64,000 nucleotides of DNA from Vannielia sp. Lineage in GTDB: Bacteria; Pseudomonadota; Alphaproteobacteria; Rhodobacterales; Rhodobacteraceae. The notes under the pieces are model-generated. The model ran no database searches. It saw only the letters and a list, made by a program, of their open reading frames with translations, and was not told the origin of the DNA. Shown piece by piece: positions 1 through 64,000 of the stretch (position 1 is the stretch's first letter; the number at the start of each line of letters is the position of its first letter). The translations under genes and the position numbers were made by a program. The stretch covers positions 58,292 to 122,291 of the forward strand of contig NZ_JARGND010000002.1 in the NCBI RefSeq assembly GCF_029212645.1, given 5' to 3'.

Positions 1-489
1 CCCCAGCCCGGCAGTCAAATCTGGCGGGGCGGCCCGGCCCGGCGGCGATCCTCAATCCTCACCTGGAAAAGCCTGGTCGCCTGCGGTCAAAGGGTGGCCT
101 AAACCGGCCCTTGGGGCGGCACAAAGGCGGGAGAGCCTCTTCCTTGGCACACTGACGAGTGAACTTGACGAGCGCTCCCCGACGTTTGCGAGACCTTTGA
201 ATGTCTTGGCTGTGGCGGCGCAAGTGTGTATAGGTTCGCCCCGATTGATCTTGCCCTCAATGGTCTGTGCCCAAAGCTCCGCGTCACCGCGCCGCGGAAA
301 GGGCTCACCGATGTCGTGCTCTTTGCGGCTGACCTGGAACTACCAGAAACCGGAAGGACGCGTTGATATGGTCGCCATTTCGTGTGCTCTATCTGTGCAG
401 TACGCGGTCGATACGTGGCAAAAAGGGGCGTATCGGTCGCAAAGTGGAGGGCGCATGCCGCCGCGCAATGAGTTGGTGATATTGTAAAT
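1..489. other. Gene-free leader region upstream of dusA
   Basis: No credible protein gene is seen. The open frames here lack codon bias and recognisable motifs. The only structure I can name is an inverted repeat at 409-415 and 429-435 (CGATACG/CGTATCG) about 55 bp before dusA. I looked for RNase P RNA and tmRNA core motifs and did not find them. The segment could be an eroded gene or an unrecognised structured RNA. Confidence 0.5.
409..435 (+). promoter_or_regulatory. Short hairpin upstream of dusA
   Basis: Seven-base perfect arms CGATACG and CGTATCG flank a 13-base loop. There is no T-run after it, so a simple intrinsic terminator is unlikely. It may be a leader hairpin or an operator; the function is not known. 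Confidence 0.25.
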
Positions 490-1482
490 ATGACGAAATA
501 TCAATCAGATAGGCTGTCCGTCGCCCCGATGATGGACTGGACCGACAGGCATTGCCGCTTCTTTCACCGCCAACTCACCTCTCAAACCCTGCTCTATACC
601 GAGATGGTCACGGCCCCGGCCCTGGTGCGCGGCGGGGCCTTGCATTTGCTGGGGTTTGATCCCGCCGAACACCCCGTTGCGGTGCAGTTGGGCGGCTCCG
701 AGCCTGCCGAACTGGCAGCAGCGGCGCGGCTCTGTGAGGAGGCGGGGTATGGCGAGGTCAATCTCAACATCGGCTGCCCTTCGGACCGGGTGCAATCGGG
801 GGCCTTCGGCGCGGTGCTGATGAAGTCGCCTGATCTGGTGGCCGAGTGCCTCACCGCGATGCGCGAGGCTGTCAACGTGCCTGTCACCGCCAAATGCCGG
901 ATCGGCGTGGATGAGCAAGATCCGGAAAAAACCCTGCCACACTTCCTTGAAATGTTGCAGAAAACCGGGATTACCCGCGCCACGGTCCACGCCCGCAAGG
1001 CCTGGCTTCAGGGCCTCAGCCCCAAGGAAAACCGCGATGTGCCGCCGCTGGATTACCCGCTGGTCCACGCGATGAAAGCCGCCTTTCCGCAGATGCACCT
1101 CTCCATCAACGGCGGCATCAACACGCTGGCCGAGGCTGAGGCGCAGCTTGCGGCGGGGATGGATGGGGTGATGATCGGGCGGGCGGCCTATCACGATCCG
1201 GGGCTGCTGCTCCACGCCGATGAGGTGATTTTTGGCCAGCCCCCCACCCGGCGCAGCCGCGCCAGTGTGGTCAAGGCGATGCGCCCCTATATCGACGCGC
1301 ATCTTGCGCAGGGCGGCAAGCTTGCGCAGATCACCCGGCACATGCTGGGGCTGTTCACCGGGCGGCCCGGTGCGCGGGCATGGCGGCGGGTTCTGTCACA
1401 AGAGGCGCACCGTGAGGGCGCCGGGCTGGAGGTGCTGGACCGCGCCCTCACAGCCCTCCCCGAAAGCTCTCTTGCCGCCTGA
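490..1482 (+). CDS. dusA: tRNA-dihydrouridine(20/20a) synthase DusA
   Basis: FMN enzyme that reduces uridine in the tRNA D-loop using NADPH. The 330-residue protein has the Dus TIM-barrel from the start (SVAPMMDWTDRHCRFFHR). The DusA-type active-site segment NIGCPSDRVQSGAFGA contains the catalytic Cys at about residue 96. The flavin/phosphate-binding segment SINGGINTLAEA and the GVMIGRAAYHDP strand follow. The DRVQSGAFGA form distinguishes DusA from DusB and DusC. Length is normal for the family. It is convergent with the DUF1289 gene downstream, with only about 20 bp between them. Confidence 0.93.
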   Translation: MTKYQSDRLSVAPMMDWTDRHCRFFHRQLTSQTLLYTEMVTAPALVRGGALHLLGFDPAEHPVAVQLGGSEPAELAAAARLCEEAGYGEVNLNIGCPSDRVQSGAFGAVLMKSPDLVAECLTAMREAVNVPVTAKCRIGVDEQDPEKTLPHFLEMLQKTGITRATVHARKAWLQGLSPKENRDVPPLDYPLVHAMKAAFPQMHLSINGGINTLAEAEAQLAAGMDGVMIGRAAYHDPGLLLHADEVIFGQPPTRRSRASVVKAMRPYIDAHLAQGGKLAQITRHMLGLFTGRPGARAWRRVLSQEAHREGAGLEVLDRALTALPESSLAA

Positions 1483-1504
1483 TAAACCGTGCCGAAACGC
1501 CAGC

Positions 1505-1741
1505 CTAGCCGCCGTTCTTCAACCGCCCGGCACGCCCGCCGCGCCGCCTTGTCAGCAGCCCCTTGCGCTCTGGAAGCGCCTCGATCACCGCCTGGCGATC
1601 TTCCGGCGTCATCGCGCCCCAGCGGGTGATCTCGTCAATCGAGCGCAAACACCCGGTGCAAAGGCGTGACTCCGGTTGGATCACGCAGATATTCACGCAG
1701 GGGCTTTCAATCTCGTCGCGTTTCCACAGATCGTCGGTCAT
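1505..1741 (-). CDS. DUF1289 small cysteine-rich protein
   Basis: A 78-residue cytosolic protein of the DUF1289 family. The family signature is visible: [11 protein letters not shown], then [12 protein letters not shown] and a W-G-x-M-T-P-E-D-R stretch. Four cysteines (PCVNIC and CTGC) could bind a metal or an Fe-S cluster, which is inference. The C-terminus is arginine-rich. It is the last gene of ccmI-ruvX-DUF1289, and its start codon overlaps the ruvX stop by four bases, so it is probably translationally coupled. Function unknown. Confidence 0.85.
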
Positions 1742-2211
1742 TCGGTTGCCATATGGCGCAGCCGGTCCAGCGCCCCTTGCAGGATGTAGCCCGCCGCCAC
1801 ATGGTCAATCACCTCGGCGCGCCGGGCGCGCGATGTATCGGCTTCCAGCAAGGCCCGCTCGGCGGCCACCGTTGAAAGCCGCTCATCCCAATAGCCGATC
1901 GGCAAATCGCTCAAGCGCGCGAAATTGCGGGCAAAGGCGCGGGTGCTCTGGGCGCGCGGCCCTTCTGAGCCGTCCATATTGCGCGGCAGGCCCAGCACGA
2001 TGCCCGCGATCTCGCGTTTGGAAAGGATCGCCAGCAGCGCCTCGGCATCAAGGGTGAATTTCTTGCGCCGGATCGTTTCAAGCGGCGTGGCGACGCTGCG
2101 CAACCCGTCTGAAACCGCCACGCCAATCGTTTTGGTGCCCAGATCAAGCCCCGCCAAGGCCCCGCGTGGGGGCAGGGCGGTGGCAAACTCTGCGGTGTCC
2201 TCGCAGATCAT
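1738..2211 (-). CDS. ruvX: Putative pre-16S rRNA nuclease / Holliday junction resolvase-like YqgF
   Basis: A 157-residue RNase H-fold nuclease of the YqgF/RuvX family, implicated in 16S rRNA 5' maturation. The N-terminal metal-binding strand [15 protein letters not shown], the segment [15 protein letters not shown] and the late [15 protein letters not shown] motif carry the conserved acidic residues. Length is typical. It overlaps both neighbours by four bases (ccmI upstream, DUF1289 downstream), so the three genes form one tightly coupled operon. Confidence 0.92.
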
Positions 2212-3470
2212 TCGCCCAGCCCGGCCTGTGCCGCTGCCGCCTCGATCATCGCCAGCCCTTCGCTGTGTGCGGCAAACACCGCGCGCGCTTCGGTCAGGAT
2301 AGCGTTGGCCTTTTCGGTATCGCCCAACACCCCAAGTGCGCCGATCAGCCGGGCCCAGTCTTGGGGTGGGCCACCCTCATCGGCCAGCCGCCCTTCGAGC
2401 TGCTCAACCATGCCGCGGATCATCTGCTGGCGGTCTTCGGGGCTCATATCCGCCGCCGCCGCCATATCTTCCTGCGAGGGGCCGCGCGCGCCCGCCATCG
2501 GGGGCAGGGCGGGCAGTTGGTAATCCACGCCCGCATCCTGTGCCGCCACCTGGATCTGCTGGCGCAAGTCGCGCATCCATGGTGCATTGGCAGGGCCGCG
2601 CTCCGCAAGCGGGCGCCAAGTGCGAAAGGCAAGATCAGGCCGTCCGGTCTGGGCGCGCATCACGCCCCAGTAATACCGGGCTGCAAGGTTGTTTTCGTCG
2701 CGGCTCAGCGCCTCTTTCAGCGCCCCCTCCGCTTGCGGGCTCACATAGCCCCGCGCCTCGGTGATCCAAAGCTGGGCGAGCAGCAGGAAATCTTCGCTCG
2801 TTGCCGCGCCCCCCTTAAGACGGATCACATTTTGCTGCGCTATGGCCGCCGCGCCGTAGTTGCCCAGCGTCACCTCATTGCGCAGCAGCAGCTCATGGCC
2901 GCGCAGATCATCGGGGCGCGTTTCCACGGCGAGGCGCAGCTTTTCCATCAGCTCAAGGAATTCCGGGTCAACGTCCGGGTCAGCAAACCCGGCCATGGCG
3001 GTCTCGCTATTGATCCGCTCGATCATCACCGCCTGGCTGGGGCGGGTGAGGTAAAACTCCTGCGCCGCGCCAAGCCGTTTGGCCACCGGCATATCCGGGT
3101 AGCCAGGGGCGCCGAGCTGCCAGTAAAGCCCGCCCGCACCGGCCACCAGCAATGCCGCCAGCGTCACCACCAGCCCACGGTTCGTGCCACCGGGAGCGGC
3201 CTTTGGCTTGGCCTCTGCCTTTGCGGCCTTGTCGGCGTCAAGGATGCGCCGCTGGATTTCCAGCGTGAGCCGTTCGGCTTCCTCGGCTGAAACCCGGCCT
3301 GCGGCCTGATCCTGCTCAACCGCGGCCAGCTGCTCGCGGTAAAGGGCAATCTCGGGCACCTCGCCGCTTTGCGCGCTGGCCTGCGCCCCGCGCCCGCCGC
3401 GCAGAATGGCCCGCGCCAAAACCGCCACCACCAGCAGTACCAATGCAAATGCACTTATCCAGAAGCCCAT
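2208..3470 (-). CDS. ccmI: c-type cytochrome biogenesis protein CcmI
   Basis: Membrane component of the cytochrome c maturation (Ccm) system that binds apocytochrome and presents it to the haem ligation complex. The 420 residues begin with a transmembrane helix ([19 protein letters not shown]). A cytoplasmic loop with a leucine-rich segment follows ([25 protein letters not shown] in two parts), then a second helix near residue 105. The C-terminal half is periplasmic with TPR-like helices ([40 protein letters not shown]). No other ccm genes are next to it. First gene of the operon with ruvX, and divergent from soxB. Confidence 0.88.
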
Positions 3471-3649
3471 GACCCCTCCGTTTCATGCCCTCCGATGTAT
3501 CGCCCCGCGCCCCGCGCCGCCAGCCCCTGCGGCATCACGCCCCGACACATGGTCGCAATCGGGGGCCATCCGGTCGCTACGCCGCAATTGCAAACGCCGT
3601 TTGAAAGGCATTACACCAAGAGAACGCCACGCCCCGGAGACACCCGCCC

Positions 3650-4894
3650 ATGCGCCGCTATTCCGCCTTTGCCATCGCCCGCGAAGCCATGCGCCAGCAC
3701 CTCGGATGGGAGAAGGCCTGGGAAAGCCCCGAACCGCGTGAGCACTATGATGTGGTGATCGTCGGGGCAGGGGGGCACGGGCTGGCCACGGCCTACTACC
3801 TTGGCAAGAATTTCGGCATCACCAATGTCGCGGTGATCGAGAAGGGTTGGCTTGGCGGCGGCAACACCGGGCGCAACACCACCATCATCCGCTCGAATTA
3901 CCTGCAAGACCCCTCGGCGGCGATCTACGAGAAAGCCCGCAGCCTTTACGAAACCATGAGCCAGGACCTGAACTACAACGTCATGTTCAGCCCACGCGGC
4001 GTGATGATGCTGGCCCAGACCGAGCATGAAAAGCGCGGCTACCTGCGCACCGCACAGGCCAACGCCCTGCAAGGGGTAACGACCGAGTATATCCCCCCCG
4101 GCCGGGTCAGGGAAATCGCCCCGATCATCAACATTGATGGCCCCCGCTACCCGGTTCTCGGCGCGCTCTGGCAGGCCCGCGCGGGCACGGCGCGCCATGA
4201 TGCGGTCGCCTGGGGCTACGCGCGGGCCTGCTCGGACATGGGGATACACATCCTGCAAACCTGCGAGGTCACCGGGGTGCGCAGCGCCAGCGGCACCGTC
4301 ACCGGCGTTGACACCACCAAAGGCCACATCGGCTGCTCCAAACTAGGCATCGTGGTCGCCGGGCACTCTGGCCAACTGGCCGAAATGGCGGGCTTCCGGC
4401 TCCCGATCGAGGCGGTGGCGCTGCAAGCCTATGTCTCCGAGCCGATCAAACCGGCGCTTGATTGCGTTATCATGGCCAACACGGTGCACGGCTACCTTTC
4501 GCAATCCGACAAGGGCGAAATGGTCATCGGCGGCGGCGCGGACAACCACAACAACTTCACCCAGCGCGGCTCCTTCTCCCATATCGAAGAAACCACCCGC
4601 GCCCTGATCGAAACCTTCCCCATGCTCTCGCGCCTCAAGATGCTGCGCCAATGGGGCGGCATCGTGGATATGACCGGGGACCGCTCCCCAATCCTCTCGG
4701 CCACCCCGCTTGGCGGCTGCTTCATCAACTGCGGCTGGGGCACCGGCGGCTTCAAGGCGATCCCCGGCTCGGGCTGGGGCTTTGCCGAACTCATGGCAAA
4801 GGGCCACTCCCCCCTCACCGCCGCCTTCTCGCTTGATCGCTTCCGCGAAGGCCGCTTCATCGACGAAAGCGTTGCCGCAGGGGTGGCGCACTGA
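3650..4894 (+). CDS. soxB: Sarcosine oxidase beta subunit
   Basis: Catalytic flavoprotein subunit of heterotetrameric sarcosine oxidase. It oxidatively demethylates sarcosine to glycine, passing the one-carbon unit to tetrahydrofolate and electrons to O2. The 414 residues show the DAO-fold FAD motif VVIVGAGGHGLATAYYLG near residue 36. A WLGGGNTGRNTTIIRSNY segment follows, and RHDAVAWG near residue 183 holds a candidate histidine for the covalent FMN, as known in the family. The C-terminal GCFINCGWGTGGFKAIPGSG completes the fold. Two unrelated small genes separate it from soxD, whereas the sox genes are normally contiguous. Confidence 0.96.
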   Translation: MRRYSAFAIAREAMRQHLGWEKAWESPEPREHYDVVIVGAGGHGLATAYYLGKNFGITNVAVIEKGWLGGGNTGRNTTIIRSNYLQDPSAAIYEKARSLYETMSQDLNYNVMFSPRGVMMLAQTEHEKRGYLRTAQANALQGVTTEYIPPGRVREIAPIINIDGPRYPVLGALWQARAGTARHDAVAWGYARACSDMGIHILQTCEVTGVRSASGTVTGVDTTKGHIGCSKLGIVVAGHSGQLAEMAGFRLPIEAVALQAYVSEPIKPALDCVIMANTVHGYLSQSDKGEMVIGGGADNHNNFTQRGSFSHIEETTRALIETFPMLSRLKMLRQWGGIVDMTGDRSPILSATPLGGCFINCGWGTGGFKAIPGSGWGFAELMAKGHSPLTAAFSLDRFREGRFIDESVAAGVAH

Positions 4895-5027
4895 TGTTCA
4901 TCGGCAAAACCCTGCTCAGCCCAAATCCGCTCGGGAACCGCTCCCGCCCTCGCGGTGTTTCTCACAGGAATGCGGCGCGTGTACCCTGCGCGCACGCTCC
5001 AGAGAGAAAACGCACAGGAGGCACCCA

Positions 5028-5360
5028 ATGGCCCAACACGATGATCGTTCGCCCCATAGCCAACCCGCCCGCGACAGCGGCAGCAACAGCACGCTTTTCT
5101 TCATTGTCGGGGCGCTCGTCGTTGCGGTCGGCGTCATCGCCTATTTCCTGTTCGGCTATGACACCGCAACCACAACCACGCCGGCAGGAGACACCAATAC
5201 ATCCGTCACCATCGAAACCGAACCCGACGGCGGCGGCGCAACCGATATCGCCCCCACCGAGACGGCCCCGGCAGATGACCCCGCCGCAGATGCCCCTGCG
5301 CCTGACGCACCTGCAACAGATGCACCTGCAACGGATGCCCCGGCAACCGAAGGCAACTAA
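5028..5360 (+). CDS. Small single-pass membrane protein with Ala/Pro/Asp-rich tail
   Basis: I chose the ATG at 5028 because AGGAGG sits 8 bases upstream. The 110-residue product has a polar N-terminus (AQHDDRSPHSQ), one hydrophobic helix (FFIVGALVVAVGVIAYFLFG) and an acidic low-complexity tail. The tail contains repeated A-P-A-T-D units, probably outside the cytoplasmic membrane. No enzyme motif is present. It lies between soxB and soxD in the same direction, so it may be co-transcribed with sarcosine oxidase. Function unknown; membrane location is inferred. Confidence 0.65.
   Translation: MAQHDDRSPHSQPARDSGSNSTLFFIVGALVVAVGVIAYFLFGYDTATTTTPAGDTNTSVTIETEPDGGGATDIAPTETAPADDPAADAPAPDAPATDAPATDAPATEGN
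5294..5356 (+). repeat. Low-complexity Ala-Pro-Asp codon repeat
   Basis: Imperfect tandem units of about 15 bases (consensus GATGCACCTGCAACG and variants) encode the A-P-A-T-D-A-P tail of the small membrane protein. The repeat is coding and likely to vary in length between strains. Confidence 0.5.
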
Positions 5361-5402
5361 CCCCCCCGGCTCCCTCGCACAGCGGGGGGCCACCACTCGG
5401 GA

Positions 5403-5885
5403 ATGGCCGCGCCTTACTTCGCAGGCGCGGCCATGACCGCGCAGCGCGTCCGATACCAGCGTCTTGCCCGTGCCATGGCCATCGTGGGCCTCGCCGCTTG
5501 GGCGATTGGCACGCTCGGCTCTGTGCTCGGCCAACTCAACCCCGATCTCTTCCACCGCTTCGGCGCTCTCGGCGTTGCCGCTTCGGTGCTGTTCTTCAGT
5601 GACCGGATGCTTCAGGTCGAACTCGCCCGCCAACGCTCGGTCGAGCGGATGCTGCATGAGTTTGGCGTTGAGCTGGAGGTCATGCGCTCGGGCACCGAGC
5701 CAACCGATATCCCCTCCGAGGGCTATGTCGTCGATTTCCTCACCGAGGAGCGCAACTTTGACGCGCTGCACCAGCGGGCCGATCTGAACTCAACCTTCAA
5801 TGTCGCGCTGCTCACCGTCGCCACCCTGCAATGGGGTTTTGGCGACATGTTTTTGCGCTGGCTGAACGGCGGGGTAACGCTTTGA
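5403..5885 (+). CDS. Conserved hypothetical membrane protein
   Basis: A 160-residue protein, or 150 if translation starts at the second Met at 5433. Two hydrophobic segments near the N-terminus (MAIVGLAAWAIGTLGSVLG and GALGVAASVLFFSD) precede a charged region predicted to be helical (RMLQVELARQRSVERMLHEF). A C-terminal hydrophobic stretch NVALLTVATLQWGFGDMFLR follows. I do not recognise the family. It sits inside the sox cluster between soxB and soxD, on the same strand. Confidence 0.6.
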   Translation: MAAPYFAGAAMTAQRVRYQRLARAMAIVGLAAWAIGTLGSVLGQLNPDLFHRFGALGVAASVLFFSDRMLQVELARQRSVERMLHEFGVELEVMRSGTEPTDIPSEGYVVDFLTEERNFDALHQRADLNSTFNVALLTVATLQWGFGDMFLRWLNGGVTL

Positions 5886-5906
5886 GCCACCGAACGCCCT
5901 TTCAAA

Positions 5907-5974
5907 AAACGCGTATGCATGGAGTGTGCATCGCTTGTGCATTACTTGTGCCCCTTCGCTTTTTGCAATTAACG
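5907..5974 (+). promoter_or_regulatory. Phased TGCAT element, copy 1 (upstream of soxD)
   Basis: A 68-bp intergenic element. TGCAT starts at 5916, 5927 and 5938, and TG recurs at 5949, which is an exact 11-bp period. It is preceded by AAACGC and ends with TTAACG, 24 bp before the soxD start codon. A second copy lies at 44930-44997 on the other strand with the same spacings. By hand alignment 50 of 68 positions agree, and 36 of the first 42. It is probably a protein-binding array or leader element; no family is recognised. Confidence 0.6.
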
Positions 5975-5997
5975 CCGCTCCAAACTGGTAAACGCCC

Positions 5998-6321
5998 ATG
6001 CTGAAATTCACCTGCCCCGCCTGCCGGATCGAGGCCTGCGAGAGTGAGCTTGTTAACGGTGGCGAGGCCCATCTTACCCGCTCCGGCCCCGGCGACAGTG
6101 ACGAGATGTTTGAGCGTTACCTCTTCATGCGCAAAAATCCGAAAGGCGTGCATTTTGAGCGGTGGCGTCATGCCATGGGTTGCGGCAAATGGTTCATCGC
6201 CGCCCGCCACACCGCCACGCTGGAGGTGTTTGGCACCTATCCCGCCCAAGCCCATGAGCCGCCCGCCGATGTGATCGCGGCGATCAAATCCCGATACCCC
6301 GCGTGGGAGGGCTTCAAGTGA
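5998..6321 (+). CDS. soxD: Sarcosine oxidase delta subunit
   Basis: Small zinc-binding subunit of heterotetrameric sarcosine oxidase, 107 residues. It has the expected N-terminal Cys pair (FTCPACRIEACES), the DEMFERYLFMRKNPKG segment and a later HAMGCGKWFIAARH metal-ligand region. Its stop overlaps the soxA start (GTGA), which indicates translational coupling. Upstream lies the phased TGCAT element rather than an upstream sox gene, so soxDAG may have its own promoter or processing site. Confidence 0.95.
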   Translation: MLKFTCPACRIEACESELVNGGEAHLTRSGPGDSDEMFERYLFMRKNPKGVHFERWRHAMGCGKWFIAARHTATLEVFGTYPAQAHEPPADVIAAIKSRYPAWEGFK

Positions 6322-9314
6322 GCACCCGTCTCGCCACGGGCGGCACCCGGTTAAACCGCGCCCGCCAGGTTGAATTTACCTTCAATGGCAAGCGTTTGCA
6401 CGGGTTTGAAGGCGATACCCTCGCCTCCGCTCTGCTCGCAAATGACCAGCTCTTGATGGGCCGCAGCTTCAAGTATCACCGCCCGCGCGGCGTGGTCGCT
6501 TCGGGCGCGGAGGAGCCTAACGCGCTGGTCGGTCTGGGCGAGGGCACTCGTTTTGAGCCAAACCAACGCGCCACCACCACCGAGCTGTTTCACGGCCTCA
6601 TCGCCGAGTCGCAAAACCACTGGCCCAGCCTTGATTTTGACATTGGCGCGATCAACAGCAAACTCTCCCGCTTTCTGCCCGCAGGCTTTTATTACAAGAC
6701 CTTCATGGCCCCCCGCGCCGCGTGGAAACACCTGTTTGAGCCGATCATCCGCAAAAGCGCGGGCCTTGGCCGCCCCACCGAACCGGGCGATCCTGACCGC
6801 TATGAGCACTTTCATATCCACCTTGATCTGCTGATCGTGGGCGGCGGCATCGCCGGGCTTCAGGCCGCCCTGGTCGCCGCTGAAACCGGCCGCAAGGTGC
6901 TGCTGATCGAGCAAGAGGCCCATTGGGGCGGGCGTGCCGTGGTGGATGGTGTCAAGATCGAGGGCAAGACCGCCGCCGAATGGGTGGCCGAAACCGTTGA
7001 AAAGCTAACAGAATATCCCAATGTCGCCCTGCGAACGCGCTTCATGGGCTCAGGCGTATATGACCACGGCTATGCGCTCGCCTATGAGCGCGTGTCCGAT
7101 CACGCCCCAGCCACTGGTGGCCCCCGCCACCGGCTCTGGCGCATCCGCACTGGCCAGATCATCACCGCCACCGGCGCGCTGGAACGCCCGCTCAGCTTTG
7201 CGGGCAATGATACCCCCGGCGTCATGCTCGCCTCGGCCGTGCGCGACTACGTTGAAAGCTACGGCGTCAGCCCCGGTGATCGCACCGTGGTCGTCACAAA
7301 TAACGATGATGCTTACCGCACCGCGCTGTCCCTTCACCAAGCGGGCCTCACCGTCCCCGCCGTGATCGACGCCCGCGCCATGGTTAACGGCCCCCTTGTG
7401 GAGGCCGTAAAAGCCGCCGGTATCCGCGTCGAAACCGGCAAAGGCATCGCTTCAGCTTCAGGCGGCAAGCGCTTGAAATCCGTTGATATCTGCGCGCAAG
7501 CGGGTGAGGGCGCGGTGCTCGAGAGCATAGCGTGCGATGCCTTAGCCATGTCCGGCGGCTGGAGCCCGGTGGTGCATCTCTGGAGCCATTGTGGTGGTAA
7601 GTTATTGTGGTCAAACGACTATTTCCACTTCCACCCCGATGAAACCCGTTTCCCGACCGATGACAAAGGCGCGCAATACGTCCGCACCGCCGGCATTGCG
7701 TCCGGCGCCATGCGATCCGCTGATGTGCTTGAAAACGCAGCACAATCCGCTGCCGCCGCGCTCGGCGTCACCGCCCCCAAAGCCGCCAGCGCCACCGACG
7801 ATGATGAAGGCCCAATGGCCCCCGTCTGGGTCATGCCGCAAGGGGCAGGAAAAGCGAAAAAATCCAAGATGTGGCTGGACTTCCAGAACGATGTTAAAGT
7901 GAGTGACGTCGAGCTGGCCGCCCAGGAAGGCTACAAATCCGTCGAGCACACCAAACGCTACACCACCCTCGGCATGGCAACGGATCAGGGAAAGCTAAGC
8001 AATATCAACGGCCTCGCCGTGCTTTCGCAAGCGCTCAACCAGCCGATTCCCGAGACCGGCACCACCACCTTCCGCCCGCCCTACACCCCCATCTCGCTCG
8101 CCTCCATCGCAGGCCCGGCACGCGGTAACACCTTCCAACCATTGAGAAAAACGCCGATCCAATCCTGGCATGATGCCCACGGCGCCGATTACGAGCCCGT
8201 CGGCCAATGGCGCCGCCCCTTCTGCTACAAGAAACCGGGCGAAACCCGCGAAGAAGCTGTTTCAAGAGAGGTCCGTAACACACGGGAATCCCTTGGACTT
8301 CTGGATGCTTCCACCCTCGGCAAAATCCTCGTCAAAGGCCCCGACGCGGGCAAGTTTCTTGATATGCTTTACACCAACATGATGAGCACCCTGAAACCCG
8401 GCAAATGCCGCTATGGCCTGATGTGCAACGAAAACGGCTTCCTGATCGATGATGGCGTTGTCGCAAAGCTCAGCGAAAACAGCTACTTGGTCCACACCAC
8501 CACCGGCGGCGCCGATCACATCCATGCCCATATGGAGGATTGGCTGCAATGCGAGTGGTGGGATTGGCAGGTTTACACCGCCAACCTCACCGAAGCCTAC
8601 GCCCAGATCGCCGTGGTTGGCCCCAACGCCCGGAAATTGCTTGAAAAACTCGGCGGCCTTGATGTCTCCAAAGAGGCGCTGCCGTTCATGGGCTGGGTGG
8701 AGGGGGAGCTTGCTGGCCTTCCGGTGCGCGCCTATCGCATCAGCTTCTCGGGTGAGCTCAGCTATGAGCTCGCCGTGCCCGCAAACCAGGGCCTCGCCTT
8801 GTGGAAAACACTTGTAGATCAAGGCGCTGAATGGGGCATCTCCCCTTATGGCACCGAGGCGCTGCACATTCTGCGGGCCGAAAAGGGCTTCATCATGATC
8901 GGGGATGAGACTGATGGCACGGTGATCCCGCAGGATCTTAATCTTCACTGGGCAATCTCCAAGAAGAAGGAGGATTTCCTCGGCAAACGGGCACAGGAGC
9001 GCAGCCATATGGCCGATCCTGATCGTTGGAAGCTGGTCGGCCTGCAAACCCTTGATGGTTCCACGCTCCCCGACGGCGCCTATGCGCTGGACGAGGGCGC
9101 CAATGAGAACGGCCAGCGCAACACGCAAGGCCGCGTCACCTCGACCTACCATTCGCCCACGTTCGGGCGCGGCATCGCCATGGGCCTTGTGCGCCATGGG
9201 CCGGACCGCATGGGCGAGGTGCTGAAGTTCAACAAGGTTGATGGCTCAACCATAGAGGCCAAGCTGGTTGATCCGGTGCTCTATGACCCGGAAGGGGAGA
9301 AACAAAATGTCTGA
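6318..9314 (+). CDS. soxA: Sarcosine oxidase alpha subunit
   Basis: Large subunit that binds NAD(H) and tetrahydrofolate and forms the folate site for the one-carbon unit. I prefer the GTG at 6318, which overlaps the soxD stop, giving 998 residues, the usual size. Order: N-terminal ferredoxin-like domain (VEFTFNGKRLHGFEGDTLA), Rossmann motif LLIVGGGIAGLQAAL near residue 170, central pyridine-nucleotide oxidoreductase region, then a C-terminal aminomethyltransferase (GCV_T-like) domain from about residue 610. That last domain contains LGLLDASTLGKILVKGPDA and GELSYELAVPA. Confidence 0.96.
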   Translation: MSTRLATGGTRLNRARQVEFTFNGKRLHGFEGDTLASALLANDQLLMGRSFKYHRPRGVVASGAEEPNALVGLGEGTRFEPNQRATTTELFHGLIAESQNHWPSLDFDIGAINSKLSRFLPAGFYYKTFMAPRAAWKHLFEPIIRKSAGLGRPTEPGDPDRYEHFHIHLDLLIVGGGIAGLQAALVAAETGRKVLLIEQEAHWGGRAVVDGVKIEGKTAAEWVAETVEKLTEYPNVALRTRFMGSGVYDHGYALAYERVSDHAPATGGPRHRLWRIRTGQIITATGALERPLSFAGNDTPGVMLASAVRDYVESYGVSPGDRTVVVTNNDDAYRTALSLHQAGLTVPAVIDARAMVNGPLVEAVKAAGIRVETGKGIASASGGKRLKSVDICAQAGEGAVLESIACDALAMSGGWSPVVHLWSHCGGKLLWSNDYFHFHPDETRFPTDDKGAQYVRTAGIASGAMRSADVLENAAQSAAAALGVTAPKAASATDDDEGPMAPVWVMPQGAGKAKKSKMWLDFQNDVKVSDVELAAQEGYKSVEHTKRYTTLGMATDQGKLSNINGLAVLSQALNQPIPETGTTTFRPPYTPISLASIAGPARGNTFQPLRKTPIQSWHDAHGADYEPVGQWRRPFCYKKPGETREEAVSREVRNTRESLGLLDASTLGKILVKGPDAGKFLDMLYTNMMSTLKPGKCRYGLMCNENGFLIDDGVVAKLSENSYLVHTTTGGADHIHAHMEDWLQCEWWDWQVYTANLTEAYAQIAVVGPNARKLLEKLGGLDVSKEALPFMGWVEGELAGLPVRAYRISFSGELSYELAVPANQGLALWKTLVDQGAEWGISPYGTEALHILRAEKGFIMIGDETDGTVIPQDLNLHWAISKKKEDFLGKRAQERSHMADPDRWKLVGLQTLDGSTLPDGAYALDEGANENGQRNTQGRVTSTYHSPTFGRGIAMGLVRHGPDRMGEVLKFNKVDGSTIEAKLVDPVLYDPEGEKQNV

Positions 9315-9885
9315 AGCGCGTTTGCACACCCCGCTCGGTGGGGCCGGGTTCAAGGGCTATGTCTCGTTCACCGAGGTGGCGCCAACCGGCATGATCGCCC
9401 TGCGCGGCGACCTCGCCAATGCCACCGTGGCAGAGGCCGTTGAAGCGGCAACAGGGCAGGGGATGCCCGCCGCCCGCCGCATCGAAGGTGGCCTAGATGG
9501 CGGCGCTGCATGGGCTTCGCCGGATGAGCTGTTGCTATTCGTGCCCCAGGCCGAGGCCGCCGAGCGCACAGCGGCGCTGGCAGAGGCGCTGGCCACGCAG
9601 CACGCGCTTGTTGCCGATGTGTCTGACATGCGCGCGGCTTTTACGCTCAAAGGCGCTCATCTGCGCGACATGCTAGCCAAGCTTACCCCGGCTGACCTTT
9701 CGCCCGAGACCCTGCCGTCAGGAGAGTTTCGCCGCACCCACCTAGGCCAGATCGCCGCCGCCTTCTGGTTTGAAGCCGAGGAAACGGCGCATCTGATCTG
9801 CTTCCGCTCGGTTGCAGACTATGCGTTCGACCTGCTGAAAGAGGCCTCGGAGCCGGGTGGCGAGGTTGGCTATTTCTCCATATAG
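9307..9885 (+). CDS. soxG: Sarcosine oxidase gamma subunit
   Basis: A 192-residue structural subunit of the complex, beginning MSEARLHTPLGGAG. The ATG at 9307 lies eight bases inside the soxA end, with AAGGGGAGA as ribosome site, so it is coupled to soxA. The LKGAHLRDMLAKLTPADLSPETL and FRRTHLGQIAAAFWFE segments (each read in parts) are typical of SoxG. The gene ends 9 bp before the convergent glycosyltransferase gene and no terminator is visible in the gap. Confidence 0.93.
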   Translation: MSEARLHTPLGGAGFKGYVSFTEVAPTGMIALRGDLANATVAEAVEAATGQGMPAARRIEGGLDGGAAWASPDELLLFVPQAEAAERTAALAEALATQHALVADVSDMRAAFTLKGAHLRDMLAKLTPADLSPETLPSGEFRRTHLGQIAAAFWFEAEETAHLICFRSVADYAFDLLKEASEPGGEVGYFSI

Positions 9886-9894
9886 GTCAAAGGT

Positions 9895-10950
9895 TTAGGC
9901 GGCCTTTTCGTCCTTCTTTCGATCTTTCTTGCCGTCCTCTTTTTTCTCGTCCGTCTCTTCTTCCTCATACTCGCCGGTTTCGATGAAGTGGGCGAGCTTG
10001 GGGTCCTGCATTTGATACTCGATCGAGCGTCGGCAGGTCTCAAGGCAGGCGCGATGCAGCGCGGCGAGGTCATCATCGCGCAGCAGCTCCGCCACGGCTT
10101 CGGCGAGGCCATCTGTCAGGATCGAGCTGTCTTCGCAGGCGTTCAGATCATTCTTGTGCCAATAGCCCATATCGATCCGGTCGGTGTTTTTGGAGTTGGC
10201 GGTGCCGCGCAGGCGTTTAAGCAAAAACTCCTCGCGGCTCTTGATCGCGTAGTGGTTCACCTGGCCAAACTCGTAGCTCACGTTGTGCTTGTTTGAGCGC
10301 CAGCCTTTTTCAAGGATCTTGTCATCCAGCCGTTCCCCGCCGCCATTCACCCAGCAGCGCATTCCCGGCACGATCTCGGTCTTTTTCTCGAACTTCGGGC
10401 GATGCACGCCGAAATAGCCGAACCGCTTTGGATCAAACACGGTTTTGAAGCCCCAGCACAGCCCGTTTTCTGGCTCCAGCAGGGTGGCCCCTTGGGTAAA
10501 CCGCTCGGTGACAAGCTCGTCTGGCGCCATATGGGCATGGCCGTTTGAGCCCATGAACCGCCAGTTCAGCGAGATCGCCTCGGTGCCCGGCGGGCAGGCC
10601 TCAACCAGCGCGTCAATCGAGTGATCGCCCACATGGATATTGAGGAATTCATCGGCATCAATCACCGCCAGCCAATCCATCTCGCGCACCAATGCGTCCT
10701 TGTTGGCGCGGCTATAGGCGGCGCGCTGCGGATCCATCCTTGGCCCGAGCGGATTGTCAAAGTGGCGGATCACGCCAAGCTGGTCCAACCGGTTGAGCAT
10801 CAGGTTCGAGCCGTCGCTGCAATCGTTTGAATAGATGAGGAAATCGGTGAAGCCGATCATTTTGTGATAGGCGATCCACTCCAGCAGATAAGGCCCCTCG
10901 TTCTTCATCGCGGTGAGGACCATCTTGCGTTGTGGGGCGTGCTTGTTCAT
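9895..10950 (-). CDS. Glycosyltransferase family 2-like protein (PF13704 type), charged tail
   Basis: A 351-residue GT-A fold protein. It starts MVLTAMKNEGPYLLEWIAYH, the signature of the Glyco_tranf_2_4 group, then FLIYSNDCSDGSN and the metal-binding DxD region VIDADEFLNIHVG. RWRSNKHN-like and NHYAIKSREEFLLKR segments follow. The last 30 residues are almost all Lys, Glu and Asp and probably disordered. It overlaps the upstream paralogue by four bases. The donor and acceptor sugars cannot be read from sequence; a role in surface polysaccharide is inference. Confidence 0.82.
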   Translation of the reverse strand: MNKHAPQRKMVLTAMKNEGPYLLEWIAYHKMIGFTDFLIYSNDCSDGSNLMLNRLDQLGVIRHFDNPLGPRMDPQRAAYSRANKDALVREMDWLAVIDADEFLNIHVGDHSIDALVEACPPGTEAISLNWRFMGSNGHAHMAPDELVTERFTQGATLLEPENGLCWGFKTVFDPKRFGYFGVHRPKFEKKTEIVPGMRCWVNGGGERLDDKILEKGWRSNKHNVSYEFGQVNHYAIKSREEFLLKRLRGTANSKNTDRIDMGYWHKNDLNACEDSSILTDGLAEAVAELLRDDDLAALHRACLETCRRSIEYQMQDPKLAHFIETGEYEEEETDEKKEDGKKDRKKDEKAA

Positions 10951-12500
10951 TCGGCGGGGGGCCTTCCCTTGATCGGGGTGTCGCTGAGGATCCTGACCCG
11001 GACCCGTTTCTTCGCTGGGGTCGCTCCGGCCTCGGCTGGCGAGGCGGAGCGTGACCTTTTTGGGGGCGCACCCCCAATCCGGGTGGCAGCGGTTTCACCC
11101 TTTTTGCTTGATTTGCTCGCAGTGGCGGCCTTTTCGGCGCGCATGGCGGCCATTTCGGCATGGCCTTCACGCATCTTCTGTTCGATCAGAACGCGGGTTT
11201 CTTCGGGGATCGCCTCTTCGTCGGAAATCCGGTCTTCGACCTGCTCTCCCTCGCCAGCGGCGGCGGCAAGGGCTTGTTCCCGCTCGTTTTTTACGCGCAT
11301 CTTGGCGTTTTTGGTGCCCGCGACCAGCAGCGCGATCTCCCGATCAGGCACCCCGGCCTCCTGCATTTCCTTGATCTTCTGTTGCCAGATCTTGGGCAGG
11401 TGTTTGGTAAAGAGCACCTCGTTCAGCTTGTCGATCGGGATGGCGGAGGCTTCGCGCAGCTCTTCCAGCCATTGATCGTATTCGCCGGTGTGGCGCAGCG
11501 ATTCAACCCGGTGGTAATGGTAGATCAGCGCCTCTTCCTGCAAGCGGCGCAGTTCATCATCCTTCAACATAGCTTCCATGAGCCGCTTGGTGGCGCGGGC
11601 ATGGCGGGTGGCGTTGGTGGCCTTGATCTCGTTGCGGTCGAAAATGGCGAAGTAGCCGGCGTTATACTTGTCGGCCTTGTTGTTCACATTGCCGCGCATC
11701 CGGCGCAGCAGATAGGCCTCGTAGCTTTTTACGCCGTAGTGGTTCAACTCGACCAGATCATAGCCCAGCGACTTGCCGTTCGAGCGCCAGCCGGAGAGAT
11801 TGAACTCATTGTCCACATACTCGCCAGAGCCGTTGACCCACTTTTGCTCAAGCATCTGCTGCGCGCGCTCGGGCAGGCGTTTGGCACCCTTCATATGCGG
11901 GCGGTGGATGCCGAGTTTCATCTCCTCAAACGGCTTGAACATCGTTTTGACGCCCCAGCCCTTGCGAAATCGGTCCGGCGCGGCGCGGGTGTAGCTTTCG
12001 GTGACAAGGCCGGGGTTCCAATCCACCACATCGTTGCAGCCAAAAAACCGCCAGGTGATGTTGATTGCATCGGTATCTGCGGGCAGTTGCTCCACCAGAT
12101 CCCAAATCTTGCCACGGCCGCATTTGATTGAAACAAACTCATCGGCATCCATGGTGAGGATCCACTCAGAGTTCAGCACCTGCTCGTTTTTCATCGCCAG
12201 CATCAGGGCGTTGGGCTGGGGTTTTTTGCCTTCTGGCACCTCATTGTCATAGTGATGACAATAACCCAATTCCTCCAACCGTTTCAGCATCTTGTCAGAG
12301 CCGTCGTTGCAGTTGTTGGTGTAAACGCAGATGTTATCAAAACCAACCTGACGATGGTAAGCGACCCACTCCAGCAAGCAGTGGCCCTCGTCCTTCATCA
12401 TCGACAGGATGGTAAATTTGGATGTCTCGCCGTCACTCATCGGCTGCTGCCCCCTTGGCGCGGGCTCCCCTGTGCTCATGGGCCTGCCTGTGCGGCCCAA
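10947..12500 (-). CDS. Glycosyltransferase family 2-like protein (PF13704 type), long C-terminal extension
   Basis: Paralogue of the next gene. Shared signatures are LSMMKDEGHCLLEWVAYHRQ, VYTNNCNDGSDKMLKRL, TMDADEFVSIKCG and ELNHYGVKSYEAYLLRRMRG. The product has up to 517 residues; starts at 12479 (MSTGEP) or 12440 (MSDGET) are equally possible and would remove a non-conserved leader. After the catalytic part a roughly 190-residue tail begins: first predicted helical and charged, then Ala/Lys/Ser/Pro-rich and basic (PPKRSRSASPAEAGATPAKK). The tail is unusual for a glycosyltransferase and may be disordered. Confidence 0.8.
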   Translation of the reverse strand: MGRTGRPMSTGEPAPRGQQPMSDGETSKFTILSMMKDEGHCLLEWVAYHRQVGFDNICVYTNNCNDGSDKMLKRLEELGYCHHYDNEVPEGKKPQPNALMLAMKNEQVLNSEWILTMDADEFVSIKCGRGKIWDLVEQLPADTDAINITWRFFGCNDVVDWNPGLVTESYTRAAPDRFRKGWGVKTMFKPFEEMKLGIHRPHMKGAKRLPERAQQMLEQKWVNGSGEYVDNEFNLSGWRSNGKSLGYDLVELNHYGVKSYEAYLLRRMRGNVNNKADKYNAGYFAIFDRNEIKATNATRHARATKRLMEAMLKDDELRRLQEEALIYHYHRVESLRHTGEYDQWLEELREASAIPIDKLNEVLFTKHLPKIWQQKIKEMQEAGVPDREIALLVAGTKNAKMRVKNEREQALAAAAGEGEQVEDRISDEEAIPEETRVLIEQKMREGHAEMAAMRAEKAATASKSSKKGETAATRIGGAPPKRSRSASPAEAGATPAKKRVRVRILSDTPIKGRPPAE

Positions 12501-12726
12501 ACCTCGTGCGTGGTGCTGGCCTTCAGCCTAGTCCTGCAAAGTTAACAGAGGCACAACAGCGGCCAGCAGACCCTCCCGGCGCTGATGGCCGGGTTTCTCT
12601 CAGCATACCTTAGATAGAGGTGAAGTCACCCCCCGCTTACGGCGTTGTTTCCGCTCCGCTGACAATTCTAGCCACCGTTTCCGGGCCTTTCCCGGCTATT
12701 TGCCGCCCAATCTGCCCCTCCAGCCC

Positions 12727-12756
12727 TTGACCTTGCCCGCCACCGTGCTCTTTATC
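12727..12756 (+). promoter_or_regulatory. Candidate sodB promoter
   Basis: TTGACC at 12727-12732 and TTTATC at 12751-12756 are separated by 18 bases and lie about 35 bases before the sodB start. The -35 match is good and the -10 match is poor, so this is a suggestion only. Confidence 0.3.
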
Positions 12757-12791
12757 CCCACAAGCGCATTCAACAGACAGGAGAGGCTCCA

Positions 12792-13391
12792 ATGGCTTTC
12801 GAACTTCCCGATCTTCCTTACGCCCATGACGCACTGGCCGAGCATGGCATGTCCAAGGAAACCCTCGAATATCACCACGATATCCACCACAAGGCCTATG
12901 TTGACAACGGCAACAAGGCCATCGCCGGGACCGAGTGGGAAGGCAAATCTGCCGAAGAGATCATCAAGGGCACCTATGATGCCTCCTCCGTGGCGCAGAA
13001 CGGCATCTTCAACAACATCTCGCAATTCTGGAACCACACCCAGTTCTGGGAGATGATGGGCCCCGGCAACGCCGGTATGCCCGGTGAGCTTGAGTCTGCG
13101 TTGAAAGAGGCTTTCGGTTCGGTCGACAAATTCAAGGAAGAGTTCTCCGCCGCAGGTGCAGGCCAGTTCGGCTCGGGCTGGTGCTGGCTGGTGAAAGACA
13201 GCGACGGTTCGCTCAAGGTGACCAAAACAGAGAACGGCGTGAACCCGCTCTGCTTTGGCCAAACCGCGCTGCTTGGCTGCGACGTGTGGGAGCACAGCTA
13301 CTACATTGATTTCCGCAACAAACGCCCGGCTTACCTGAGCAACTTCCTCGACAAGCTGGTCAACTGGGAAAACGTCGCCTCGCGCATGTAA
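12792..13391 (+). CDS. sodB: Iron superoxide dismutase
   Basis: Converts superoxide to O2 and H2O2 in the cytosol. The 199 residues match the Fe/Mn-SOD family. Metal ligands are visible as His28 (LEYHHDIHHKAYV), His82 (FWNHTQFW), Asp164 and His168 (CDVWEHSYY). The GAGQFGSGWCWLV segment and overall pattern favour iron. A good ribosome site (GGAGAGG) precedes the ATG. The gene is monocistronic, with a clear terminator downstream. It is a natural partner of the H2O2-producing sarcosine oxidase nearby, though no direct link is shown. Confidence 0.96.
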   Translation: MAFELPDLPYAHDALAEHGMSKETLEYHHDIHHKAYVDNGNKAIAGTEWEGKSAEEIIKGTYDASSVAQNGIFNNISQFWNHTQFWEMMGPGNAGMPGELESALKEAFGSVDKFKEEFSAAGAGQFGSGWCWLVKDSDGSLKVTKTENGVNPLCFGQTALLGCDVWEHSYYIDFRNKRPAYLSNFLDKLVNWENVASRM

Positions 13392-13417
13392 GAGCGGCAG
13401 TTTTCAAGAGGTCTGAG

Positions 13418-13442
13418 CGCCCACCTTTTCGGTGGGCGTTTT
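13418..13442 (+). terminator. Rho-independent terminator of sodB
   Basis: A perfect 8-bp stem CGCCCACC/GGTGGGCG with loop TTTTC is followed by TTTT. It lies 26 bp after the sodB stop codon. Confidence 0.85.
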
Positions 13443-13582
13443 CCTTTGCTCCGGTATCGCGAGGCTGGGTTGGTCGCCTGCGCGTAGGCAGACGACAGAG
13501 ACGAAAGAGTAGTCCTGCAACTGGCTGTGGGGCACAAACGGGCTTAGGGCCGGACTGCACCTATCCCCAAAGGGGTCCAGCC

Positions 13583-13868
13583 ATATCCGCCTCCTCTTTC
13601 TCTGCTTTCCTGGGAGCTTCAGTTCCTCGCGCCGCCATATCCGCTCAACCCTCTTATGGTTCACATGCCAGCCGGCATTGTTCAGCACACCAGCCATCAC
13701 CCGATAGCCATAGCGGCCATATTGCCGGGCCAGATCGATCACATTCACGGTCAGCCGTTCTTTATCAGCTTGGCCTCGCGGGACCTCGCGTTGTGTGGAT
13801 TGGTGCTGGCCCAGAGTTCGGCAGGCGTGGCGCTCCGATGCCGCTATCGCCATTGCTGACAAGACCAC
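13583..13868 (-). pseudogene. IS3-family transposase OrfB, N-terminal fragment
   Basis: About 95 codons match the start of the integrase-type OrfB of IS3-family elements: SERHACRTLGQHQSTQRE, ARQYGRYGYRVMAGVLNNAGW, NHKRVERIWRREELKLP. Similarity ends abruptly after KQRKRRRIWL, and the frame then runs into unrelated sequence towards the sodB terminator. The DDE catalytic core is missing, so it is dead. No matching OrfA is seen upstream. It is oriented opposite to the other transposase fragment at 14416-14862. Confidence 0.8.
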
Positions 13869-14415
13869 AGCGCTGGATTTTGGGAGTGTCAGCCGCGATA
13901 TCGACCGCGCAATCCGGAACGCGGAAGATGACGCTGAGGACTCCGTGACGGCCGTATGCGCGACACTGGAAGCAGTCTGCTGATCAATCCTCCTTGAGCT
14001 CGGTCAGAGCCTGCCGGCGAAGAAGGGTATCTTTTCGCTCGTGCGTGCCGTTCAGCAGCTGCTTGGACTCTCACCCGGGCGCACGGACCTGCCACGAGCA
14101 CGAGGAAGCGGATATGGCGCGAGCGTTAACTGGGGGAGCTGACGACTTGGTTTAGATGCGTTGAGCACGAAGGCGTCGACAGGGCGTGCCAGTGGGCTTG
14201 CAAAGCGACTTTGCTAGTTTTGTGCATCGCCTCGTGTTGATCGACCTTGAGGACAAAGCAAGAAATCGGTGTGAAATTTACGCTGAAGCGCAAAATTTTG
14301 ATAATTACGCTACAACGTAAGTTATCGTGAGCCAGGACCGTAGCGGTCTTTGGAGGTCCTACGCCCTTGTGACGCAGTATGACGAGTCCAGTTAACTTTC
14401 GCGTGCCAAGTTCGG
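13869..14415. other. Gene-free part of the insertion-sequence scar
   Basis: No protein gene is supported. The stretch is less GC-rich than its surroundings between about 14260 and 14330. It holds the tandem imperfect inverted repeats listed separately (14278-14320), which look like operator sites left without a target gene. Confidence 0.5.
14278..14320 (+). promoter_or_regulatory. Two tandem imperfect inverted repeats (orphan operator-like sites)
   Basis: TTACGCTGAAGCGCAA (14278-14293) and TTACGCTACAACGTAA (14305-14320) agree at 12 of 16 positions and start 27 bp apart. The second has TTACG/CGTAA arms. The form resembles MerR-family operators of acyl-CoA degradation genes, which is inference from memory. 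No such gene is adjacent; the next downstream sequence is transposase debris. Confidence 0.35.
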
Positions 14416-14862
14416 ATCCTCTACACCGCGTTTCTGATTGCTGAACATAAGCAGGCAGCCGTGCCGGACGCGGTGCAATCCACTGTGTATCGGGTGCTGA
14501 AGGCGCATGATCTGATCACCCGTCCTGCGTTCATCGTCATCAAGGCAGCCATCTGTCCCAAAAACCCTGACGACGGACACGCGCCATATCATCCGCAAAC
14601 CCAAGGTAAGATCGAACGATGGCCTCAAACCTTGAAGAACCGCATTTTGCTGGAAAACTACTTCCTTCCGGGTGACCTCGAAGCTCAAATCGAAGCCTTC
14701 GTCGATCACTTCAATCACCAATGTTACAATGAGAGCATCAACAACGTCACACCTTCCGACGTCTACTTCGGCCGTGACAAAGCCATTCTAAAACAAAGGG
14801 AAAGGATCAAACGAAAGACACTCGAAGCGCGACGCTTGCATCACCGCCAGAACGCCGCGTAA
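14416..14862 (+). pseudogene. IS3-family transposase, internally deleted C-terminal part
   Basis: The frame carries a middle segment (STVYRVLKAHDLITRPAFIV) joined directly to the late integrase core (APYHPQTQGKIERW, ENYFLPGDLEAQIEAFVDHF, PSDVYFGRDKAILKQRERI). The intervening region with the first two catalytic Asp residues is absent. In its place is a 22-bp sequence (14558-14579) identical to one just beyond the gene end. The fragment is therefore a deletion remnant and not functional. Its C-terminal stop at 14860-14862 looks natural for this family. Confidence 0.85.
14558..14579 (+). repeat. 22-bp direct repeat, internal copy (IS end-like)
   Basis: A 22-base sequence beginning CCAAAAACCCTGACG and ending CGACGGACA, identical to 14915-14936. 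It sits exactly at the deletion joint inside the transposase remnant. The CA end is what an IS3-family terminal repeat would show. Confidence 0.75.
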
Positions 14863-14914
14863 TCAAACCAACCAGATGAGCCAAACGCTCTCTTAGTTTG
14901 CGCCGCCATTGGTG

Positions 14915-14936
14915 CCAAAAACCCTGACGACGGACA
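14915..14936 (+). repeat. 22-bp direct repeat, probable right end of the IS
   Basis: Same 22 bases as 14558-14579, 52 bp after the transposase stop, ending in CA, as expected for the right terminal repeat of an IS3-family element. I could not find the complementary left end upstream. Confidence 0.65.
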
Positions 14937-15305
14937 GGCACCGTCACTCACGCGGACGCATACCGATGCAGATAACTGAAATTTAGCGCGACCGAAGCGG
15001 CTTTCAGCCCATAGCTGCTGCCATTGACCAACCAATTAGGATGCCGCGTTGCGGCCCGCCAAACCGGTCGTTCGCTGGAGTACCCCCCTGGGTGGCCCCC
15101 AACTGGGATTGTATTGTCCCGTTTGGAATTCATCCCGTTTCTGGTCCGGTCTTCATGCGACCTTTCGGGTTTGTGGGGGTCTTCAACTGTGGCATCAGAG
15201 ATCATCGCGGCGGCCAAATCTGAGCGATAGGATCGCCTAGCGCTGCCCATTACGACCGCTTGCAATTCTGCTGTGCGGCAGAAGTCATAAAATCACGTCT
15301 CAAAT
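14937..15305. other. Gene-free stretch after the IS remnant
   Basis: Several overlapping open frames occur on both strands but none shows a known motif or a plausible ribosome site. I see no repeat or terminator. Probably degraded sequence between the IS remnant and the glycosyltransferase gene. Confidence 0.45.
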
Positions 15306-16181
15306 CTAAGCAACGTCCAAATTTTCATCGCCCGCCTGAACGCCGCCCCAGATGCCATGAACCCTTTTCATGTAGAGGGCGCATTGTCTGTTGGCCTCGT
15401 ACCTGTTGGCGTCATCGATCACAGCCTGGTTGAGAGCATCGACGTGGCGCTGCTGGGTATGCAGATACCGCGCGCCATGCGATATGGCCCAGCCAGAGTG
15501 GCCGTTCTTCATCGCACACCCTGAAAGCCAAACGTCATCGACGGCCCATAGCACCTTGGGAATATCGAATACTTCGTCGGAAAAGAAGCGAGGCTGGACC
15601 ATCACACCCCCGACGCCTTCAACCACATCTACATATCCGGAGCGCAGATACTGGTTTCTCCACGGCTTCTCATGACGCCCAAGCTTCGTGCGACCCGTAC
15701 GAAGCATCGTGCCTAGTTTCCGGATGGTATAACCGGGGTTGAAGTAGCGATGGGTCGAGATGGCTCGTGGGCGCGGTGCGTAGGGATCACCGGCCAAATC
15801 GAAGAATGGGAGATTCCATCCCGAAGTGCACAGGGCGTTATCGGGGTGTTTCTGTCTGGCCTTCAAAAACCTCTCCGACCAATCGGGGAGATAGATGCAA
15901 TCATCATCGCAGAACAAAATATCTGTTTCTGGTTCGTCGCGGAAGTCTTTAATTGCGTGCAACACCTTGGACGCTGGCCCGTAGTCTTCGTCAGTCTGCC
16001 GGATCTCCACGCCGCGCGGAACTTGGGGAAGCGAACCGTCGTAGTCCGGGAAACGCCGATAGCGCTTCGGAATGTAGAGGATCACACGATCCGCAGGCGC
16101 ATTCTGTCCCACCAGAGCTTCAAGGACAGGTTGTAAGCGTTCGAATCTCGATGGGATGGCTGAGAGAGTAATGACATACAT
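15306..16181 (-). CDS. GT-A fold glycosyltransferase-like protein
   Basis: I chose the start at 16181 (MYVITLSAIPSRFERL), giving 291 residues; the longer frame adds an unlikely leader. A donor-binding strand precedes the acidic metal motif DILFCDDDCIYLPDW. GWNLPFF, GYVDVVEGVGGVMVQP and VLWAVDDVWLSGCAMKNG follow, which fit a family 2-like enzyme with its catalytic acid near DDVW. No signal or membrane segment is seen. It is isolated between IS debris and tRNA-Cys, which suggests acquisition or rearrangement. Substrate unknown. Confidence 0.7.
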   Translation of the reverse strand: MYVITLSAIPSRFERLQPVLEALVGQNAPADRVILYIPKRYRRFPDYDGSLPQVPRGVEIRQTDEDYGPASKVLHAIKDFRDEPETDILFCDDDCIYLPDWSERFLKARQKHPDNALCTSGWNLPFFDLAGDPYAPRPRAISTHRYFNPGYTIRKLGTMLRTGRTKLGRHEKPWRNQYLRSGYVDVVEGVGGVMVQPRFFSDEVFDIPKVLWAVDDVWLSGCAMKNGHSGWAISHGARYLHTQQRHVDALNQAVIDDANRYEANRQCALYMKRVHGIWGGVQAGDENLDVA

Positions 16182-16414
16182 TTTGCCTAGTGCGCTCCTA
16201 AAGTGAATTTGGGAGCGAGAGACCACGATAGACCAGTGCAATGCAAGTGGCGCAGATGTTGCAGTGGAGCGTGATTATCAGTGCTGACGTCAGACAGAGG
16301 TTCGGCAGCGCGTAAGGGCCATTGAGGCCCAGCGAAAGAGGGCGGAACAAAAGCAGAATATTTAGACGGCGCGGGCGCGGCGTCTTGGCTTCCGTCTAAG
16401 TCATTGATCTTAAA

Positions 16415-16488
16415 TGGAGGCGAGTACCGGAATCGAACCGGTGTACACGGATTTGCAATCCGCTGCGTAACCACTCCGCCAACTCGCC
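16415..16488 (-). tRNA. tRNA-Cys (GCA)
   Basis: On the minus strand 74 bases fold as a cloverleaf. The acceptor GGCGAGT pairs with ACTCGCC, and the TTGCAAA anticodon loop has GCA in the centre. GGTTCGATTCC forms the T arm, and the CCA is encoded. A GCA anticodon reads cysteine codons UGC and UGU. Confidence 0.95.
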
Positions 16489-16687
16489 GTCCGTGGTTTG
16501 ATTTGGGCCAGATACAACACTGAGCGGGGTGCTGCAAGGCTCCTGCGGGGGCTTATGTGGCGCAATCGTGCGGGGGCGCACCGGGAGGGATGGAATTGTG
16601 TGGTGTTGCGCTGATTGGCCGTGTTGCCTCGGCGGGCATTTCATGCAATTCCTCTTGCAAACAAGCAAACTGGTGATTTCCCTTCCC

Positions 16688-17341
16688 ATGAGCCATTTCG
16701 ACACCCGCCGCACAATGATGGTCGACACGCAGGTTCGCCCGTCGGATGTAACCAAGTTCCCCATTATCCACGCCATGCAGGCCGTGCCACGCGAGGTCTA
16801 TGTGCCCGACGACAAGCGTGAGGCGGCCTATCTTGGCGATAACCTTGACCTTGTGCCGGGGCGGGTCATCCTTGAACCGCGCACCTTTGCAAAGATGCTC
16901 GATGCGCTTGATATCGGGCCTGAGGAGATGGTGCTTGATCTGGGGTGTGGCCTTGGATACTCGGCGGCCGTTCTGGCGCAACTGGCTGACACGGTTGTTG
17001 CCGTTGAGGAAGACGAAGCGATGGCGGGCGAGGCCGAAACGACCTTGGCGCGCGAAGGTGTGATGAATGCCGTGGTGCTGACCGGGCCCCTTGCCGAGGG
17101 GGCCGCAAAGCATGGGCCTTACGATGTGATCATTGTTGAAGGCGGCATCGAGGTTTTGCCCGAGGCGATCGAGGCCCAGCTAAAAGATGGCGGGCGGATT
17201 GCTGTATTGGTGATGGATGGTGCTTTGGGCACGGTAAAAATCGGTCAACGGGTTGGGGATCGGTTGGTGTGGCGTTGGGGCTTCAATGCCGCGGCGCCGG
17301 TGCTCAAAGGATTCGAGAAAGAGGCGGCCTTTGCCCTCTAG
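16688..17341 (+). CDS. Protein-L-isoaspartate O-methyltransferase family protein
   Basis: A 217-residue SAM-dependent methyltransferase; the start at 16688 (MSHFDTRRTMMVDTQVRPSD) fits the family N-terminus. PREVYVPDD, a LEPRTFAKMLDAL segment, the SAM-binding VLDLGCGLGYSAAVLAQLA and DVIIVEGGIEVLP are all PIMT-like. It probably repairs isoaspartate in damaged proteins, but this subgroup, found next to tolC, is diverged and activity is unproven. It lies 48 bp before tolC on the same strand. Confidence 0.82.
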   Translation: MSHFDTRRTMMVDTQVRPSDVTKFPIIHAMQAVPREVYVPDDKREAAYLGDNLDLVPGRVILEPRTFAKMLDALDIGPEEMVLDLGCGLGYSAAVLAQLADTVVAVEEDEAMAGEAETTLAREGVMNAVVLTGPLAEGAAKHGPYDVIIVEGGIEVLPEAIEAQLKDGGRIAVLVMDGALGTVKIGQRVGDRLVWRWGFNAAAPVLKGFEKEAAFAL

Positions 17342-17389
17342 GGCAGGCCGGGTGACGCCATAACGGCGCAGAACAAAAGATAAGGTGAG

Positions 17390-18766
17390 ATGAGGATGAG
17401 CATGTTTGCAGGGTTGAAACGCCGCGCGACCGTTTTAGCCATTTCGGCGGGGCTTGTCATGACCCCCGCTGCCGGTAGTGCCGAAACCCTCGCGGATGCT
17501 TTCATCACCGCCTATCGGCACTCCCACATTCTTGATCAGCAGCGTGCGGTCTTGCGGGCGGCAGATGAAGATGTGGCGATTGCCTATTCCTCTCTGCGAC
17601 CGGTGATTTCCTTTACTGCCGCCGCGTCGTCGAGCGCCCTTGCAAGGCATCACCTCAGCGGCAGCGTGGCGCTTGCCGCCGAGATGACGCTTTATGATAG
17701 CGGCGTGACACGGCTTTCTGTCGAAGGGCTCAAGGAAGCGGTTCTGGCGACCCGTGAAGCGCTGATGAACTACGAGCAACAGGTGCTGCTTGCGGCGCTG
17801 ACCGCTTACATGGATGTAACGGAAGCCTCTGAAACCCTTGCCTTGGAGCAATCCAACGTGCGGCTCACCACGCAACAGCTTCGCGCCGCGCGGGACCGGT
17901 TTGAGGTGGGCGAAGTCACCCGCACCGAGGTGGCGCAGGCCGAGGCACAGCTCGCTGCGGCAAAATCAAGCCTTGCGGCGGCAGCCGGCACGTTGGAAGT
18001 GGCGCGCGAGAGCTACAGGGTTGCTGTGGGCAGCTACCCAAAGGGGCTGGCTCCGCCGCCCGCATTGCCCAAAATTCCCGCCAGCCTTGATGCCGCACAG
18101 GCTGTTGCCGTGCGCACCCATCCGCTGATCCGGCAGGCCCAGCACCAGGTGGCTGCCGCCGAACTGGCCGTGAAGCAGGCTGAAGCGGCGATGAAGTTCT
18201 CGGTCAACGCCTCCGCAAGCCTGAAGTTTGACCACGATGGCAACGACGAATCCTCTTACGGGGTCGCGATGACCCAGCCGCTCTATGGCGGCGGGAAGTT
18301 CTCGGCGCTAAAGCGCAAGGCGCAGGCCAACCGTGATTCCTCTCGTGCGGCGTTGCTCAGCACCACCCACAACGTGCAACAGCTCGTCGGGGTTTATTGG
18401 GCAAACCTGCGGGTTGCCAATGCGCAGCTTCTGGCAACGGACCAGCAGATCAGGGCCGCCAATGTCGCCTATCGGGGGGTGCAGGAGGAGCAGCAGCTTG
18501 GCGCCGCGACCACGCTGGATGTGTTGGATGCGCTGCAAGACCTGCTTGATGCCCGCAGCACCCGTATTTCGGCGCGTTCCGGACAATACGTAGCACTTTA
18601 TTCACTTCTTTCTGCGATGGGTTTGATGACAGTGGAGCATTTGCGCCTTGGTATCCAAACCTATGATCCTGCCGCATATTACAATGCGGTCAAATCCGCG
18701 CCTGCGGGGCTTTCCAAGCAGGGCCAGCAGCTTGACCGGGTGCTGGAACGGCTGGGCAAGGAGTAA
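17390..18766 (+). CDS. tolC: TolC family outer-membrane efflux/secretion channel
   Basis: Trimeric outer-membrane duct used by type I secretion and RND efflux. The 458 residues (or 456 from the second Met at 17396) begin with a signal peptide ending near AGSAETLADAF. The two OEP repeats follow: helical segments such as LTTQQLRAARDRFEVGEVTR and the equivalent AYRGVQEEQQLGAATTLDVL, separated by a beta-strand region. The T-R-T-E-V-A-Q-A-E-A-Q motif is typical. No fusion protein or pump gene is adjacent, so it probably serves several systems. Confidence 0.9.
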   Translation: MRMSMFAGLKRRATVLAISAGLVMTPAAGSAETLADAFITAYRHSHILDQQRAVLRAADEDVAIAYSSLRPVISFTAAASSSALARHHLSGSVALAAEMTLYDSGVTRLSVEGLKEAVLATREALMNYEQQVLLAALTAYMDVTEASETLALEQSNVRLTTQQLRAARDRFEVGEVTRTEVAQAEAQLAAAKSSLAAAAGTLEVARESYRVAVGSYPKGLAPPPALPKIPASLDAAQAVAVRTHPLIRQAQHQVAAAELAVKQAEAAMKFSVNASASLKFDHDGNDESSYGVAMTQPLYGGGKFSALKRKAQANRDSSRAALLSTTHNVQQLVGVYWANLRVANAQLLATDQQIRAANVAYRGVQEEQQLGAATTLDVLDALQDLLDARSTRISARSGQYVALYSLLSAMGLMTVEHLRLGIQTYDPAAYYNAVKSAPAGLSKQGQQLDRVLERLGKE

Positions 18767-18966
18767 CCGCGCCGCGCCCTTGCCGCGCTGCCTGTTGTGC
18801 GCAGAGCTTCAAGACAGTAACCTTTTGCCAGCCTGCGCTGGCTCTGCCGGTCGTGGCGTGTCTCTTGCGCCACGACCGCCAAAAAGCAGGGGCAGGGGAG
18901 GGCGCTGTTGCCCTGTGGGCAGAGTAAAGTGGGCTGAGATGGCGCAATACGGGGCGAGGGGCGATC

Positions 18967-20181
18967 ATGGCTGATCCGATGTCGAATGTCGAAATTGAGG
19001 ATGTGCTGTCGTCGATTCGCCGGCTGGTCTCTGAAAAGCAGAGCCGCCCCGCCGAGGCAGAGGCCACGACGCCGGACGCCGCAAATACCGCTAAAGCGAC
19101 CGACAATGCCCTGGTCCTGACCCCTGCCTTGCGGGTGGAAGAGACGGCGGCAGAGGCTGAGCCGACTGGTGAGCAGGCCATGGATGCGGGTGCTGTAGCG
19201 GAATCCAACGCCAGCGGCGAGGCCTCCAGCGATGAAACAGCCCTGGACCGAGCCTGGGCAGCCGCTGCCGTTGAGGCTGAAGGTGCGCCTGGATTGGCGG
19301 ACACCGCTGCCGATGAGGAAGATCAAGACCTGCAAATGCGGGTCGAAGAGCTGGAAGCGGCCTTCGAGGGCGGTGATTTCGAGCCGGATGGATCAGAGAT
19401 CGCCGCAGGTGAGGAACAATTTGAATGGCCGTCTGACGCTGAGGGCGAAGACGGGGTGATTGACCTTTCCACACCGGATGTGCCCTCCGGGCAGATACTG
19501 TTCATGCGCTCCCGTGGGGCGAGTGAAGCCTCTGCTGCCGCTGAGGAAATGGCGGGGGAGGTCGACGCGTTGGAACACGCCACGCTTGGTGGTGACGCCG
19601 CTCTGCCCGAGGCAGAGGGGGATGAGGCACTGAGCGAGTCGGAGGAGGCGTGGCACAGGGCGTCACAGGCCCCGAACGCGCTTGAAGGGGAGGCGTTGCC
19701 AGACCCGGCAGTTGAGCCTGCCACCGAAGAGGTGGACGCCCCTCAGGACTTTGTTTTCCACGCTGCCGCGCGCGATGCGGTAGAGCCTGTGGCGCGGCTC
19801 CACCCGGAGCCTGCCGATGCGGAAGATCCGGCACTCGCCGCCTATGATTTGGGTGTGCACACAGGCCCCCGAGCGGCGGCAGAGGCCACGCCTGAGGCGG
19901 TGGGTGCGGGCGAGGTGCTTGATGAAGATGACGGCCCTGCGTGGGAGCCTGCGCTTGATGAGGCCGAGGACGGCCTTGACGAGGCGGCCCTGGCGGCCGC
20001 GCTGAACGATCCATTGCCCGGCGAGGCCGCGCTGATTGATGAAGCCCGGCTCACTGAACTGGTGTCTGGGATCGTGCGCGAAGAGCTTCGGGGTGCTCTC
20101 GGCGAGCGCATTACTCAAAATGTGCGCAAGCTGGTGCGCCGCGAAATACAGCGCGCTCTGGAAACCCGCGGCATTCGCTGA
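18967..20181 (+). CDS. Acidic disordered protein with PopZ-like N-terminal motif
   Basis: A 404-residue protein, strongly Asp/Glu/Ala/Pro-rich between about residues 25 and 350, so mostly disordered. The N-terminus (VEIEDVLSSIRRLVSEKQ) resembles the short helix that opens PopZ-type polar organising proteins. The C-terminus is a compact helical basic segment (ARLTELVSGIVREELRGALG, then RKLVRREIQRALE). The architecture short helix, acidic linker, helical C-terminus is like PopZ, but the C-terminal sequence is not the usual one. A role in polar scaffolding is inference. Confidence 0.6.
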   Translation: MADPMSNVEIEDVLSSIRRLVSEKQSRPAEAEATTPDAANTAKATDNALVLTPALRVEETAAEAEPTGEQAMDAGAVAESNASGEASSDETALDRAWAAAAVEAEGAPGLADTAADEEDQDLQMRVEELEAAFEGGDFEPDGSEIAAGEEQFEWPSDAEGEDGVIDLSTPDVPSGQILFMRSRGASEASAAAEEMAGEVDALEHATLGGDAALPEAEGDEALSESEEAWHRASQAPNALEGEALPDPAVEPATEEVDAPQDFVFHAAARDAVEPVARLHPEPADAEDPALAAYDLGVHTGPRAAAEATPEAVGAGEVLDEDDGPAWEPALDEAEDGLDEAALAAALNDPLPGEAALIDEARLTELVSGIVREELRGALGERITQNVRKLVRREIQRALETRGIR

Positions 20182-20234
20182 GGCCCTGCGCCCCGTTTTC
20201 GGTGGTCCAGAGATGAAAAAGGTCCAGACATGAA

Positions 20235-20262
20235 AAACGCCGGTCCCCCAGGGCCGGCGTTT
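20235..20262. terminator. Bidirectional rho-independent terminator
   Basis: AAACGCCGG pairs with CCGGCGTTT across a 10-base loop. Reading plus it ends in TTTCTC; reading minus it ends in a run of five T. It can serve both the acidic-protein gene and the convergent gene at 20293. Confidence 0.85.
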
Positions 20263-20292
20263 CTCATTTGCGATAGAGAAAGAAACTGAAGA

Positions 20293-20613
20293 TCAGGCGG
20301 CTTCGGCCTGTTCGGCGGCTTGGCGACGTTCGCTTTCTTCGCGCGACAGCGCAACAGAGGTGCGAACACCTTTACCGACAAATTCCATGAGCCCGCTCAC
20401 AACCCGCTCGTTAGGGTCGATCCCGGCGCAGCTCAGGACTTCACGGCCATCACGCGACCGCGCCCAACGCGCGATCTGCTCGGGGCCGTTGCCGTATTTC
20501 TTGTCATCCGCAATGGCATCATCCAAGGCGGCGAGCACCACAGCTGCGAAGAGCTTGCGAGCGCGGGAGCCTTGTTCGTGGTTGAATGCCGTGCCGTCGA
20601 CAAAGTCGTTCAT
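20293..20613 (-). CDS. Conserved small hypothetical protein (DUF6280-like)
   Basis: A 106-residue soluble, mostly helical protein: [25 protein letters not shown], then [20 protein letters not shown] and a charged, Ala/Glu-rich C-terminus. I recall this pattern from Rhodobacteraceae genomes as a DUF6280-type protein, but cannot confirm it here. It has its own terminator and is divergent from efp. Function unknown. Confidence 0.65.
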
Positions 20614-20828
20614 GCGATTTCCTTATTGTTCTTGATCTTCGGATATGGCGTGGGGCCGAATATGAAGGTTTTCCCGCGATTCGATATGCCGCCTGGGGAA
20701 TGGCAGCCATGCACCCGGTGCATAACCATGCGTCACCTCTTACTTGCCGTCGTCGGCTTGTCAGCCATTCAGGGTCAAGATATAGGTGCCGCCCAACCGC
20801 TTTCAAGTTTTTCACAAGGGTCTGCCAC

Positions 20829-21392
20829 ATGCCGAAGATCAACGGAAACGAGATCCGCCCCGGAAATATCCTGGAGCACAACGATGGCCTTTGGGTCGCT
20901 GTGAAGGTGGATCATGTGAAGCCCGGAAAGGGCGGCGCATTTGCCCAGGTCGAGATGAAGAACCTGCGCAACGGCTCCAAGCTGAACGAGCGCTTCCGTT
21001 CGGCTGACAAGGTGGAGCGCGTGCGGCTCGAACAGAAGGACCAGCAGTTTCTCTATGAGAGCGACGGGATGCTTGTTTTTATGGACAATGACACGTTTGA
21101 GCAGATCGAACTGCCGTCGGATATCCTTGGGGATCGCCGCCCCTTCCTGCAAGATGGCATGACCGTGGTGATCGAGTATTACGATGCCGAGGCGCTGTCG
21201 GCCTCGCTGCCGCAGAAGGTGACCTGCAAGGTGGTGGAAACCGAGCCGGTGGTGAAGGGCCAGACAGCGGCCAACAGCTTCAAACCGGCGGTGCTGGACA
21301 ACGGTGTGAAGGTGATGGTTCCGCCGTTCGTCGGGCAGGATGAAGACATCGTCGTCAACACCGAAACGATGGAATATTCCGAGCGCGCCTGA
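20829..21392 (+). CDS. efp: Translation elongation factor P
   Basis: Relieves ribosome stalling at polyproline. From the ATG at 20829 the 187 residues start [20 protein letters not shown]. They include the KPGKGGAF loop with Lys34, the position modified in other bacteria. The three beta-barrel domains are all present, ending in the [11 protein letters not shown] tail with the SxR motif region of the C-terminal OB fold. A longer in-frame leader exists but has no family similarity. Confidence 0.96.
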
Positions 21393-21545
21393 GCTTGCCC
21401 CGTGACGATCAACGCGTGAAAACGGCTAAACATTTCGCTACTTGACGCGACGTGCCACAGCGACGCACCCGGATTTGCTGCCGCTTTTGGCGGTGTTGGC
21501 GATGGGCGCGGGGGGTTCAGACCGGCGGCGGTGGGGTTTTGCAAG

Positions 21546-21581
21546 GTCCTGCAAGGCGCAAAAGTCCTGCAAGGTACAAAA
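21546..21581 (+). repeat. Tandem 18-bp direct repeat upstream of purU
   Basis: GTCCTGCAAGGCGCAAAA at 21546-21563 is followed immediately by GTCCTGCAAGGTACAAAA at 21564-21581, with 16 of 18 bases identical. It lies about 90 bp before the purU start, in a gene-free gap. Function unknown; it may be an operator array or simple slippage. Confidence 0.5.
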
Positions 21582-21670
21582 CAGGGCCCAATGGTTGCCC
21601 CGGCCTGATTGACCCTCCTAAAATCGGTGCTATTGGCGAGGCAACACCCCTGCGGATGAAGGATTGCCTG

Positions 21671-22555
21671 ATGAACACCTACACCCTGACAGTCACCTGC
21701 CCCTCGACCCGTGGCATTGTGGCGGCGATTTCCGGCTTTCTGGCCGAGCAGGGCTGCAACATCACCGACAGTGCGCAGTTTGATGATCCGGGCACGGGCA
21801 CGTTTTTCATGCGCACCAGCTTTGTTTCGGAGGCGGGCAAGACCCCGGAGGCGCTGCACGAGGCGTTTGAAGGGGTGGCGCGGGCCTTTGAGATGGAGTG
21901 GGCCATTCATGATGACGCGCACAAGATGAAGGTGCTCATCATGGTTTCGCGGTTTGGCCATTGCCTGAATGATCTGCTTTATCGCTGGCGGATCGGGGCG
22001 CTGCCGATCGAGATTGTTGGGGTGATCTCCAACCACATGGATTACCAGAAGGTTGTGGTGAACCACGATATCCCGTTCCATCACATCAAGGTCACCAAGG
22101 AAAACAAGCCGCAGGCTGAGGCACAGATCATGCAGGTGGTCGAGGATACCGGGGCCGAACTGATCGTGCTGGCGCGGTACATGCAAATCCTGTCGGATCG
22201 GATGTGCCAGCAAATGTCTGGCCGGATCATCAATATCCACCACTCGTTCTTGCCAAGCTTCAAAGGCGCCAACCCCTACAAGCAGGCGTTTGAGCGTGGC
22301 GTGAAGTTGATCGGGGCGACGGCGCATTTTGTGACGGCTGATCTTGATGAAGGGCCCATCATTGAGCAGGACACCGTGCGCGTGACCCACGCGCAAAGCT
22401 CGGCCGATTACGTGAGCCTTGGCCGGGACGTGGAAGCGCAGGTCCTTGCGCGGGCCATCCACGCCTATATCCACCACCGGGTGCTGCTGAATGGCACCAA
22501 AACGGTGGTATTCCCGGCGAGTCCGGGGGGCTATGCCTCGGAGCGGATGGGGTAG
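21671..22555 (+). CDS. purU: Formyltetrahydrofolate deformylase
   Basis: Hydrolyses 10-formyl-THF to formate and THF. From the ATG at 21671 there are 294 residues. An N-terminal ACT domain (LTVTCPSTRGIVAAISGFLA) is followed by a formyltransferase-type catalytic domain with NIHHSFLPSFKGANPY and TADLDEGPIIEQD. The last two hold the catalytic His and Asp. In roseobacters PurU can recycle folate loaded by demethylases such as sarcosine oxidase, which is also encoded in this window; that link is inference. Confidence 0.95.
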   Translation: MNTYTLTVTCPSTRGIVAAISGFLAEQGCNITDSAQFDDPGTGTFFMRTSFVSEAGKTPEALHEAFEGVARAFEMEWAIHDDAHKMKVLIMVSRFGHCLNDLLYRWRIGALPIEIVGVISNHMDYQKVVVNHDIPFHHIKVTKENKPQAEAQIMQVVEDTGAELIVLARYMQILSDRMCQQMSGRIINIHHSFLPSFKGANPYKQAFERGVKLIGATAHFVTADLDEGPIIEQDTVRVTHAQSSADYVSLGRDVEAQVLARAIHAYIHHRVLLNGTKTVVFPASPGGYASERMG

Positions 22556-22641
22556 GGGGGACCGCCAGAAGAGAGCGAGAGCGGCGCAGGGATGCATTGC
22601 ACCGCTTGACACTTCGCCCCCCCCACGCCAACCGTTTGACC

Positions 22642-24090
22642 ATGTTCGATATGCGCCCCGTTGGCTATGTGATTGGCCTTCTTTCGGCTGTTCTTGGCCT
22701 CATGATGCTGCTGCCCATGGGGCTGGACCTCTACATGGGGAACGGCCAGTGGCCGGTATTTCTTGAGAGTTCGGTGATTACCATCCTGACCGGTGGGTTG
22801 CTGGCGCTGGCCTGCGCCAATGGCACGGGGGAGGGGCTGACGATCCGGCAGACCTTTTTGTTGACCACGCTGGTCTGGACGGTATTGCCCCTGTTTGCCT
22901 CGCTGCCGTTTGTGTTCGGCGCGACAGAGGCGCGCTTTGTGGATGCCTACTTTGAGTCGATGTCGGGGCTGACCACCACGGGCTCCACGGTTTTTACCGG
23001 CCTTGATACTCTCCCGCGTGGCATCCTGTTGTGGCGCGGTATCCTGCAATGGCTTGGCGGCATCGGGATCATCGTTGTGGCGATGGTGTTCCTGCCCGAG
23101 TTGAAGGTGGGCGGGATGCAGATATTTCGCTCCGAAGCCTTTGAGACGATGGGGAAGATCCTGCCACGCGCCACCCAGATCGCGGCGCAGATTTCGGTGA
23201 TCTACATCGGCATAACCCTGGCCTGCATGATCACCTACCTGTTCCTTGGCATGCAGGGGTTTGATGCGGTGGTGCATGCGCTCACCACGGTTTCGACCGG
23301 GGGCTTTTCCAATTATGACTCGAGCTTCAGCAAGTTTTCCGGCCCGTCCGAGTATGCGGCTTCGATCTTCATGATCCTCGCGGCGCTGCCTTTTGTACGT
23401 TACGTGCAGCTGATCAACGGCTCCGCCGTGCCGCTGTGGCGCGACAGCCAGGTGCGGGTGTTTCTGGCGATCATCGGCCTTCTGGTGCTGGTGACAACGC
23501 TGGTTTTGACCTCGATCTTCCCGCATCACTGGGAGAAGGCGATGCGCGAGGCGCTGTTCAACATCACCTCGATCATGTCGGGCACGGGCTATTCCTCGGT
23601 GGATTACATGCAGTGGGGCGGCTTTCTGGTGGTGATGTTCTTTTTCATCGGCCTGATCGGTGGTTGCGCCGGGTCAACGGCCTGTTCGGTAAAGATCTTT
23701 CGCTACGAACTGCTGTTTGCCTCGATCCGCTCGCAAATCCAAAAGATCCACTCGCCCTCCGGGATATTTACCCCGCGATACGATGGCCGCCCGGTGGGGC
23801 AGGACGTGCTTTCATCGGTGATGAGCTTTTTCGTGTTCTTCGTGGTGTCGCTTGGCGGGCTCTCTGTGTTGCTCACCTTCACGGGGCTGGATTTTACCAC
23901 CTCGGTTTCAGGCGCGGCGACGGCGATTGCCAATATCGGCCCCGGCTTGGGCGACACGATTGGCCCGGCAGGCAACTTTTCCACCCTGAATGACACCGCA
24001 AAGTGGCTGCTGACCGCCGGAATGCTGGTGGGGCGGTTGGAGGTGCTTTCCGTCTACGCGCTTTTCACGGTGACCTTCTGGCGCGGTTAA
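22642..24090 (+). CDS. trkH: TrkH family potassium uptake protein
   Basis: Integral membrane K+ transporter subunit that works with the NAD-binding TrkA. I prefer the ATG at 22642 (MFDMRPVGYVIGLL), giving 482 residues. About ten to twelve membrane segments are seen, with four pore-loop signatures: MSGLTTTGSTV, TTVSTGGFSNYD, SIMSGTGYSSVDY and ANIGPGLGDTIGP. They correspond to the four K+ selectivity filters. No trkA gene is in the window. Confidence 0.94.
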   Translation: MFDMRPVGYVIGLLSAVLGLMMLLPMGLDLYMGNGQWPVFLESSVITILTGGLLALACANGTGEGLTIRQTFLLTTLVWTVLPLFASLPFVFGATEARFVDAYFESMSGLTTTGSTVFTGLDTLPRGILLWRGILQWLGGIGIIVVAMVFLPELKVGGMQIFRSEAFETMGKILPRATQIAAQISVIYIGITLACMITYLFLGMQGFDAVVHALTTVSTGGFSNYDSSFSKFSGPSEYAASIFMILAALPFVRYVQLINGSAVPLWRDSQVRVFLAIIGLLVLVTTLVLTSIFPHHWEKAMREALFNITSIMSGTGYSSVDYMQWGGFLVVMFFFIGLIGGCAGSTACSVKIFRYELLFASIRSQIQKIHSPSGIFTPRYDGRPVGQDVLSSVMSFFVFFVVSLGGLSVLLTFTGLDFTTSVSGAATAIANIGPGLGDTIGPAGNFSTLNDTAKWLLTAGMLVGRLEVLSVYALFTVTFWRG

Positions 24091-24158
24091 AGCGTGCCGC
24101 CAATGACCTGAATCACAGCTTTTGGCTTGGCGCTTTAGGTTTTGCGGGGCTGAAGGAC

Positions 24159-24182
24159 GGTGACTCCGCTTGCGGAGCCACC
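24159..24182. terminator. Hairpin between convergent trkH and protease-like gene
   Basis: GGTG-A-CTCCGC pairs with GCGGAG-C-CACC around a TT loop, a long interrupted stem. There is no T-tract on either side, so termination here is plausible but not shown. Confidence 0.4.
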
Positions 24183-24187
24183 CGGGT

Positions 24188-26008
24188 TCATTTCCAGCAG
24201 CTTACCAGCACGGTGATGTCTTCGGCGCGCAGCATCAGGTCTTCCGGGGCCATTGCGGTGGCATCATCCGCGACGGCGGGAGACAGCCCGTTGGACGACA
24301 GAAACTCAGCGATCGCGGGCACATTGGCGGCAAACTGCACCGCATCGGGCAGCTTGCGTGCGCCGCTGTCATCACGGGCCAGCAACATGCCAAGCACCGC
24401 GCCAGAGGCATCAAACACCGGGCCACCGGCATCACCGGGCAGGGTGGGCACATCGAGGCGCTGCATGGTGGTTTGCCCTTCCAGCCCGCGAATATCATCC
24501 AGCGTGCCATAGGTGAGGGTGGGCAGCGAGAGAACCTCTTCATAGGAGTAGCCAGCCACCGCGACCTCTGATTTGAGGCGCGGAACCGCATGGGCGAAAT
24601 GCGCGTATTCCAGCGGCGTCAGCGCGGTGCGGGGGGTGAGCAGGGCAAGGCCGAGCGTGTCGTCTTTTGCTGTCACGTCGGCTTCCACGTCGCTGTCGAG
24701 CGTCACCCGGCGACAGGTGCCGAGCACATCGGTGGTGGTGAGCACGCTGCCGGTTTGGTCGACGTAAAAGCCAGAGCGTGAAACCTCGGGTGTGCGAATT
24801 TCCAGCCCGGCCATCAGATCTATCCGCTGGTCCTCGCCCCCGTCGCCTGCGCTGTAAGGCAGCACGGCGGCGGTGGGGGTGAAGCTTTCGCGCATTTCGG
24901 TCACGATCCGGCCCATCACACGGGCATTTCCGGGCTTCCAGGCCAGGGTAAAGCCCTTCACCCCGCCCGGTGTGAGCACGACATGGGTGTGGCTGTGCAG
25001 ATCGGCACTTTGCCCGGTGAGGGTAAAGCTGCGGTCCCGGCGATCACGCTCGCCCACGGGTGGCACGATCTCCAAGGTTTGCATGATGTCATAAAGGCCA
25101 AACAGGGTGTTCTGGTCGCCGGCCTGAGAGATCAGGATCAGGCGAATGTCATCCTCAGTGGTGCTTTTGTAGTGAACGAAAGGCGGCTCGATCCGGTCAA
25201 AGGCGACCGCACCCATCGGGGCGAGCATTTGGATGCCTGCGCGGTCATCCACCAGTTGCGCCATGCCAAGCGCATCAAACGGCGCGCGGTAGGCGGCGAT
25301 GAGGCGGGCGCGTTGCTGTGTGGTGAGGATGCCGGTTGGCTCGATCCCCTGTGCCTCTTGCCAGGCGGCCATGGAGTTACGGGTGCGGCGGCCAAAGGCG
25401 GCGTCAATCGCGCCGTCATAAAAGCCCTCCCACTTCAGGGCCTCTTGCAATTGCATCAGTTGAGCACGGGTGAGTTGCGCTTCCGAGCGGCGCGCCTCAC
25501 GCGGGGTTTCATCGGGCAGGTTGGCGGGGATCGCGGGCTCAGGCTCGGCCACCACCTGCGCTTCGCCTGCTTCGGCGGCGGCGGTCATGGCGGTTGCATC
25601 CGGGGTGGTGGCGGGCGTTATCGGCGCATCGTTGAGCGTGCTGGCCCCAACGGGCCAGAACTGCTGGCGAAAGTCCTGCGGGAAGGCGATGAAGCTATCA
25701 CCGGGGATCAGCCGCTCACGGCGCAGGGCAGCAAGCTGGCGGTCGGCGTCGGCGCGGGTGAGGGGCCCAATGGCGATTGCATACCAGCCAGAGCGCATCC
25801 GGAAGCCCGAGATATTGGGGAAAGCGGCGGCATAGGCGCGGGCGCGGGCCTCGGCTTCGGCAAGGGTTGGCTGCGCCTCAACTTGCAGCCAAACGGTACT
25901 TTGCGCCTCCGCCGGGCGCGGTGCTATCAGCAGGGTCGTGAAGGCGAGGGTAAAAACAATAAAAATGCGTGAAGCAAAATGCAGCATTGCGAGAAACGTC
26001 CTATTCAT
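24188..26008 (-). CDS. SPOR/peptidoglycan-binding protein with inactive trypsin-like domain
   Basis: Preferred start 26008 (MNRTFLAMLHFASRIFIVF), 606 residues, with a signal peptide ending near RPAEAQ; the exact Met is uncertain (25987 or 26029 also possible). Order: SPOR-like repeat (VWLQVEAQPTLAEAEARARA), low-complexity linker, PG_binding_1 domain (LQEALKWEGFYDGAIDAAFG), unknown middle domain, then a trypsin/DegP-like domain from about 412. The triad is lost: VLTTTDVL replaces the His motif (Asp427), TLGLALL replaces DLALL (Gly453) and GDAGGP replaces GDSGGP (Ala527). It is likely a periplasmic, cell-wall-associated pseudoprotease. Confidence 0.8.
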   Translation of the reverse strand: MNRTFLAMLHFASRIFIVFTLAFTTLLIAPRPAEAQSTVWLQVEAQPTLAEAEARARAYAAAFPNISGFRMRSGWYAIAIGPLTRADADRQLAALRRERLIPGDSFIAFPQDFRQQFWPVGASTLNDAPITPATTPDATAMTAAAEAGEAQVVAEPEPAIPANLPDETPREARRSEAQLTRAQLMQLQEALKWEGFYDGAIDAAFGRRTRNSMAAWQEAQGIEPTGILTTQQRARLIAAYRAPFDALGMAQLVDDRAGIQMLAPMGAVAFDRIEPPFVHYKSTTEDDIRLILISQAGDQNTLFGLYDIMQTLEIVPPVGERDRRDRSFTLTGQSADLHSHTHVVLTPGGVKGFTLAWKPGNARVMGRIVTEMRESFTPTAAVLPYSAGDGGEDQRIDLMAGLEIRTPEVSRSGFYVDQTGSVLTTTDVLGTCRRVTLDSDVEADVTAKDDTLGLALLTPRTALTPLEYAHFAHAVPRLKSEVAVAGYSYEEVLSLPTLTYGTLDDIRGLEGQTTMQRLDVPTLPGDAGGPVFDASGAVLGMLLARDDSGARKLPDAVQFAANVPAIAEFLSSNGLSPAVADDATAMAPEDLMLRAEDITVLVSCWK

Positions 26009-26194
26009 CTGCGGGCCGTGAAATGCCATGCCCGTTTGCGTTTGTGACAAGATAGCAGGCGCAACAGCAGGCGCACCCCAATTTTGCGTGTGCGAAGGCG
26101 GCGGTGCAGCCCTGCCACAGCTAATCGGTTTGACCGGGGCAGGGCAGGCTACTATTGAAGCGCAGAGCACACCAACAAAGGCGCGAGCAAGCCC

Positions 26195-27148
26195 ATGGCA
26201 GAGGCCCAGACGACCGAGAAACCCCGTTCCTTTCAGGAATTGATCCTGCGGTTGCAGAGCTATTGGGCGGCCAAGGGCTGCGCCATTCTGCAACCCTATG
26301 ACATGGAGGTCGGGGCCGGCACCTTCCACCCCGCCACCACCCTGCGCGCGCTTGGCTCAAAGTCATGGGCCGCCGCCTATGTGCAGCCCTCCCGCCGCCC
26401 CACCGATGGGCGCTATGGCGATAACCCCAACCGTTTGCAGCATTATTACCAGTATCAGGTGCTGATCAAACCCTCGCCGCCTGACCTGCAAGAGCTGTAT
26501 CTTGGTTCGCTCAAGGCCATCGGGATTGATGCCGCCCTGCATGACATCCGCTTTGTCGAGGATGACTGGGAAAGCCCGACCCTTGGCGCCTGGGGGCTGG
26601 GCTGGGAGGTGTGGTGTGACGGGATGGAAGTGAGCCAGTTCACCTATTTCCAGCAGGTTGGCGGCCATGATTGCCACCCCGTTTCGGGGGAGTTGACCTA
26701 TGGCCTTGAACGGCTGGCGATGTATGTGCTGGGCGTCGATCATGTGATGGACATGCCCTACAACGATCCCGAGGCGGATATTGCGCTCAGCTATGGCGAC
26801 GTGTTTCGCCAGACCGAGGGCGAATATTCGCGCTGGAACTTCGATCTGGCCGATACCGACACGCTGTTTCAGCACTTCAAGGACGCCGAGGCCGAGTGCC
26901 AACGCATCCTTGATGCTCCGGCGGATGACCCCAAAACCGGCCGCCGGATCGTGATGGCGCATCCCGCCTACGACCAGTGCATCAAGGCCAGCCATATCTT
27001 TAACCTGCTCGATGCGCGCGGGGTGATCTCTGTCACCGAGCGGCAAGCCTATATCGGGCGGGTGCGCACGCTGGCCAAGGCCTGTGCGGATGCCTTTGTG
27101 CAAACCGAAGCCGGGGGCTGGCAAGCGGAGCCGGCGGCGGCGCAATGA
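26195..27148 (+). CDS. glyQ: Glycyl-tRNA synthetase alpha subunit
   Basis: Catalytic subunit of the alpha2beta2 bacterial glycyl-tRNA synthetase, 317 residues. The class II core begins [20 protein letters not shown] and [36 protein letters not shown] and [20 protein letters not shown] follow, which hold the ATP- and glycine-binding residues. Length is normal. Its stop overlaps the next start by four bases. Confidence 0.97.
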
Positions 27149-27726
27149 ACGGCAAGATTGCAGCGGGAGTCATCGTGGTGGCAGCCTTCATCGTGGGCGT
27201 GGCGGTCTATTACCTCCAGGTTTATGCCTTTTACGAAGAGGTCGAACTGGCCGAAAACGCGCCTGCGGTAGAGCTGACCTCGCTGATGAGCGGCGCGCCC
27301 GAGGAGATCATCGCAGAGAACTTCGAAGCGATTGACGCCGATAGCTCGCCGATCCGCTACCGGGCCTGTTTCACCACGCCGATGAGCCATTCGATGCTCA
27401 CCGAAACCTATGAGCCTTATGAGGGCGCGGTGCCGCTCACCGGGCCGGGCTGGTTTGAGTGCTATGACGCGGCGGTGGTTGGCGCGGCGCTGGAAAGTGG
27501 CGCGGCGTTGGCCTTTGTTGGCCAGCGAGACATTGAATACGGCATCGACCGGGTGGTTGCGATCACCGAGGACGGGCATGGCTACATCTGGCACCAGATC
27601 AACACATGCGGTCAAACCGTGTATGACGGAAAGCCGCCGCCGCCGGGGTGCCCACCCCCACCGGGCGAGGGCGACAATGCGGCAAGCGACGACACAGAGG
27701 CAGAGATGCCGCAGGAAGGCGAGTGA
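27145..27726 (+). CDS. Hypothetical membrane-anchored protein between glyQ and glyS
   Basis: A 193-residue protein with one N-terminal hydrophobic helix ([20 protein letters not shown]). A periplasmic-type domain with three Cys follows ([28 protein letters not shown]), then a Pro-rich and acidic tail ([15 protein letters not shown]). It overlaps glyQ by four bases and the glyS start by one, so all three are translationally coupled. I recall a DUF6446-type gene at this position in Rhodobacteraceae but cannot confirm it. Why an envelope protein sits inside the glycyl-tRNA synthetase operon is unknown. Confidence 0.7.
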
Positions 27727-29948
27727 TGGCTGATCTTCTCATCGAACTTTTCTCCGAGGAAATCCCGGCGCGGATGCAGGCACGGGCCGCGAAGGACTTG
27801 CAAAAGCTGGTCACAGACGGGCTGGTCGAAGCCGGGTTGACCTATGGCGGCGCACATGCGTTTTCAACGCCGCGCCGCCTGGCGCTTGCGGTTGAAGACC
27901 TCCCCGCGATGAGCCCGGCAACGCGCGAAGAGCGCAAAGGCCCGCGCGTAGACGCCCCCGAAAAGGCGCTGGAGGGCTTTTTGCGCTCAACCGGCCTCAG
28001 CCGTGAGCAGCTTGAAGAGCGGGACGACAAAAAGGGCCGCGTGTTTTTTGCGGTGATCGAAAAGCCGGGCCGCCCCGCCGAAGAGATCATTGCCGAGGTG
28101 CTGGAAGCCGCCATTCGCAACTTCCCGTGGCCAAAATCCATGCGCTGGGGCGCGGGCAGCCTGCGCTGGGTGCGCCCATTGCACTCTATCCTTTGCATTT
28201 TGAGCGATGAGGCCGGGACAAATGTGGTGCCAATGGAGGTTGACGGGATCAGCGCCGGTGACACCACCAAAGGCCACCGTTTCCTGGCGCCTGCGTCATT
28301 TTCGGTAAGCTCTTTCGAGGATTACGAGGCGAAGTTGAAGCGCGCCCATGTGATCCTGTCCGCCGCTGAGCGGGCTGAAACCATTGCGCATGACGCCGAA
28401 CAACTGGCCTTTGCCAAGGGGTTGCAACTGGTTGAGGACAAGGGGTTGCTCGCCGAGGTATCCGGCCTTGTTGAGTGGCCGGTCGTGCTGCTGGGTGACG
28501 TTGCCGAAGATTTCCACGGCTTGCCGCCGGAAGTGCTGCAAACCTCGATGAAAGAGCATCAAAAGTTCTTTTCGGTGCGCGATGCCGCCAAGGGCCAGAT
28601 CGTGAGCTTCGTGACCGTCGCCAATATGGAGGCCGCCGACCAGGGCGCAACTATCCTTGCCGGCAACCAAAAAGTGCTGGCGGCGCGGCTCTCGGATGCC
28701 AAGTTTTTCTGGGAGAATGACCTGCGCGTTGCCCAAAGCGAAGGGCTAGAAGCCTGGACCGCGCGGCTGGAAAACGTGACCTTCCACAACAAGCTCGGCA
28801 GCCAAGCCGCCCGGATTGAGCGGATCGCCGCCCTTGCCGCAACGCTGGCCCCGATGGTGGGCGCGGATCGTGCCCTTGCCACGCAGGCGGCCAAGGTTGC
28901 CAAGGCCGACCTCAGCTCTGAGATGGTTTATGAATTCCCCGAACTTCAGGGGCTTATGGGCCGCTATTACAGCAAGGCGGCGGGCCTTCCCGATGAGGTC
29001 GCTATCGCCTGTGAGGAGCACTACTCACCGCTCGGCCCCTCGGATTCCGTGCCCACAGCACCGGTTTCGGTGGCGGTTTCTCTGGCGGACAAGCTCGACA
29101 CGCTCACTGGCTTCTGGGCGATCGACGAAAAGCCGACCGGCAGCAAAGACCCCTTCGCCCTGCGCCGCGCCGCTCTGGGGGTGATCCGGCTCGTGCTTTC
29201 CAACGGGTTGCGTGTGCATCTTGATCGGGTGATTGACGCGCAACTGCTGCGCCACGAGATCGAAGAGGGCGACGAGAAAAAGCAGGCCCTGCTTGCGGCC
29301 GTACTGGACGAAATCGCCCATCACGGGGTGTTTGGCGCGGCTGTGCGGGCGCTGATTGACAAGATCGAAGGCGATGCGCCCGCGTGGGTTGGGCAGGTGA
29401 CAGCCCATCTGCCTGACACCTCTGATGACCTCCTCGCCTTTATCCACGATCGCCTGAAGGTGCACCTGCGCGACCAGGGCATCCGCCATGATGTGATCGA
29501 CGCCTGCCTTGCCATGCCGCACAATGATGATCTGACGCTGCTGGTTTCGCGCGCCGAGGCTTTGCAGGCCTTTTTGGGCACCGAGGACGGGGAAAACCTG
29601 GTTCAGGGCTTCAAACGCGCCAACAATATCCTCAGTCAGGCGGAAGCGGCTGATGGGGTGGAGTATTCCTTCGGCCCCGAGGCGAAACTGGCCGAAGCGG
29701 CCGAGGAAAAGGCGCTGTTCGCGGCTCTGGATGCCGCCGAACCCGCCATCGCCAGCGCCCTCAAGGCCGAGGATTTTGCCGCCGCCATGGCCCGCATCGC
29801 CGCCCTGCGTGCGCCGATTGATGCCTTTTTCGAGGGCGTTCAGGTGAATGCCGAGAGCGAAGTTTTGCGTCGCAACAGGCTCAATCTGCTGCACCGCACA
29901 CGGCAGGTGTGCTCCCAAGTGGCGGATTTGTCGCGTTTGGAGGGCTAA
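27726..29948 (+). CDS. glyS: Glycyl-tRNA synthetase beta subunit
   Basis: tRNA-binding subunit of glycyl-tRNA synthetase. From the ATG at 27726 there are 740 residues, starting [18 protein letters not shown] as in the family. Characteristic segments are KSMRWGAGSLRWVRPLHSI, PPEVLQTSMKEHQKFFSV, FPELQGLMGRYYSKAAGLPD and GSKDPFALRRAALGVIRLV. The C-terminus has the anticodon-binding DALR-like helical domain. TGATG links it to the previous gene. Confidence 0.97.
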   Translation: MADLLIELFSEEIPARMQARAAKDLQKLVTDGLVEAGLTYGGAHAFSTPRRLALAVEDLPAMSPATREERKGPRVDAPEKALEGFLRSTGLSREQLEERDDKKGRVFFAVIEKPGRPAEEIIAEVLEAAIRNFPWPKSMRWGAGSLRWVRPLHSILCILSDEAGTNVVPMEVDGISAGDTTKGHRFLAPASFSVSSFEDYEAKLKRAHVILSAAERAETIAHDAEQLAFAKGLQLVEDKGLLAEVSGLVEWPVVLLGDVAEDFHGLPPEVLQTSMKEHQKFFSVRDAAKGQIVSFVTVANMEAADQGATILAGNQKVLAARLSDAKFFWENDLRVAQSEGLEAWTARLENVTFHNKLGSQAARIERIAALAATLAPMVGADRALATQAAKVAKADLSSEMVYEFPELQGLMGRYYSKAAGLPDEVAIACEEHYSPLGPSDSVPTAPVSVAVSLADKLDTLTGFWAIDEKPTGSKDPFALRRAALGVIRLVLSNGLRVHLDRVIDAQLLRHEIEEGDEKKQALLAAVLDEIAHHGVFGAAVRALIDKIEGDAPAWVGQVTAHLPDTSDDLLAFIHDRLKVHLRDQGIRHDVIDACLAMPHNDDLTLLVSRAEALQAFLGTEDGENLVQGFKRANNILSQAEAADGVEYSFGPEAKLAEAAEEKALFAALDAAEPAIASALKAEDFAAAMARIAALRAPIDAFFEGVQVNAESEVLRRNRLNLLHRTRQVCSQVADLSRLEG

Positions 29949-29960
29949 TTTGAGCCTTGA

Positions 29961-32618
29961 ATGAATGATAGCGTTAACCCGCGCCTAACGTCCTCTTGCC
30001 AGATGACGGATGAAGGCTATGCTCCCCCGGCAGAAGGGATTGCTGCATTGCAGAAAATCGCGAACATATCCGTATATGCGGAAATCACGCCGGAAGCGCC
30101 AATGCACGGGTCCACCCATGGTGGGCGCGCCAAATGTTTGCAGCGGTTGATCCGCTTGGGGTTGCCCGTGCCGCGCACCGTGGCGCTGTCTTTCGATCAG
30201 GTTCACCGGCTCGCTTCGGGCGGCCCCAGCCTTGACGCGGGCAAGCTGCTGGCCGTGTTTGGTGACACACCTCTGCTCTGCGTGCGCCCCTCCAGCCAGG
30301 ACCCTGATTGGGGCGGGCCGGGGGCGATCCTGAACATCGGGATGAACGACCACCGCCATCTGGAGCTCAGCCAAACGCTGGGCGATGAGGCGGCTTCGAT
30401 GCTCTATCTGCGGTTCATCCAATCCTATGCGGCGCATGTCGCCCGCCTCGATGCCGATGCCTTTGACCTCAGCGAAGATGACCCGACGACGCGCCTGAAG
30501 CGTGTGCTTGAAACCTATGAAGAAGAGGCCGATGAGCCTTTTCCGCAAGACCCGAAAGTGCAGCTTCTGGAGGTGCTTCGCTCAATGGCGCGGGCGTGGG
30601 AAGGCACAACGGCGCGGCTGCTGCGCCAGGCACGTGGCGCCCCCACCGATGCGGGCCTTGGCCTTGTGGTGCAGGAAATGTCGCTTGGGGTTGGCCCCGG
30701 TGAAAGCGGCTCGGGCGTTATCCGCTTTGTTGATGGCGTGACCGGCAAGCGCGCCGTTTCAGGCCGTTACCTGCGGCAGAGCTTCCTGCGCGATGCGCTA
30801 TCGGCCAACGGCGGGGCGCTTTACCTGCTGAAGGATGAGCGTGGCCCGTCGCTTGAAGATGAGCAGCCCGAAATCTTTGACCAGCTGACAGAAATGGCCG
30901 AGATCTGCCGCGCGCGGTTGCGCGAGGAAATGGAGATCGAGTTTACCCTTGAGCAGGGGCGGCTGCGGGTGCTGGATGCGGTGCGGGTGTCGCGCAGCCC
31001 GCGCGCCGCCCTGAAAATCGCGGTGGCCTTGGCCGAAGACGGGATCATCAGCCGTGAAGAGGCGGTTTTGCGGGTTGAGCCACGCGCCCTGCCAGAGCTT
31101 TTGCACCCGCAAATCAACCCTACGGCCAAGCATGAAACCCTGGTGCGCGGGATCGCCGCCTCGCCCGGTGCCGCAGTGGGCAAACTGGTGTTTTCGGCCC
31201 AGGCCGCGCAGGCCAGCGCGGCACAGGGCGAGCCTTGCATTCTGGTGCGGCGCGAAACCACGCCGGAGGATATTCGCGGGATGCATGTGGCCAACGGCAT
31301 CCTCACCGAACGTGGCGGGATGACCTCACACGCGGCGGTGATCGCCCGTGGCCTTGGGCTGCCTTGCATCGTTGGGGCCATTGGCATCCGTCTTTCGACC
31401 CGTGGCAAAACCCTGCGCACCCCCGAGGGGCTGGTTTTGCATGAGGGCGAGACGGTGACAATTGATGGCTCCTCGGGGCGAGTGCTGGCGGGCGATGTGG
31501 ACATGCTCGAACCGGCGCTCGACGAGGCCTTCCAATCCTTGCTGAACTGGGCTGATGACGTGCGCGATATCGGGGTTCGCGCCAACGCCGATACCCCGGC
31601 AGATGCGCAAACGGCGCGGATGTTCAAGGCCGAAGGCATTGGCCTCTGCCGCACCGAGCATATGTTCTTCGAAGAGGGGCGCATGATGGTGATGCGCGAG
31701 ATGATCTTTGCAAACAGCGAGGCCGATCGCCGTGCCGCGCTGGACCAGCTTTTGCCGATGCAGCGCGAGGATTTCACCCAGCTGTTCTCCATCATGACGG
31801 GCCAGCCGGTGTGCATCCGCTTGTTTGATCCGCCCCTGCATGAGTTTTTGCCCTCGGATCGGGAAGGGATGCGGGCGCTGGCCGAGGTGCTGGACCTGCC
31901 GCTTTCGGATGTGATCCACCGGGTTGAGGCGCTGGCGGAGTTCAACCCGATGCTGGGCCTGCGCGGGGTGCGCCTTGGCGTGACCCTGCCCGAGATTTAC
32001 GACATGCAAGCGCGCGCGATCTTTGAAGCCACGGTCGCCGCAGGCAAAAGCGGCGATCCGGTGGTGCCGGAAATCATGCTGCCGCTCGTGTCTGCCCGCC
32101 GCGAGGTTGAGCTGATCAAGACCCGGATTGATGCCGTGGCCGCCGCCGTTCACAATGAAACAGGGGCCGAGTTTGATTATCACCTCGGTGTCATGGTCGA
32201 AACGCCGCGTGCGGCTCTGCGGGCGGGCGATATCGCGGGCCACGCGACATTCCTCAGCTTTGGCACAAACGATCTGACCCAGATGACCTATGGTTTGAGC
32301 CGCGATGACGCGGGCCGCTTCATGGGGGCCTATGTTCAGCAACAGGTCTTCCCCGAAGACCCGTTCCATACGCTCGATCAGGAGGGTGTGGGGGAGCTTT
32401 TGATGCTTGGGGCCGAGCGTGCCCGCGCTGCACGTCCGGGGGTGACGATTTCGGTCTGTGGTGAGCATGGCGGAGACCCCGATACCATCGCCTTCTGTCG
32501 CGCCGCCGGGTTTGACTATGTGAGTTGCTCGCCGTTCCGTGTGCCTGTCGCCAGACTGGCCGCCGGGCACCTGGCGATTCGCTCCAGAATGGATGAGGTC
32601 CGCGACCCAATCGTGTAA
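29961..32618 (+). CDS. Pyruvate phosphate dikinase-like PEP-utilising protein, degenerate N-terminal half
   Basis: An 885-residue protein with PPDK organisation, 12 bp after glyS. The C-terminal two thirds are well preserved: swivelling domain GGMTSHAAVIARGLGLPC with the phospho-His, and PEP domain GIGLCRTEHMFFEEGRM, LSFGTNDLTQMTYGLSRDD and SVCGEHGGDP with the catalytic Cys. The N-terminal ATP-grasp part is eroded. The region normally reading SMPGMMDTVLNLG is DWGGPGAILNIGM, and the GEDVVAG segment is missing. It may be a diverged dikinase, a phosphotransfer regulator, or an enzyme using another nucleotide. Confidence 0.85.
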   Translation: MNDSVNPRLTSSCQMTDEGYAPPAEGIAALQKIANISVYAEITPEAPMHGSTHGGRAKCLQRLIRLGLPVPRTVALSFDQVHRLASGGPSLDAGKLLAVFGDTPLLCVRPSSQDPDWGGPGAILNIGMNDHRHLELSQTLGDEAASMLYLRFIQSYAAHVARLDADAFDLSEDDPTTRLKRVLETYEEEADEPFPQDPKVQLLEVLRSMARAWEGTTARLLRQARGAPTDAGLGLVVQEMSLGVGPGESGSGVIRFVDGVTGKRAVSGRYLRQSFLRDALSANGGALYLLKDERGPSLEDEQPEIFDQLTEMAEICRARLREEMEIEFTLEQGRLRVLDAVRVSRSPRAALKIAVALAEDGIISREEAVLRVEPRALPELLHPQINPTAKHETLVRGIAASPGAAVGKLVFSAQAAQASAAQGEPCILVRRETTPEDIRGMHVANGILTERGGMTSHAAVIARGLGLPCIVGAIGIRLSTRGKTLRTPEGLVLHEGETVTIDGSSGRVLAGDVDMLEPALDEAFQSLLNWADDVRDIGVRANADTPADAQTARMFKAEGIGLCRTEHMFFEEGRMMVMREMIFANSEADRRAALDQLLPMQREDFTQLFSIMTGQPVCIRLFDPPLHEFLPSDREGMRALAEVLDLPLSDVIHRVEALAEFNPMLGLRGVRLGVTLPEIYDMQARAIFEATVAAGKSGDPVVPEIMLPLVSARREVELIKTRIDAVAAAVHNETGAEFDYHLGVMVETPRAALRAGDIAGHATFLSFGTNDLTQMTYGLSRDDAGRFMGAYVQQQVFPEDPFHTLDQEGVGELLMLGAERARAARPGVTISVCGEHGGDPDTIAFCRAAGFDYVSCSPFRVPVARLAAGHLAIRSRMDEVRDPIV

Positions 32619-32789
32619 GTTTTCCACAAAATTTACTCATATTATCCACGAAACTGCGGCCAATCTACGCCGTTCCCTGCTGATTGTTTCCACCTTGGCG
32701 ACAAGCACTGGACAGACCCTGCCTTGATCCGCTATCGCCCTCCTCGGCTTGGCACGAGCCTGGGACGTGCCGCTTGAAACGAGACTGAA

Positions 32790-33518
32790 ATGCTTGGACT
32801 GCGCCGGATCCCCCTCGCGCTGGCCGCCATCTTTTGTGGCATGGCCATGGCTCACACACCCGCAAAGGCAGAGGTGATCCTCTCAACGGCAACCGTGCCG
32901 ACCGATGTGATCCCCAATGATTATGATGCACCCGCCGACCCGGTGCTTGACGCCCGGCTCGACGATTTGCTGGGCCAGGAACGCCGCGCTTTCCGCGCGG
33001 TTCCGGGCAAGCGCATCAAGCGGTTGTCTTCCACACCAAAGGGGGCCATCGCCAAACCGGGCAGTGTGGCCGTTATCTATTCACGCCGTTGGGTCGATCA
33101 ACAGCCCGTTGTCACCAAGGGGGGGGCTGAATGGCAGTGCCTCACCGAAGCGCTCTACCACGAGGCGCGCGGTGAAACGGTGAAGGGCCAGTTTGCGGTT
33201 GCCGAAGTGATCTTGAACCGGGCCAAATCGGGGCTTTACCCCAATACGGTGTGCGGCGTGATCCATCAGGGCACCGGCAAGCGATACCAGTGCCAGTTTA
33301 CCTACACCTGCGATGGCCTGTCGGACAAGGTCCGCGAAAAGGCAGCCTTCGCCCGCAGCGGAAAGATCGCCTGGCTGATGCTGAAAGGTGCGCCTCGCAA
33401 CCTGACCGGCGGCGCGACCCACTATCACACCAACGCCGTGAACCCGCGCTGGGCCCGCACCTTCCCGCGCACCGCGCATATCGGCGTGCATTACTTCTAC
33501 CGCCACCCGCGTTCCTGA
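32790..33518 (+). CDS. SleB/CwlJ-type cell wall hydrolase
   Basis: A 242-residue exported protein with signal peptide ([19 protein letters not shown]). The C-terminal Hydrolase_2 domain is clear: [20 protein letters not shown] with the catalytic Glu, [29 protein letters not shown] and [15 protein letters not shown]. These enzymes are lytic transglycosylase-like muramidases, described in spores but common in non-sporing alphaproteobacteria. It probably trims peptidoglycan. The L,D-transpeptidase follows 133 bp later. Confidence 0.88.
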
Positions 33519-33651
33519 CGCGCGGGCGGTGGCCATGCGTTGCAGGCAACGGTGCCCTAAAACATTCTATTTCACGCATATTTGACTGGAATCCGACCCT
33601 GCGGCGCGGATAGGGTCAAGCCAAATCGCGCAGCAGAAACAAGAGGCCCAT

Positions 33652-34239
33652 ATGTTCCCCAAAATGATCACCCGCCGTGGCCTTCTGGCCGGCACGGCAG
33701 CCTTGACAGCAAGCGCTGCCGCCAGCCCGCTTCTGGCCGAAACACTTGATCCCAATTCGGTTCGCAGCCAGGATTCGGTGCGCCGCAATACCTCGTCCTT
33801 CGAAAGCCAGGATTGGCGCGACCATTTTGACACTCTCGGCAAGGCGACCATCGTTTGCGACACGGTCAGCCGCGCGCTGCATTTCTGGTCGGGCGATGGC
33901 AGCACCTACAAGGTTTATCCCACCTCGGTGCCGCTGACCGACGAGATGAAGCGCACCGGCTACACCAAGATCGTGCGCAAGCGCGTTGGCCCGGACTGGA
34001 CGCCAACCGCCTCGATGAAGAAGCGTGACCCGAACCTGCACTACATGCCTCCGGGGCCGGATAACCCGCTTGGCACCCACGCGATGTACCTGAGCTGGCC
34101 CGCCTACCTGATCCACGGCACTCACGACACACGCAAAATTGGCCGCCGCTCCTCGTCGGGCTGCATTGGCACCTATAACGAGCTGATCGCGGAGCTGTTC
34201 GAGCTGACGCCGGTTGGCACGCAGGTGCGCGTCATCTGA
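33652..34239 (+). CDS. L,D-transpeptidase (YkuD family)
   Basis: A 195-residue protein with a twin-arginine-like N-terminus (ITRRGLLAGTAALTASAAAS). The YkuD catalytic segment HGTHDTRKIGRRSSSGCIG has the His and nucleophilic Cys; the usual Arg after Cys-Ile is Gly here. PPGPDNPLGTHAMYLSW precedes it and is typical. It crosslinks peptidoglycan 3-3 or attaches proteins to the wall. Next to the SleB-type hydrolase, it suggests a small wall-remodelling pair. Confidence 0.87.
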   Translation: MFPKMITRRGLLAGTAALTASAAASPLLAETLDPNSVRSQDSVRRNTSSFESQDWRDHFDTLGKATIVCDTVSRALHFWSGDGSTYKVYPTSVPLTDEMKRTGYTKIVRKRVGPDWTPTASMKKRDPNLHYMPPGPDNPLGTHAMYLSWPAYLIHGTHDTRKIGRRSSSGCIGTYNELIAELFELTPVGTQVRVI

Positions 34240-34279
34240 GTGATTGATCTCCCCTTTGGGCCGTGACAAGAGGCGAGGC

Positions 34280-35140
34280 ATGGATGAAACCAGCCTCGCC
34301 TTTTCTTCTTTGGAGGACCGCGCCCAAGCGATGGGCGCAAGGGATCGGATCGCCCTGAGAGACTATGTTTGCGAGGTCGAGATCGGGGCATACCACGAGG
34401 AACGCGGCCAGCAGCAGCGGCTGAAGTTTGACGTGGTGGTCGAGGTCGTCCTCGGAGAGGCGCCGCTGGACGACGATGTTGACCGGATCGTCAGCTATGA
34501 CACGCTTGTTGATGCGATTGACGGTGCCTTGAAGGCCGAGCGCCTTGAGTTGCTGGAAACGCTGGCCGAGCGGGTGGCGGCAACGGTTTTGAAAGAGCCG
34601 AGGGCTGCGCGGGTTTTCATCCGGATCCAAAAGCTTGATCGCGGCGATTACACCCTGGGCGTTGAGATCGTGCGCGGCCGGGGTGAAACGCGGGCCGAGT
34701 TGGCGCATGACCTAAAGCGCCCTGTTGTGGTGTTTGTCAGCAGCGCCGCCCTGGGCGATGCCCGGCTTGGCGGGTGGCTGGAACAATGTGCCGTGGCGGG
34801 GCAGCCTGTGATACTGGCCCCCGATGCCGCAGAGCGGCCAGAGGCGTTGGGCGAGCAGGCTTCGGCGCGGGTTGCCTTGCTTTCGATGGAGCAAAACGCC
34901 TGGGTTTTGGCGGGGCGCGATGCGCGCTGTGTGGTGGCCGGATCGCGCAGCGAGCTGAGTTGGTGCATCGCTCGGGGCAATCTGGCGGTATGGGCCCCTT
35001 CAAAAATGGTGCTCGCGGGCGTAGATGTGCCTTCGGGCGGGGCCGAAGACCTTGCCCGCTGGTTTGCCGCCCGCGTCAATGCCTCGCAGTTTCTGGCGCT
35101 GGGTGGGAACAGTCCCGACAGGCTGGAGCTTGCCCCATGA
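34280..35140 (+). CDS. folB: Dihydroneopterin aldolase with extra C-terminal domain
   Basis: I chose the ATG at 34280 (MDETSLAFSSLEDRAQAMG). The first about 145 of 286 residues are a FolB/FolX tunnel-fold domain: DRIALRDYVCEVEIGAYHEE, QQQRLKFDVVVEVVLGEAP, VSYDTLVDAI, LETLAERVAATVL. It aldol-cleaves dihydroneopterin in folate synthesis. About 130 further residues (from VVVFVSSAALGDARLGGWLE) form a second alpha/beta domain that I do not recognise. FolB is normally about 120 residues, so this is a fusion. It overlaps folP by four bases. Confidence 0.85.
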   Translation: MDETSLAFSSLEDRAQAMGARDRIALRDYVCEVEIGAYHEERGQQQRLKFDVVVEVVLGEAPLDDDVDRIVSYDTLVDAIDGALKAERLELLETLAERVAATVLKEPRAARVFIRIQKLDRGDYTLGVEIVRGRGETRAELAHDLKRPVVVFVSSAALGDARLGGWLEQCAVAGQPVILAPDAAERPEALGEQASARVALLSMEQNAWVLAGRDARCVVAGSRSELSWCIARGNLAVWAPSKMVLAGVDVPSGGAEDLARWFAARVNASQFLALGGNSPDRLELAP

Positions 35141-36153
35141 TGGCCGCGCCGCACCGCTATATCCGCCCCCTCGTGATGGTCGACCCCGCCCGCCCGGAGG
35201 GCGCGCTGACGCTCGCAAATGGCTGGGGGCGGTTCACCCACGTTGAAGTGCTGGCGCGCAACGCGGCCCCAACGGTGCAGCCTGTGACTGCCCTCACCGA
35301 GGCCGAGCGCCACGCCCTTACCGCGCCGCGCAAGGATGTGGCGGGCCTGTCCATGGATCGCCCGCGCATCATGGCGATCCTCAACGTCACACCCGATAGC
35401 TTTTCTGACGGGGGGCGGTTTGATGGGCCGGAGGCGGCGGTTGCCGAGGCGCGGCGCATGGCGCGGGTGTCGGACATGCTCGACATCGGTGGCGAAAGCA
35501 CGCGCCCCGGCGCCGCAGAGGTGCCGGTGGCCGAAGAGATTGCCCGCACCTGCCCGGTGATTGCCGCGCTGCGGCGTGAAGGGGTGAGCACGCCCATCTC
35601 GGTTGATACCCGCAAGGCCGCCGTGGCCGAAGCTGCGCTGGCGGCGGGGGCGGATATGGTCAACGATGTGTCCGCCATGCGCTATGATCCCAAGATCGCC
35701 CAGATCACCGCAAAGGCCAATGCACCGATCTGCCTGATGCACAGCCAAGGCACGCCCGACACCATGCAGCACAACCCGCGCTACCAGGATGTGGTGCTCG
35801 ATGTGTATGACCACCTTGCCAACCAGATCGCCGCCGCCGAGGCCGCCGGGATTGATCGCGGGCGGATCATTGCCGATCCCGGAATCGGCTTTGGCAAGAC
35901 GGTGGAGCACAACCTCGCCTTGCTGGCCCGCCTTTCCCTGTTTCATTCATTGGGGTGCCCGGTGCTGCTTGGGGTGTCGCGCAAGCGGTTCATCGGCACC
36001 ATCGGCGAAGCTGACACCGCGTCAGACCGAATGCCAGGCTCACTGGCCCTCGCGGTGCTTGCCGCGCGGGAGGGGGTGCAGCTATTACGGGTGCATGACG
36101 CAGATGAAACGCGCCAGGGGCTAAGCCTTGCCATGGCGCAGTGGGGTCTTTGA
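35137..36153 (+). CDS. folP: Dihydropteroate synthase
   Basis: Condenses p-aminobenzoate with hydroxymethyl-dihydropterin pyrophosphate. Start at 35137 ([16 protein letters not shown]), 338 residues. The TIM-barrel signatures are present: [49 protein letters not shown]-like [15 protein letters not shown] and [12 protein letters not shown]. About 70 N-terminal residues precede the first signature, longer than in E. coli. Overlaps folB (ATGA) and is followed 10 bp later by glmM. Confidence 0.95.
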
Positions 36154-36163
36154 GGGGGCAGCA

Positions 36164-37516
36164 ATGGGCAGAACATTATTTGGCACCGATGGGGTGCGCG
36201 GGCGGGCCAATACAGCCCCGATGACCGCCGAAATGGCGCTAAAGCTGGGGGCCGCCGCCGGGCGCTACTTCCGCCGCGATGGCTCAAACGGGCACCGCGT
36301 GGTGATCGGCAAGGACACCCGCCTTTCTGGCTATATGTTCGAGAATGCGCTGACCGCAGGGTTGACCAGCACCGGCATGAACGTGCTGCTGCTTGGTCCG
36401 GTGCCCACGCCAGCGGTGGGATACCTCACCTCGTCGATGCGGGCCGATCTGGGCATCATGATTTCGGCCTCTCATAACCCGCATTACGACAACGGGATCA
36501 AGTTTTTCGGGCCCGACGGCTTCAAGCTTTCTGACGAGGCCGAGGAGGAGATCGAAGCGCTGGTTGCGGCGGGGGTTGAGCCTGCTTCGGCAGAAAACAT
36601 CGGCCGCGCCAAGCGGATCGACGATGGCCGCTTCCGCTATGTTGAGCGGGCCAAGGCGAGCTTTCCGCAGGGCGCGCGGCTCAACGGGCTGAAGGTGGTG
36701 GTCGATTGCGCCAATGGCGCTGCCTATAAAACCGCGCCCGAAGTCCTGTGGGAGCTGGGCGCCGAGGTGATCCCGCTGGGGGTGTCGCCAAACGGGTATA
36801 ATATCAACGAGAAATGCGGCTCCACCTCACCGCAAACCGCCGCAGATGCGGTGGTGGCCCACGGGGCCGATGTGGGCATTTGCCTTGATGGTGACGCCGA
36901 TCGCGTGATGATCATCGACGAAAACGGCGCAATCGCCGATGGCGATCAACTGATGGCGCTGATGGCCGCACGCTGGGGCGACTTGGGCATTCTGAAGGGC
37001 GGGTCGCTGGTTGCCACGGTCATGAGCAACCTTGGCCTTGAGCGCTTCCTTGAAGGCCAGGGTTTGCGGCTGGAGCGCACCCCGGTGGGCGACCGTTACG
37101 TTGTGGAACGGATGCGCGAGGGGGGCTTCAACCTTGGCGGCGAGCAATCGGGCCATATCGTGATGACCGATTATGCCACCACGGGTGATGGGCTGCTGGC
37201 GGGCATCCAGTTTCTGGCGGCGATGGTCGGCACCGGGCAGCCTGCCAGCGCGCTGACCCGCAGCTTTGATCCGGTGCCGCAGATGCTGAAAAACGTGCGC
37301 TACGCGGTGGGCCAAGACCCGCTTTCGCTGACGCAGGTGAAGGAAAAGCTGGCCGCGGCAGAGGCCGATCTGGCGGGCAAAGGGCGGCTTTTGATCCGCA
37401 AAAGCGGCACCGAGCCGTTGATCCGCGTGATGGCCGAATGCGAGGACGAAGGCCTGCTTGCGCAAACGGTGGATGGCATCGTTGCCGAGGTTGAGGCGGC
37501 TTTGCAGGCAACGTGA
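36164..37516 (+). CDS. glmM: Phosphoglucosamine mutase
   Basis: Interconverts glucosamine-6-P and glucosamine-1-P for UDP-GlcNAc. Start at 36164 gives 450 residues beginning [17 protein letters not shown]. The phosphoserine loop [16 protein letters not shown] has Ser103. The metal loop [15 protein letters not shown], the sugar loop [10 protein letters not shown] and the phosphate loop [13 protein letters not shown] are all intact. The folP-glmM order is common in proteobacteria. Confidence 0.97.
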
Positions 37517-37517
37517 G

Positions 37518-38432
37518 TCAGCTGCGGGTGAAGAGCCTGCGCAGCGCGCCCCACTGGCTCAGGAACACGCCTGCGAGGATCAGCGCCATGCTATAAAACA
37601 GGCTTGGCGGCAGCGTCTCGTTCAGGACCGCCCAGCCGAACAGGATTGAGACCAGCGGCACCAGGTAGTTGGTCAGGCTCATGAAAACCGGCCCCGCCGA
37701 GCGCACCACGAGGATGCGCAGCAGGTTCGCCGCTGCGGTGGGCACAAGGCCAAGCAACGCAAGGGCCGCGAGCCCCTTGGCGCCGGGATATTCCGGTGCG
37801 CCATGGGTGACGGCGGCAATCGGGATCACGAAAAACGCACCGATCGCAACCACCGCAAAGGTGAGGCCAACCGGGTCAATCGGCGGGAGGCGGCGCATCA
37901 TGATCGACGACACACCATAGCACCCCGCCGCCGCAAGGCAGGCCAACCGCCCCCAGCCCTCAAGCGGATCCCCGGTGGAGGCCAGCGCGGCGGGGCCGAT
38001 CAACACCGCGACTCCGATGAAGCCCAGAATAAAGCCCACAACGCGCCGCCACGTCATCCGCTCGCCGGGGATGAACAGATGCGCCAGCGGCAGGATGAAC
38101 AGCGTCACCGTGGCCATGGACACCCCGGCAAAGGCCGAGGGCACAAACTGCTGGCCCCAACTCAAGCACATGAACGGCACGGCGGAAGATAGAAGCGCGA
38201 CGATCACCAGCTTCGGCCAATCGGTTTGATCGGTGGTGAACATCCGCCCGCCACGCAGCCGCCAGACCACGCCGGTGAGCAGCGCGGCAAAGCCGATGCG
38301 TGCCGAGGCAACCCAAAAGGGCGGCGTGGTTTCAAGCGCAATGCTCTGCACCATGAACGTGCCGCCCCAGACAAGGCCGAGGGTGGCGATCATCGCCCAA
38401 CTGCGGGCCGTAATCTCGGGGGTGGTCTGCAT
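37518..38432 (-). CDS. EamA/DMT family transporter
   Basis: I chose the start at 38432 (MQTTPEITARSWAMIATLG), 304 residues. About ten hydrophobic helices form two EamA repeats: LGLVWGGTFMVQSIAL and LSSAVPFMCLSWGQQF in the first, GFILGFIGVAVLIGPAALA and YLVPLVSILFGWAVLNETLP in the second. The N-E-T-L-P motif is typical. Substrate unknown; such proteins usually export amino acids or metabolites. It is convergent with glmM, 1 bp apart. Confidence 0.88.
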   Translation of the reverse strand: MQTTPEITARSWAMIATLGLVWGGTFMVQSIALETTPPFWVASARIGFAALLTGVVWRLRGGRMFTTDQTDWPKLVIVALLSSAVPFMCLSWGQQFVPSAFAGVSMATVTLFILPLAHLFIPGERMTWRRVVGFILGFIGVAVLIGPAALASTGDPLEGWGRLACLAAAGCYGVSSIMMRRLPPIDPVGLTFAVVAIGAFFVIPIAAVTHGAPEYPGAKGLAALALLGLVPTAAANLLRILVVRSAGPVFMSLTNYLVPLVSILFGWAVLNETLPPSLFYSMALILAGVFLSQWGALRRLFTRS

Positions 38433-38798
38433 GGGGCCTCTTGATGCGGGTGGGGAAGGGTGGGACAGCCTTAGCTGGCTTCGCGCTGCCGCGAAAGTGG
38501 GCAGTTTGCTGCAAGTCAGGGGGGGGTTGATCAAAGGCTATGCTGCGACGCGGCCCGCCCTTCGCCGCAATGCAGCGAGGCGCAGGCTGAGGAGAGGAAG
38601 GAGCATATACAACGAGGGGAGCCATCGCATGGGCGCTACGAGGTCAGCCTTTGCAGACGTTCCTCAGGATAGCACCGGGAATGGTGGAGGGCCTCACGCA
38701 ACAGCGTATGCCCCATTCATGTCTAGGCCCGACACGCGCATTTGGTCTGCAGCGACGGTGTTTGCGTTAGTGCAGGTGTTTGGCGGTCATTCAAGATG
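38433..38798. other. Gene-free stretch
   Basis: About 366 bases between the DMT transporter start and the acetyltransferase end. Open frames are present but have no motif or ribosome site. I see nothing definite; the transporter promoter should lie within the first 100 bases on the minus strand. Confidence 0.45.
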
Positions 38799-39422
38799 TC
38801 AGGTTGCGGCCAAGGCAATCGCCAGCATGACGATAATACCCCACAATATTTGTGGTTCGCGCAATGCCCGATGAACCCAGCTGGGGCGGTTTTCCGGCAT
38901 TTCCTCAGGAGACACATAGGGCCAAGCGGGCTGATCTGGCCCGGCTCTAAAGACCTCGCAAAGTTTCATCATGCCCGCAGCCTCAAAGAAAGCCTCGCGG
39001 TCGTCTTCAAGCATCCATGCCGTCGCGTGCAGGTTTTGCGCGTCCAGAATCTTGACCCGGTGTTCGCACCATTCGATCAGCGCGCGGCCAACTCCCTTTC
39101 TGCGGTGGGGCGCAAAGACGTGGATGTCGAATATCTCTAGCCCGCTGCCGCCTAGACTGGATTGCACCAGTATGACGTAGCCGGCGAACTCACCGTCGTG
39201 GAATGCCGCCTGAATTGTGCCGGCGGCGTTTCTGTCGCGCCCTTCAGGCGTGGTGAAGCATGAGGCGATGTATTTTCCGTGAAAAAATTCGAAGGTGTTG
39301 GCTGGAAACGCGAACGGCAGCTTTGCCACGTGCCGGTCGCAGGTTTCGCGGCAGGCGGCTTCGATGGCCGGGCGCTCGCGCGGCGTGGCGACGCGCAGCT
39401 CTATCTTTGGAAACTCGTTCAT
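38799..39422 (-). CDS. GNAT acetyltransferase with C-terminal membrane anchor
   Basis: From the ATG at 39422 (MNEFPKIELRVATPRERPA) there are 207 residues. The acetyl-CoA-binding segment EIFDIHVFAPHRRKGVGRAL carries the GNAT motif A (R-R-K-G-V-G), followed by HATAWMLEDDREAFFEAAGM. The last 20 residues (ILWGIIVMLAIALAAT) are hydrophobic and preceded by a positive patch, suggesting tail anchoring in the membrane, which is rare for GNATs. Substrate unknown. It follows the ilvC terminator. Confidence 0.78.
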   Translation of the reverse strand: MNEFPKIELRVATPRERPAIEAACRETCDRHVAKLPFAFPANTFEFFHGKYIASCFTTPEGRDRNAAGTIQAAFHDGEFAGYVILVQSSLGGSGLEIFDIHVFAPHRRKGVGRALIEWCEHRVKILDAQNLHATAWMLEDDREAFFEAAGMMKLCEVFRAGPDQPAWPYVSPEEMPENRPSWVHRALREPQILWGIIVMLAIALAAT

Positions 39423-39440
39423 GACACCAGACAGCAAGAC

Positions 39441-39464
39441 AGCCCCGGCGCTTCTGCCGGGGCT
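39441..39464 (-). terminator. Terminator downstream of ilvC
   Basis: AGCCCCGGC pairs with GCCGGGGCT, a 9-bp stem with a 6-base loop, 11 bp past the ilvC stop on the minus strand. The following sequence GTCTTGCTGTCT is only moderately T-rich. Confidence 0.65.
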
Positions 39465-39475
39465 ATCCTTATAAA

Positions 39476-40607
<1,132 letters not shown>

Positions 40608-40632
40608 GAATGGGCTAACGGGCGGAAATATC

Positions 40633-41088
40633 ATGCTTGACGATCACGACAGGCGCATCCTGCGGCACCTTCAGGCCGAACCAACCCTGAGAGCCGCCGA
40701 ACTGGCCGAGCGCGTGGGCCTGTCGCCGCAAAAGGCGTGGCGGCGGGTTGAGCGCATGGAGCGCGAAGGCGTGATCCGGGGCCAGGAGGCGGTGATTGAT
40801 TGGGAGCGGCTTGGCTTTGCGGTGAGGGTTTCACTGAGATTCACGCTCGACAAAACCCTACCACGCGCCTTCGATGAATTCCTTAACGCCGCGCGCGAGC
40901 TGCGCGAAGTGACCGAAATTCAAACCTTCCTTGGCCGCGTTGACGTGCGCCTTGAGGTGATCGCGCGGGATATGAGCCACTGGGCGCAGATCTATCGCGA
41001 CAAGATCATCGCGCTGCCCCATATCGCCGAAATCGAAGCGCTGATGCATGTGAGCCGGATCAAGACTGAAGAGGCGCTGCCGGTATGA
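40633..41088 (+). CDS. Lrp/AsnC family transcriptional regulator (first of pair)
   Basis: A 151-residue regulator. An N-terminal winged helix (LDDHDRRILRHLQAEPTLRA, then LAERVGLSPQKAWRRVERME) is followed by a RAM/ACT-type effector domain (VTEIQTFLGRVDVRLEVIAR, HIAEIEALMHVSRIKTEEAL). Start at 40633 removes a non-conserved leader. It overlaps the next Lrp gene by four bases and diverges from ilvC. It probably senses an amino acid. Confidence 0.88.
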   Translation: MLDDHDRRILRHLQAEPTLRAAELAERVGLSPQKAWRRVERMEREGVIRGQEAVIDWERLGFAVRVSLRFTLDKTLPRAFDEFLNAARELREVTEIQTFLGRVDVRLEVIARDMSHWAQIYRDKIIALPHIAEIEALMHVSRIKTEEALPV

Positions 41089-41543
41089 CCCTCGCCCTGG
41101 ATGACATTGATTGGAAAATTCTGGCGGCCTTGCAGGCGGATGGTCGGCAAAGTGCCGGGGCCGTCGGGCGCAAGCTGGGCCTGTCGCAGCCGGCAGCGTG
41201 GCGGCGGATCAAGCGGCTGACAGAGGCCGGGGCCATTTCGGGGCGGCGGTTAAGGTTGGATGCCGAGAAGCTGGGCTTTGGCGTGACGGTGTTTCTGGGG
41301 GTCAAACTGGCCACCAAGGCGCTGGTCTCGCTGGAGGTGTTCGAGCGGGCGGTCAGCGCTATCCCCGAGGTGCAATCGGTGGAATATGTGCTTGGGCTTT
41401 ACGATTATCGCCTGCGTGTGACCGCGCGCGATCTGGCCGATTTTGAGCGCGTTTTGCGGCGGCGGGTGATGGCGCTGCCGGGGGTTGGCAACGTGGAAGC
41501 CAACGTGCTGTTGACCGAGGAGAGACGGCCCGGACCGCTTTGA
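41085..41543 (+). CDS. Lrp/AsnC family transcriptional regulator (second of pair)
   Basis: A 152-residue paralogue of the preceding gene: LDDIDWKILAALQADGRQSA, KLGLSQPAAWRRIKRLTEAG, then effector domain YVLGLYDYRLRVTARDLADF. The recognition helices share PxAWRRxxR. The ATGA overlap implies co-translation, so mixed oligomers of the two are possible; that is inference. Confidence 0.88.
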   Translation: MTLALDDIDWKILAALQADGRQSAGAVGRKLGLSQPAAWRRIKRLTEAGAISGRRLRLDAEKLGFGVTVFLGVKLATKALVSLEVFERAVSAIPEVQSVEYVLGLYDYRLRVTARDLADFERVLRRRVMALPGVGNVEANVLLTEERRPGPL

Positions 41544-41632
41544 AAATAAGGGTCGATGCGGCATTTGGCGGCCTTGTTCGCAGCGCCTGAAATCCCCATA
41601 TATTTAGGGAGTATCAAGTGTTGGAGGGCTTC

Positions 41633-42457
41633 ATGAAGGCTATTCTCGTCGCAACCGATCTATCCCCGCGTTCCGACCTTGCGCTGCACTGCGGTTACGC
41701 CCTTGCTGAGGCCAGTGGAGCGCGGCTTGTGATCTGTTCGGTGGTTGACGATGACCTGCCCGGCAGCCTTGCCACCAAGATGGCTGCGGAAGCGAAAGCC
41801 GGGCTGGACGAGGTGTGCAAGTCCATTTCCAGCTATAGCGCTGAGGTGATCGTAGAGGTGGGGGAACCCGTTGCCACCGTTCTGGCCCGCGCTGACCGGG
41901 TTAAGGCCGATCTCGTTGTGCTTGGCCAGCACCGTGAGCGGCCGATCTGGGATATTTTCCACGGCACGACGATGGAGCGCATTGTGCGGGCCACCGAAAT
42001 TCCGGTGCTTCTGGTGCGGGACCCTACGGAAAATGGCTATGAGCGTGTGCTCTGCGGTGTTGATCTGTCGCCCGCCTGCGCCGCTGCCGCCCGCAAGGCG
42101 CGCCAGATCGCCCCCAAGGCGGAAATGGCGGCCTTCCACGCCGTTCATGTGCCTTATCAAGGCCTTACTCGGGTGCCGGGCGGAGGCCCCAAGGCGCTGG
42201 TGCCCTTCGTAAAAGATGCGGAAACCTCGCTTGAGGCCTGGTGGTCTGAGGCAGACCTTCCCGAGGGCCTGGTGAAGCCGATGCCCGTGGTGGGCGGGCT
42301 GACCGCCAGCTTTGGGCAGGAAATCAACCGCTTCAAGCCCGATCTGATCGCCATCGGTGCCCATGGCCGAGCGGCATTTGTGCCGTCACTTTTGGGGCAT
42401 TTCACCGAAAGCGTCATCCGCAATCCGCCCTGCGATGTGATCGTTGTGCGGCGCTGA
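41633..42457 (+). CDS. Universal stress protein with two Usp domains
   Basis: I chose the ATG at 41633, which has GGAGGG just upstream; 274 residues. Two tandem UspA domains: first KAILVATDLSPRSDLALHCG to IPVLLVRD, second [20 protein letters not shown] to CDVIVVRR. The nucleotide loop is normal in domain 2 (GAHGRAAFVPSLLGHFTESV). Domain 1 reads GQHRERPIWDIFHGTTMERI and has lost the second Gly of the G-2x-G-9x-G pattern, so it may not bind ATP. Probably cytosolic stress response. Confidence 0.85.
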   Translation: MKAILVATDLSPRSDLALHCGYALAEASGARLVICSVVDDDLPGSLATKMAAEAKAGLDEVCKSISSYSAEVIVEVGEPVATVLARADRVKADLVVLGQHRERPIWDIFHGTTMERIVRATEIPVLLVRDPTENGYERVLCGVDLSPACAAAARKARQIAPKAEMAAFHAVHVPYQGLTRVPGGGPKALVPFVKDAETSLEAWWSEADLPEGLVKPMPVVGGLTASFGQEINRFKPDLIAIGAHGRAAFVPSLLGHFTESVIRNPPCDVIVVRR

Positions 42458-42530
42458 GCCGCGATCCGGGCTATTCCAAATGGCCGCAGCAGGGGCTAGG
42501 AAAGCCCAGTCAAAACCGGAGGATTGACCA

Positions 42531-43658
42531 ATGAGCGCATTGCGTGGAGATATCGACCCGGATGGGTTGCTGGAGTTCTCGGTGGTGTTTACGGACCGGT
42601 CCCTCAACCATATGAGCAAGGCATTTCAGGAGGTTATGCGCGATATCTCCGCAGGCCTGAAAGCCGCCTACAACGCACATGCGGTGGCCGTGGTGCCGGG
42701 CGGCGGCACCTATGCGATGGAAGCCGTCGCGCGCCAACTGGCCAGGGACGAAGCCGTCATGGTCATCCGCAATGGTTTTTTCTCCTACCGCTGGAGCCAG
42801 ATTTTTGCCGCGGGGAACATCCCCAGCGATGAGCATGTGATGAAGGCGCGGCGCGAGGGCAATGACCCTCAGGCACCGTTCTCTCCGGCCCCGATTGAAG
42901 AGGTCGTCGCCGCCATCAAATCAGAAGCCCCGGCGCTGGTTTTTGCCCCCCACGTTGAAACCGCGAGCGGGATGATCCTGCCGGATGAGTACATTGCGGC
43001 GCTGGCCGAGGCCGTGCACTCTGTGGGCGGTTTGCTGGTGCTGGATTGCATCGCATCGGGCTGCATTTGGGTAGATATGGAGGCGCTTGGCGTCGATGTG
43101 TTGATCTCGGCGCCGCAAAAGGGCTGGTCGGCGCCGCCTTCGGCTGGGTTGGTCATGCTCTCGGCGCGGGCCGAGGAGAAGGTGGCCGAGACCAAATCCG
43201 ATAGTTTTGCCTGCGATCTGGGCCGTTGGCTGGCGATCATGCAGAGCTATGAGGCGGGGGGCCATGCTTACCACGCGACCATGCCCACAGACAGCCTACG
43301 CGTGTTCCGCAATGCGCTGAAGGAAAGCCAGGAGATTGGCCTTGATGTCCTGAAAACCCGCCAGCAAGACCTGGGTGACAAAGCCCGCGCACTCTTGGCG
43401 CAAAAGGGCCTGAAAAGCGTTGCAGCGCAAGGGTTTGAGGCGCCGGGCGTGGTGGTTGTTTACACCGAAAACGCCGAGCTGCAGACCGGGCGGGCCTTTG
43501 CCGCCGAAGGGGTGCAAATTGCCGCCGGGGTGCCGCTGATGATCGACGAAGGGGCCAACTACAAGAGTTTCCGCATCGGTCTTTTTGGCCTTGATAAGCT
43601 GGCCGATGTTGATGCTACCGTAAGCCGCCTCGCCAAGGTGCTGGAGAAGGTGCTTTAG
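42531..43658 (+). CDS. Class V aminotransferase (alanine-glyoxylate aminotransferase-like)
   Basis: A 375-residue PLP enzyme. VVPGGGTYAMEAVARQL binds the cofactor phosphate, GGLLVLDCIASGCIWVDM holds the PLP-ring Asp (about 172), and SAPQKGWSAPPSAGLVML has the Schiff-base Lys197. The C-terminal domain contains RIGLFGLDKLADVDATV. The family uses alanine, serine or related donors with glyoxylate or pyruvate; the exact pair cannot be assigned. It is convergent with ubiH and overlaps it by four bases. Confidence 0.87.
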   Translation: MSALRGDIDPDGLLEFSVVFTDRSLNHMSKAFQEVMRDISAGLKAAYNAHAVAVVPGGGTYAMEAVARQLARDEAVMVIRNGFFSYRWSQIFAAGNIPSDEHVMKARREGNDPQAPFSPAPIEEVVAAIKSEAPALVFAPHVETASGMILPDEYIAALAEAVHSVGGLLVLDCIASGCIWVDMEALGVDVLISAPQKGWSAPPSAGLVMLSARAEEKVAETKSDSFACDLGRWLAIMQSYEAGGHAYHATMPTDSLRVFRNALKESQEIGLDVLKTRQQDLGDKARALLAQKGLKSVAAQGFEAPGVVVVYTENAELQTGRAFAAEGVQIAAGVPLMIDEGANYKSFRIGLFGLDKLADVDATVSRLAKVLEKVL

Positions 43659-44836
43659 CGCCCCATTCCGGCGTCCATGACGCGGCGGCGGAGCGGGGCG
43701 ATATCTGCCACCGCTCGCAGGCCCGCCAACCGCAACCCTTGCAGCGGCGGCAGGCCGGAGCGGGTGAGGCGGTTGTAAAGGCCAATGGCCCCAACCCGCG
43801 CGGCGATATCGCTGGCGCGGGATTTTTCATAGGCATCAAGGTGTTGACGGGTGCCAAGCTGCCCCGGTTTAACGGCCTCGACCAAGGCGGCGATATCGTT
43901 CAACGAGGTGTTCAGCCCCTGCGCCCCGATCGGCGGGATCACATGCGCCGCCTCGGCCACGAGGGCGACACGCTGCGCGGTGAGGTGCTTGGCCTTTAGT
44001 GTGACGATCGGGAAGGTGGCGCGGCCAGAGGCCAGCGTGAGCGGGCCGAACACATTGGCAGAGCGGGTGGTGGCCTCTTGCGAAAATGCTTCATCGTCAA
44101 GGGCTTGCAGGCGCGCGGTTTCGGGCCCGGGGGTCATCCAGACGACAGCGGAGGCGTGGCTGCCAGCGTGATCGGGGAGGGGGATGAGCGTGAAGGGGCC
44201 GCCCTGGTTATAGACCTCGGTCGATACATCATGATGCGGCTCGGGGTGGGTGGCCGTGAAGGCCAGCGCCTTTTGTCCGAACCGGTTGATCTGGGCGTCG
44301 ATCCCGGCAAGCCTGCGGGTGCCAGATTCGCGCCCGTCCGCCCCGATCACAAGGCGGGCTTCAAGGCTCTCACCGCTCGACAAACGGGCGATGGCATGGG
44401 CCTCGCGAAGGGTGAGCCCGGTGAGGGTGCTGCCCCAGAGAAGCGTGACATTTTCTCTTTCTTCCAAGTCACTTAGCAGCACATCGGCGATACGCCAGTT
44501 CATCAGGTTCTGGGCCAGCGGAGGGGTGCCTTCATCCTGCGAAACGAAGGTGCGGCTATCGCGGATTTCGGGGGGCCAACCGGTGGTATCAACGATGCGC
44601 AATTGCTGGAGCGGCTGGGCATGTGGGGCGAGGTGGGACCAAAGGCCAGCCTCCTCGAAGAGGGTGATGGCCGGGTCAAGAAAGGCGGTTGAGCGCAGGT
44701 CACCGCGATCATCGCGCAGGGGCGCTTTGGGAGCCACCAGGGTGACGCTGTAACCCCTTTGCGCAAAGGCTGCGGCGGCGGTGAGGCCGGCGATGCCGCC
44801 CCCGGCGATGAGGATATCGGTTTGGGTCCGTGACAT
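43655..44836 (-). CDS. Ubiquinone biosynthesis FAD-dependent hydroxylase (UbiH/UbiF/UbiL family)
   Basis: A 393-residue aromatic-ring monooxygenase of coenzyme Q synthesis. FAD motif ILIAGGGIAGLTAAAAFAQRG, the DG region VIGADGRESGTRRLAG, and VALVAEAAHVIPPIGAQGLN with NTSLNDIAALVEA are typical of the UbiH group. Which ring position (C1, C5 or C6) it hydroxylates cannot be told from sequence. Copy 2 of the phased TGCAT element lies about 94 bp upstream in the same orientation relative to the gene as copy 1 to soxD. Confidence 0.87.
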   Translation of the reverse strand: MSRTQTDILIAGGGIAGLTAAAAFAQRGYSVTLVAPKAPLRDDRGDLRSTAFLDPAITLFEEAGLWSHLAPHAQPLQQLRIVDTTGWPPEIRDSRTFVSQDEGTPPLAQNLMNWRIADVLLSDLEERENVTLLWGSTLTGLTLREAHAIARLSSGESLEARLVIGADGRESGTRRLAGIDAQINRFGQKALAFTATHPEPHHDVSTEVYNQGGPFTLIPLPDHAGSHASAVVWMTPGPETARLQALDDEAFSQEATTRSANVFGPLTLASGRATFPIVTLKAKHLTAQRVALVAEAAHVIPPIGAQGLNTSLNDIAALVEAVKPGQLGTRQHLDAYEKSRASDIAARVGAIGLYNRLTRSGLPPLQGLRLAGLRAVADIAPLRRRVMDAGMGR

Positions 44837-44929
44837 GCGTCAGGTGTAGGGCGAAGGGGGCGGGTTGGACAAGCGGCATCTGGGCGCAGGGGCTTTGCAG
44901 AAATACCGTTGCGCGGGTTCGCTCAGGGC

Positions 44930-44997
44930 CGTTAACCGCGAATTTGTGCAGGCCACAAGAGATGCACAAGGGATGCACACCCCATGCACATGCGTTT
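44930..44997 (-). promoter_or_regulatory. Phased TGCAT element, copy 2 (upstream of ubiH)
   Basis: Read on the minus strand it begins AAACGC, has TGCAT at exactly 11-bp steps (plus-strand ATGCA at 44984, 44973, 44962) and ends TTAACG. The distance from the third TGCAT to TTAAC is 31 bp in both copies. The gap to the ubiH start is about 94 bp, against 24 bp for soxD. It lies in the 245-bp gap between ubiH and the HAD gene. Confidence 0.6.
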
Positions 44998-45081
44998 ATG
45001 CAAAACGACGACGGGTTAACCGGGCGAGCGTTGCTTGGCGGGGCAAGCGCGGTTTGGCGGGGCAAGCACCGTGCGGCCCGA

Positions 45082-45729
45082 TCAGGAGAGGCGCGACAGG
45101 AAGCCGGTGAGATCCGCCGTGTGATGGTGGATGTGATCGGCCGGGGCGGGCGTGGGCGCCACATGAACGGTGCGCATCCCCATCGCGTGAGGTGCTGCAA
45201 GATTGCGCGGATCATCCTCAAACATCGCGGCTTGCCCCGGCTCCACCCCTGCGGCGGAAAAGATGGTTTCAAAGGCGGCGCGCTCGGGCTTGGGGCGAAA
45301 GCCCGCATGCTCCACCCCGAAAACCGCATCGAAGGTGTCTTGCAAGCCACGCGCCTTGAGCACCCGGCGGGCGTAAGGCTCGGAGCCGTTGGTGAAAACG
45401 ATCTTGCGACCGGGCAGGGCAGTGATGGCGGCGGCAAGGGCCGGGTCCGCCTTGAGGTGGGTGAGCGAAATATCGTGCACATCGGTCAGGTAAGGGGCGG
45501 GATCAACGCCGTGAACCTGCATCAACCCGGCCAACGTGGTGCCATATTTGGCCCAATAGTCCTTGCGCAGGCGGTCGGCCTCGGGCTGTGCGATGCCAAG
45601 AGCCTGCATGACCCAGGCGGTCATCCGCACCTCGATTTGGTCAAACAGCCGCGCCTCGGGGGGGTAGAGGGTATTGTCGAGATCAAAGACCCAGGTGGCG
45701 ACGTGAGAGAAGAGGTGGGCATGTGGCAT
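45082..45729 (-). CDS. HAD family pyrimidine 5'-nucleotidase
   Basis: A 215-residue HAD hydrolase. Motif I WVFDLDNTLYPPEARLF has the nucleophilic Asp pair, motif II is IVFTNGSEPYARRVL, motif III is the Lys in FRPKPERAAFE, and motif IV is AAMFEDDPRNLAAPHAMG. The DNTLYPP form groups it with SDT1/PHM8-type pyrimidine 5'-nucleotidases. Substrate is inferred from that resemblance. Confidence 0.88.
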   Translation of the reverse strand: MPHAHLFSHVATWVFDLDNTLYPPEARLFDQIEVRMTAWVMQALGIAQPEADRLRKDYWAKYGTTLAGLMQVHGVDPAPYLTDVHDISLTHLKADPALAAAITALPGRKIVFTNGSEPYARRVLKARGLQDTFDAVFGVEHAGFRPKPERAAFETIFSAAGVEPGQAAMFEDDPRNLAAPHAMGMRTVHVAPTPAPADHIHHHTADLTGFLSRLS

Positions 45730-45843
45730 GGCGCGACGCTAGGCGCGCAGCTCGCAGGATGCAATGGGCTGCGGCAAGCCGCGCCTTGCCAGCAGGGGGG
45801 TGGGGCGCTTAGGCTCGCGCGGCAACAGCGACGAGGGAAGTGA

Positions 45844-46482
45844 ATGTCGAGACAAACCAGCCAGAAGGACGCCTATGCGCTGATCCTCGATGCGATTGAC
45901 GTGGGGCTTTACAAGCCCGGCGACCGGCTGGTGGAAAGTGAGCTGGCCGAGCGGTTTGGCGTGTCGCGCACCCCGATCCGCGAGGCGCTGCAACGGCTGG
46001 AAACCCAGAGCATGCTCACCCGTGACGGGCGCTCGCTGATTGTCGCGGCGCTCGACCATAACGAGCTGGCCGAGCTTTACGTTGTACGCGCCGAGTTGGA
46101 GGCGCTGGCGGCGCGGCTGGCAGCGCGCCATGCCACCGCCGAAGAGGTGAAGGTGCTGGGCGATATGGTGGTGGAGGACCATGCGCTGCTGGCCGATCCT
46201 TCGGCGCTGAGCCGGGCCAACCGGCGGTTTCATCGCCAGATCCACCTTGCCTCGCACAATCGCTTCCTGGTGCAACAGCTTGATCTGGTGCACCGCTCGA
46301 TGGCCTTGCTGGCGACCACATCGCTGGCCGCAGAGGGGCGGAGCGAAACGGCGCTGGCCGAGCATCAGGCGATTGTGGATGCCTTGAAAGCGCGCGATGA
46401 GGCGGCGGCGGGCGCGGCCCTGAAGCACCACATTTCGACCGCCTTCGAGCAGCGGCTCAAGCTGGATGCCGCACGGGAATAG
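45844..46482 (+). CDS. GntR family transcriptional regulator (FCD domain)
   Basis: A 212-residue regulator. The N-terminal winged helix (YALILDAIDVGLYKPGDRLV, ELAERFGVSRTPIREALQRL) is followed by an FCD effector domain (ELYVVRAELEALAARLAARH, NRRFHRQIHLASHNRFLVQQ, HHISTAF) whose His/Asp residues can bind metal. No target is evident; it lies between a HAD gene and a glycosyltransferase. No clear palindrome is seen upstream. Confidence 0.87.
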   Translation: MSRQTSQKDAYALILDAIDVGLYKPGDRLVESELAERFGVSRTPIREALQRLETQSMLTRDGRSLIVAALDHNELAELYVVRAELEALAARLAARHATAEEVKVLGDMVVEDHALLADPSALSRANRRFHRQIHLASHNRFLVQQLDLVHRSMALLATTSLAAEGRSETALAEHQAIVDALKARDEAAAGAALKHHISTAFEQRLKLDAARE

Positions 46483-46509
46483 GGCGGTAAGGCGCTGATT
46501 TAAATGGCG

Positions 46510-48549
46510 TTATGCGGGGTGATGGCTGTGGTCTTCATCGTGCAGCCCATGGGCGGTTTTATCCCAGTAGAACGGTTTGGTGACGATCTCGTAGAAGGCC
46601 TTGTAGGAGGCCAGTGCCCCGAGCGGGTAGTAAAGGTGCAGCGTGGGCACCCATTTGCCAAGGCCGCTGTGCCTGGTTTGGCGCACGCCAAGGATGCCGA
46701 TGGCGATGGTGCTGAGTTCGGAGGTGAAGAACAACCCGCCGAGCGCCCAGAAGGCCCATGGTGGCAGCACGCCAAGCAGCGGGTGCCAGAGGCCAAACGC
46801 CACCAGCCAGAACGACCAGAGCAGCGGTGCGAGCAGAAATTGCGACAGGGTGCCGAGGAAAAGCAGCTGGAAACCAGCGAATTTCCACGCGCCCAGCTCG
46901 CGCCAGAGCCGAAACGGGTTGCGCATGTGGACCGCCCATGTGAGCGCGTAGCCCTTGAGCCAGCGCGAGCGTTGTTTGACCCAAGGCAGGGCGCGGCAGT
47001 TGGCCTCTTCATAGGTGGTGCTTTCAACCAGTTCGGCGCGGTAGCCCATGCGGGCCAGGCGCATCCCGAGATCGGCGTCTTCGGTAACGTTATGCGCATC
47101 CCAGCCGCCAACCGCTTCCAGCGCCTCACGGCGGAAAAACAGGGTGGTGCCGCCGAGCGGAATGGCCAGCCCCATGCGCGACAGCCCCGGTAAAACAACG
47201 CGGAACCAGCTGGCATATTCAACGGCAAAACAACGCGATAGCCAATTGGTGCGGGCGTTGTAAAAATCGAGCGCGCCTTGCAGGCAGCCCACTTCACGGG
47301 GGCGTTCGTGAAAGCGGCGGACGACCTTGTGAAGCTGCTCGGGTTCGGGGGCATCTTCGGCATCCCAGACGCCGATGATCGAGCCGCGGCAAAATTCGAG
47401 CGCGTAGTTGAGGGCGCGGGGTTTGGTTTGCACCGCCCCGGCGGGCACGGTGATAACCCGAATCCACGGCGGCAGGGTGGTGCGGGCGAGCATGGCGCGA
47501 GTGGTGTCATCCTCGGCCTCCATGACCAGCACCACATCGAGCAGTTCCTTGGGATAGGTCAGCCGCTCCAGCCGGGCCACGAGGCGGGTGGCGATTTCAT
47601 CCTCGCGAAACAGCGGCACCATGACAGAGACCATCGGCAGGCGGGCGATGGCGGGGCGCGCGCGCCGCGAGGTGAAGCCGGGGAAGGGGGCTGTGGTTTC
47701 GGCCCCCGTGAGGGCGCTGGCGGCCACGGCGCGGGCGTTGCGCACCTGTTGAAGGCGGGCGCGGCGGGCGGCCCAGAGACGCCAGAGCGCGATGCTCCCG
47801 GCGGTGTTTTTAAGGGCCAGTTGCAGCACCAGCGTGACCACGGCCCAGGCGCAGAGTGTCACAAAGGCCTCCTGCGGGAAGGCGATTGTGACGGCCAGCG
47901 CGGCGAGGAGCAGCGCGAGCACAACGCGCTGTTTGCGCAGGCTCACATAGTCGCGGCAGCTCATTTCGGTGGGCACAATGGTTTCGGCACGGTGAGTGAG
48001 GCTTGTGGCGCGGATTTGCTCGACGGCGCGAAACACATCGGCCTCTTGCGCCAGCGCCATGACCACCGGCCCGAACATCGCCGTGAGCGCCTCATGGTGG
48101 CGGGCAAACAGGTGGGGGCGGGCGGTGACGATCACGGTGAAAGAGCCTTGCCGCCGCCAGGGCAGAATCGCATCGCGCAGGCAGTTGGCGGGGCCGTAAA
48201 GATCAACCAGGCGCGGATCGGGCGGATCTTCAACCGGGTGGATAATCCGCCCGCCCCATTGCTGCGCAAGGCCCGCCATAAGCGCCGGCGGGGTGATCAT
48301 GCCGTGGGCGAGCAGGATTTCGCCCAGCCGGGCATCCTCACGCTGTTGCATGGCCAGCGCGGTGAGCAGATCGCCCGGAGAAAGCGCGCCGCTTTGCACA
48401 AGGATCTTGCCAAGCGGGCTGCGCGAGGGCGGGGGCGGCAGGGAGCGGTTGCGCGAGGCAACGAGGGTCAAAGGCACCTTGGATGCCGCAGCCTCAGAGA
48501 GGGGCGGTGGCGCGATGTCCCGGCTGTCGGGCAGCGGGCGGCCTAGCAT
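46510..48549 (-). CDS. MshEN domain-glycosyltransferase family 2 fusion (membrane)
   Basis: Preferred start 48549 (MLGRPLPDSRD), 679 residues. Near residues 45-97 there are two 24-residue units separated by five residues: PLGKILVQSGALSPGDLLTA ending in Q, and RLGEILLAHGMITPPALMAG ending in Q. This matches the MshEN cyclic-di-GMP-binding pattern. Two membrane helices follow (VVLALLLAALAVTIAF), then a processive GT2 domain (PMVSVMVPLFREDE, GVWDAEDAPEPEQL, NVTEDADLGMRL, QRSRWLKGYALT), then several C-terminal helices. It probably makes a polysaccharide across the inner membrane. Confidence 0.87.
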   Translation of the reverse strand: MLGRPLPDSRDIAPPPLSEAAASKVPLTLVASRNRSLPPPPSRSPLGKILVQSGALSPGDLLTALAMQQREDARLGEILLAHGMITPPALMAGLAQQWGGRIIHPVEDPPDPRLVDLYGPANCLRDAILPWRRQGSFTVIVTARPHLFARHHEALTAMFGPVVMALAQEADVFRAVEQIRATSLTHRAETIVPTEMSCRDYVSLRKQRVVLALLLAALAVTIAFPQEAFVTLCAWAVVTLVLQLALKNTAGSIALWRLWAARRARLQQVRNARAVAASALTGAETTAPFPGFTSRRARPAIARLPMVSVMVPLFREDEIATRLVARLERLTYPKELLDVVLVMEAEDDTTRAMLARTTLPPWIRVITVPAGAVQTKPRALNYALEFCRGSIIGVWDAEDAPEPEQLHKVVRRFHERPREVGCLQGALDFYNARTNWLSRCFAVEYASWFRVVLPGLSRMGLAIPLGGTTLFFRREALEAVGGWDAHNVTEDADLGMRLARMGYRAELVESTTYEEANCRALPWVKQRSRWLKGYALTWAVHMRNPFRLWRELGAWKFAGFQLLFLGTLSQFLLAPLLWSFWLVAFGLWHPLLGVLPPWAFWALGGLFFTSELSTIAIGILGVRQTRHSGLGKWVPTLHLYYPLGALASYKAFYEIVTKPFYWDKTAHGLHDEDHSHHPA

Positions 48550-48708
48550 GATATCTGTCTTCCTTCCCCGGAACCGCCCGACACGACCAAGGGGCCGCGA
48601 CAGGCGCAGTCGCAAAGCGGGCCAGCAATCCCGCTGGGGATAACTTTGGCGTGCGCATAGTTAAGGAAGCGTTAATTGAGACAGACTTCTGCCCGGTTTC
48701 AGGCGGCG

Positions 48709-49872
48709 TCAGGCGGTTTCGCGGGCGCGCATGGCAGAGGCGAAGCGTTCGAACAGGTAGAAACTGTCTTGCGGGCCGGGGCTGGCCTCGGGGTGGTATT
48801 GCACCGAGAACACCGGGCGATCGGTAAGGGCGATGCCGCAGTTGGAGCCATCAAAGAGCGATACGTGGGTTTCACGCACGCCTTCGGGCAGGGTTTGGCT
48901 ATCAACGGTAAAGCCATGATTCATCGAGGTAATCTCGACCTTGCCGGTGTCCAGGTCCTTCACCGGGTGGTTTGCGCCGTGGTGGCCGTGGTTCATTTTG
49001 ATGGTTTTGGCGCCGAGGGCCAGAGCGAGCATCTGGTGGCCGAGGCAGATGCCAAAGACCGGGATATCGGCCTTGGCCATCACGTCCTGGATCATTGGCA
49101 CCGCATAGGCTCCGGTGGCCGCCGGATCGCCGGGGCCGTTGGACAAAAACAGGCCTTGCGGCGAGTGCGCCAGCACCTCAGCGGCGGTTGCGGTTGCGGG
49201 CAAAACGGTTACATCGCAGCCTGCGGAAGCGAGGCAGCGCAGGATGTTGCGCTTGGCGCCGTAGTCGATGGCGACAACCTTGAAACCGTCACCCTCGCGC
49301 TTGGTGTAGCCCTCGGGCCAGGCCCAGCGCATCTCATCCCAGCGGTAGCTTTGCGCGCAGGTGACATCGCGGGCGAGGTCTACGCCTTCAAGCCCGGCAA
49401 AGCTGCGGGCGGCGGCGACCAGCGCTTCGATATCAAAATTGCCCTCGGGATCATGGGCAAGGGCCACATGCGGCGCGCCTTGCTGGCGGATCGCACGGGT
49501 GAGGCGGCGGGTATCAAGGCCGCCGATGCCAACCCGGCCCCGCTTGGTGAGCCAGTCTTGCAGGGTTTCGATGGCGCGCCAGTTTGAAGGCTCTGTCGGG
49601 TCCCATTTCACGACGATGCCTTCGGCGACCGGATCGGCGGTTTCATCGTCTTCCGGGGTCACGCCGGTGTTGCCGACATGGGGGAAGGTGAAGGTCACGA
49701 TCTGGCCCGCATAGGAGGGGTCGGTCATGATTTCCTGATAGCCGGTCATGGCGGTGTTGAAGCAAAGCTCGGCCACGCGCTGGCCTGTCGCGCCGAAACC
49801 GTGGCCGTAAAACAGCGTCCCGTCCGCGAGCGCGAGGCAGGCGGTCGGGCGGGCGGATGCGGTGCCGGGCAT
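48709..49872 (-). CDS. carA: Carbamoyl phosphate synthase small subunit
   Basis: Glutaminase subunit supplying ammonia for carbamoyl phosphate (arginine and pyrimidines). The 387 residues start with the CPSase small-chain domain (ACLALADGTLFYGHGFGATG, GLDTRRLTRAIR) and continue with the class I glutamine amidotransferase. FLSNGPGDPAATG, VFGICLGHQMLALALGAKT with the Cys nucleophile and SVQYHPEASPGPQD with His/Glu are present. carB is not in the window. It is divergent from the yqeY gene. Confidence 0.97.
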   Translation of the reverse strand: MPGTASARPTACLALADGTLFYGHGFGATGQRVAELCFNTAMTGYQEIMTDPSYAGQIVTFTFPHVGNTGVTPEDDETADPVAEGIVVKWDPTEPSNWRAIETLQDWLTKRGRVGIGGLDTRRLTRAIRQQGAPHVALAHDPEGNFDIEALVAAARSFAGLEGVDLARDVTCAQSYRWDEMRWAWPEGYTKREGDGFKVVAIDYGAKRNILRCLASAGCDVTVLPATATAAEVLAHSPQGLFLSNGPGDPAATGAYAVPMIQDVMAKADIPVFGICLGHQMLALALGAKTIKMNHGHHGANHPVKDLDTGKVEITSMNHGFTVDSQTLPEGVRETHVSLFDGSNCGIALTDRPVFSVQYHPEASPGPQDSFYLFERFASAMRARETA

Positions 49873-50093
49873 GGGCGACTCCTTGGGACGTGCGAGGTAA
49901 ATCCGGGCTTAGGTAGAGGGATGGGGCCGAGGGGTCAAGAGAGGCTGGCGGATATGCGGCTTTTGCAGGGCAGATGCCTGCAACTTGGGCGCGCGGGGAT
50001 GTTTCTGGCCGTGCCGTGGCTTCGGGCATTGCGGCAAGCGGGGTGGGGCAGTAGGGTGCGCTCTTGATTTTGCCCAATGGGGACGAGATACCA

Positions 50094-50552
50094 ATGGATA
50101 TGCGGACACGCATCATGGCGGCTTTGAAGGTTGCAATGAAGGATCGGGATGCCAAGCGGCTCTCGACGCTGCGCCTTATCAGTGCGGCGATCAAGGACAA
50201 GGAAATCGCCTCGCGCGGCGAGGGCGGTGAAGAGCTTGTGGGCGACAGCGAAGTGCTGGCGATCCTTGGCAAGATGGTGAAGCAGCGCCAGGAAAGCGCG
50301 CGCGCCTATGAAGAGGGCGGCCGGCTTGATCTGGCCGAGCAGGAGCTATCGGAGATTGGGGTGATCGAGGAATTCCTGCCCCAGCAGCTTTCACAAAAGC
50401 AGATCACAGCCGCGGTAGATGAGGCGATTGCCAGCACCGGGGCCAGCAGCATCCGCGACATGGGCAAGGTGATGGGCGTTCTGAAGGAGCGCTACACCGG
50501 CCAGATGGATTTTGGCGCGGTTGGCCCGATGGTAAAGGATCGGCTGGTCTGA
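50094..50552 (+). CDS. GatB/YqeY domain protein
   Basis: A 152-residue helical protein, start at 50094 (MDMRTRIMAALKVAMKDRDA). AALKVAMKDRDAKRLSTLRL, EVLAILGKMVKQRQESARAY, LPQQLSQKQI and MGKVMGVLKERYTGQMDFGA match the YqeY family, related to the tail of GatB amidotransferase. It may bind tRNA; its role is not settled in the literature I know. Confidence 0.88.
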   Translation: MDMRTRIMAALKVAMKDRDAKRLSTLRLISAAIKDKEIASRGEGGEELVGDSEVLAILGKMVKQRQESARAYEEGGRLDLAEQELSEIGVIEEFLPQQLSQKQITAAVDEAIASTGASSIRDMGKVMGVLKERYTGQMDFGAVGPMVKDRLV

Positions 50553-50744
50553 TTGAGCCTTGAGGGAGGAAGGAAGCGGCGGGGCAATGCTCCGCCCTTC
50601 GTGTTTTTGGGCGGTGGAACAGCCCCCACGCCACCCCGCAGCGGCCCAAAAGCCCGCCCGCCCACCCCTTTTGCGCCGCTCCGGCGTGGCGCGGGGGCTT
50701 GGGGGGGTGTTTGGATATTTACAGCAAGAAAATGCAGCGGGGCC

Positions 50745-51641
50745 TTATGGCGCGAGCATGGGGAAGCGGGCGAGGACATCGCTTGGGTTTTTGGCCGGGA
50801 AGCGGGTGACGAAGCGGGTTTTGAACGACACGCGGCCTCGGCGGGCGCCGAAATTTTCCCCATGGTTGAGGATATAGAGCGTGGCGGGGGCGCGCAGCGG
50901 GGTCAGCCGGCGGCCAGCGAGGGCGGCGAGGTAGGGAAACATCCGGTGTTCGTGCTGGGTGAGCGCGGTGAGGAAGGCGGCTTCTTCCGCCGTGGCGCTG
51001 TGGCGGAAGGCGGCGCAGGAGCCGCAGAGCTTCCAGAACGCCTTTTGCCCCGGCTGGCGCAGGGATTGGGGCGAGGCGAGGGCGAGGCCTTTGGTGCCCG
51101 CATCATAAACCCATCCGGTGGTAACGAGGTACCCGGAGGCGCTTTTGCGCGCGGTCATTTCGGCCACGGCGGTGGGGGCGAGCAGATCATCGGCATCAAA
51201 TGGCATGGCGTAGCCATGGGGCAGGCGCGGCAGGGTGGCCGAGAGCTGTGCGAGCTTGCGCCATTTGTCGTTGCCCTTGGTCGGTTCGGTGAAGGGCAGG
51301 AAGGTGAAGCGCGGATCGTCGGGGAGTGAGGGCGCATCCTGGCCGCAGATCACCGCTTGCCAGTTGGGCGCGGTTTGGGCGGTGAAGCTGGCGAGGGTGG
51401 CGGTGAGGCGGGCCTCGACGGCGGACCAATCCGAAACGTGGTGGCGCCCGACCAGCGGGATCAGGAAGGTGACGGTGGGGTTGGCGGGCGCGGTTTGGCG
51501 GGGGGTGGCGCGCAGGGTGAGGGCGGCTTGCTCGGAAGGTGTGGGGTGCAGCAGGCGGCTGGCCGTGCGGGGGCCGAGCAACGCGGCGGCGGCGCGCAGG
51601 GCGAGGCGTTTGGCTTTGGGTGTGGCGGGATGCTGGGCCAT
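50745..51641 (-). CDS. Glycosyltransferase-like protein (GT-A fold)
   Basis: A 298-residue protein. TVTFLIPLVGRHHVSDWSAV starts a nucleotide-sugar-binding fold, AMPFDADDLLAPTAVAEMTA has the DxD-type motif, and YLVTTGWVYDAG, KLCGSCAAFRHSATAEEAAF and the basic C-terminus follow. It is close to the nucleotide-diphospho-sugar transferase superfamily, but I cannot assign a substrate. The gene is very rich in GC. Confidence 0.68.
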   Translation of the reverse strand: MAQHPATPKAKRLALRAAAALLGPRTASRLLHPTPSEQAALTLRATPRQTAPANPTVTFLIPLVGRHHVSDWSAVEARLTATLASFTAQTAPNWQAVICGQDAPSLPDDPRFTFLPFTEPTKGNDKWRKLAQLSATLPRLPHGYAMPFDADDLLAPTAVAEMTARKSASGYLVTTGWVYDAGTKGLALASPQSLRQPGQKAFWKLCGSCAAFRHSATAEEAAFLTALTQHEHRMFPYLAALAGRRLTPLRAPATLYILNHGENFGARRGRVSFKTRFVTRFPAKNPSDVLARFPMLAP

Positions 51642-51708
51642 GGCGTTGCCTTAGCGCGTGGGCGGCGTGGTGAAAAGCCTCGTGAGGTGGCCCGAGAGGG
51701 CGCTGGGC

Positions 51709-52248
51709 CTAGACGGTGCGCAGGGGCAGGAGGCGGTTTAGCTCGCTGAACAGGGCGCGGCGTTCGTCTTCGGAGAGGAAGGCGCCGATTTCGACGGTGC
51801 GGCCTTTGCCGGTGAGGGTGATATAGGCGGGGACGCGGCTGCCCTTTTCGTGCAGCTCGACCTTGACCCAATGGGGGTTTTCCTCCCAGCTTTGCAGCGG
51901 CTTTTTGGGGGCGGCGTGGCTGAGGCGGATGAGGTCTGGCCAGAGGGTGAGCTCTTCGAGGATTTCACCATCGCGGTAGCTTTTGTTCAGCAGGAAATAG
52001 GTGAGCCAGAGCGCGCCGAGGACAAAGGGCAGGAGGCCCCAAAGCACGGGCGTGCCAAGCGCGGGGGTAATGGACACCAGCAGCAGCAGGGCGGTGGTGC
52101 CGATGAACCAAGCGAACCCGACCTTTGGCAGTGAGCGGTGGGGCCAGAGGTGCAGCTGGAGCAGCGCGGTGGCGGGCGTATGTGAAGAGGCCCCGGGCGC
52201 TGCCGGGGCCTTTTCCTGTGTTCTATCCAAGACCCGTTCTACGGGCAT
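51709..52248 (-). CDS. DUF2244 membrane protein
   Basis: I chose the start at 52248 (MPVERVLDRTQEKAPAAPGA), 179 residues. Two membrane helices (GFAWFIGTTALLLLVSITPA, LLPFVLGALWLTYFLLNKSY) separate a polar N-terminus from a cytoplasmic beta-rich domain. That domain contains EELTLWPDLIRLSH and WVKVELHEKGSRVPAYITL, the DUF2244 pattern. It lies 28 bp after ctaD on the same strand, so it is probably co-transcribed; DUF2244 genes are often near cytochrome oxidase genes. Function unknown. Confidence 0.85.
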   Translation of the reverse strand: MPVERVLDRTQEKAPAAPGASSHTPATALLQLHLWPHRSLPKVGFAWFIGTTALLLLVSITPALGTPVLWGLLPFVLGALWLTYFLLNKSYRDGEILEELTLWPDLIRLSHAAPKKPLQSWEENPHWVKVELHEKGSRVPAYITLTGKGRTVEIGAFLSEDERRALFSELNRLLPLRTV

Positions 52249-52276
52249 GGGGGGTGACCTTTCAGTGGTGTGCCGG

Positions 52277-53950
52277 TCAGTGGTGTGCCGGGGTCTTGTC
52301 CCAGTCTTCCCGCTTGGGGAGGATCTCGAAGGTGTGCTCCGGGGGCGGGGAGGGCAGCGTCCACTCAAGGGTGTCGGCGTGCTCGTTCCACGGGTTCGGC
52401 TCGCTCACCCGCTTACCGTAGCGCAGGGAGTAGAACACCACGCCGATAAAGAAGACGAAGCTCGCGAAGGACAGGAACGCGCCCCAGCTGGAGAGATGGT
52501 TCCAGTAGGCGAAGGCCTCGGGGTAGTCGATGTAGCGGCGGGGCATGCCCTGACGGCCCAGGAAGTGCTGGGGGAAGAAGGTCAGGTTGGCGCCGATGAA
52601 CATCGCCCAGAAGTGCAGCTTGCCGGCCCATTCGGGGTACATGCGCCCTGCCATCTTGGGGAAGTAGAAGTAGATGCCCGCAAAGATGCAGAACACCGCC
52701 CCAAGGCTCATCACGTAGTGGAAATGCGCCACAACGTAGTAGGTATCGTGGAACGCCCGGTCAAGGCCCGCCTGTGACAGCACCACGCCCGTGACACCGC
52801 CAACGGTGAACAGGAAGAGGAAGCCGAAGGCCCAGAGCATCGGGGTTTTGAACTCGATAGAGCCGCCCCACATGGTGGCGATCCACGAGAAGATCTTGAT
52901 GCCCGTGGGCACCGCGATCACCATCGTGGCCAGCATGAAGTAGCTCTGCTGGGTCAGCGACAGGCCCACCGTATACATGTGGTGCGCCCAGACGACGAAG
53001 CCCAGCACGCCAATGGCGATCAGCGCCCAGACCATCGGCAGGTAGCCGAAGATCGGTTTGCGGGAGAAGGTGCCGATGACGTGGCTGATGATGCCAAAGC
53101 CGGGGAGGATGATGATATACACCTCCGGGTGGCCGAAGAACCACAGGATGTGCTGATAGAGGATCGGGTCGCCGCCGCCGCCCGGCTGGAAGAAGGTGGT
53201 GCCGAAGTTACGGTCGGTCAGCAGCATGGTGATGGCGCCGGCCAGAACCGGCAGGGCCAGAAGGATCATCCAGGCGGTCACGAAGATCGACCAGCTGAAC
53301 AGCGGCACCTTGAAGAGCGTCATGCCCGGTGCGCGCATGTTGAGGAAGGTGGTGATCATGTTGATCGCGCCAAGGATCGACGAGGCCCCCGATACGTGGA
53401 CCGCGAAGATCGCCAGATCCATCGAATAGCCGCCTTCGTTGGTCGACAGTGGGGGGTAAAGCACCCAGCCCACGCCCGAGCCAAGCTGGCCGTTACCGCC
53501 GGGCGAAAGCACCGAGGCCACTGCGAGCGCGGTGCCCGCAACGTAAAGCCAGTAGGAGAGGTTGTTCATCCGCGGGAACGCCATATCCGGCGCGCCGATC
53601 TGGAGCGGCATCAGGTAGTTGCCAAAACCGCCGAACAGCGCGGGAATCACCACGAAGAACATCATCAGGATGCCGTGGGCGGTGATAAGCACGTTCCAAA
53701 GGTGGCCGTTCGGGGTACATTCCTCGGCCGATGGGATCATACGCGCCCCTTCGGCGCACATGTATTGCACACCGGGATCCATAAGCTCCATCCGCATGTA
53801 AACGGTGAAGGCAACAGAGATGAAGCCCACTGCCGCAGCGGTGAAAAGGTAAAGGATACCAATGTCTTTGTGGTTCGTGGACATGAACCAGCGGGTAAAG
53901 AACCCGCGGTTGTCCTCGTGGTCGTGACCGTGAACGGTAGCGTCCGCCAT
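52277..53950 (-). CDS. ctaD: Cytochrome c oxidase subunit I (aa3 type)
   Basis: Catalytic subunit of terminal oxidase, proton pumping. I prefer the start at 53950 ([20 protein letters not shown]), which has GGAGG upstream; 557 residues, 12 helices. The CuB His and cross-linked Tyr are in [18 protein letters not shown], the paired His in [10 protein letters not shown], and the haem a/a3 His in [21 protein letters not shown]-type loops and [11 protein letters not shown] are conserved. The other subunit genes (ctaC, ctaE) are elsewhere, as usual in Rhodobacteraceae. Confidence 0.97.
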
Positions 53951-54128
53951 TACGGTGCCTCCTGGCTCGTGTTGATCCATGAGGGTGCGCCGGACGCCCG
54001 TGTGTTCGCAACACAGGCCCCCAATCTCCCTTCTCCCCCGCTTTTATGCGGCACATTCATCAACGGCAATGTGCAACTCGTCGCAGATGTAGAAATTTTA
54101 TGCATTGGTGCGCGCGGGGTGTGGAGGG

Positions 54129-54647
54129 TCAATCAACCCGTTTCACGCCCTCCAGCAGCCGCTCTTGCAGGGAATCGCCGTGCAAAACCGAGATGTCGCC
54201 GGTGGTTTCAAGCACCACGGCGCGCACTTCCGAAAGGTTGAGCACATTGGCTTCGCGCAGTTTGGCGACGAGATCATCCTCGGCCACGCGGGTGGCGGAA
54301 AGGGCGGACGTGAGGATTTCGCCATCGCGCATCAGCAGGACGGGCGCGTTTTGCACCACGTTCTCAAAGGCCTCGGAGGCGCGGCGCAGGCGGGCAACGA
54401 TATATTGCACCCCAAGCAGGGCAGCACTGGCAAGGCTGGCCTGCGCGAAGCCGGACCAATCAGTTGATTGGCTCGCCCCGGCCAGAAGTGAGCCAATGGC
54501 GACGGTGACGACAAAATCAAAGGCGGTCATCTTGGAAAAGGCGCGCAGCCCGATGACCCGCACCACGAGGATGACCCAGGACACCGCGAAGGTAGAGAGG
54601 AGCAGCGCCCGCAACAGGATATCAAGCGGCGTGTTTTCAACGAACAT
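54129..54647 (-). CDS. DUF421/YetF-type membrane protein
   Basis: Start at 54647 (MFVENTPLDILLRALLLSTF), with an AAGGAG ribosome site inside the upstream gene; 172 residues. Three N-terminal hydrophobic segments include WVILVVRVIGLRAFSKMTAF and FDFVVTVAIGSLLAGAS. A cytoplasmic domain follows with NAPVLLMRDGEIL, LREANVLNLSEVRAVVLETT and GDISVLHG, the YetF pattern. Function is not established. It overlaps the DUF998 gene by 11 bases. Confidence 0.85.
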   Translation of the reverse strand: MFVENTPLDILLRALLLSTFAVSWVILVVRVIGLRAFSKMTAFDFVVTVAIGSLLAGASQSTDWSGFAQASLASAALLGVQYIVARLRRASEAFENVVQNAPVLLMRDGEILTSALSATRVAEDDLVAKLREANVLNLSEVRAVVLETTGDISVLHGDSLQERLLEGVKRVD

Positions 54648-55302
54648 GGGGGGCTCCTTCATGGGTGGTGCGGATGTGCTTTGCATGGCGGATGAACAGA
54701 TGGCCCAGTGTGACGACAGCCGCCATGGCGATAAGGCCCAGATAACGCTCATAAATCCCATCAATCCCGGTGGGCAGGAAAAAGAAGGGAGGGGCCGAAA
54801 CCAGCCAGAGCAGCGACAGGCCAACAAGGATGCGCCCGTAAAGCGGGTGCGCGCGCGCCGCGCCCTTGGCCATGCTCCAGGGCACCAGAAGCGTTAGCGC
54901 GCCGATCGCATAAACAAGGTAGATGTGAATCACCGTGCCGTCCTGATCGGCGTCGCCATACTCATTGCGCGCGCCCACCAGAAACACGATCAGCCCCATG
55001 ATCGCCAAGCCAAGCAGCCCGGCGCTCCACCGCCAGCCGCCAAGGTGCAGATGCGCCGCCGCAAGAGCGATGGCGATCAGCGAGGCGGAAAAGGCATAGA
55101 TGCCGATATCGACGATAAACTCATAGCGGCCTGCGCCAAGATCACTGATGGTGTCGGCGATCCAGTCATGGTCGGGCACCACGAAATCGGCGATCAGGAT
55201 CGACAGGGCGAAGAGGGCACAGCCGAAAATGGCGTAACAGCCAAGCGCAAGAAGCAGGCCGGGGCGAGGCTTTGGCGAAGCGGAAACAGGCTCATCTGGC
55301 AT
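54637..55302 (-). CDS. DUF998-type integral membrane protein
   Basis: A 221-residue protein with six to seven hydrophobic helices (LLLALGCYAIFGCALFALSI, IGIYAFSASLIAIALAAAHL, SAGLLGLAIMGLIVFLVGAR, YLVYAIGALTLLVPWSM). WIADTISDLGAG after helix 1 is typical of DUF998. It is the first gene of a two-gene unit with the DUF421 gene. Function unknown. Confidence 0.75.
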   Translation of the reverse strand: MPDEPVSASPKPRPGLLLALGCYAIFGCALFALSILIADFVVPDHDWIADTISDLGAGRYEFIVDIGIYAFSASLIAIALAAAHLHLGGWRWSAGLLGLAIMGLIVFLVGARNEYGDADQDGTVIHIYLVYAIGALTLLVPWSMAKGAARAHPLYGRILVGLSLLWLVSAPPFFFLPTGIDGIYERYLGLIAMAAVVTLGHLFIRHAKHIRTTHEGAPHVR

Positions 55303-55460
55303 CGGGCGCTTTCGGTTGGGGCTGGAAGCCTAACGCGGCGCACGGGGCGGGGTTCCGCACAGGGTGAGAGGCGGGTGGGCAGGGCGGCAATTGAAATTTG
55401 CTGAAATCCCGCCTATATAGGCCTATAACCACAAAAAAAATGCCGAGCGGGTAAGAAAAG

Positions 55461-55946
55461 ATGAAACGAGTTTTGAGCGGTTTTTGGGCGGATTTTGTCC
55501 AGCCGATGTTGCAACGTCCCAAAAGAGTGCAAATGGCGGCCCTGTGTTATCGCGATGGCGAGGCGGGGCCTGAAGTGCTGTTGATCACCAGCCGTGGCAC
55601 CGGGCGCTGGATTATCCCCAAGGGCTGGCCGATGGCCGGCAAATCCGGCTCGGGCGCGGCGCTTGAGGAAGCCTGGGAAGAAGCTGGCGTGCGCCGTGGC
55701 CGGGTGAACCATGACGCCATTGGCAGCTACACCTATGACAAGCGGTTCAACGGCGGCTATGCGGCGCAGGTGGAAACGCTGGTTTATGCGGTTGAAGTTG
55801 AACAGATGTGCAAGACCTTCCCCGAGGCGCATGAGCGCACACGCCGCTGGGTGCGCCCGGATGAGGCCGCCAATCTGGTGGATGAGCCTGACTTGAAAGA
55901 GATTCTCTGCGATTTCGAGGATGAGGCGCTGGTGCAGTCGGCCTGA
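55461..55946 (+). CDS. Nudix hydrolase
   Basis: A 161-residue Nudix protein of the diadenosine/diphosphoinositol polyphosphate type. RGTGRWIIPKGWPMAGKSGS and LEEAWEEAGVRRGRV form the Nudix box. The REUxEExGU core reads EEAWEEAGV, with Glu in place of the first Arg, and the early GX5E Glu is Ser. The metal-binding Glu pair is kept, so activity is plausible. Substrate unknown. Divergent from the DUF998 gene. Confidence 0.86.
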   Translation: MKRVLSGFWADFVQPMLQRPKRVQMAALCYRDGEAGPEVLLITSRGTGRWIIPKGWPMAGKSGSGAALEEAWEEAGVRRGRVNHDAIGSYTYDKRFNGGYAAQVETLVYAVEVEQMCKTFPEAHERTRRWVRPDEAANLVDEPDLKEILCDFEDEALVQSA

Positions 55947-56043
55947 GGCCAAGGCAGCGCGGCCCGATTGAAGCTATCGCTATGCCTGCGTGAAAATATC
56001 TGCTAGCAGCCCCCGGACAGAACCACCGGGGAGGGTAGCCGCC

Positions 56044-57528
56044 GTGGCCGAGAGGGACTACGAAAAGAGCCATCTGGAGACACTTGACCGCGATCTTGGC
56101 CGGTTGAGCAATGTCGAACTGGCCACAAGCTACGTGTCGCGCCCCTTGATGGGGATCGGGGTGGCGCTGGTCTTTGTGGTGCTGGCCAGCCTGCTGGCGA
56201 TGATCTTTCTCGGAGAGACAACCAACACTCTTATCGTGGTCATCGCCGCCGGGTTTGGCGCCTATATGGCGCTCAACATCGGTGCCAACGATGTGGCCAA
56301 CAACATGGGGCCAGCGGTGGGGGCCAATGCGCTTTCCATGGGCGGGGCCATTGCGATTGCTGTCGTTTTCGAGAGCATGGGCGCGTTGTTGGCGGGGGGC
56401 GATGTGGTATCGACCATCGCCAAGGGGATCATCTCTCCGGCTGATCTGCAATCGGCCTCGGTGTTCATCTGGGCGATGCTGGCGGCGCTGCTTTCGGCGG
56501 CCCTTTGGGTGAACCTTGCCACATGGATCGGTGCGCCGGTTTCCACCACCCATTCGGTTGTGGGCGGCGTGATGGGCGCGGGGATTGCGGCGGCGGGCTT
56601 TGGCGCCGTGACATGGCCGACCATGGCCGCCATTGCCGCAAGCTGGGTGATCTCGCCCGTGCTGGGCGGGATGATTGCCGCGGGTTTCCTGTGGTTCATC
56701 AAGGCGCGGATCATCTACCGCCCTGACAAGAGTGCCGCCGCCCGGGGGTGGGTGCCGGGTCTGGTTGGCATCATGGGCGGGGCCTTTGCCTCGTACCTTG
56801 CGCTGAAGGGGCTGAAAAAGCTCATCAAGATCGACATGCCCACCGCGCTGCTGATCGGCCTCGCCCTTGGCATTTTGATCTGGCTGGTGATGATTCCGGT
56901 GACGAAGCGCCAGTCGGTCGGGCTGGAAAACCGCAACAAATCGCTGAAGGTGCTGTTTGGCATCCCGCTGGTGGTTTCGGCGGCGCTGCTGAGCTTTGCC
57001 CATGGGGCAAACGATGTGGCCAACGCGGTTGGCCCGCTGGCGGCAATTGTGCAGGCCTCGCAATCGGGGGACTATACCCATGCCGTATCAATCCCGCTTT
57101 GGGTGATGGTGATCGGCGCGGCGGGCATTTCCTTTGGCCTGTTCCTCTTTGGCCCCAAACTGATCCGTATGGTGGGCAGCCAGATCACCAAGCTGAACCC
57201 GATGCGCGCCTATTGCGTGGCGCTTTCGGCGGCGATCACGGTGATTGTGGCAAGCTGGCTGGGGCTGCCGGTGTCCTCGACCCACATCGCGGTGGGCGGG
57301 GTCTTTGGCGTGGGCTTTTTCCGCGAGTGGGACGCGGCGCGGCGGATGCGGGCCAGAACCGGCAACGTGGCCGAACTGCCCGCCCAGCCCAAAGAAGAGC
57401 GCCGCCGCCGCAAGCTGGTGCGCCGCTCGCATTTCATGACGATCATCGCGGCATGGGTGATCACCGTGCCTGCCGCTGCGGTGCTTTCGGCGGTGATTTT
57501 TTTGGTGATCCAGGGGATTGCGGGCTAG
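56044..57528 (+). CDS. PiT family inorganic phosphate transporter
   Basis: I prefer the GTG at 56044, six bases after GGGGAGGG, giving 494 residues. The duplicated PiT signatures are clear: NIGANDVANNMGPAVGANAL with GAPVSTTHSVVGGVMGAG in the first half, and HGANDVANAVGPLAAIVQA with GLPVSSTHIAVGGVFGVG in the second. About ten to twelve helices, with a basic cytoplasmic loop (KEERRRRKLVRR). Probably low-affinity phosphate/cation symport. Confidence 0.93.
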   Translation: MAERDYEKSHLETLDRDLGRLSNVELATSYVSRPLMGIGVALVFVVLASLLAMIFLGETTNTLIVVIAAGFGAYMALNIGANDVANNMGPAVGANALSMGGAIAIAVVFESMGALLAGGDVVSTIAKGIISPADLQSASVFIWAMLAALLSAALWVNLATWIGAPVSTTHSVVGGVMGAGIAAAGFGAVTWPTMAAIAASWVISPVLGGMIAAGFLWFIKARIIYRPDKSAAARGWVPGLVGIMGGAFASYLALKGLKKLIKIDMPTALLIGLALGILIWLVMIPVTKRQSVGLENRNKSLKVLFGIPLVVSAALLSFAHGANDVANAVGPLAAIVQASQSGDYTHAVSIPLWVMVIGAAGISFGLFLFGPKLIRMVGSQITKLNPMRAYCVALSAAITVIVASWLGLPVSSTHIAVGGVFGVGFFREWDAARRMRARTGNVAELPAQPKEERRRRKLVRRSHFMTIIAAWVITVPAAAVLSAVIFLVIQGIAG

Positions 57529-57705
57529 GGCGACGCGCGGCCTGCCTGCGCAGAAGGTGCAAGGGGGGCGGCACAAGGCACTGGCGCGATGCGGCTTTTC
57601 AAGGCTCCCCACGGGGCGTTGCGGTTTGTGACCCTCTCCCAAAGCGGACCTTGGCACAGAGCAATGGGTGATCGCTTTTGCCGTTTTAGGCCGAGGCGTG
57701 CCGGT

Positions 57706-58536
57706 TTACCCGAGTTCCATCGTCGCGATTGCCTGAAACCGGGAGGGGGCGGATGCGGGCTGGGGGCCGGTGAACATTCTGGCGGTTTCAAAGGTTGCTT
57801 CAAAGTTCAGCGCCTTCAGCAGCGAGGCAAGTGGCGCGTCGTGGTCATAGACATCAACCATGCAAGGCTCACCAGATTGGGCAAAAGGGTTGGCGGCCAA
57901 CAGCGTGCGTGCGTCGGCCTCGCTCGCCGCATAAACCGGGCCAATCTTGCTGCCGAGATGGCAGCGCCGGAAGGTTGCAAAGCCGAGGATGCCGGTGCCT
58001 TCGGCCAGAACGATGGTTTGCCGGGTTGGTCCGTTTTTGAACCAAGCGGTGGCAAATGCGGCCCGCTTCATGCCGGAAGCCGTGGTGTCGCGGGCAATTA
58101 ATGTGGGCATATCCCCCGGTGATGCGGCCCGGATGCGGGGATCGGCCATGGGCGCGATTTGCCCTTCGTAGCGGGTGGTGCTGCCATATTTGGCAAAACC
58201 CGAGCGGGCGTAGTTGGCTTGCTGGTCGGGAACCCCGTCCAACCCGATGCTGCGGGCTCCGGCGTGGGCGATGCCCGCTCGCCAGATCTCCATGCCATGG
58301 CCTTGCCCCCGAAACGCGGGCTTGCACAGGTAGAGCCCCAGAAAGGCAAAATCGCTATCGTGGTTGACCACGGAAATGGCCGCAACGGCTTCACCGGCCA
58401 CCTCTTTGATCAAAAAGCCCGAGGGATCTGCGGCAAGAAAGGCCTTGGCGTCATCCAGTCCGGGGTTCCAGCCTTCACCTGCGGCCCAGTGCAGGACCAT
58501 CTGCATATCATCAACGGTCATGGTGCGGATGGTCAT
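57706..58536 (-). CDS. GNAT family N-acetyltransferase, two-domain
   Basis: A 276-residue protein. The N-terminal GNAT domain is clear: [19 protein letters not shown], then FAFLGLYLCKPAFRGQGHGM with the R-G-Q-G-H-G acetyl-CoA loop. A second domain (MKRAAFATAWFKNGPTRQTI, GPVYAASEADARTLLAA) resembles the extra C-terminal domain of the Acetyltransf_18 group. Substrate unknown. Its start overlaps the GntR stop by four bases, so it is co-transcribed with that regulator. Confidence 0.82.
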   Translation of the reverse strand: MTIRTMTVDDMQMVLHWAAGEGWNPGLDDAKAFLAADPSGFLIKEVAGEAVAAISVVNHDSDFAFLGLYLCKPAFRGQGHGMEIWRAGIAHAGARSIGLDGVPDQQANYARSGFAKYGSTTRYEGQIAPMADPRIRAASPGDMPTLIARDTTASGMKRAAFATAWFKNGPTRQTIVLAEGTGILGFATFRRCHLGSKIGPVYAASEADARTLLAANPFAQSGEPCMVDVYDHDAPLASLLKALNFEATFETARMFTGPQPASAPSRFQAIATMELG

Positions 58537-59228
58537 TGCGAAAGGGCCGCCTTTAGCGATGGCGCGCGGGCGTTGCGTTCGCGTAGATCAAGCGCTGAGT
58601 GCAAATCAACCAGATGGCTGCGCATCAGGGCCTCGGCCTGGGTTGCGTCATGGTCGGCCAGGGCGCGCACGAGGGCGTGGTGGGCGTGCTTTTCGCACAG
58701 GGCGGCTTCGCGGCGCCAGTAAAGGGCAATGATCAGGGAGGAGCGCGCAACGAGGGTTTCGATGAAGCCGGCGATGGTTGTCTGATCCGCGATGCGGGCG
58801 ATTTCATTGTGAAACAAGCCCGACAAATAGAGCGCCCGCCCCGGATCGGAGGCATCAAGCGCGGCATGTTCATCGCTGATGTGCCGCTCCAGCAAGGCGA
58901 TATCGGAGGCGGTGGCGCGGGCGGCCGCACTACGAGCGGTGCGGGGTTCCAGCAACTCACGCGCCTCGAACACATCACGCGCTTCTTTCAGGGAGGGCGA
59001 GGCCACCGACGCCCCCTTGTTGCGCCGGATATCCACCAGCTTGGTATGCGACAGGCTTTGCAATGCGGCGCGGATCACGGTGCGCGACACGCCGTAAATT
59101 TCGGCCAGTTCACCCTCGCCCAGCTTGGTGCCCGGTGCGAGGCGGTGTTCGTGGATGGCCAGCGAGAGGGCTTGCGCGATGCTGTCACTGGCAGGCGGTG
59201 GGGGGGATGAAACTGTGTTACGGGTCAT
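58533..59228 (-). CDS. GntR family transcriptional regulator (FCD), divergent from ABC operon
   Basis: Start at 59228 ([15 protein letters not shown]), 231 residues. The winged helix [20 protein letters not shown] and [20 protein letters not shown] is followed by an FCD domain ([49 protein letters not shown]). It is divergent from the ABC operon with a perfect 12-bp palindrome between them, so it probably represses that operon and itself, relieved by the imported substrate. The GNAT gene behind it is coupled. Confidence 0.9.
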
Positions 59229-59307
59229 GGTTATTCCTTGTCTATCGGACATGGCAGAGCCTGTGGCGGGCCTCAAGGCTTTGGCGCTGCATGCAATCCA
59301 ATCCTGC

Positions 59308-59319
59308 ATTGTATACAAT
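59308..59319. promoter_or_regulatory. GntR-type operator palindrome
   Basis: ATTGTATACAAT is a perfect 12-base palindrome in the 231-bp gap between the divergent GntR gene and the ABC operon. The GT-N-TAC core fits sites of FadR/FCD-type regulators. It is 79 bp from the regulator start and 140 bp from the ABC start. Confidence 0.65.
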
Positions 59320-59459
59320 TATGTGTCCAATTTTTCGTCACACCCCAACCGGAAAGCAAAAGTTTTGGGCAGCGGCACGCAAGCGCCCCAAAATCTGCTT
59401 GCTCGAAATTGCTTTGCTTCCTGCCTCACCCGTTAGTGGGGCAACGCATCGGGGGTAAC

Positions 59460-60446
59460 ATGAACGCAATTCGTAAAGAACTGGAACTGGTCTCGGTGAC
59501 CAAACGCTATGGCGCGACTGTGGCGGTGAATGCCATCAACCACAGGTTCCAACCGGGCGGATACGCTTGTTTGCTGGGGCCGTCAGGCTGCGGCAAATCC
59601 TCGACCCTGCGGATGATTGCGGGCCATGAAACCGTTTCGGATGGCTCGATCCTGCTGGGTGGTTCCGACATTTCGCACTTGCCCCCCGCCAAGCGCGGCA
59701 CGGCGATGATGTTTCAAAATTACGCCTTGTTTCCGCACCTTAGCGTCGCGGAGAACGTGGCCTTCAGCCAGAAAATGCGCGGTGTGGACCGGCAGGAGCG
59801 GCTGAAAAAGGCGGGCGAGATGTTGGAGCTGGTGGATCTGAGCGCGCTCAGCGATCGCCTGCCAGATCAGCTTTCGGGGGGGCAGCAGCAACGGGTGGCA
59901 TTGGCCCGCGCCCTGATCACCCGCCCTGACGTGCTGTTGCTGGATGAGCCTTTATCGGCGCTTGATCCGTTTTTGCGGATTCGTATGCGCGGCGAGCTGC
60001 GCAAGCTCCAGCGCGAACTGGGCATCAGCTTTATCCATGTCACCCATGGCCAGGACGAGGCGCTTGCTCTGGCCGACGAAATTGTTGTGATGAACAACGC
60101 GGTGATTGAACAGGCGGGATCTGCCCGTGATGTCTTCAACGCGCCAACAACCGCATTCGTGGCGCAGTTTATTGGCGGGCATAATGTGATCGCCCTGCCG
60201 GGTGGGCACTTTGCCATCCGCACGGATGCTGTTGCAATCGGGCAGGCGGGTGCGGGCAACCTGCAAGGCAATATTCTGGGCGTTGAATACCAGGGCGCGC
60301 ATGTCTCTGTGGCGACGATGATCGCGGGCGATCAGGAGATCAACGCGCTGGTTCCCGAAACCGAGTTTTTTGAAAATCCCCTGAACCCGGGCGATCAGGT
60401 TGGTCTGACCTGGGACGATGCAAACCTGCACAAGCTTACGGCCTAA
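59460..60446 (+). CDS. ABC transporter ATP-binding protein (PotA-like)
   Basis: ATPase of an importer of the polyamine/opine/phosphonate group. From the ATG at 59460 there are 328 residues. Walker [12 protein letters not shown]-loop [17 protein letters not shown], signature [15 protein letters not shown], Walker [13 protein letters not shown] and H-loop [16 protein letters not shown] are present. A C-terminal TOBE-like domain follows. The binding protein and two permeases follow in the same operon. Confidence 0.94.
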
Positions 60447-60471
60447 CGAACACCTGACAAGGAGAGAACAC

Positions 60472-61731
60472 GTGACCAAAGTAACAAGACGCAGCCTGCT
60501 GAAGGGCGGGGCTGCCTTTGCGGCGGGCACCACCCTTGGTGCCCCCATGATCTGGGCGCAAAACATCAAGGATGTGACATTGCGCCAGTTTGGCACCGGC
60601 GTGTCAAATCTGAACGATGTGGCCAACAAGGTGAAGGAAGACCTTGGTTTTACGCTGGAAATGACCGCGCTGGACAGTGACAGCGTGACCCAACGCGCAG
60701 CCACCCAGCCCAATAGCTTTGATATCGCCGATATCGAATACTGGATCTGCAAGAAGGTTTGGCCCACCGGTAACCTGCAAGCGATGGATACCTCCAAGAT
60801 CAAGAATTACGACAAGATCGTTGGTATCTTCCGCAGCGGCAAGCTGACGCCTGAAAGCAGCATTGCCCAAGGCACCGCGCCGCATACCGTTGGCTTCACC
60901 GACGGCCCGGATGGCACCGGCTTTGTTGATCATGAATCCGGTTGGATGACGCTGATCCCCACCATCTACAACGCCGATACGCTCGGCATCCGCCCGGATC
61001 TGATCGGGCGGCCCATCAACAACTGGCATGAGCTGCTGAACCCTGAGTTCAAGGGCAAGGCGTCGATCCTTGATATCTCCTCCATCGGGATCATGGACAT
61101 GGCCATGGTTGTCGAAAGCATGGGCGAATACACCTATCCCGACAAAGGCAACATGACCCGCGAAGAGATTGATCTGACGATGAAAATCTTCACCGAGGCC
61201 AAGCGGAATGGCCAGTTCCGCGCCTTCTGGAAATCCTTCGATGAAAGCGTGAACCTGATGGCCTCGGGCGAGGTTGTGATCCAATCCATGTGGTCCCCGG
61301 CGATCACGGCGGTGAAATCCAAAGGCGTGGAATGTGTGTATCAACCGCTTGAGGAAGGCTATCGCTCATGGGGCGGTGGCATTGGCCTGTCTTCGGCGCT
61401 GACCGGGTTGGAGCGCGACGCGGCCTATGAATACATCAACTGGTATCTCGATGGCTGGGTCGGTGGCTACCTGATGCGGCAGGGGTATTACTCGGCGGTG
61501 CCGGAAACCTCGAAGAACTACATGTCGGAGAACGAATGGGGCTATTGGTTCGAGGGCAAACCCGCCACCGACACCATCACCTCGCCAACCGGCGATGCCC
61601 TGGCCCAGGCCGGTGACGTGCGCGACGGTGGGTCGTTTGAGGATCGCATGGGCGCTGTCGCCTGCTGGAACGCCGTCATGGATGAAAACCAGTACATGGT
61701 CCGCAAATGGAATGAGTTCATCGCGGCCTGA
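60472..61731 (+). CDS. ABC transporter periplasmic substrate-binding protein
   Basis: The GTG at 60472 follows AAGGAGAG; 419 residues. A twin-arginine-type signal (VTRRSLLKGGAAFAAG) suggests Tat export of a folded protein. The body is a PotD/AfuA-like extracellular binding protein: DIADIEYWICKKVWPTGN, SVNLMASGEVVIQSMWSPAI, AYEYINWYLDGWVGGYL. Ligand not assignable; with a hydantoin/Asp-Glu racemase gene in the same operon a small nitrogenous ligand is likely. Confidence 0.9.
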   Translation: MTKVTRRSLLKGGAAFAAGTTLGAPMIWAQNIKDVTLRQFGTGVSNLNDVANKVKEDLGFTLEMTALDSDSVTQRAATQPNSFDIADIEYWICKKVWPTGNLQAMDTSKIKNYDKIVGIFRSGKLTPESSIAQGTAPHTVGFTDGPDGTGFVDHESGWMTLIPTIYNADTLGIRPDLIGRPINNWHELLNPEFKGKASILDISSIGIMDMAMVVESMGEYTYPDKGNMTREEIDLTMKIFTEAKRNGQFRAFWKSFDESVNLMASGEVVIQSMWSPAITAVKSKGVECVYQPLEEGYRSWGGGIGLSSALTGLERDAAYEYINWYLDGWVGGYLMRQGYYSAVPETSKNYMSENEWGYWFEGKPATDTITSPTGDALAQAGDVRDGGSFEDRMGAVACWNAVMDENQYMVRKWNEFIAA

Positions 61732-61788
61732 TACTCAAAGGGATGGGGGCAATTGCTCCCATCCTGCCGCCCTCCCGAAAGGCTCAAC

Positions 61789-62643
61789 ATGCTGAAAAAT
61801 AACACCTTTATTGGGTGGTTGATGGCCCTGCCGATTATGGCGGTGCTTGTGTTCTTTCTGGTGTTGCCCATCGCGATGATCGTCATGGTCAGCTTCTGGA
61901 AGGCCACTGAATTTTCGATCATCCCGGCGTTTGACCTTGGGAATTACGAATTTCTGTTCGGCTCCAACGTGACCTACCGCGTGTTTTTCAACACGTTCAA
62001 ATACGCCTTCTTGACTTGGGTCTTTACCCTGAGCATCGGGTTTACCGTTGCCTACTTTCTGGCGTTCCACGTCCGCAGCCAAACATGGCAGATCGTCCTG
62101 TTCCTGCTCTGCACAATCCCGTTCTGGACCTCCAACATCATCCGCATGATCAGTTGGATTCCGTTTCTGGGGCGCAACGGGATTGCGAATTCAACGTTGA
62201 TTTCATGGGGCGTGATTGATCAGCCGCTGGATTGGCTGTTGTTCAGCGATTTCGCGGTGATCCTCGCCTTTGTTCATCTTTACACGCTGTTCATGGTGGT
62301 TCCGATTTTCAACACGATGATGCGGATCGATACATCGCTGATCGAGGCCGCGCGCGATGCGGGGGCCTCCGGCGCGCAGATCCTGTGGAACGTGATCATC
62401 CCGCTCACCAAGCCCGGCATCATGATCGGCACGATCTTTGTGGTCACTTTGGTGATGGGTGATTTCATCACCGTGCGGTTCATGTCGGGGTCGCAATCGG
62501 CCAATGTCGGGCGGCTCATTTCCAACGATATCGCGCTGCTGGCCTATCCGTCTGCGGCGGCCACCGCGGTGGTGCTGTTGCTCACCGTGCTGCTGGTGAT
62601 CGGGGTCATGCTTCGGTTCGTCGATATCCGCAAGGAGCTTTAA
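61789..62643 (+). CDS. ABC transporter permease 1
   Basis: A 284-residue inner-membrane permease, start at 61789 (MLKNNTFIGWLMALPIMAVL). About six helices; the coupling EAA loop reads IEAARDAGASGAQILWNVII with PLTKPGI. Homologous to PotB. It forms a heterodimer with the next permease. Confidence 0.92.
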   Translation: MLKNNTFIGWLMALPIMAVLVFFLVLPIAMIVMVSFWKATEFSIIPAFDLGNYEFLFGSNVTYRVFFNTFKYAFLTWVFTLSIGFTVAYFLAFHVRSQTWQIVLFLLCTIPFWTSNIIRMISWIPFLGRNGIANSTLISWGVIDQPLDWLLFSDFAVILAFVHLYTLFMVVPIFNTMMRIDTSLIEAARDAGASGAQILWNVIIPLTKPGIMIGTIFVVTLVMGDFITVRFMSGSQSANVGRLISNDIALLAYPSAAATAVVLLLTVLLVIGVMLRFVDIRKEL

Positions 62644-62644
62644 A

Positions 62645-63484
62645 ATGGAACCTCGCCCCCGCTCTTTTTACCTGCTTTCAGCGTTCTTCGCGCTGTTCCT
62701 GCTGTTCCTTTACGGCCCCACGATCACAATCGCGATCCTGTCGTTTCAAGGCCCCGGCGGCGGGCTGACCTTCCCGATGCAAGGCACGTCGCTGCATTGG
62801 TTCCGCGACCTGTTTGAACAGCAGGCGGTGGGGGATATCTGGGGCAGTTTCCGCCGCAGCTTTGTGCTTGGTTTGATGGTGATGGTCACTACGGTCATCC
62901 TTTCGGTGATGGGCGGGCTGGCCTTTCGCAAGAAGTTCAAAGGCTCCAGCATTCTGTTTTACCTGATCATCACCTCGCTGGTGATCCCGTCGATCCTGAT
63001 CTCGCTGGGCGTTGGGCTGATCTTTTCGCAATCCGGGCTGGAGGTGCATTGGTCGACCTCGGGCTTTGGCGCCCAGCTCACCTGGACGCTGCCCTTTGGC
63101 CTGTTGATCATGTTCGCCGTCTTCAACCGGTTTGACAAAAGCTATGAGGAAGCGGCGCGCGATTTGGGGGCGACCTCATGGCAAACCCTGCGATACGTGG
63201 TGCTGCCCATCATCAGCCCCTCGCTGATTGGCGTGGCGCTGTTCGGCTTCACGCTCAGCTATGATGAGTTCGCGCGCACCTTGCTGACATCGGGCAGTTA
63301 CAACACCCTGCCATTGGAAATTTTCGGGATGACAACCAATGTAACAACCCCGGTGCTCTATGCGTTGGGGACGCTGACAACCGTGTTCTCGCTGCTGATG
63401 ATCGGCCTGTTCCTTTGCCTCGCGCTTTGGAGCACACGGCGGAAGGCGCGGGCCGGGTCGGATGCGGGCAAGGGCATGCTGTGA
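62645..63484 (+). CDS. ABC transporter permease 2
   Basis: A 279-residue PotC-like permease that begins MEPRPRSFYLLSAFFALFLL. Six helices; the EAA loop is YEEAARDLGATSWQTLRYVV with LPIISPSLIG. Two bases after permease 1. Its stop overlaps the next start (GTGA). Confidence 0.92.
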   Translation: MEPRPRSFYLLSAFFALFLLFLYGPTITIAILSFQGPGGGLTFPMQGTSLHWFRDLFEQQAVGDIWGSFRRSFVLGLMVMVTTVILSVMGGLAFRKKFKGSSILFYLIITSLVIPSILISLGVGLIFSQSGLEVHWSTSGFGAQLTWTLPFGLLIMFAVFNRFDKSYEEAARDLGATSWQTLRYVVLPIISPSLIGVALFGFTLSYDEFARTLLTSGSYNTLPLEIFGMTTNVTTPVLYALGTLTTVFSLLMIGLFLCLALWSTRRKARAGSDAGKGML

Positions 63485-64000
63485 TCGTTCTGATCAACCC
63501 CAACAGCACCGTGTCGATGACCGAGGCCATGTTGGCAACAGCGCGTGAAACCGCCCCCTCCGCCCGGTTCGAAGGCTGGACATCGCATGATGGCCCGCCT
63601 GCCATTCAAGGGGAGGCGGATGGGCTTCTGGCCGAAAAGCCGTTGTTGCGGCTGGTGGCGGATGCCTCTGCCCAAGGGGCCTCGGCCATCATCATCGGGT
63701 GTTTTGATGACCCTGCGCTGCTGAAAGCACGGAAAATCGCAAGCTGCCCGGTGATCGGGATCGGCCAAGCCGCCTATCATCTTGCGGCGCTCGCGGGGGG
63801 GCAGTTTTCGGTTGTGACAACGCTCGATGTTTCGGTTCCCATTCTGGAGAAGAACATCCACGCCTACGGGCTGGGCGGGCAGTTGAGCAAGGTGCGCGCC
63901 TGCGGTGTTCCCGTGCTGGCGCTGGAGCAAGACCCCATTGCAGCCACAAACCGGGTTGTCGCGGAGATCGAAAAAGCGGCAAACGATGACGGCATTCAAA
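63481..64000 (+). CDS. Asp/Glu/hydantoin racemase family protein (partial, cut by window)
   Basis: The GTG at 63481 overlaps the permease stop, and the frame stays open to the end, 173 codons seen. The family start IVLINPNSTVSMTEAMLAT is clear. The two catalytic Cys are in IIIGCFDDPALLKAR and VRACGVPVLALEQD. Members racemise hydantoins, allantoin or amino acids. Placed last in an importer operon, it probably acts on the imported compound. Confidence 0.88.
   Translation, partial: MIVLINPNSTVSMTEAMLATARETAPSARFEGWTSHDGPPAIQGEADGLLAEKPLLRLVADASAQGASAIIIGCFDDPALLKARKIASCPVIGIGQAAYHLAALAGGQFSVVTTLDVSVPILEKNIHAYGLGGQLSKVRACGVPVLALEQDPIAATNRVVAEIEKAANDDGIQ

Follow-up and report, generated by a model that had tools for sequence, protein, structure and literature searches.

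Arrays of four head-to-tail 11-bp units are scattered over the chromosomes of Vannielia sp. and several of its relatives, and their orientation is locked to the sign of the local GC skew. Read in the direction of the array, the skew of the surrounding 3-4 kb was negative at 63/64 sites in Vannielia, at 55/56 in Oceanicola and at all 22 sites examined in Harenicola (140/142 in the three genomes together). Our preferred reading, to which we give a probability of roughly 40%, is that the arrays form a chromosome-wide oriented DNA signal that marks where a directional, strand-asymmetric DNA process begins or has its edge.

The arrays came to attention through two copies in the 64,000-nucleotide stretch of Vannielia DNA analyzed here (the window), which a sequence-only reading had described as a 68-bp element with three TGCAT words at 11-bp steps. 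Its coordinates, steps, flanks and counts were exact for both copies when re-checked, including an identity of 50/68 positions (36/42 over the first 42) between the two, copy 1 lying at 5907-5974 on the plus strand and copy 2, compared as its reverse complement, at 44930-44997 on the minus strand; no other 68-mer of the window matches copy 1 at more than 36 positions. The three TGCAT words are present as described, but the array has four units, starting at 5914, 5925, 5936 and 5947 in copy 1 and, reading leftwards, at 44990, 44979, 44968 and 44957 in copy 2, with a fourth unit (TGTGC in copy 1, TGTGG in copy 2) that falls short of the full word. The second copy is likewise real, although its position on the minus strand had gone unmentioned. 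A search with the array pattern, allowing up to 3 mismatches, returned 4 overlapping matches in the window, all within the two copies, against a mean of 0.02 in 100 shuffled sequences. The features at and around the two copies, with genes called by a purpose-written codon-usage script, are:

5403-5885, plus strand: gene without a Pfam or NCBIfam match, whose end lies 28 bp ahead of the copy 1 array
5914-5957, plus strand: four-unit array of copy 1, TATGCATGGAG / TGTGCATCGCT / TGTGCATTACT / TGTGCCCCTTC (profile match G000:C3:64186-64268, E 2.2e-20)
5969-5974, plus strand: TTAACG, the flank in the style of this genome, 17 bp 3' of TTGTGC in copy 1
5998-6321, plus strand: soxD, sarcosine oxidase delta subunit (above the Pfam cut-off, below the NCBIfam cut-off)
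43655-44836, minus strand: UbiH/UbiF-family hydroxylase, its start lying 3' of copy 2; an Oceanicola m2 array has the same neighbours (L154, L285)
44930-44937, minus strand: GGTTAACG, downstream of copy 2
44947-44990, minus strand: four-unit array of copy 2, TGTGCATGGGG / TGTGCATCCCT / TGTGCATCTCT / TGTGGCCTGCA (profile match G000:C3:103218-103310, E 2.8e-21)
45015-45020, no strand assigned: GTTAAC palindrome 5' of copy 2, marking the left boundary in many Vannielia copies
45082-45729, minus strand: pyrimidine 5'-nucleotidase (HAD family), ending on the 5' side of copy 2

Elsewhere in the window, GC content drops to about 0.55-0.58 at 12440-16420, and the GC skew changes sign near 15 kb. A tRNA (16418-16488, minus strand) lies beside this stretch, no gene was called at 13.4-15.3 kb, and the neighbours include a superoxide dismutase gene and one with a weak match to glycosyltransferases; the stretch may represent an island or the edge of an inversion.

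The sequence-only reading had suggested a profile search of this genome and its relatives, and many intergenic copies were indeed found, excluding a chance pair. Over the whole Vannielia assembly (3.2 Mb in 96 contigs, 87% complete) the array pattern matched 126 times with up to 3 mismatches, several matches falling on each site, and a reversed-pattern control gave none. A 95-position profile built from 23 copies had 65 matches at E ≤0.01 among the best 150 of 571 candidates; 64 of these have E ≤3e-7, and the remaining one is a 31-bp partial match (E 0.004). In four other genera the profile returned 57 (Harenicola), 43, 84 and 20 matches at E ≤0.01, many covering the array part only, and there were 56 profile matches on the 4.31-Mb chromosome of Oceanicola sp. 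m2, a MAG.

The strict pattern was present in 7 of the 248 sampled genomes of the family, Vannielia included, and in 2 of the 142 in a class sample, these being Vannielia and one genome with a single one-mismatch match. At E ≤1e-4 the profile had matches in at least 9/149 family genomes, with the best ≤28 candidates scored per genome. In a wider scan of a sequence collection, the genera among the matches listed are Oceanicola, Marivivens, Actibacterium, Vannielia, Thalassobius, Cognatishimia, Pelagimonas, Harenicola and others. Since the arrays are missing from most sampled members, the process that they would mark is probably dispensable for the Rhodobacteraceae overall. By eye, no comparable array was seen upstream of lpd in 28 genomes besides Vannielia (lpd was found in 29 of the 31 genomes searched). 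One genome (G011, L323) has a single TTGTGCATG word upstream of lpd, where other genera carry an array, and also gave three weak profile matches; these are perhaps relics of a lost system. A phage-borne origin was rejected, as the 10 viral contigs that match the pattern appear by eye to be tandem or low-complexity tracts, and a second pattern starting with unit 1 matched no viral contig. One Vannielia copy (L025), compared with 72,556 plasmids, had no match.

The core common to the genera consists of the four units, TATGCATSRSW followed by TGTGCATSRSW, and the flanks are genus-specific. The first word is TATGCAT, TGTGCAT or TGCGCAT and is followed by three TGTGCAT words, the fourth unit being mostly shortened to TGTGG or TGTGC in Vannielia. 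Between the words, the four bases are mostly S, R, S and W in three genomes, with C also occurring at position 9 of unit 3 in Vannielia. All unit positions (TGTGCAT plus S-R-S-W) are constrained across units 1-3 of 137 of the 142 sites, 411 units in total. Judged from the spacing, the 11-bp step is compatible with the helical pitch, and a protein could therefore bind along one face of the DNA, as the sequence-only reading had proposed.

In the flanks, GTTAAC occurs about 31 bp upstream of many Vannielia copies and also in many Oceanicola copies, and several sub-types of TTGTG(G/C)-17 bp-TTAACG follow the array in most Vannielia copies. The constant spacing to TTAAC that had been noted in the two window copies holds for most copies in Vannielia and many in Oceanicola; the 30 copies inspected in four other genomes all lack TTAAC downstream, which therefore lies outside the shared core. 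Right-flank identity is 0.82 to the nearest copy within Vannielia, 0.47 to the orthologous Oceanicola copy and 0.40 for non-orthologous pairs, and this within-genome likeness points either to homogenisation or to drift of a second recognition. The 5' flanks of some Vannielia copies (L002, L015, L019, L020, L025) carry alternative modules, for example an ATGTCA-AA-TGACAT palindrome, TTGCANNNNTGCAT and other A-rich stretches, which pair with differing right-flank types in a mosaic-like manner.

As a general pattern, the expectation that copies would lie in front of genes did not hold: they favour convergent gene ends and avoid divergent promoter regions. Among the 58 Vannielia sites with both neighbours called, 24 are convergent and 4 divergent, and the Oceanicola sites behave alike (17/53 and 3/53), as compared with 9/109 convergent and 33/109 divergent regions in background samples of Oceanicola m2 intergenic regions of at least 80 bp, and 5/28 and 10/28 among those of the window. 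For the Vannielia sites the difference is significant against the Oceanicola background (Fisher P 8e-7 for convergent and 4e-4 for divergent regions) and is also seen against the window (P 0.05 and 0.001, respectively).

In Oceanicola and Harenicola the arrays are also widely spaced. The 56 sites of Oceanicola m2 leave no gap below 14 kb where 9.2 would be expected (0/20,000 simulations as low), and the 56 listed of the 57 Harenicola sites leave 5 gaps below 20 kb against an expected 13.5 (P 0.0014). Vannielia has array pairs at 4.6, 8.0 and 9.5 kb, and 8/24 of its within-contig gaps are below 20 kb. The closest Harenicola pair (G232:C3:395490 and 397892) is 2.4 kb apart, with the start of a long ORF in between (L302, 2270-4000).

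Many array places are old. Neighbour genes are held in common with an Oceanicola m2 site at 37 of the 64 Vannielia sites, with the same orientation at 34 of these 37, as compared with 9/64 Vannielia sites matching a random 240 kb of the Oceanicola chromosome; in Harenicola, 5 of the 22 sites examined share neighbours with a Vannielia site. Both window copies are among the 37 conserved places, through soxD (L163, L263) and the UbiH gene (L154, L285), and soxD homologues adjoin an array both in Oceanicola m2 and in genome G084.

The excess of negative array-oriented skew appears in every class of gene context (47/47 at convergent sites), and the mean same-strand coding fractions around the arrays are 0.52-0.62; transcription is therefore unlikely to cause the skew. 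In further family and class assemblies, skew was negative at 68 of 74 distinct loci (79 before the removal of 5 duplicates, and including two Harenicola loci), and at 4/16 matches in other groups, which we read as chance matches. Agreement is lower for coarse skew samples, which reach distances of about 100 kb or more (40/56 in Oceanicola, 45/56 in Harenicola). Harenicola samples comprise 56 listed sites for spacing and coarse skew, 22 for context and polarity, and 15 for the step analysis below.

A second repeat of the Rhodobacteraceae served as a control for polarity. Like the array, this AAATAYTCCGGGGG-type repeat is dispersed at gene ends, with a different sequence, and it occupies the gap before lpd in several array-free genomes (L317, L318, L320, L325, L327, L332 and others). 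The pattern TCTTN{4,14}AAATAYNCNNGGGG, with genome-specific lead words, matched 106/149 family genomes, up to 171 times with overlaps included. The two families are not cleanly exclusive, as Vannielia has 4 matches and genome G063 has 16. Unlike the arrays, this repeat shows no clear skew polarity (13:7 in 20 copies of genome G010, in which skew is weak).

To what extent the orientation follows replication can be seen in Oceanicola, where parS places the origin near 3.73 Mb and 16/20 skew samples have the sign expected from the replichore. There, 37 of the 56 arrays are concordant with the replichore (P 0.022), and the agreement with local skew, at 55/56, is stronger; around the 19 replichore-discordant arrays the local skew is reversed to fit the array in 18 cases. 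Three of the 20 skew samples are clearly discordant with the replichore, and each lies on the 5' side of, or contains, an array of fitting orientation; the fourth off-sign sample (3,711 kb) has a value close to zero. Neither a runs test nor an arc test of array orientation along the Oceanicola chromosome reached significance.

The skew not only agrees with the arrays but steps at them. On fine maps covering about 1.24 Mb of Vannielia and Harenicola, the skew stepped as predicted at 22 of 26 arrays over 10 kb (21/26 over 6 or 20 kb), with a mean step of 0.048 at arrays as compared to 0.0035 at random places. By genome, this held for 14/15 arrays in Harenicola, which carries the result, and for 8/11 in Vannielia, the latter not significant alone; window copy 2 steps as predicted, and copy 1 is one of the three Vannielia arrays that step the opposite way. 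Third-codon skew was −0.265 within 8 kb 5' of the array; 3' of it, values were −0.18 up to 4 kb and about −0.10 from there to 12 kb, with a like trend in genes of both strands. On the 5' side it weakened to about −0.14 at 28-32 kb and returned to −0.21 to −0.23 beyond 32 kb, where there are fewer windows; since these values recur at 36-40 kb, the decay on this side is not clean. Adding array terms to contig means raised the explained variance of the skew from 0.54 to 0.68-0.76, in a fit without cross-validation. Among 64 listed family and class loci (10 of them Oceanicola or Harenicola), skew at 2-8 kb was −0.090 5' of the array and −0.039 3' of it; the bins are not independent.

A possible, though doubtful, alternative is that the array is a site of chromosome architecture, such as an anchor for a nucleoid protein, a translocase or an SMC-type motor, placed with replication polarity; discordant sites would then lie in small inverted segments and the local skew would be ordinary replication skew. 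The replichore bias in Oceanicola m2 fits this, as do the wide spacing, the avoidance of promoters, the 12 consecutive minus-strand sites on Harenicola C1, and the broad skew plateau near 0.15 that accompanies eight minus-strand arrays at 100-500 kb of that contig. However, orientation tracks skew within 2 kb, even at the discordant sites (18/19), some neighbours 20-36 kb apart alternate, and all three clearly discordant skew samples adjoin or contain a fitting array. Many micro-inversions carrying arrays would reproduce the local agreement without the step, and a plain inversion predicts no polar step. It is unlikely that the array is instead a REP/BIME-like repeat, spread by a putative transposase and homogenised per genome, with gene ends as harmless insertion places. 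The genome-specific flank subfamilies (right flank 0.82 within Vannielia vs 0.47 to Oceanicola) and the extragenic gene-end location, which is typical of BIMEs, argue for such a repeat; yet the array is not palindromic, its places and orientation are common to different genera, and only one weak match lies below the strong set in Vannielia (E ≤0.01, best 150 of 571 candidates). The plasmid comparison of L025 and the tandem or low-complexity nature of the viral matches, as judged by eye, also speak against mobility of this kind, which moreover leaves the skew polarity unexplained.

The direction of the strand asymmetry would also suit an oriT-like or packaging signal, with one-way single-strand transfer or GTA packaging starting at the arrays, and tandem direct repeats are common beside oriT nick sites, while GTAs are widespread in the Rhodobacteraceae. 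We nevertheless find this quite improbable, as double-stranded GTA DNA would bring no obvious strand asymmetry and some 60 such sites per genome are, to our knowledge, without precedent. We give even less credence to an operator array for a transcription factor of the OmpR/PhoB type controlling a regulon. Its tandem 11-bp direct repeats are present, the 7 + 4 bp geometry resembles that of pho boxes, and some sites lie close upstream of a gene (5 bp for lpd, 21 bp for soxD), but the adjacency to a promoter −35 box is missing, and no consensus sigma-70-like promoter was called at either window copy. The preference for convergent gene ends over divergent promoter regions runs against a regulon, and neither spacing nor skew polarity would be explained.

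The idea of a small RNA found no support, since among 23 copies there was no pair with changes on both sides, and folding was ordinary (z-scores of 0.90, 0.39, −0.57 and −1.34 for the two copies on both strands, with DNA parameters). Rfam at the gathering score reported one tRNA only in the window. The stretch TTGTG(G/C)-17 bp-TTAACG resembles the −35 and −10 boxes of a promoter, a candidate that we rejected, as no consensus promoter was called and the copies inspected in four other genomes lack TTAACG. DnaA boxes (TTWTNCACA) were rejected as well: the A at unit position 8 that the second T needs occurs in 15 of the 411 units. The array does resemble the low-affinity DnaA-box arrays of oriC, DARS and datA in that ATGCACA fits TNCACA and in its 11-bp head-to-tail pitch; unlike them, it avoids the leading T beside the core and has a nearly fixed base at the N position. 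A comparison of DnaA domain IV across 20 genomes, by eye, showed nothing distinctive. Harenicola has three TTATNCACA words in a 270-bp stretch near parS.

A fork trap based on Tus was rejected, the Tus family (PF05472) being found at E ≤0.01 in 0/6 array genomes and, among 14 controls, in E. coli only; a fork trap of another kind is conceivable. Like Tus-Ter and RTP-Ter, the arrays may be polar protein-DNA sites acting on replication; unlike Ter sites, which surround the terminus, they are spread over the whole chromosome. Chi and KOPS, which act on a moving DNA motor, are directional signals found at many chromosomal places where orientation matters, and in this they are similar. However, these are single 8-mers in hundreds of copies, whereas arrays come in tens, with four 11-bp units each; a Chi-like word every few kb is not what we see (20-84 profile matches per genome in six genomes, at the densest about 1 per 50 kb), and array orientation tracks local skew more closely than the replichore, along which KOPS point toward the terminus. 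With REP/BIME elements (cf. PMC12306157), the arrays share tens of copies at gene ends and a genome-specific consensus; in contrast to them, the array lacks a palindrome, consists of ordered direct repeats, and has places and orientation common to genera. The combination of array, shared places and local skew step appears to belong to no known kind that we tested or are aware of, and a survey of the literature at the level of listings found no description of such an element. Our searches also turned up no protein that would bind it.

Returning to a directional, strand-asymmetric process as the preferred reading, we infer that a cooperative, sequence-specific protein would bind the four units on one helix face, as a head-to-tail filament, and that the arrays would be kept in promoter-poor intergenic gaps, often at conserved places. 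The strand effect begins at the array or shortly past it, and the process would run away from the unit-1 (5') end over roughly 10-30 kb and leave the strand with ATGCACA (the array complement) depleted in C relative to G. By the established reasoning on GC skew, applied here to the arrays, the strand losing C would be the lagging template if synthesis proceeds from the array toward its 5' side, and we therefore favour a launch or reset site for DNA synthesis or repair. In the favoured form, DNA synthesis or unwinding would be launched or reset at the array, for example in fork restart or break repair, so that the array would serve, much as Chi does, as a "begin here" signal, though a cooperative one. 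Accessory synthesis is another conceivable form of the process, and unwinding or strand transfer toward the 5' side would give the same C loss. A bolder version, which we hold to be rather doubtful, is that the arrays are about 60 dispersed unidirectional sites of DNA-synthesis start or restart or of single-strand processing, each imprinting a strand-composition domain of tens of kb that locally overrides the single-origin pattern.

GC skew in bacteria is normally taken as a property of the whole replichore. Here it steps at a defined four-unit signal and follows the array also where this opposes the replichore. Should the coupling prove causal, some 60 chromosomal sites would host a directional DNA process that awaits discovery; if not, the arrays still constitute a conserved chromosomal landmark with strong polarity.
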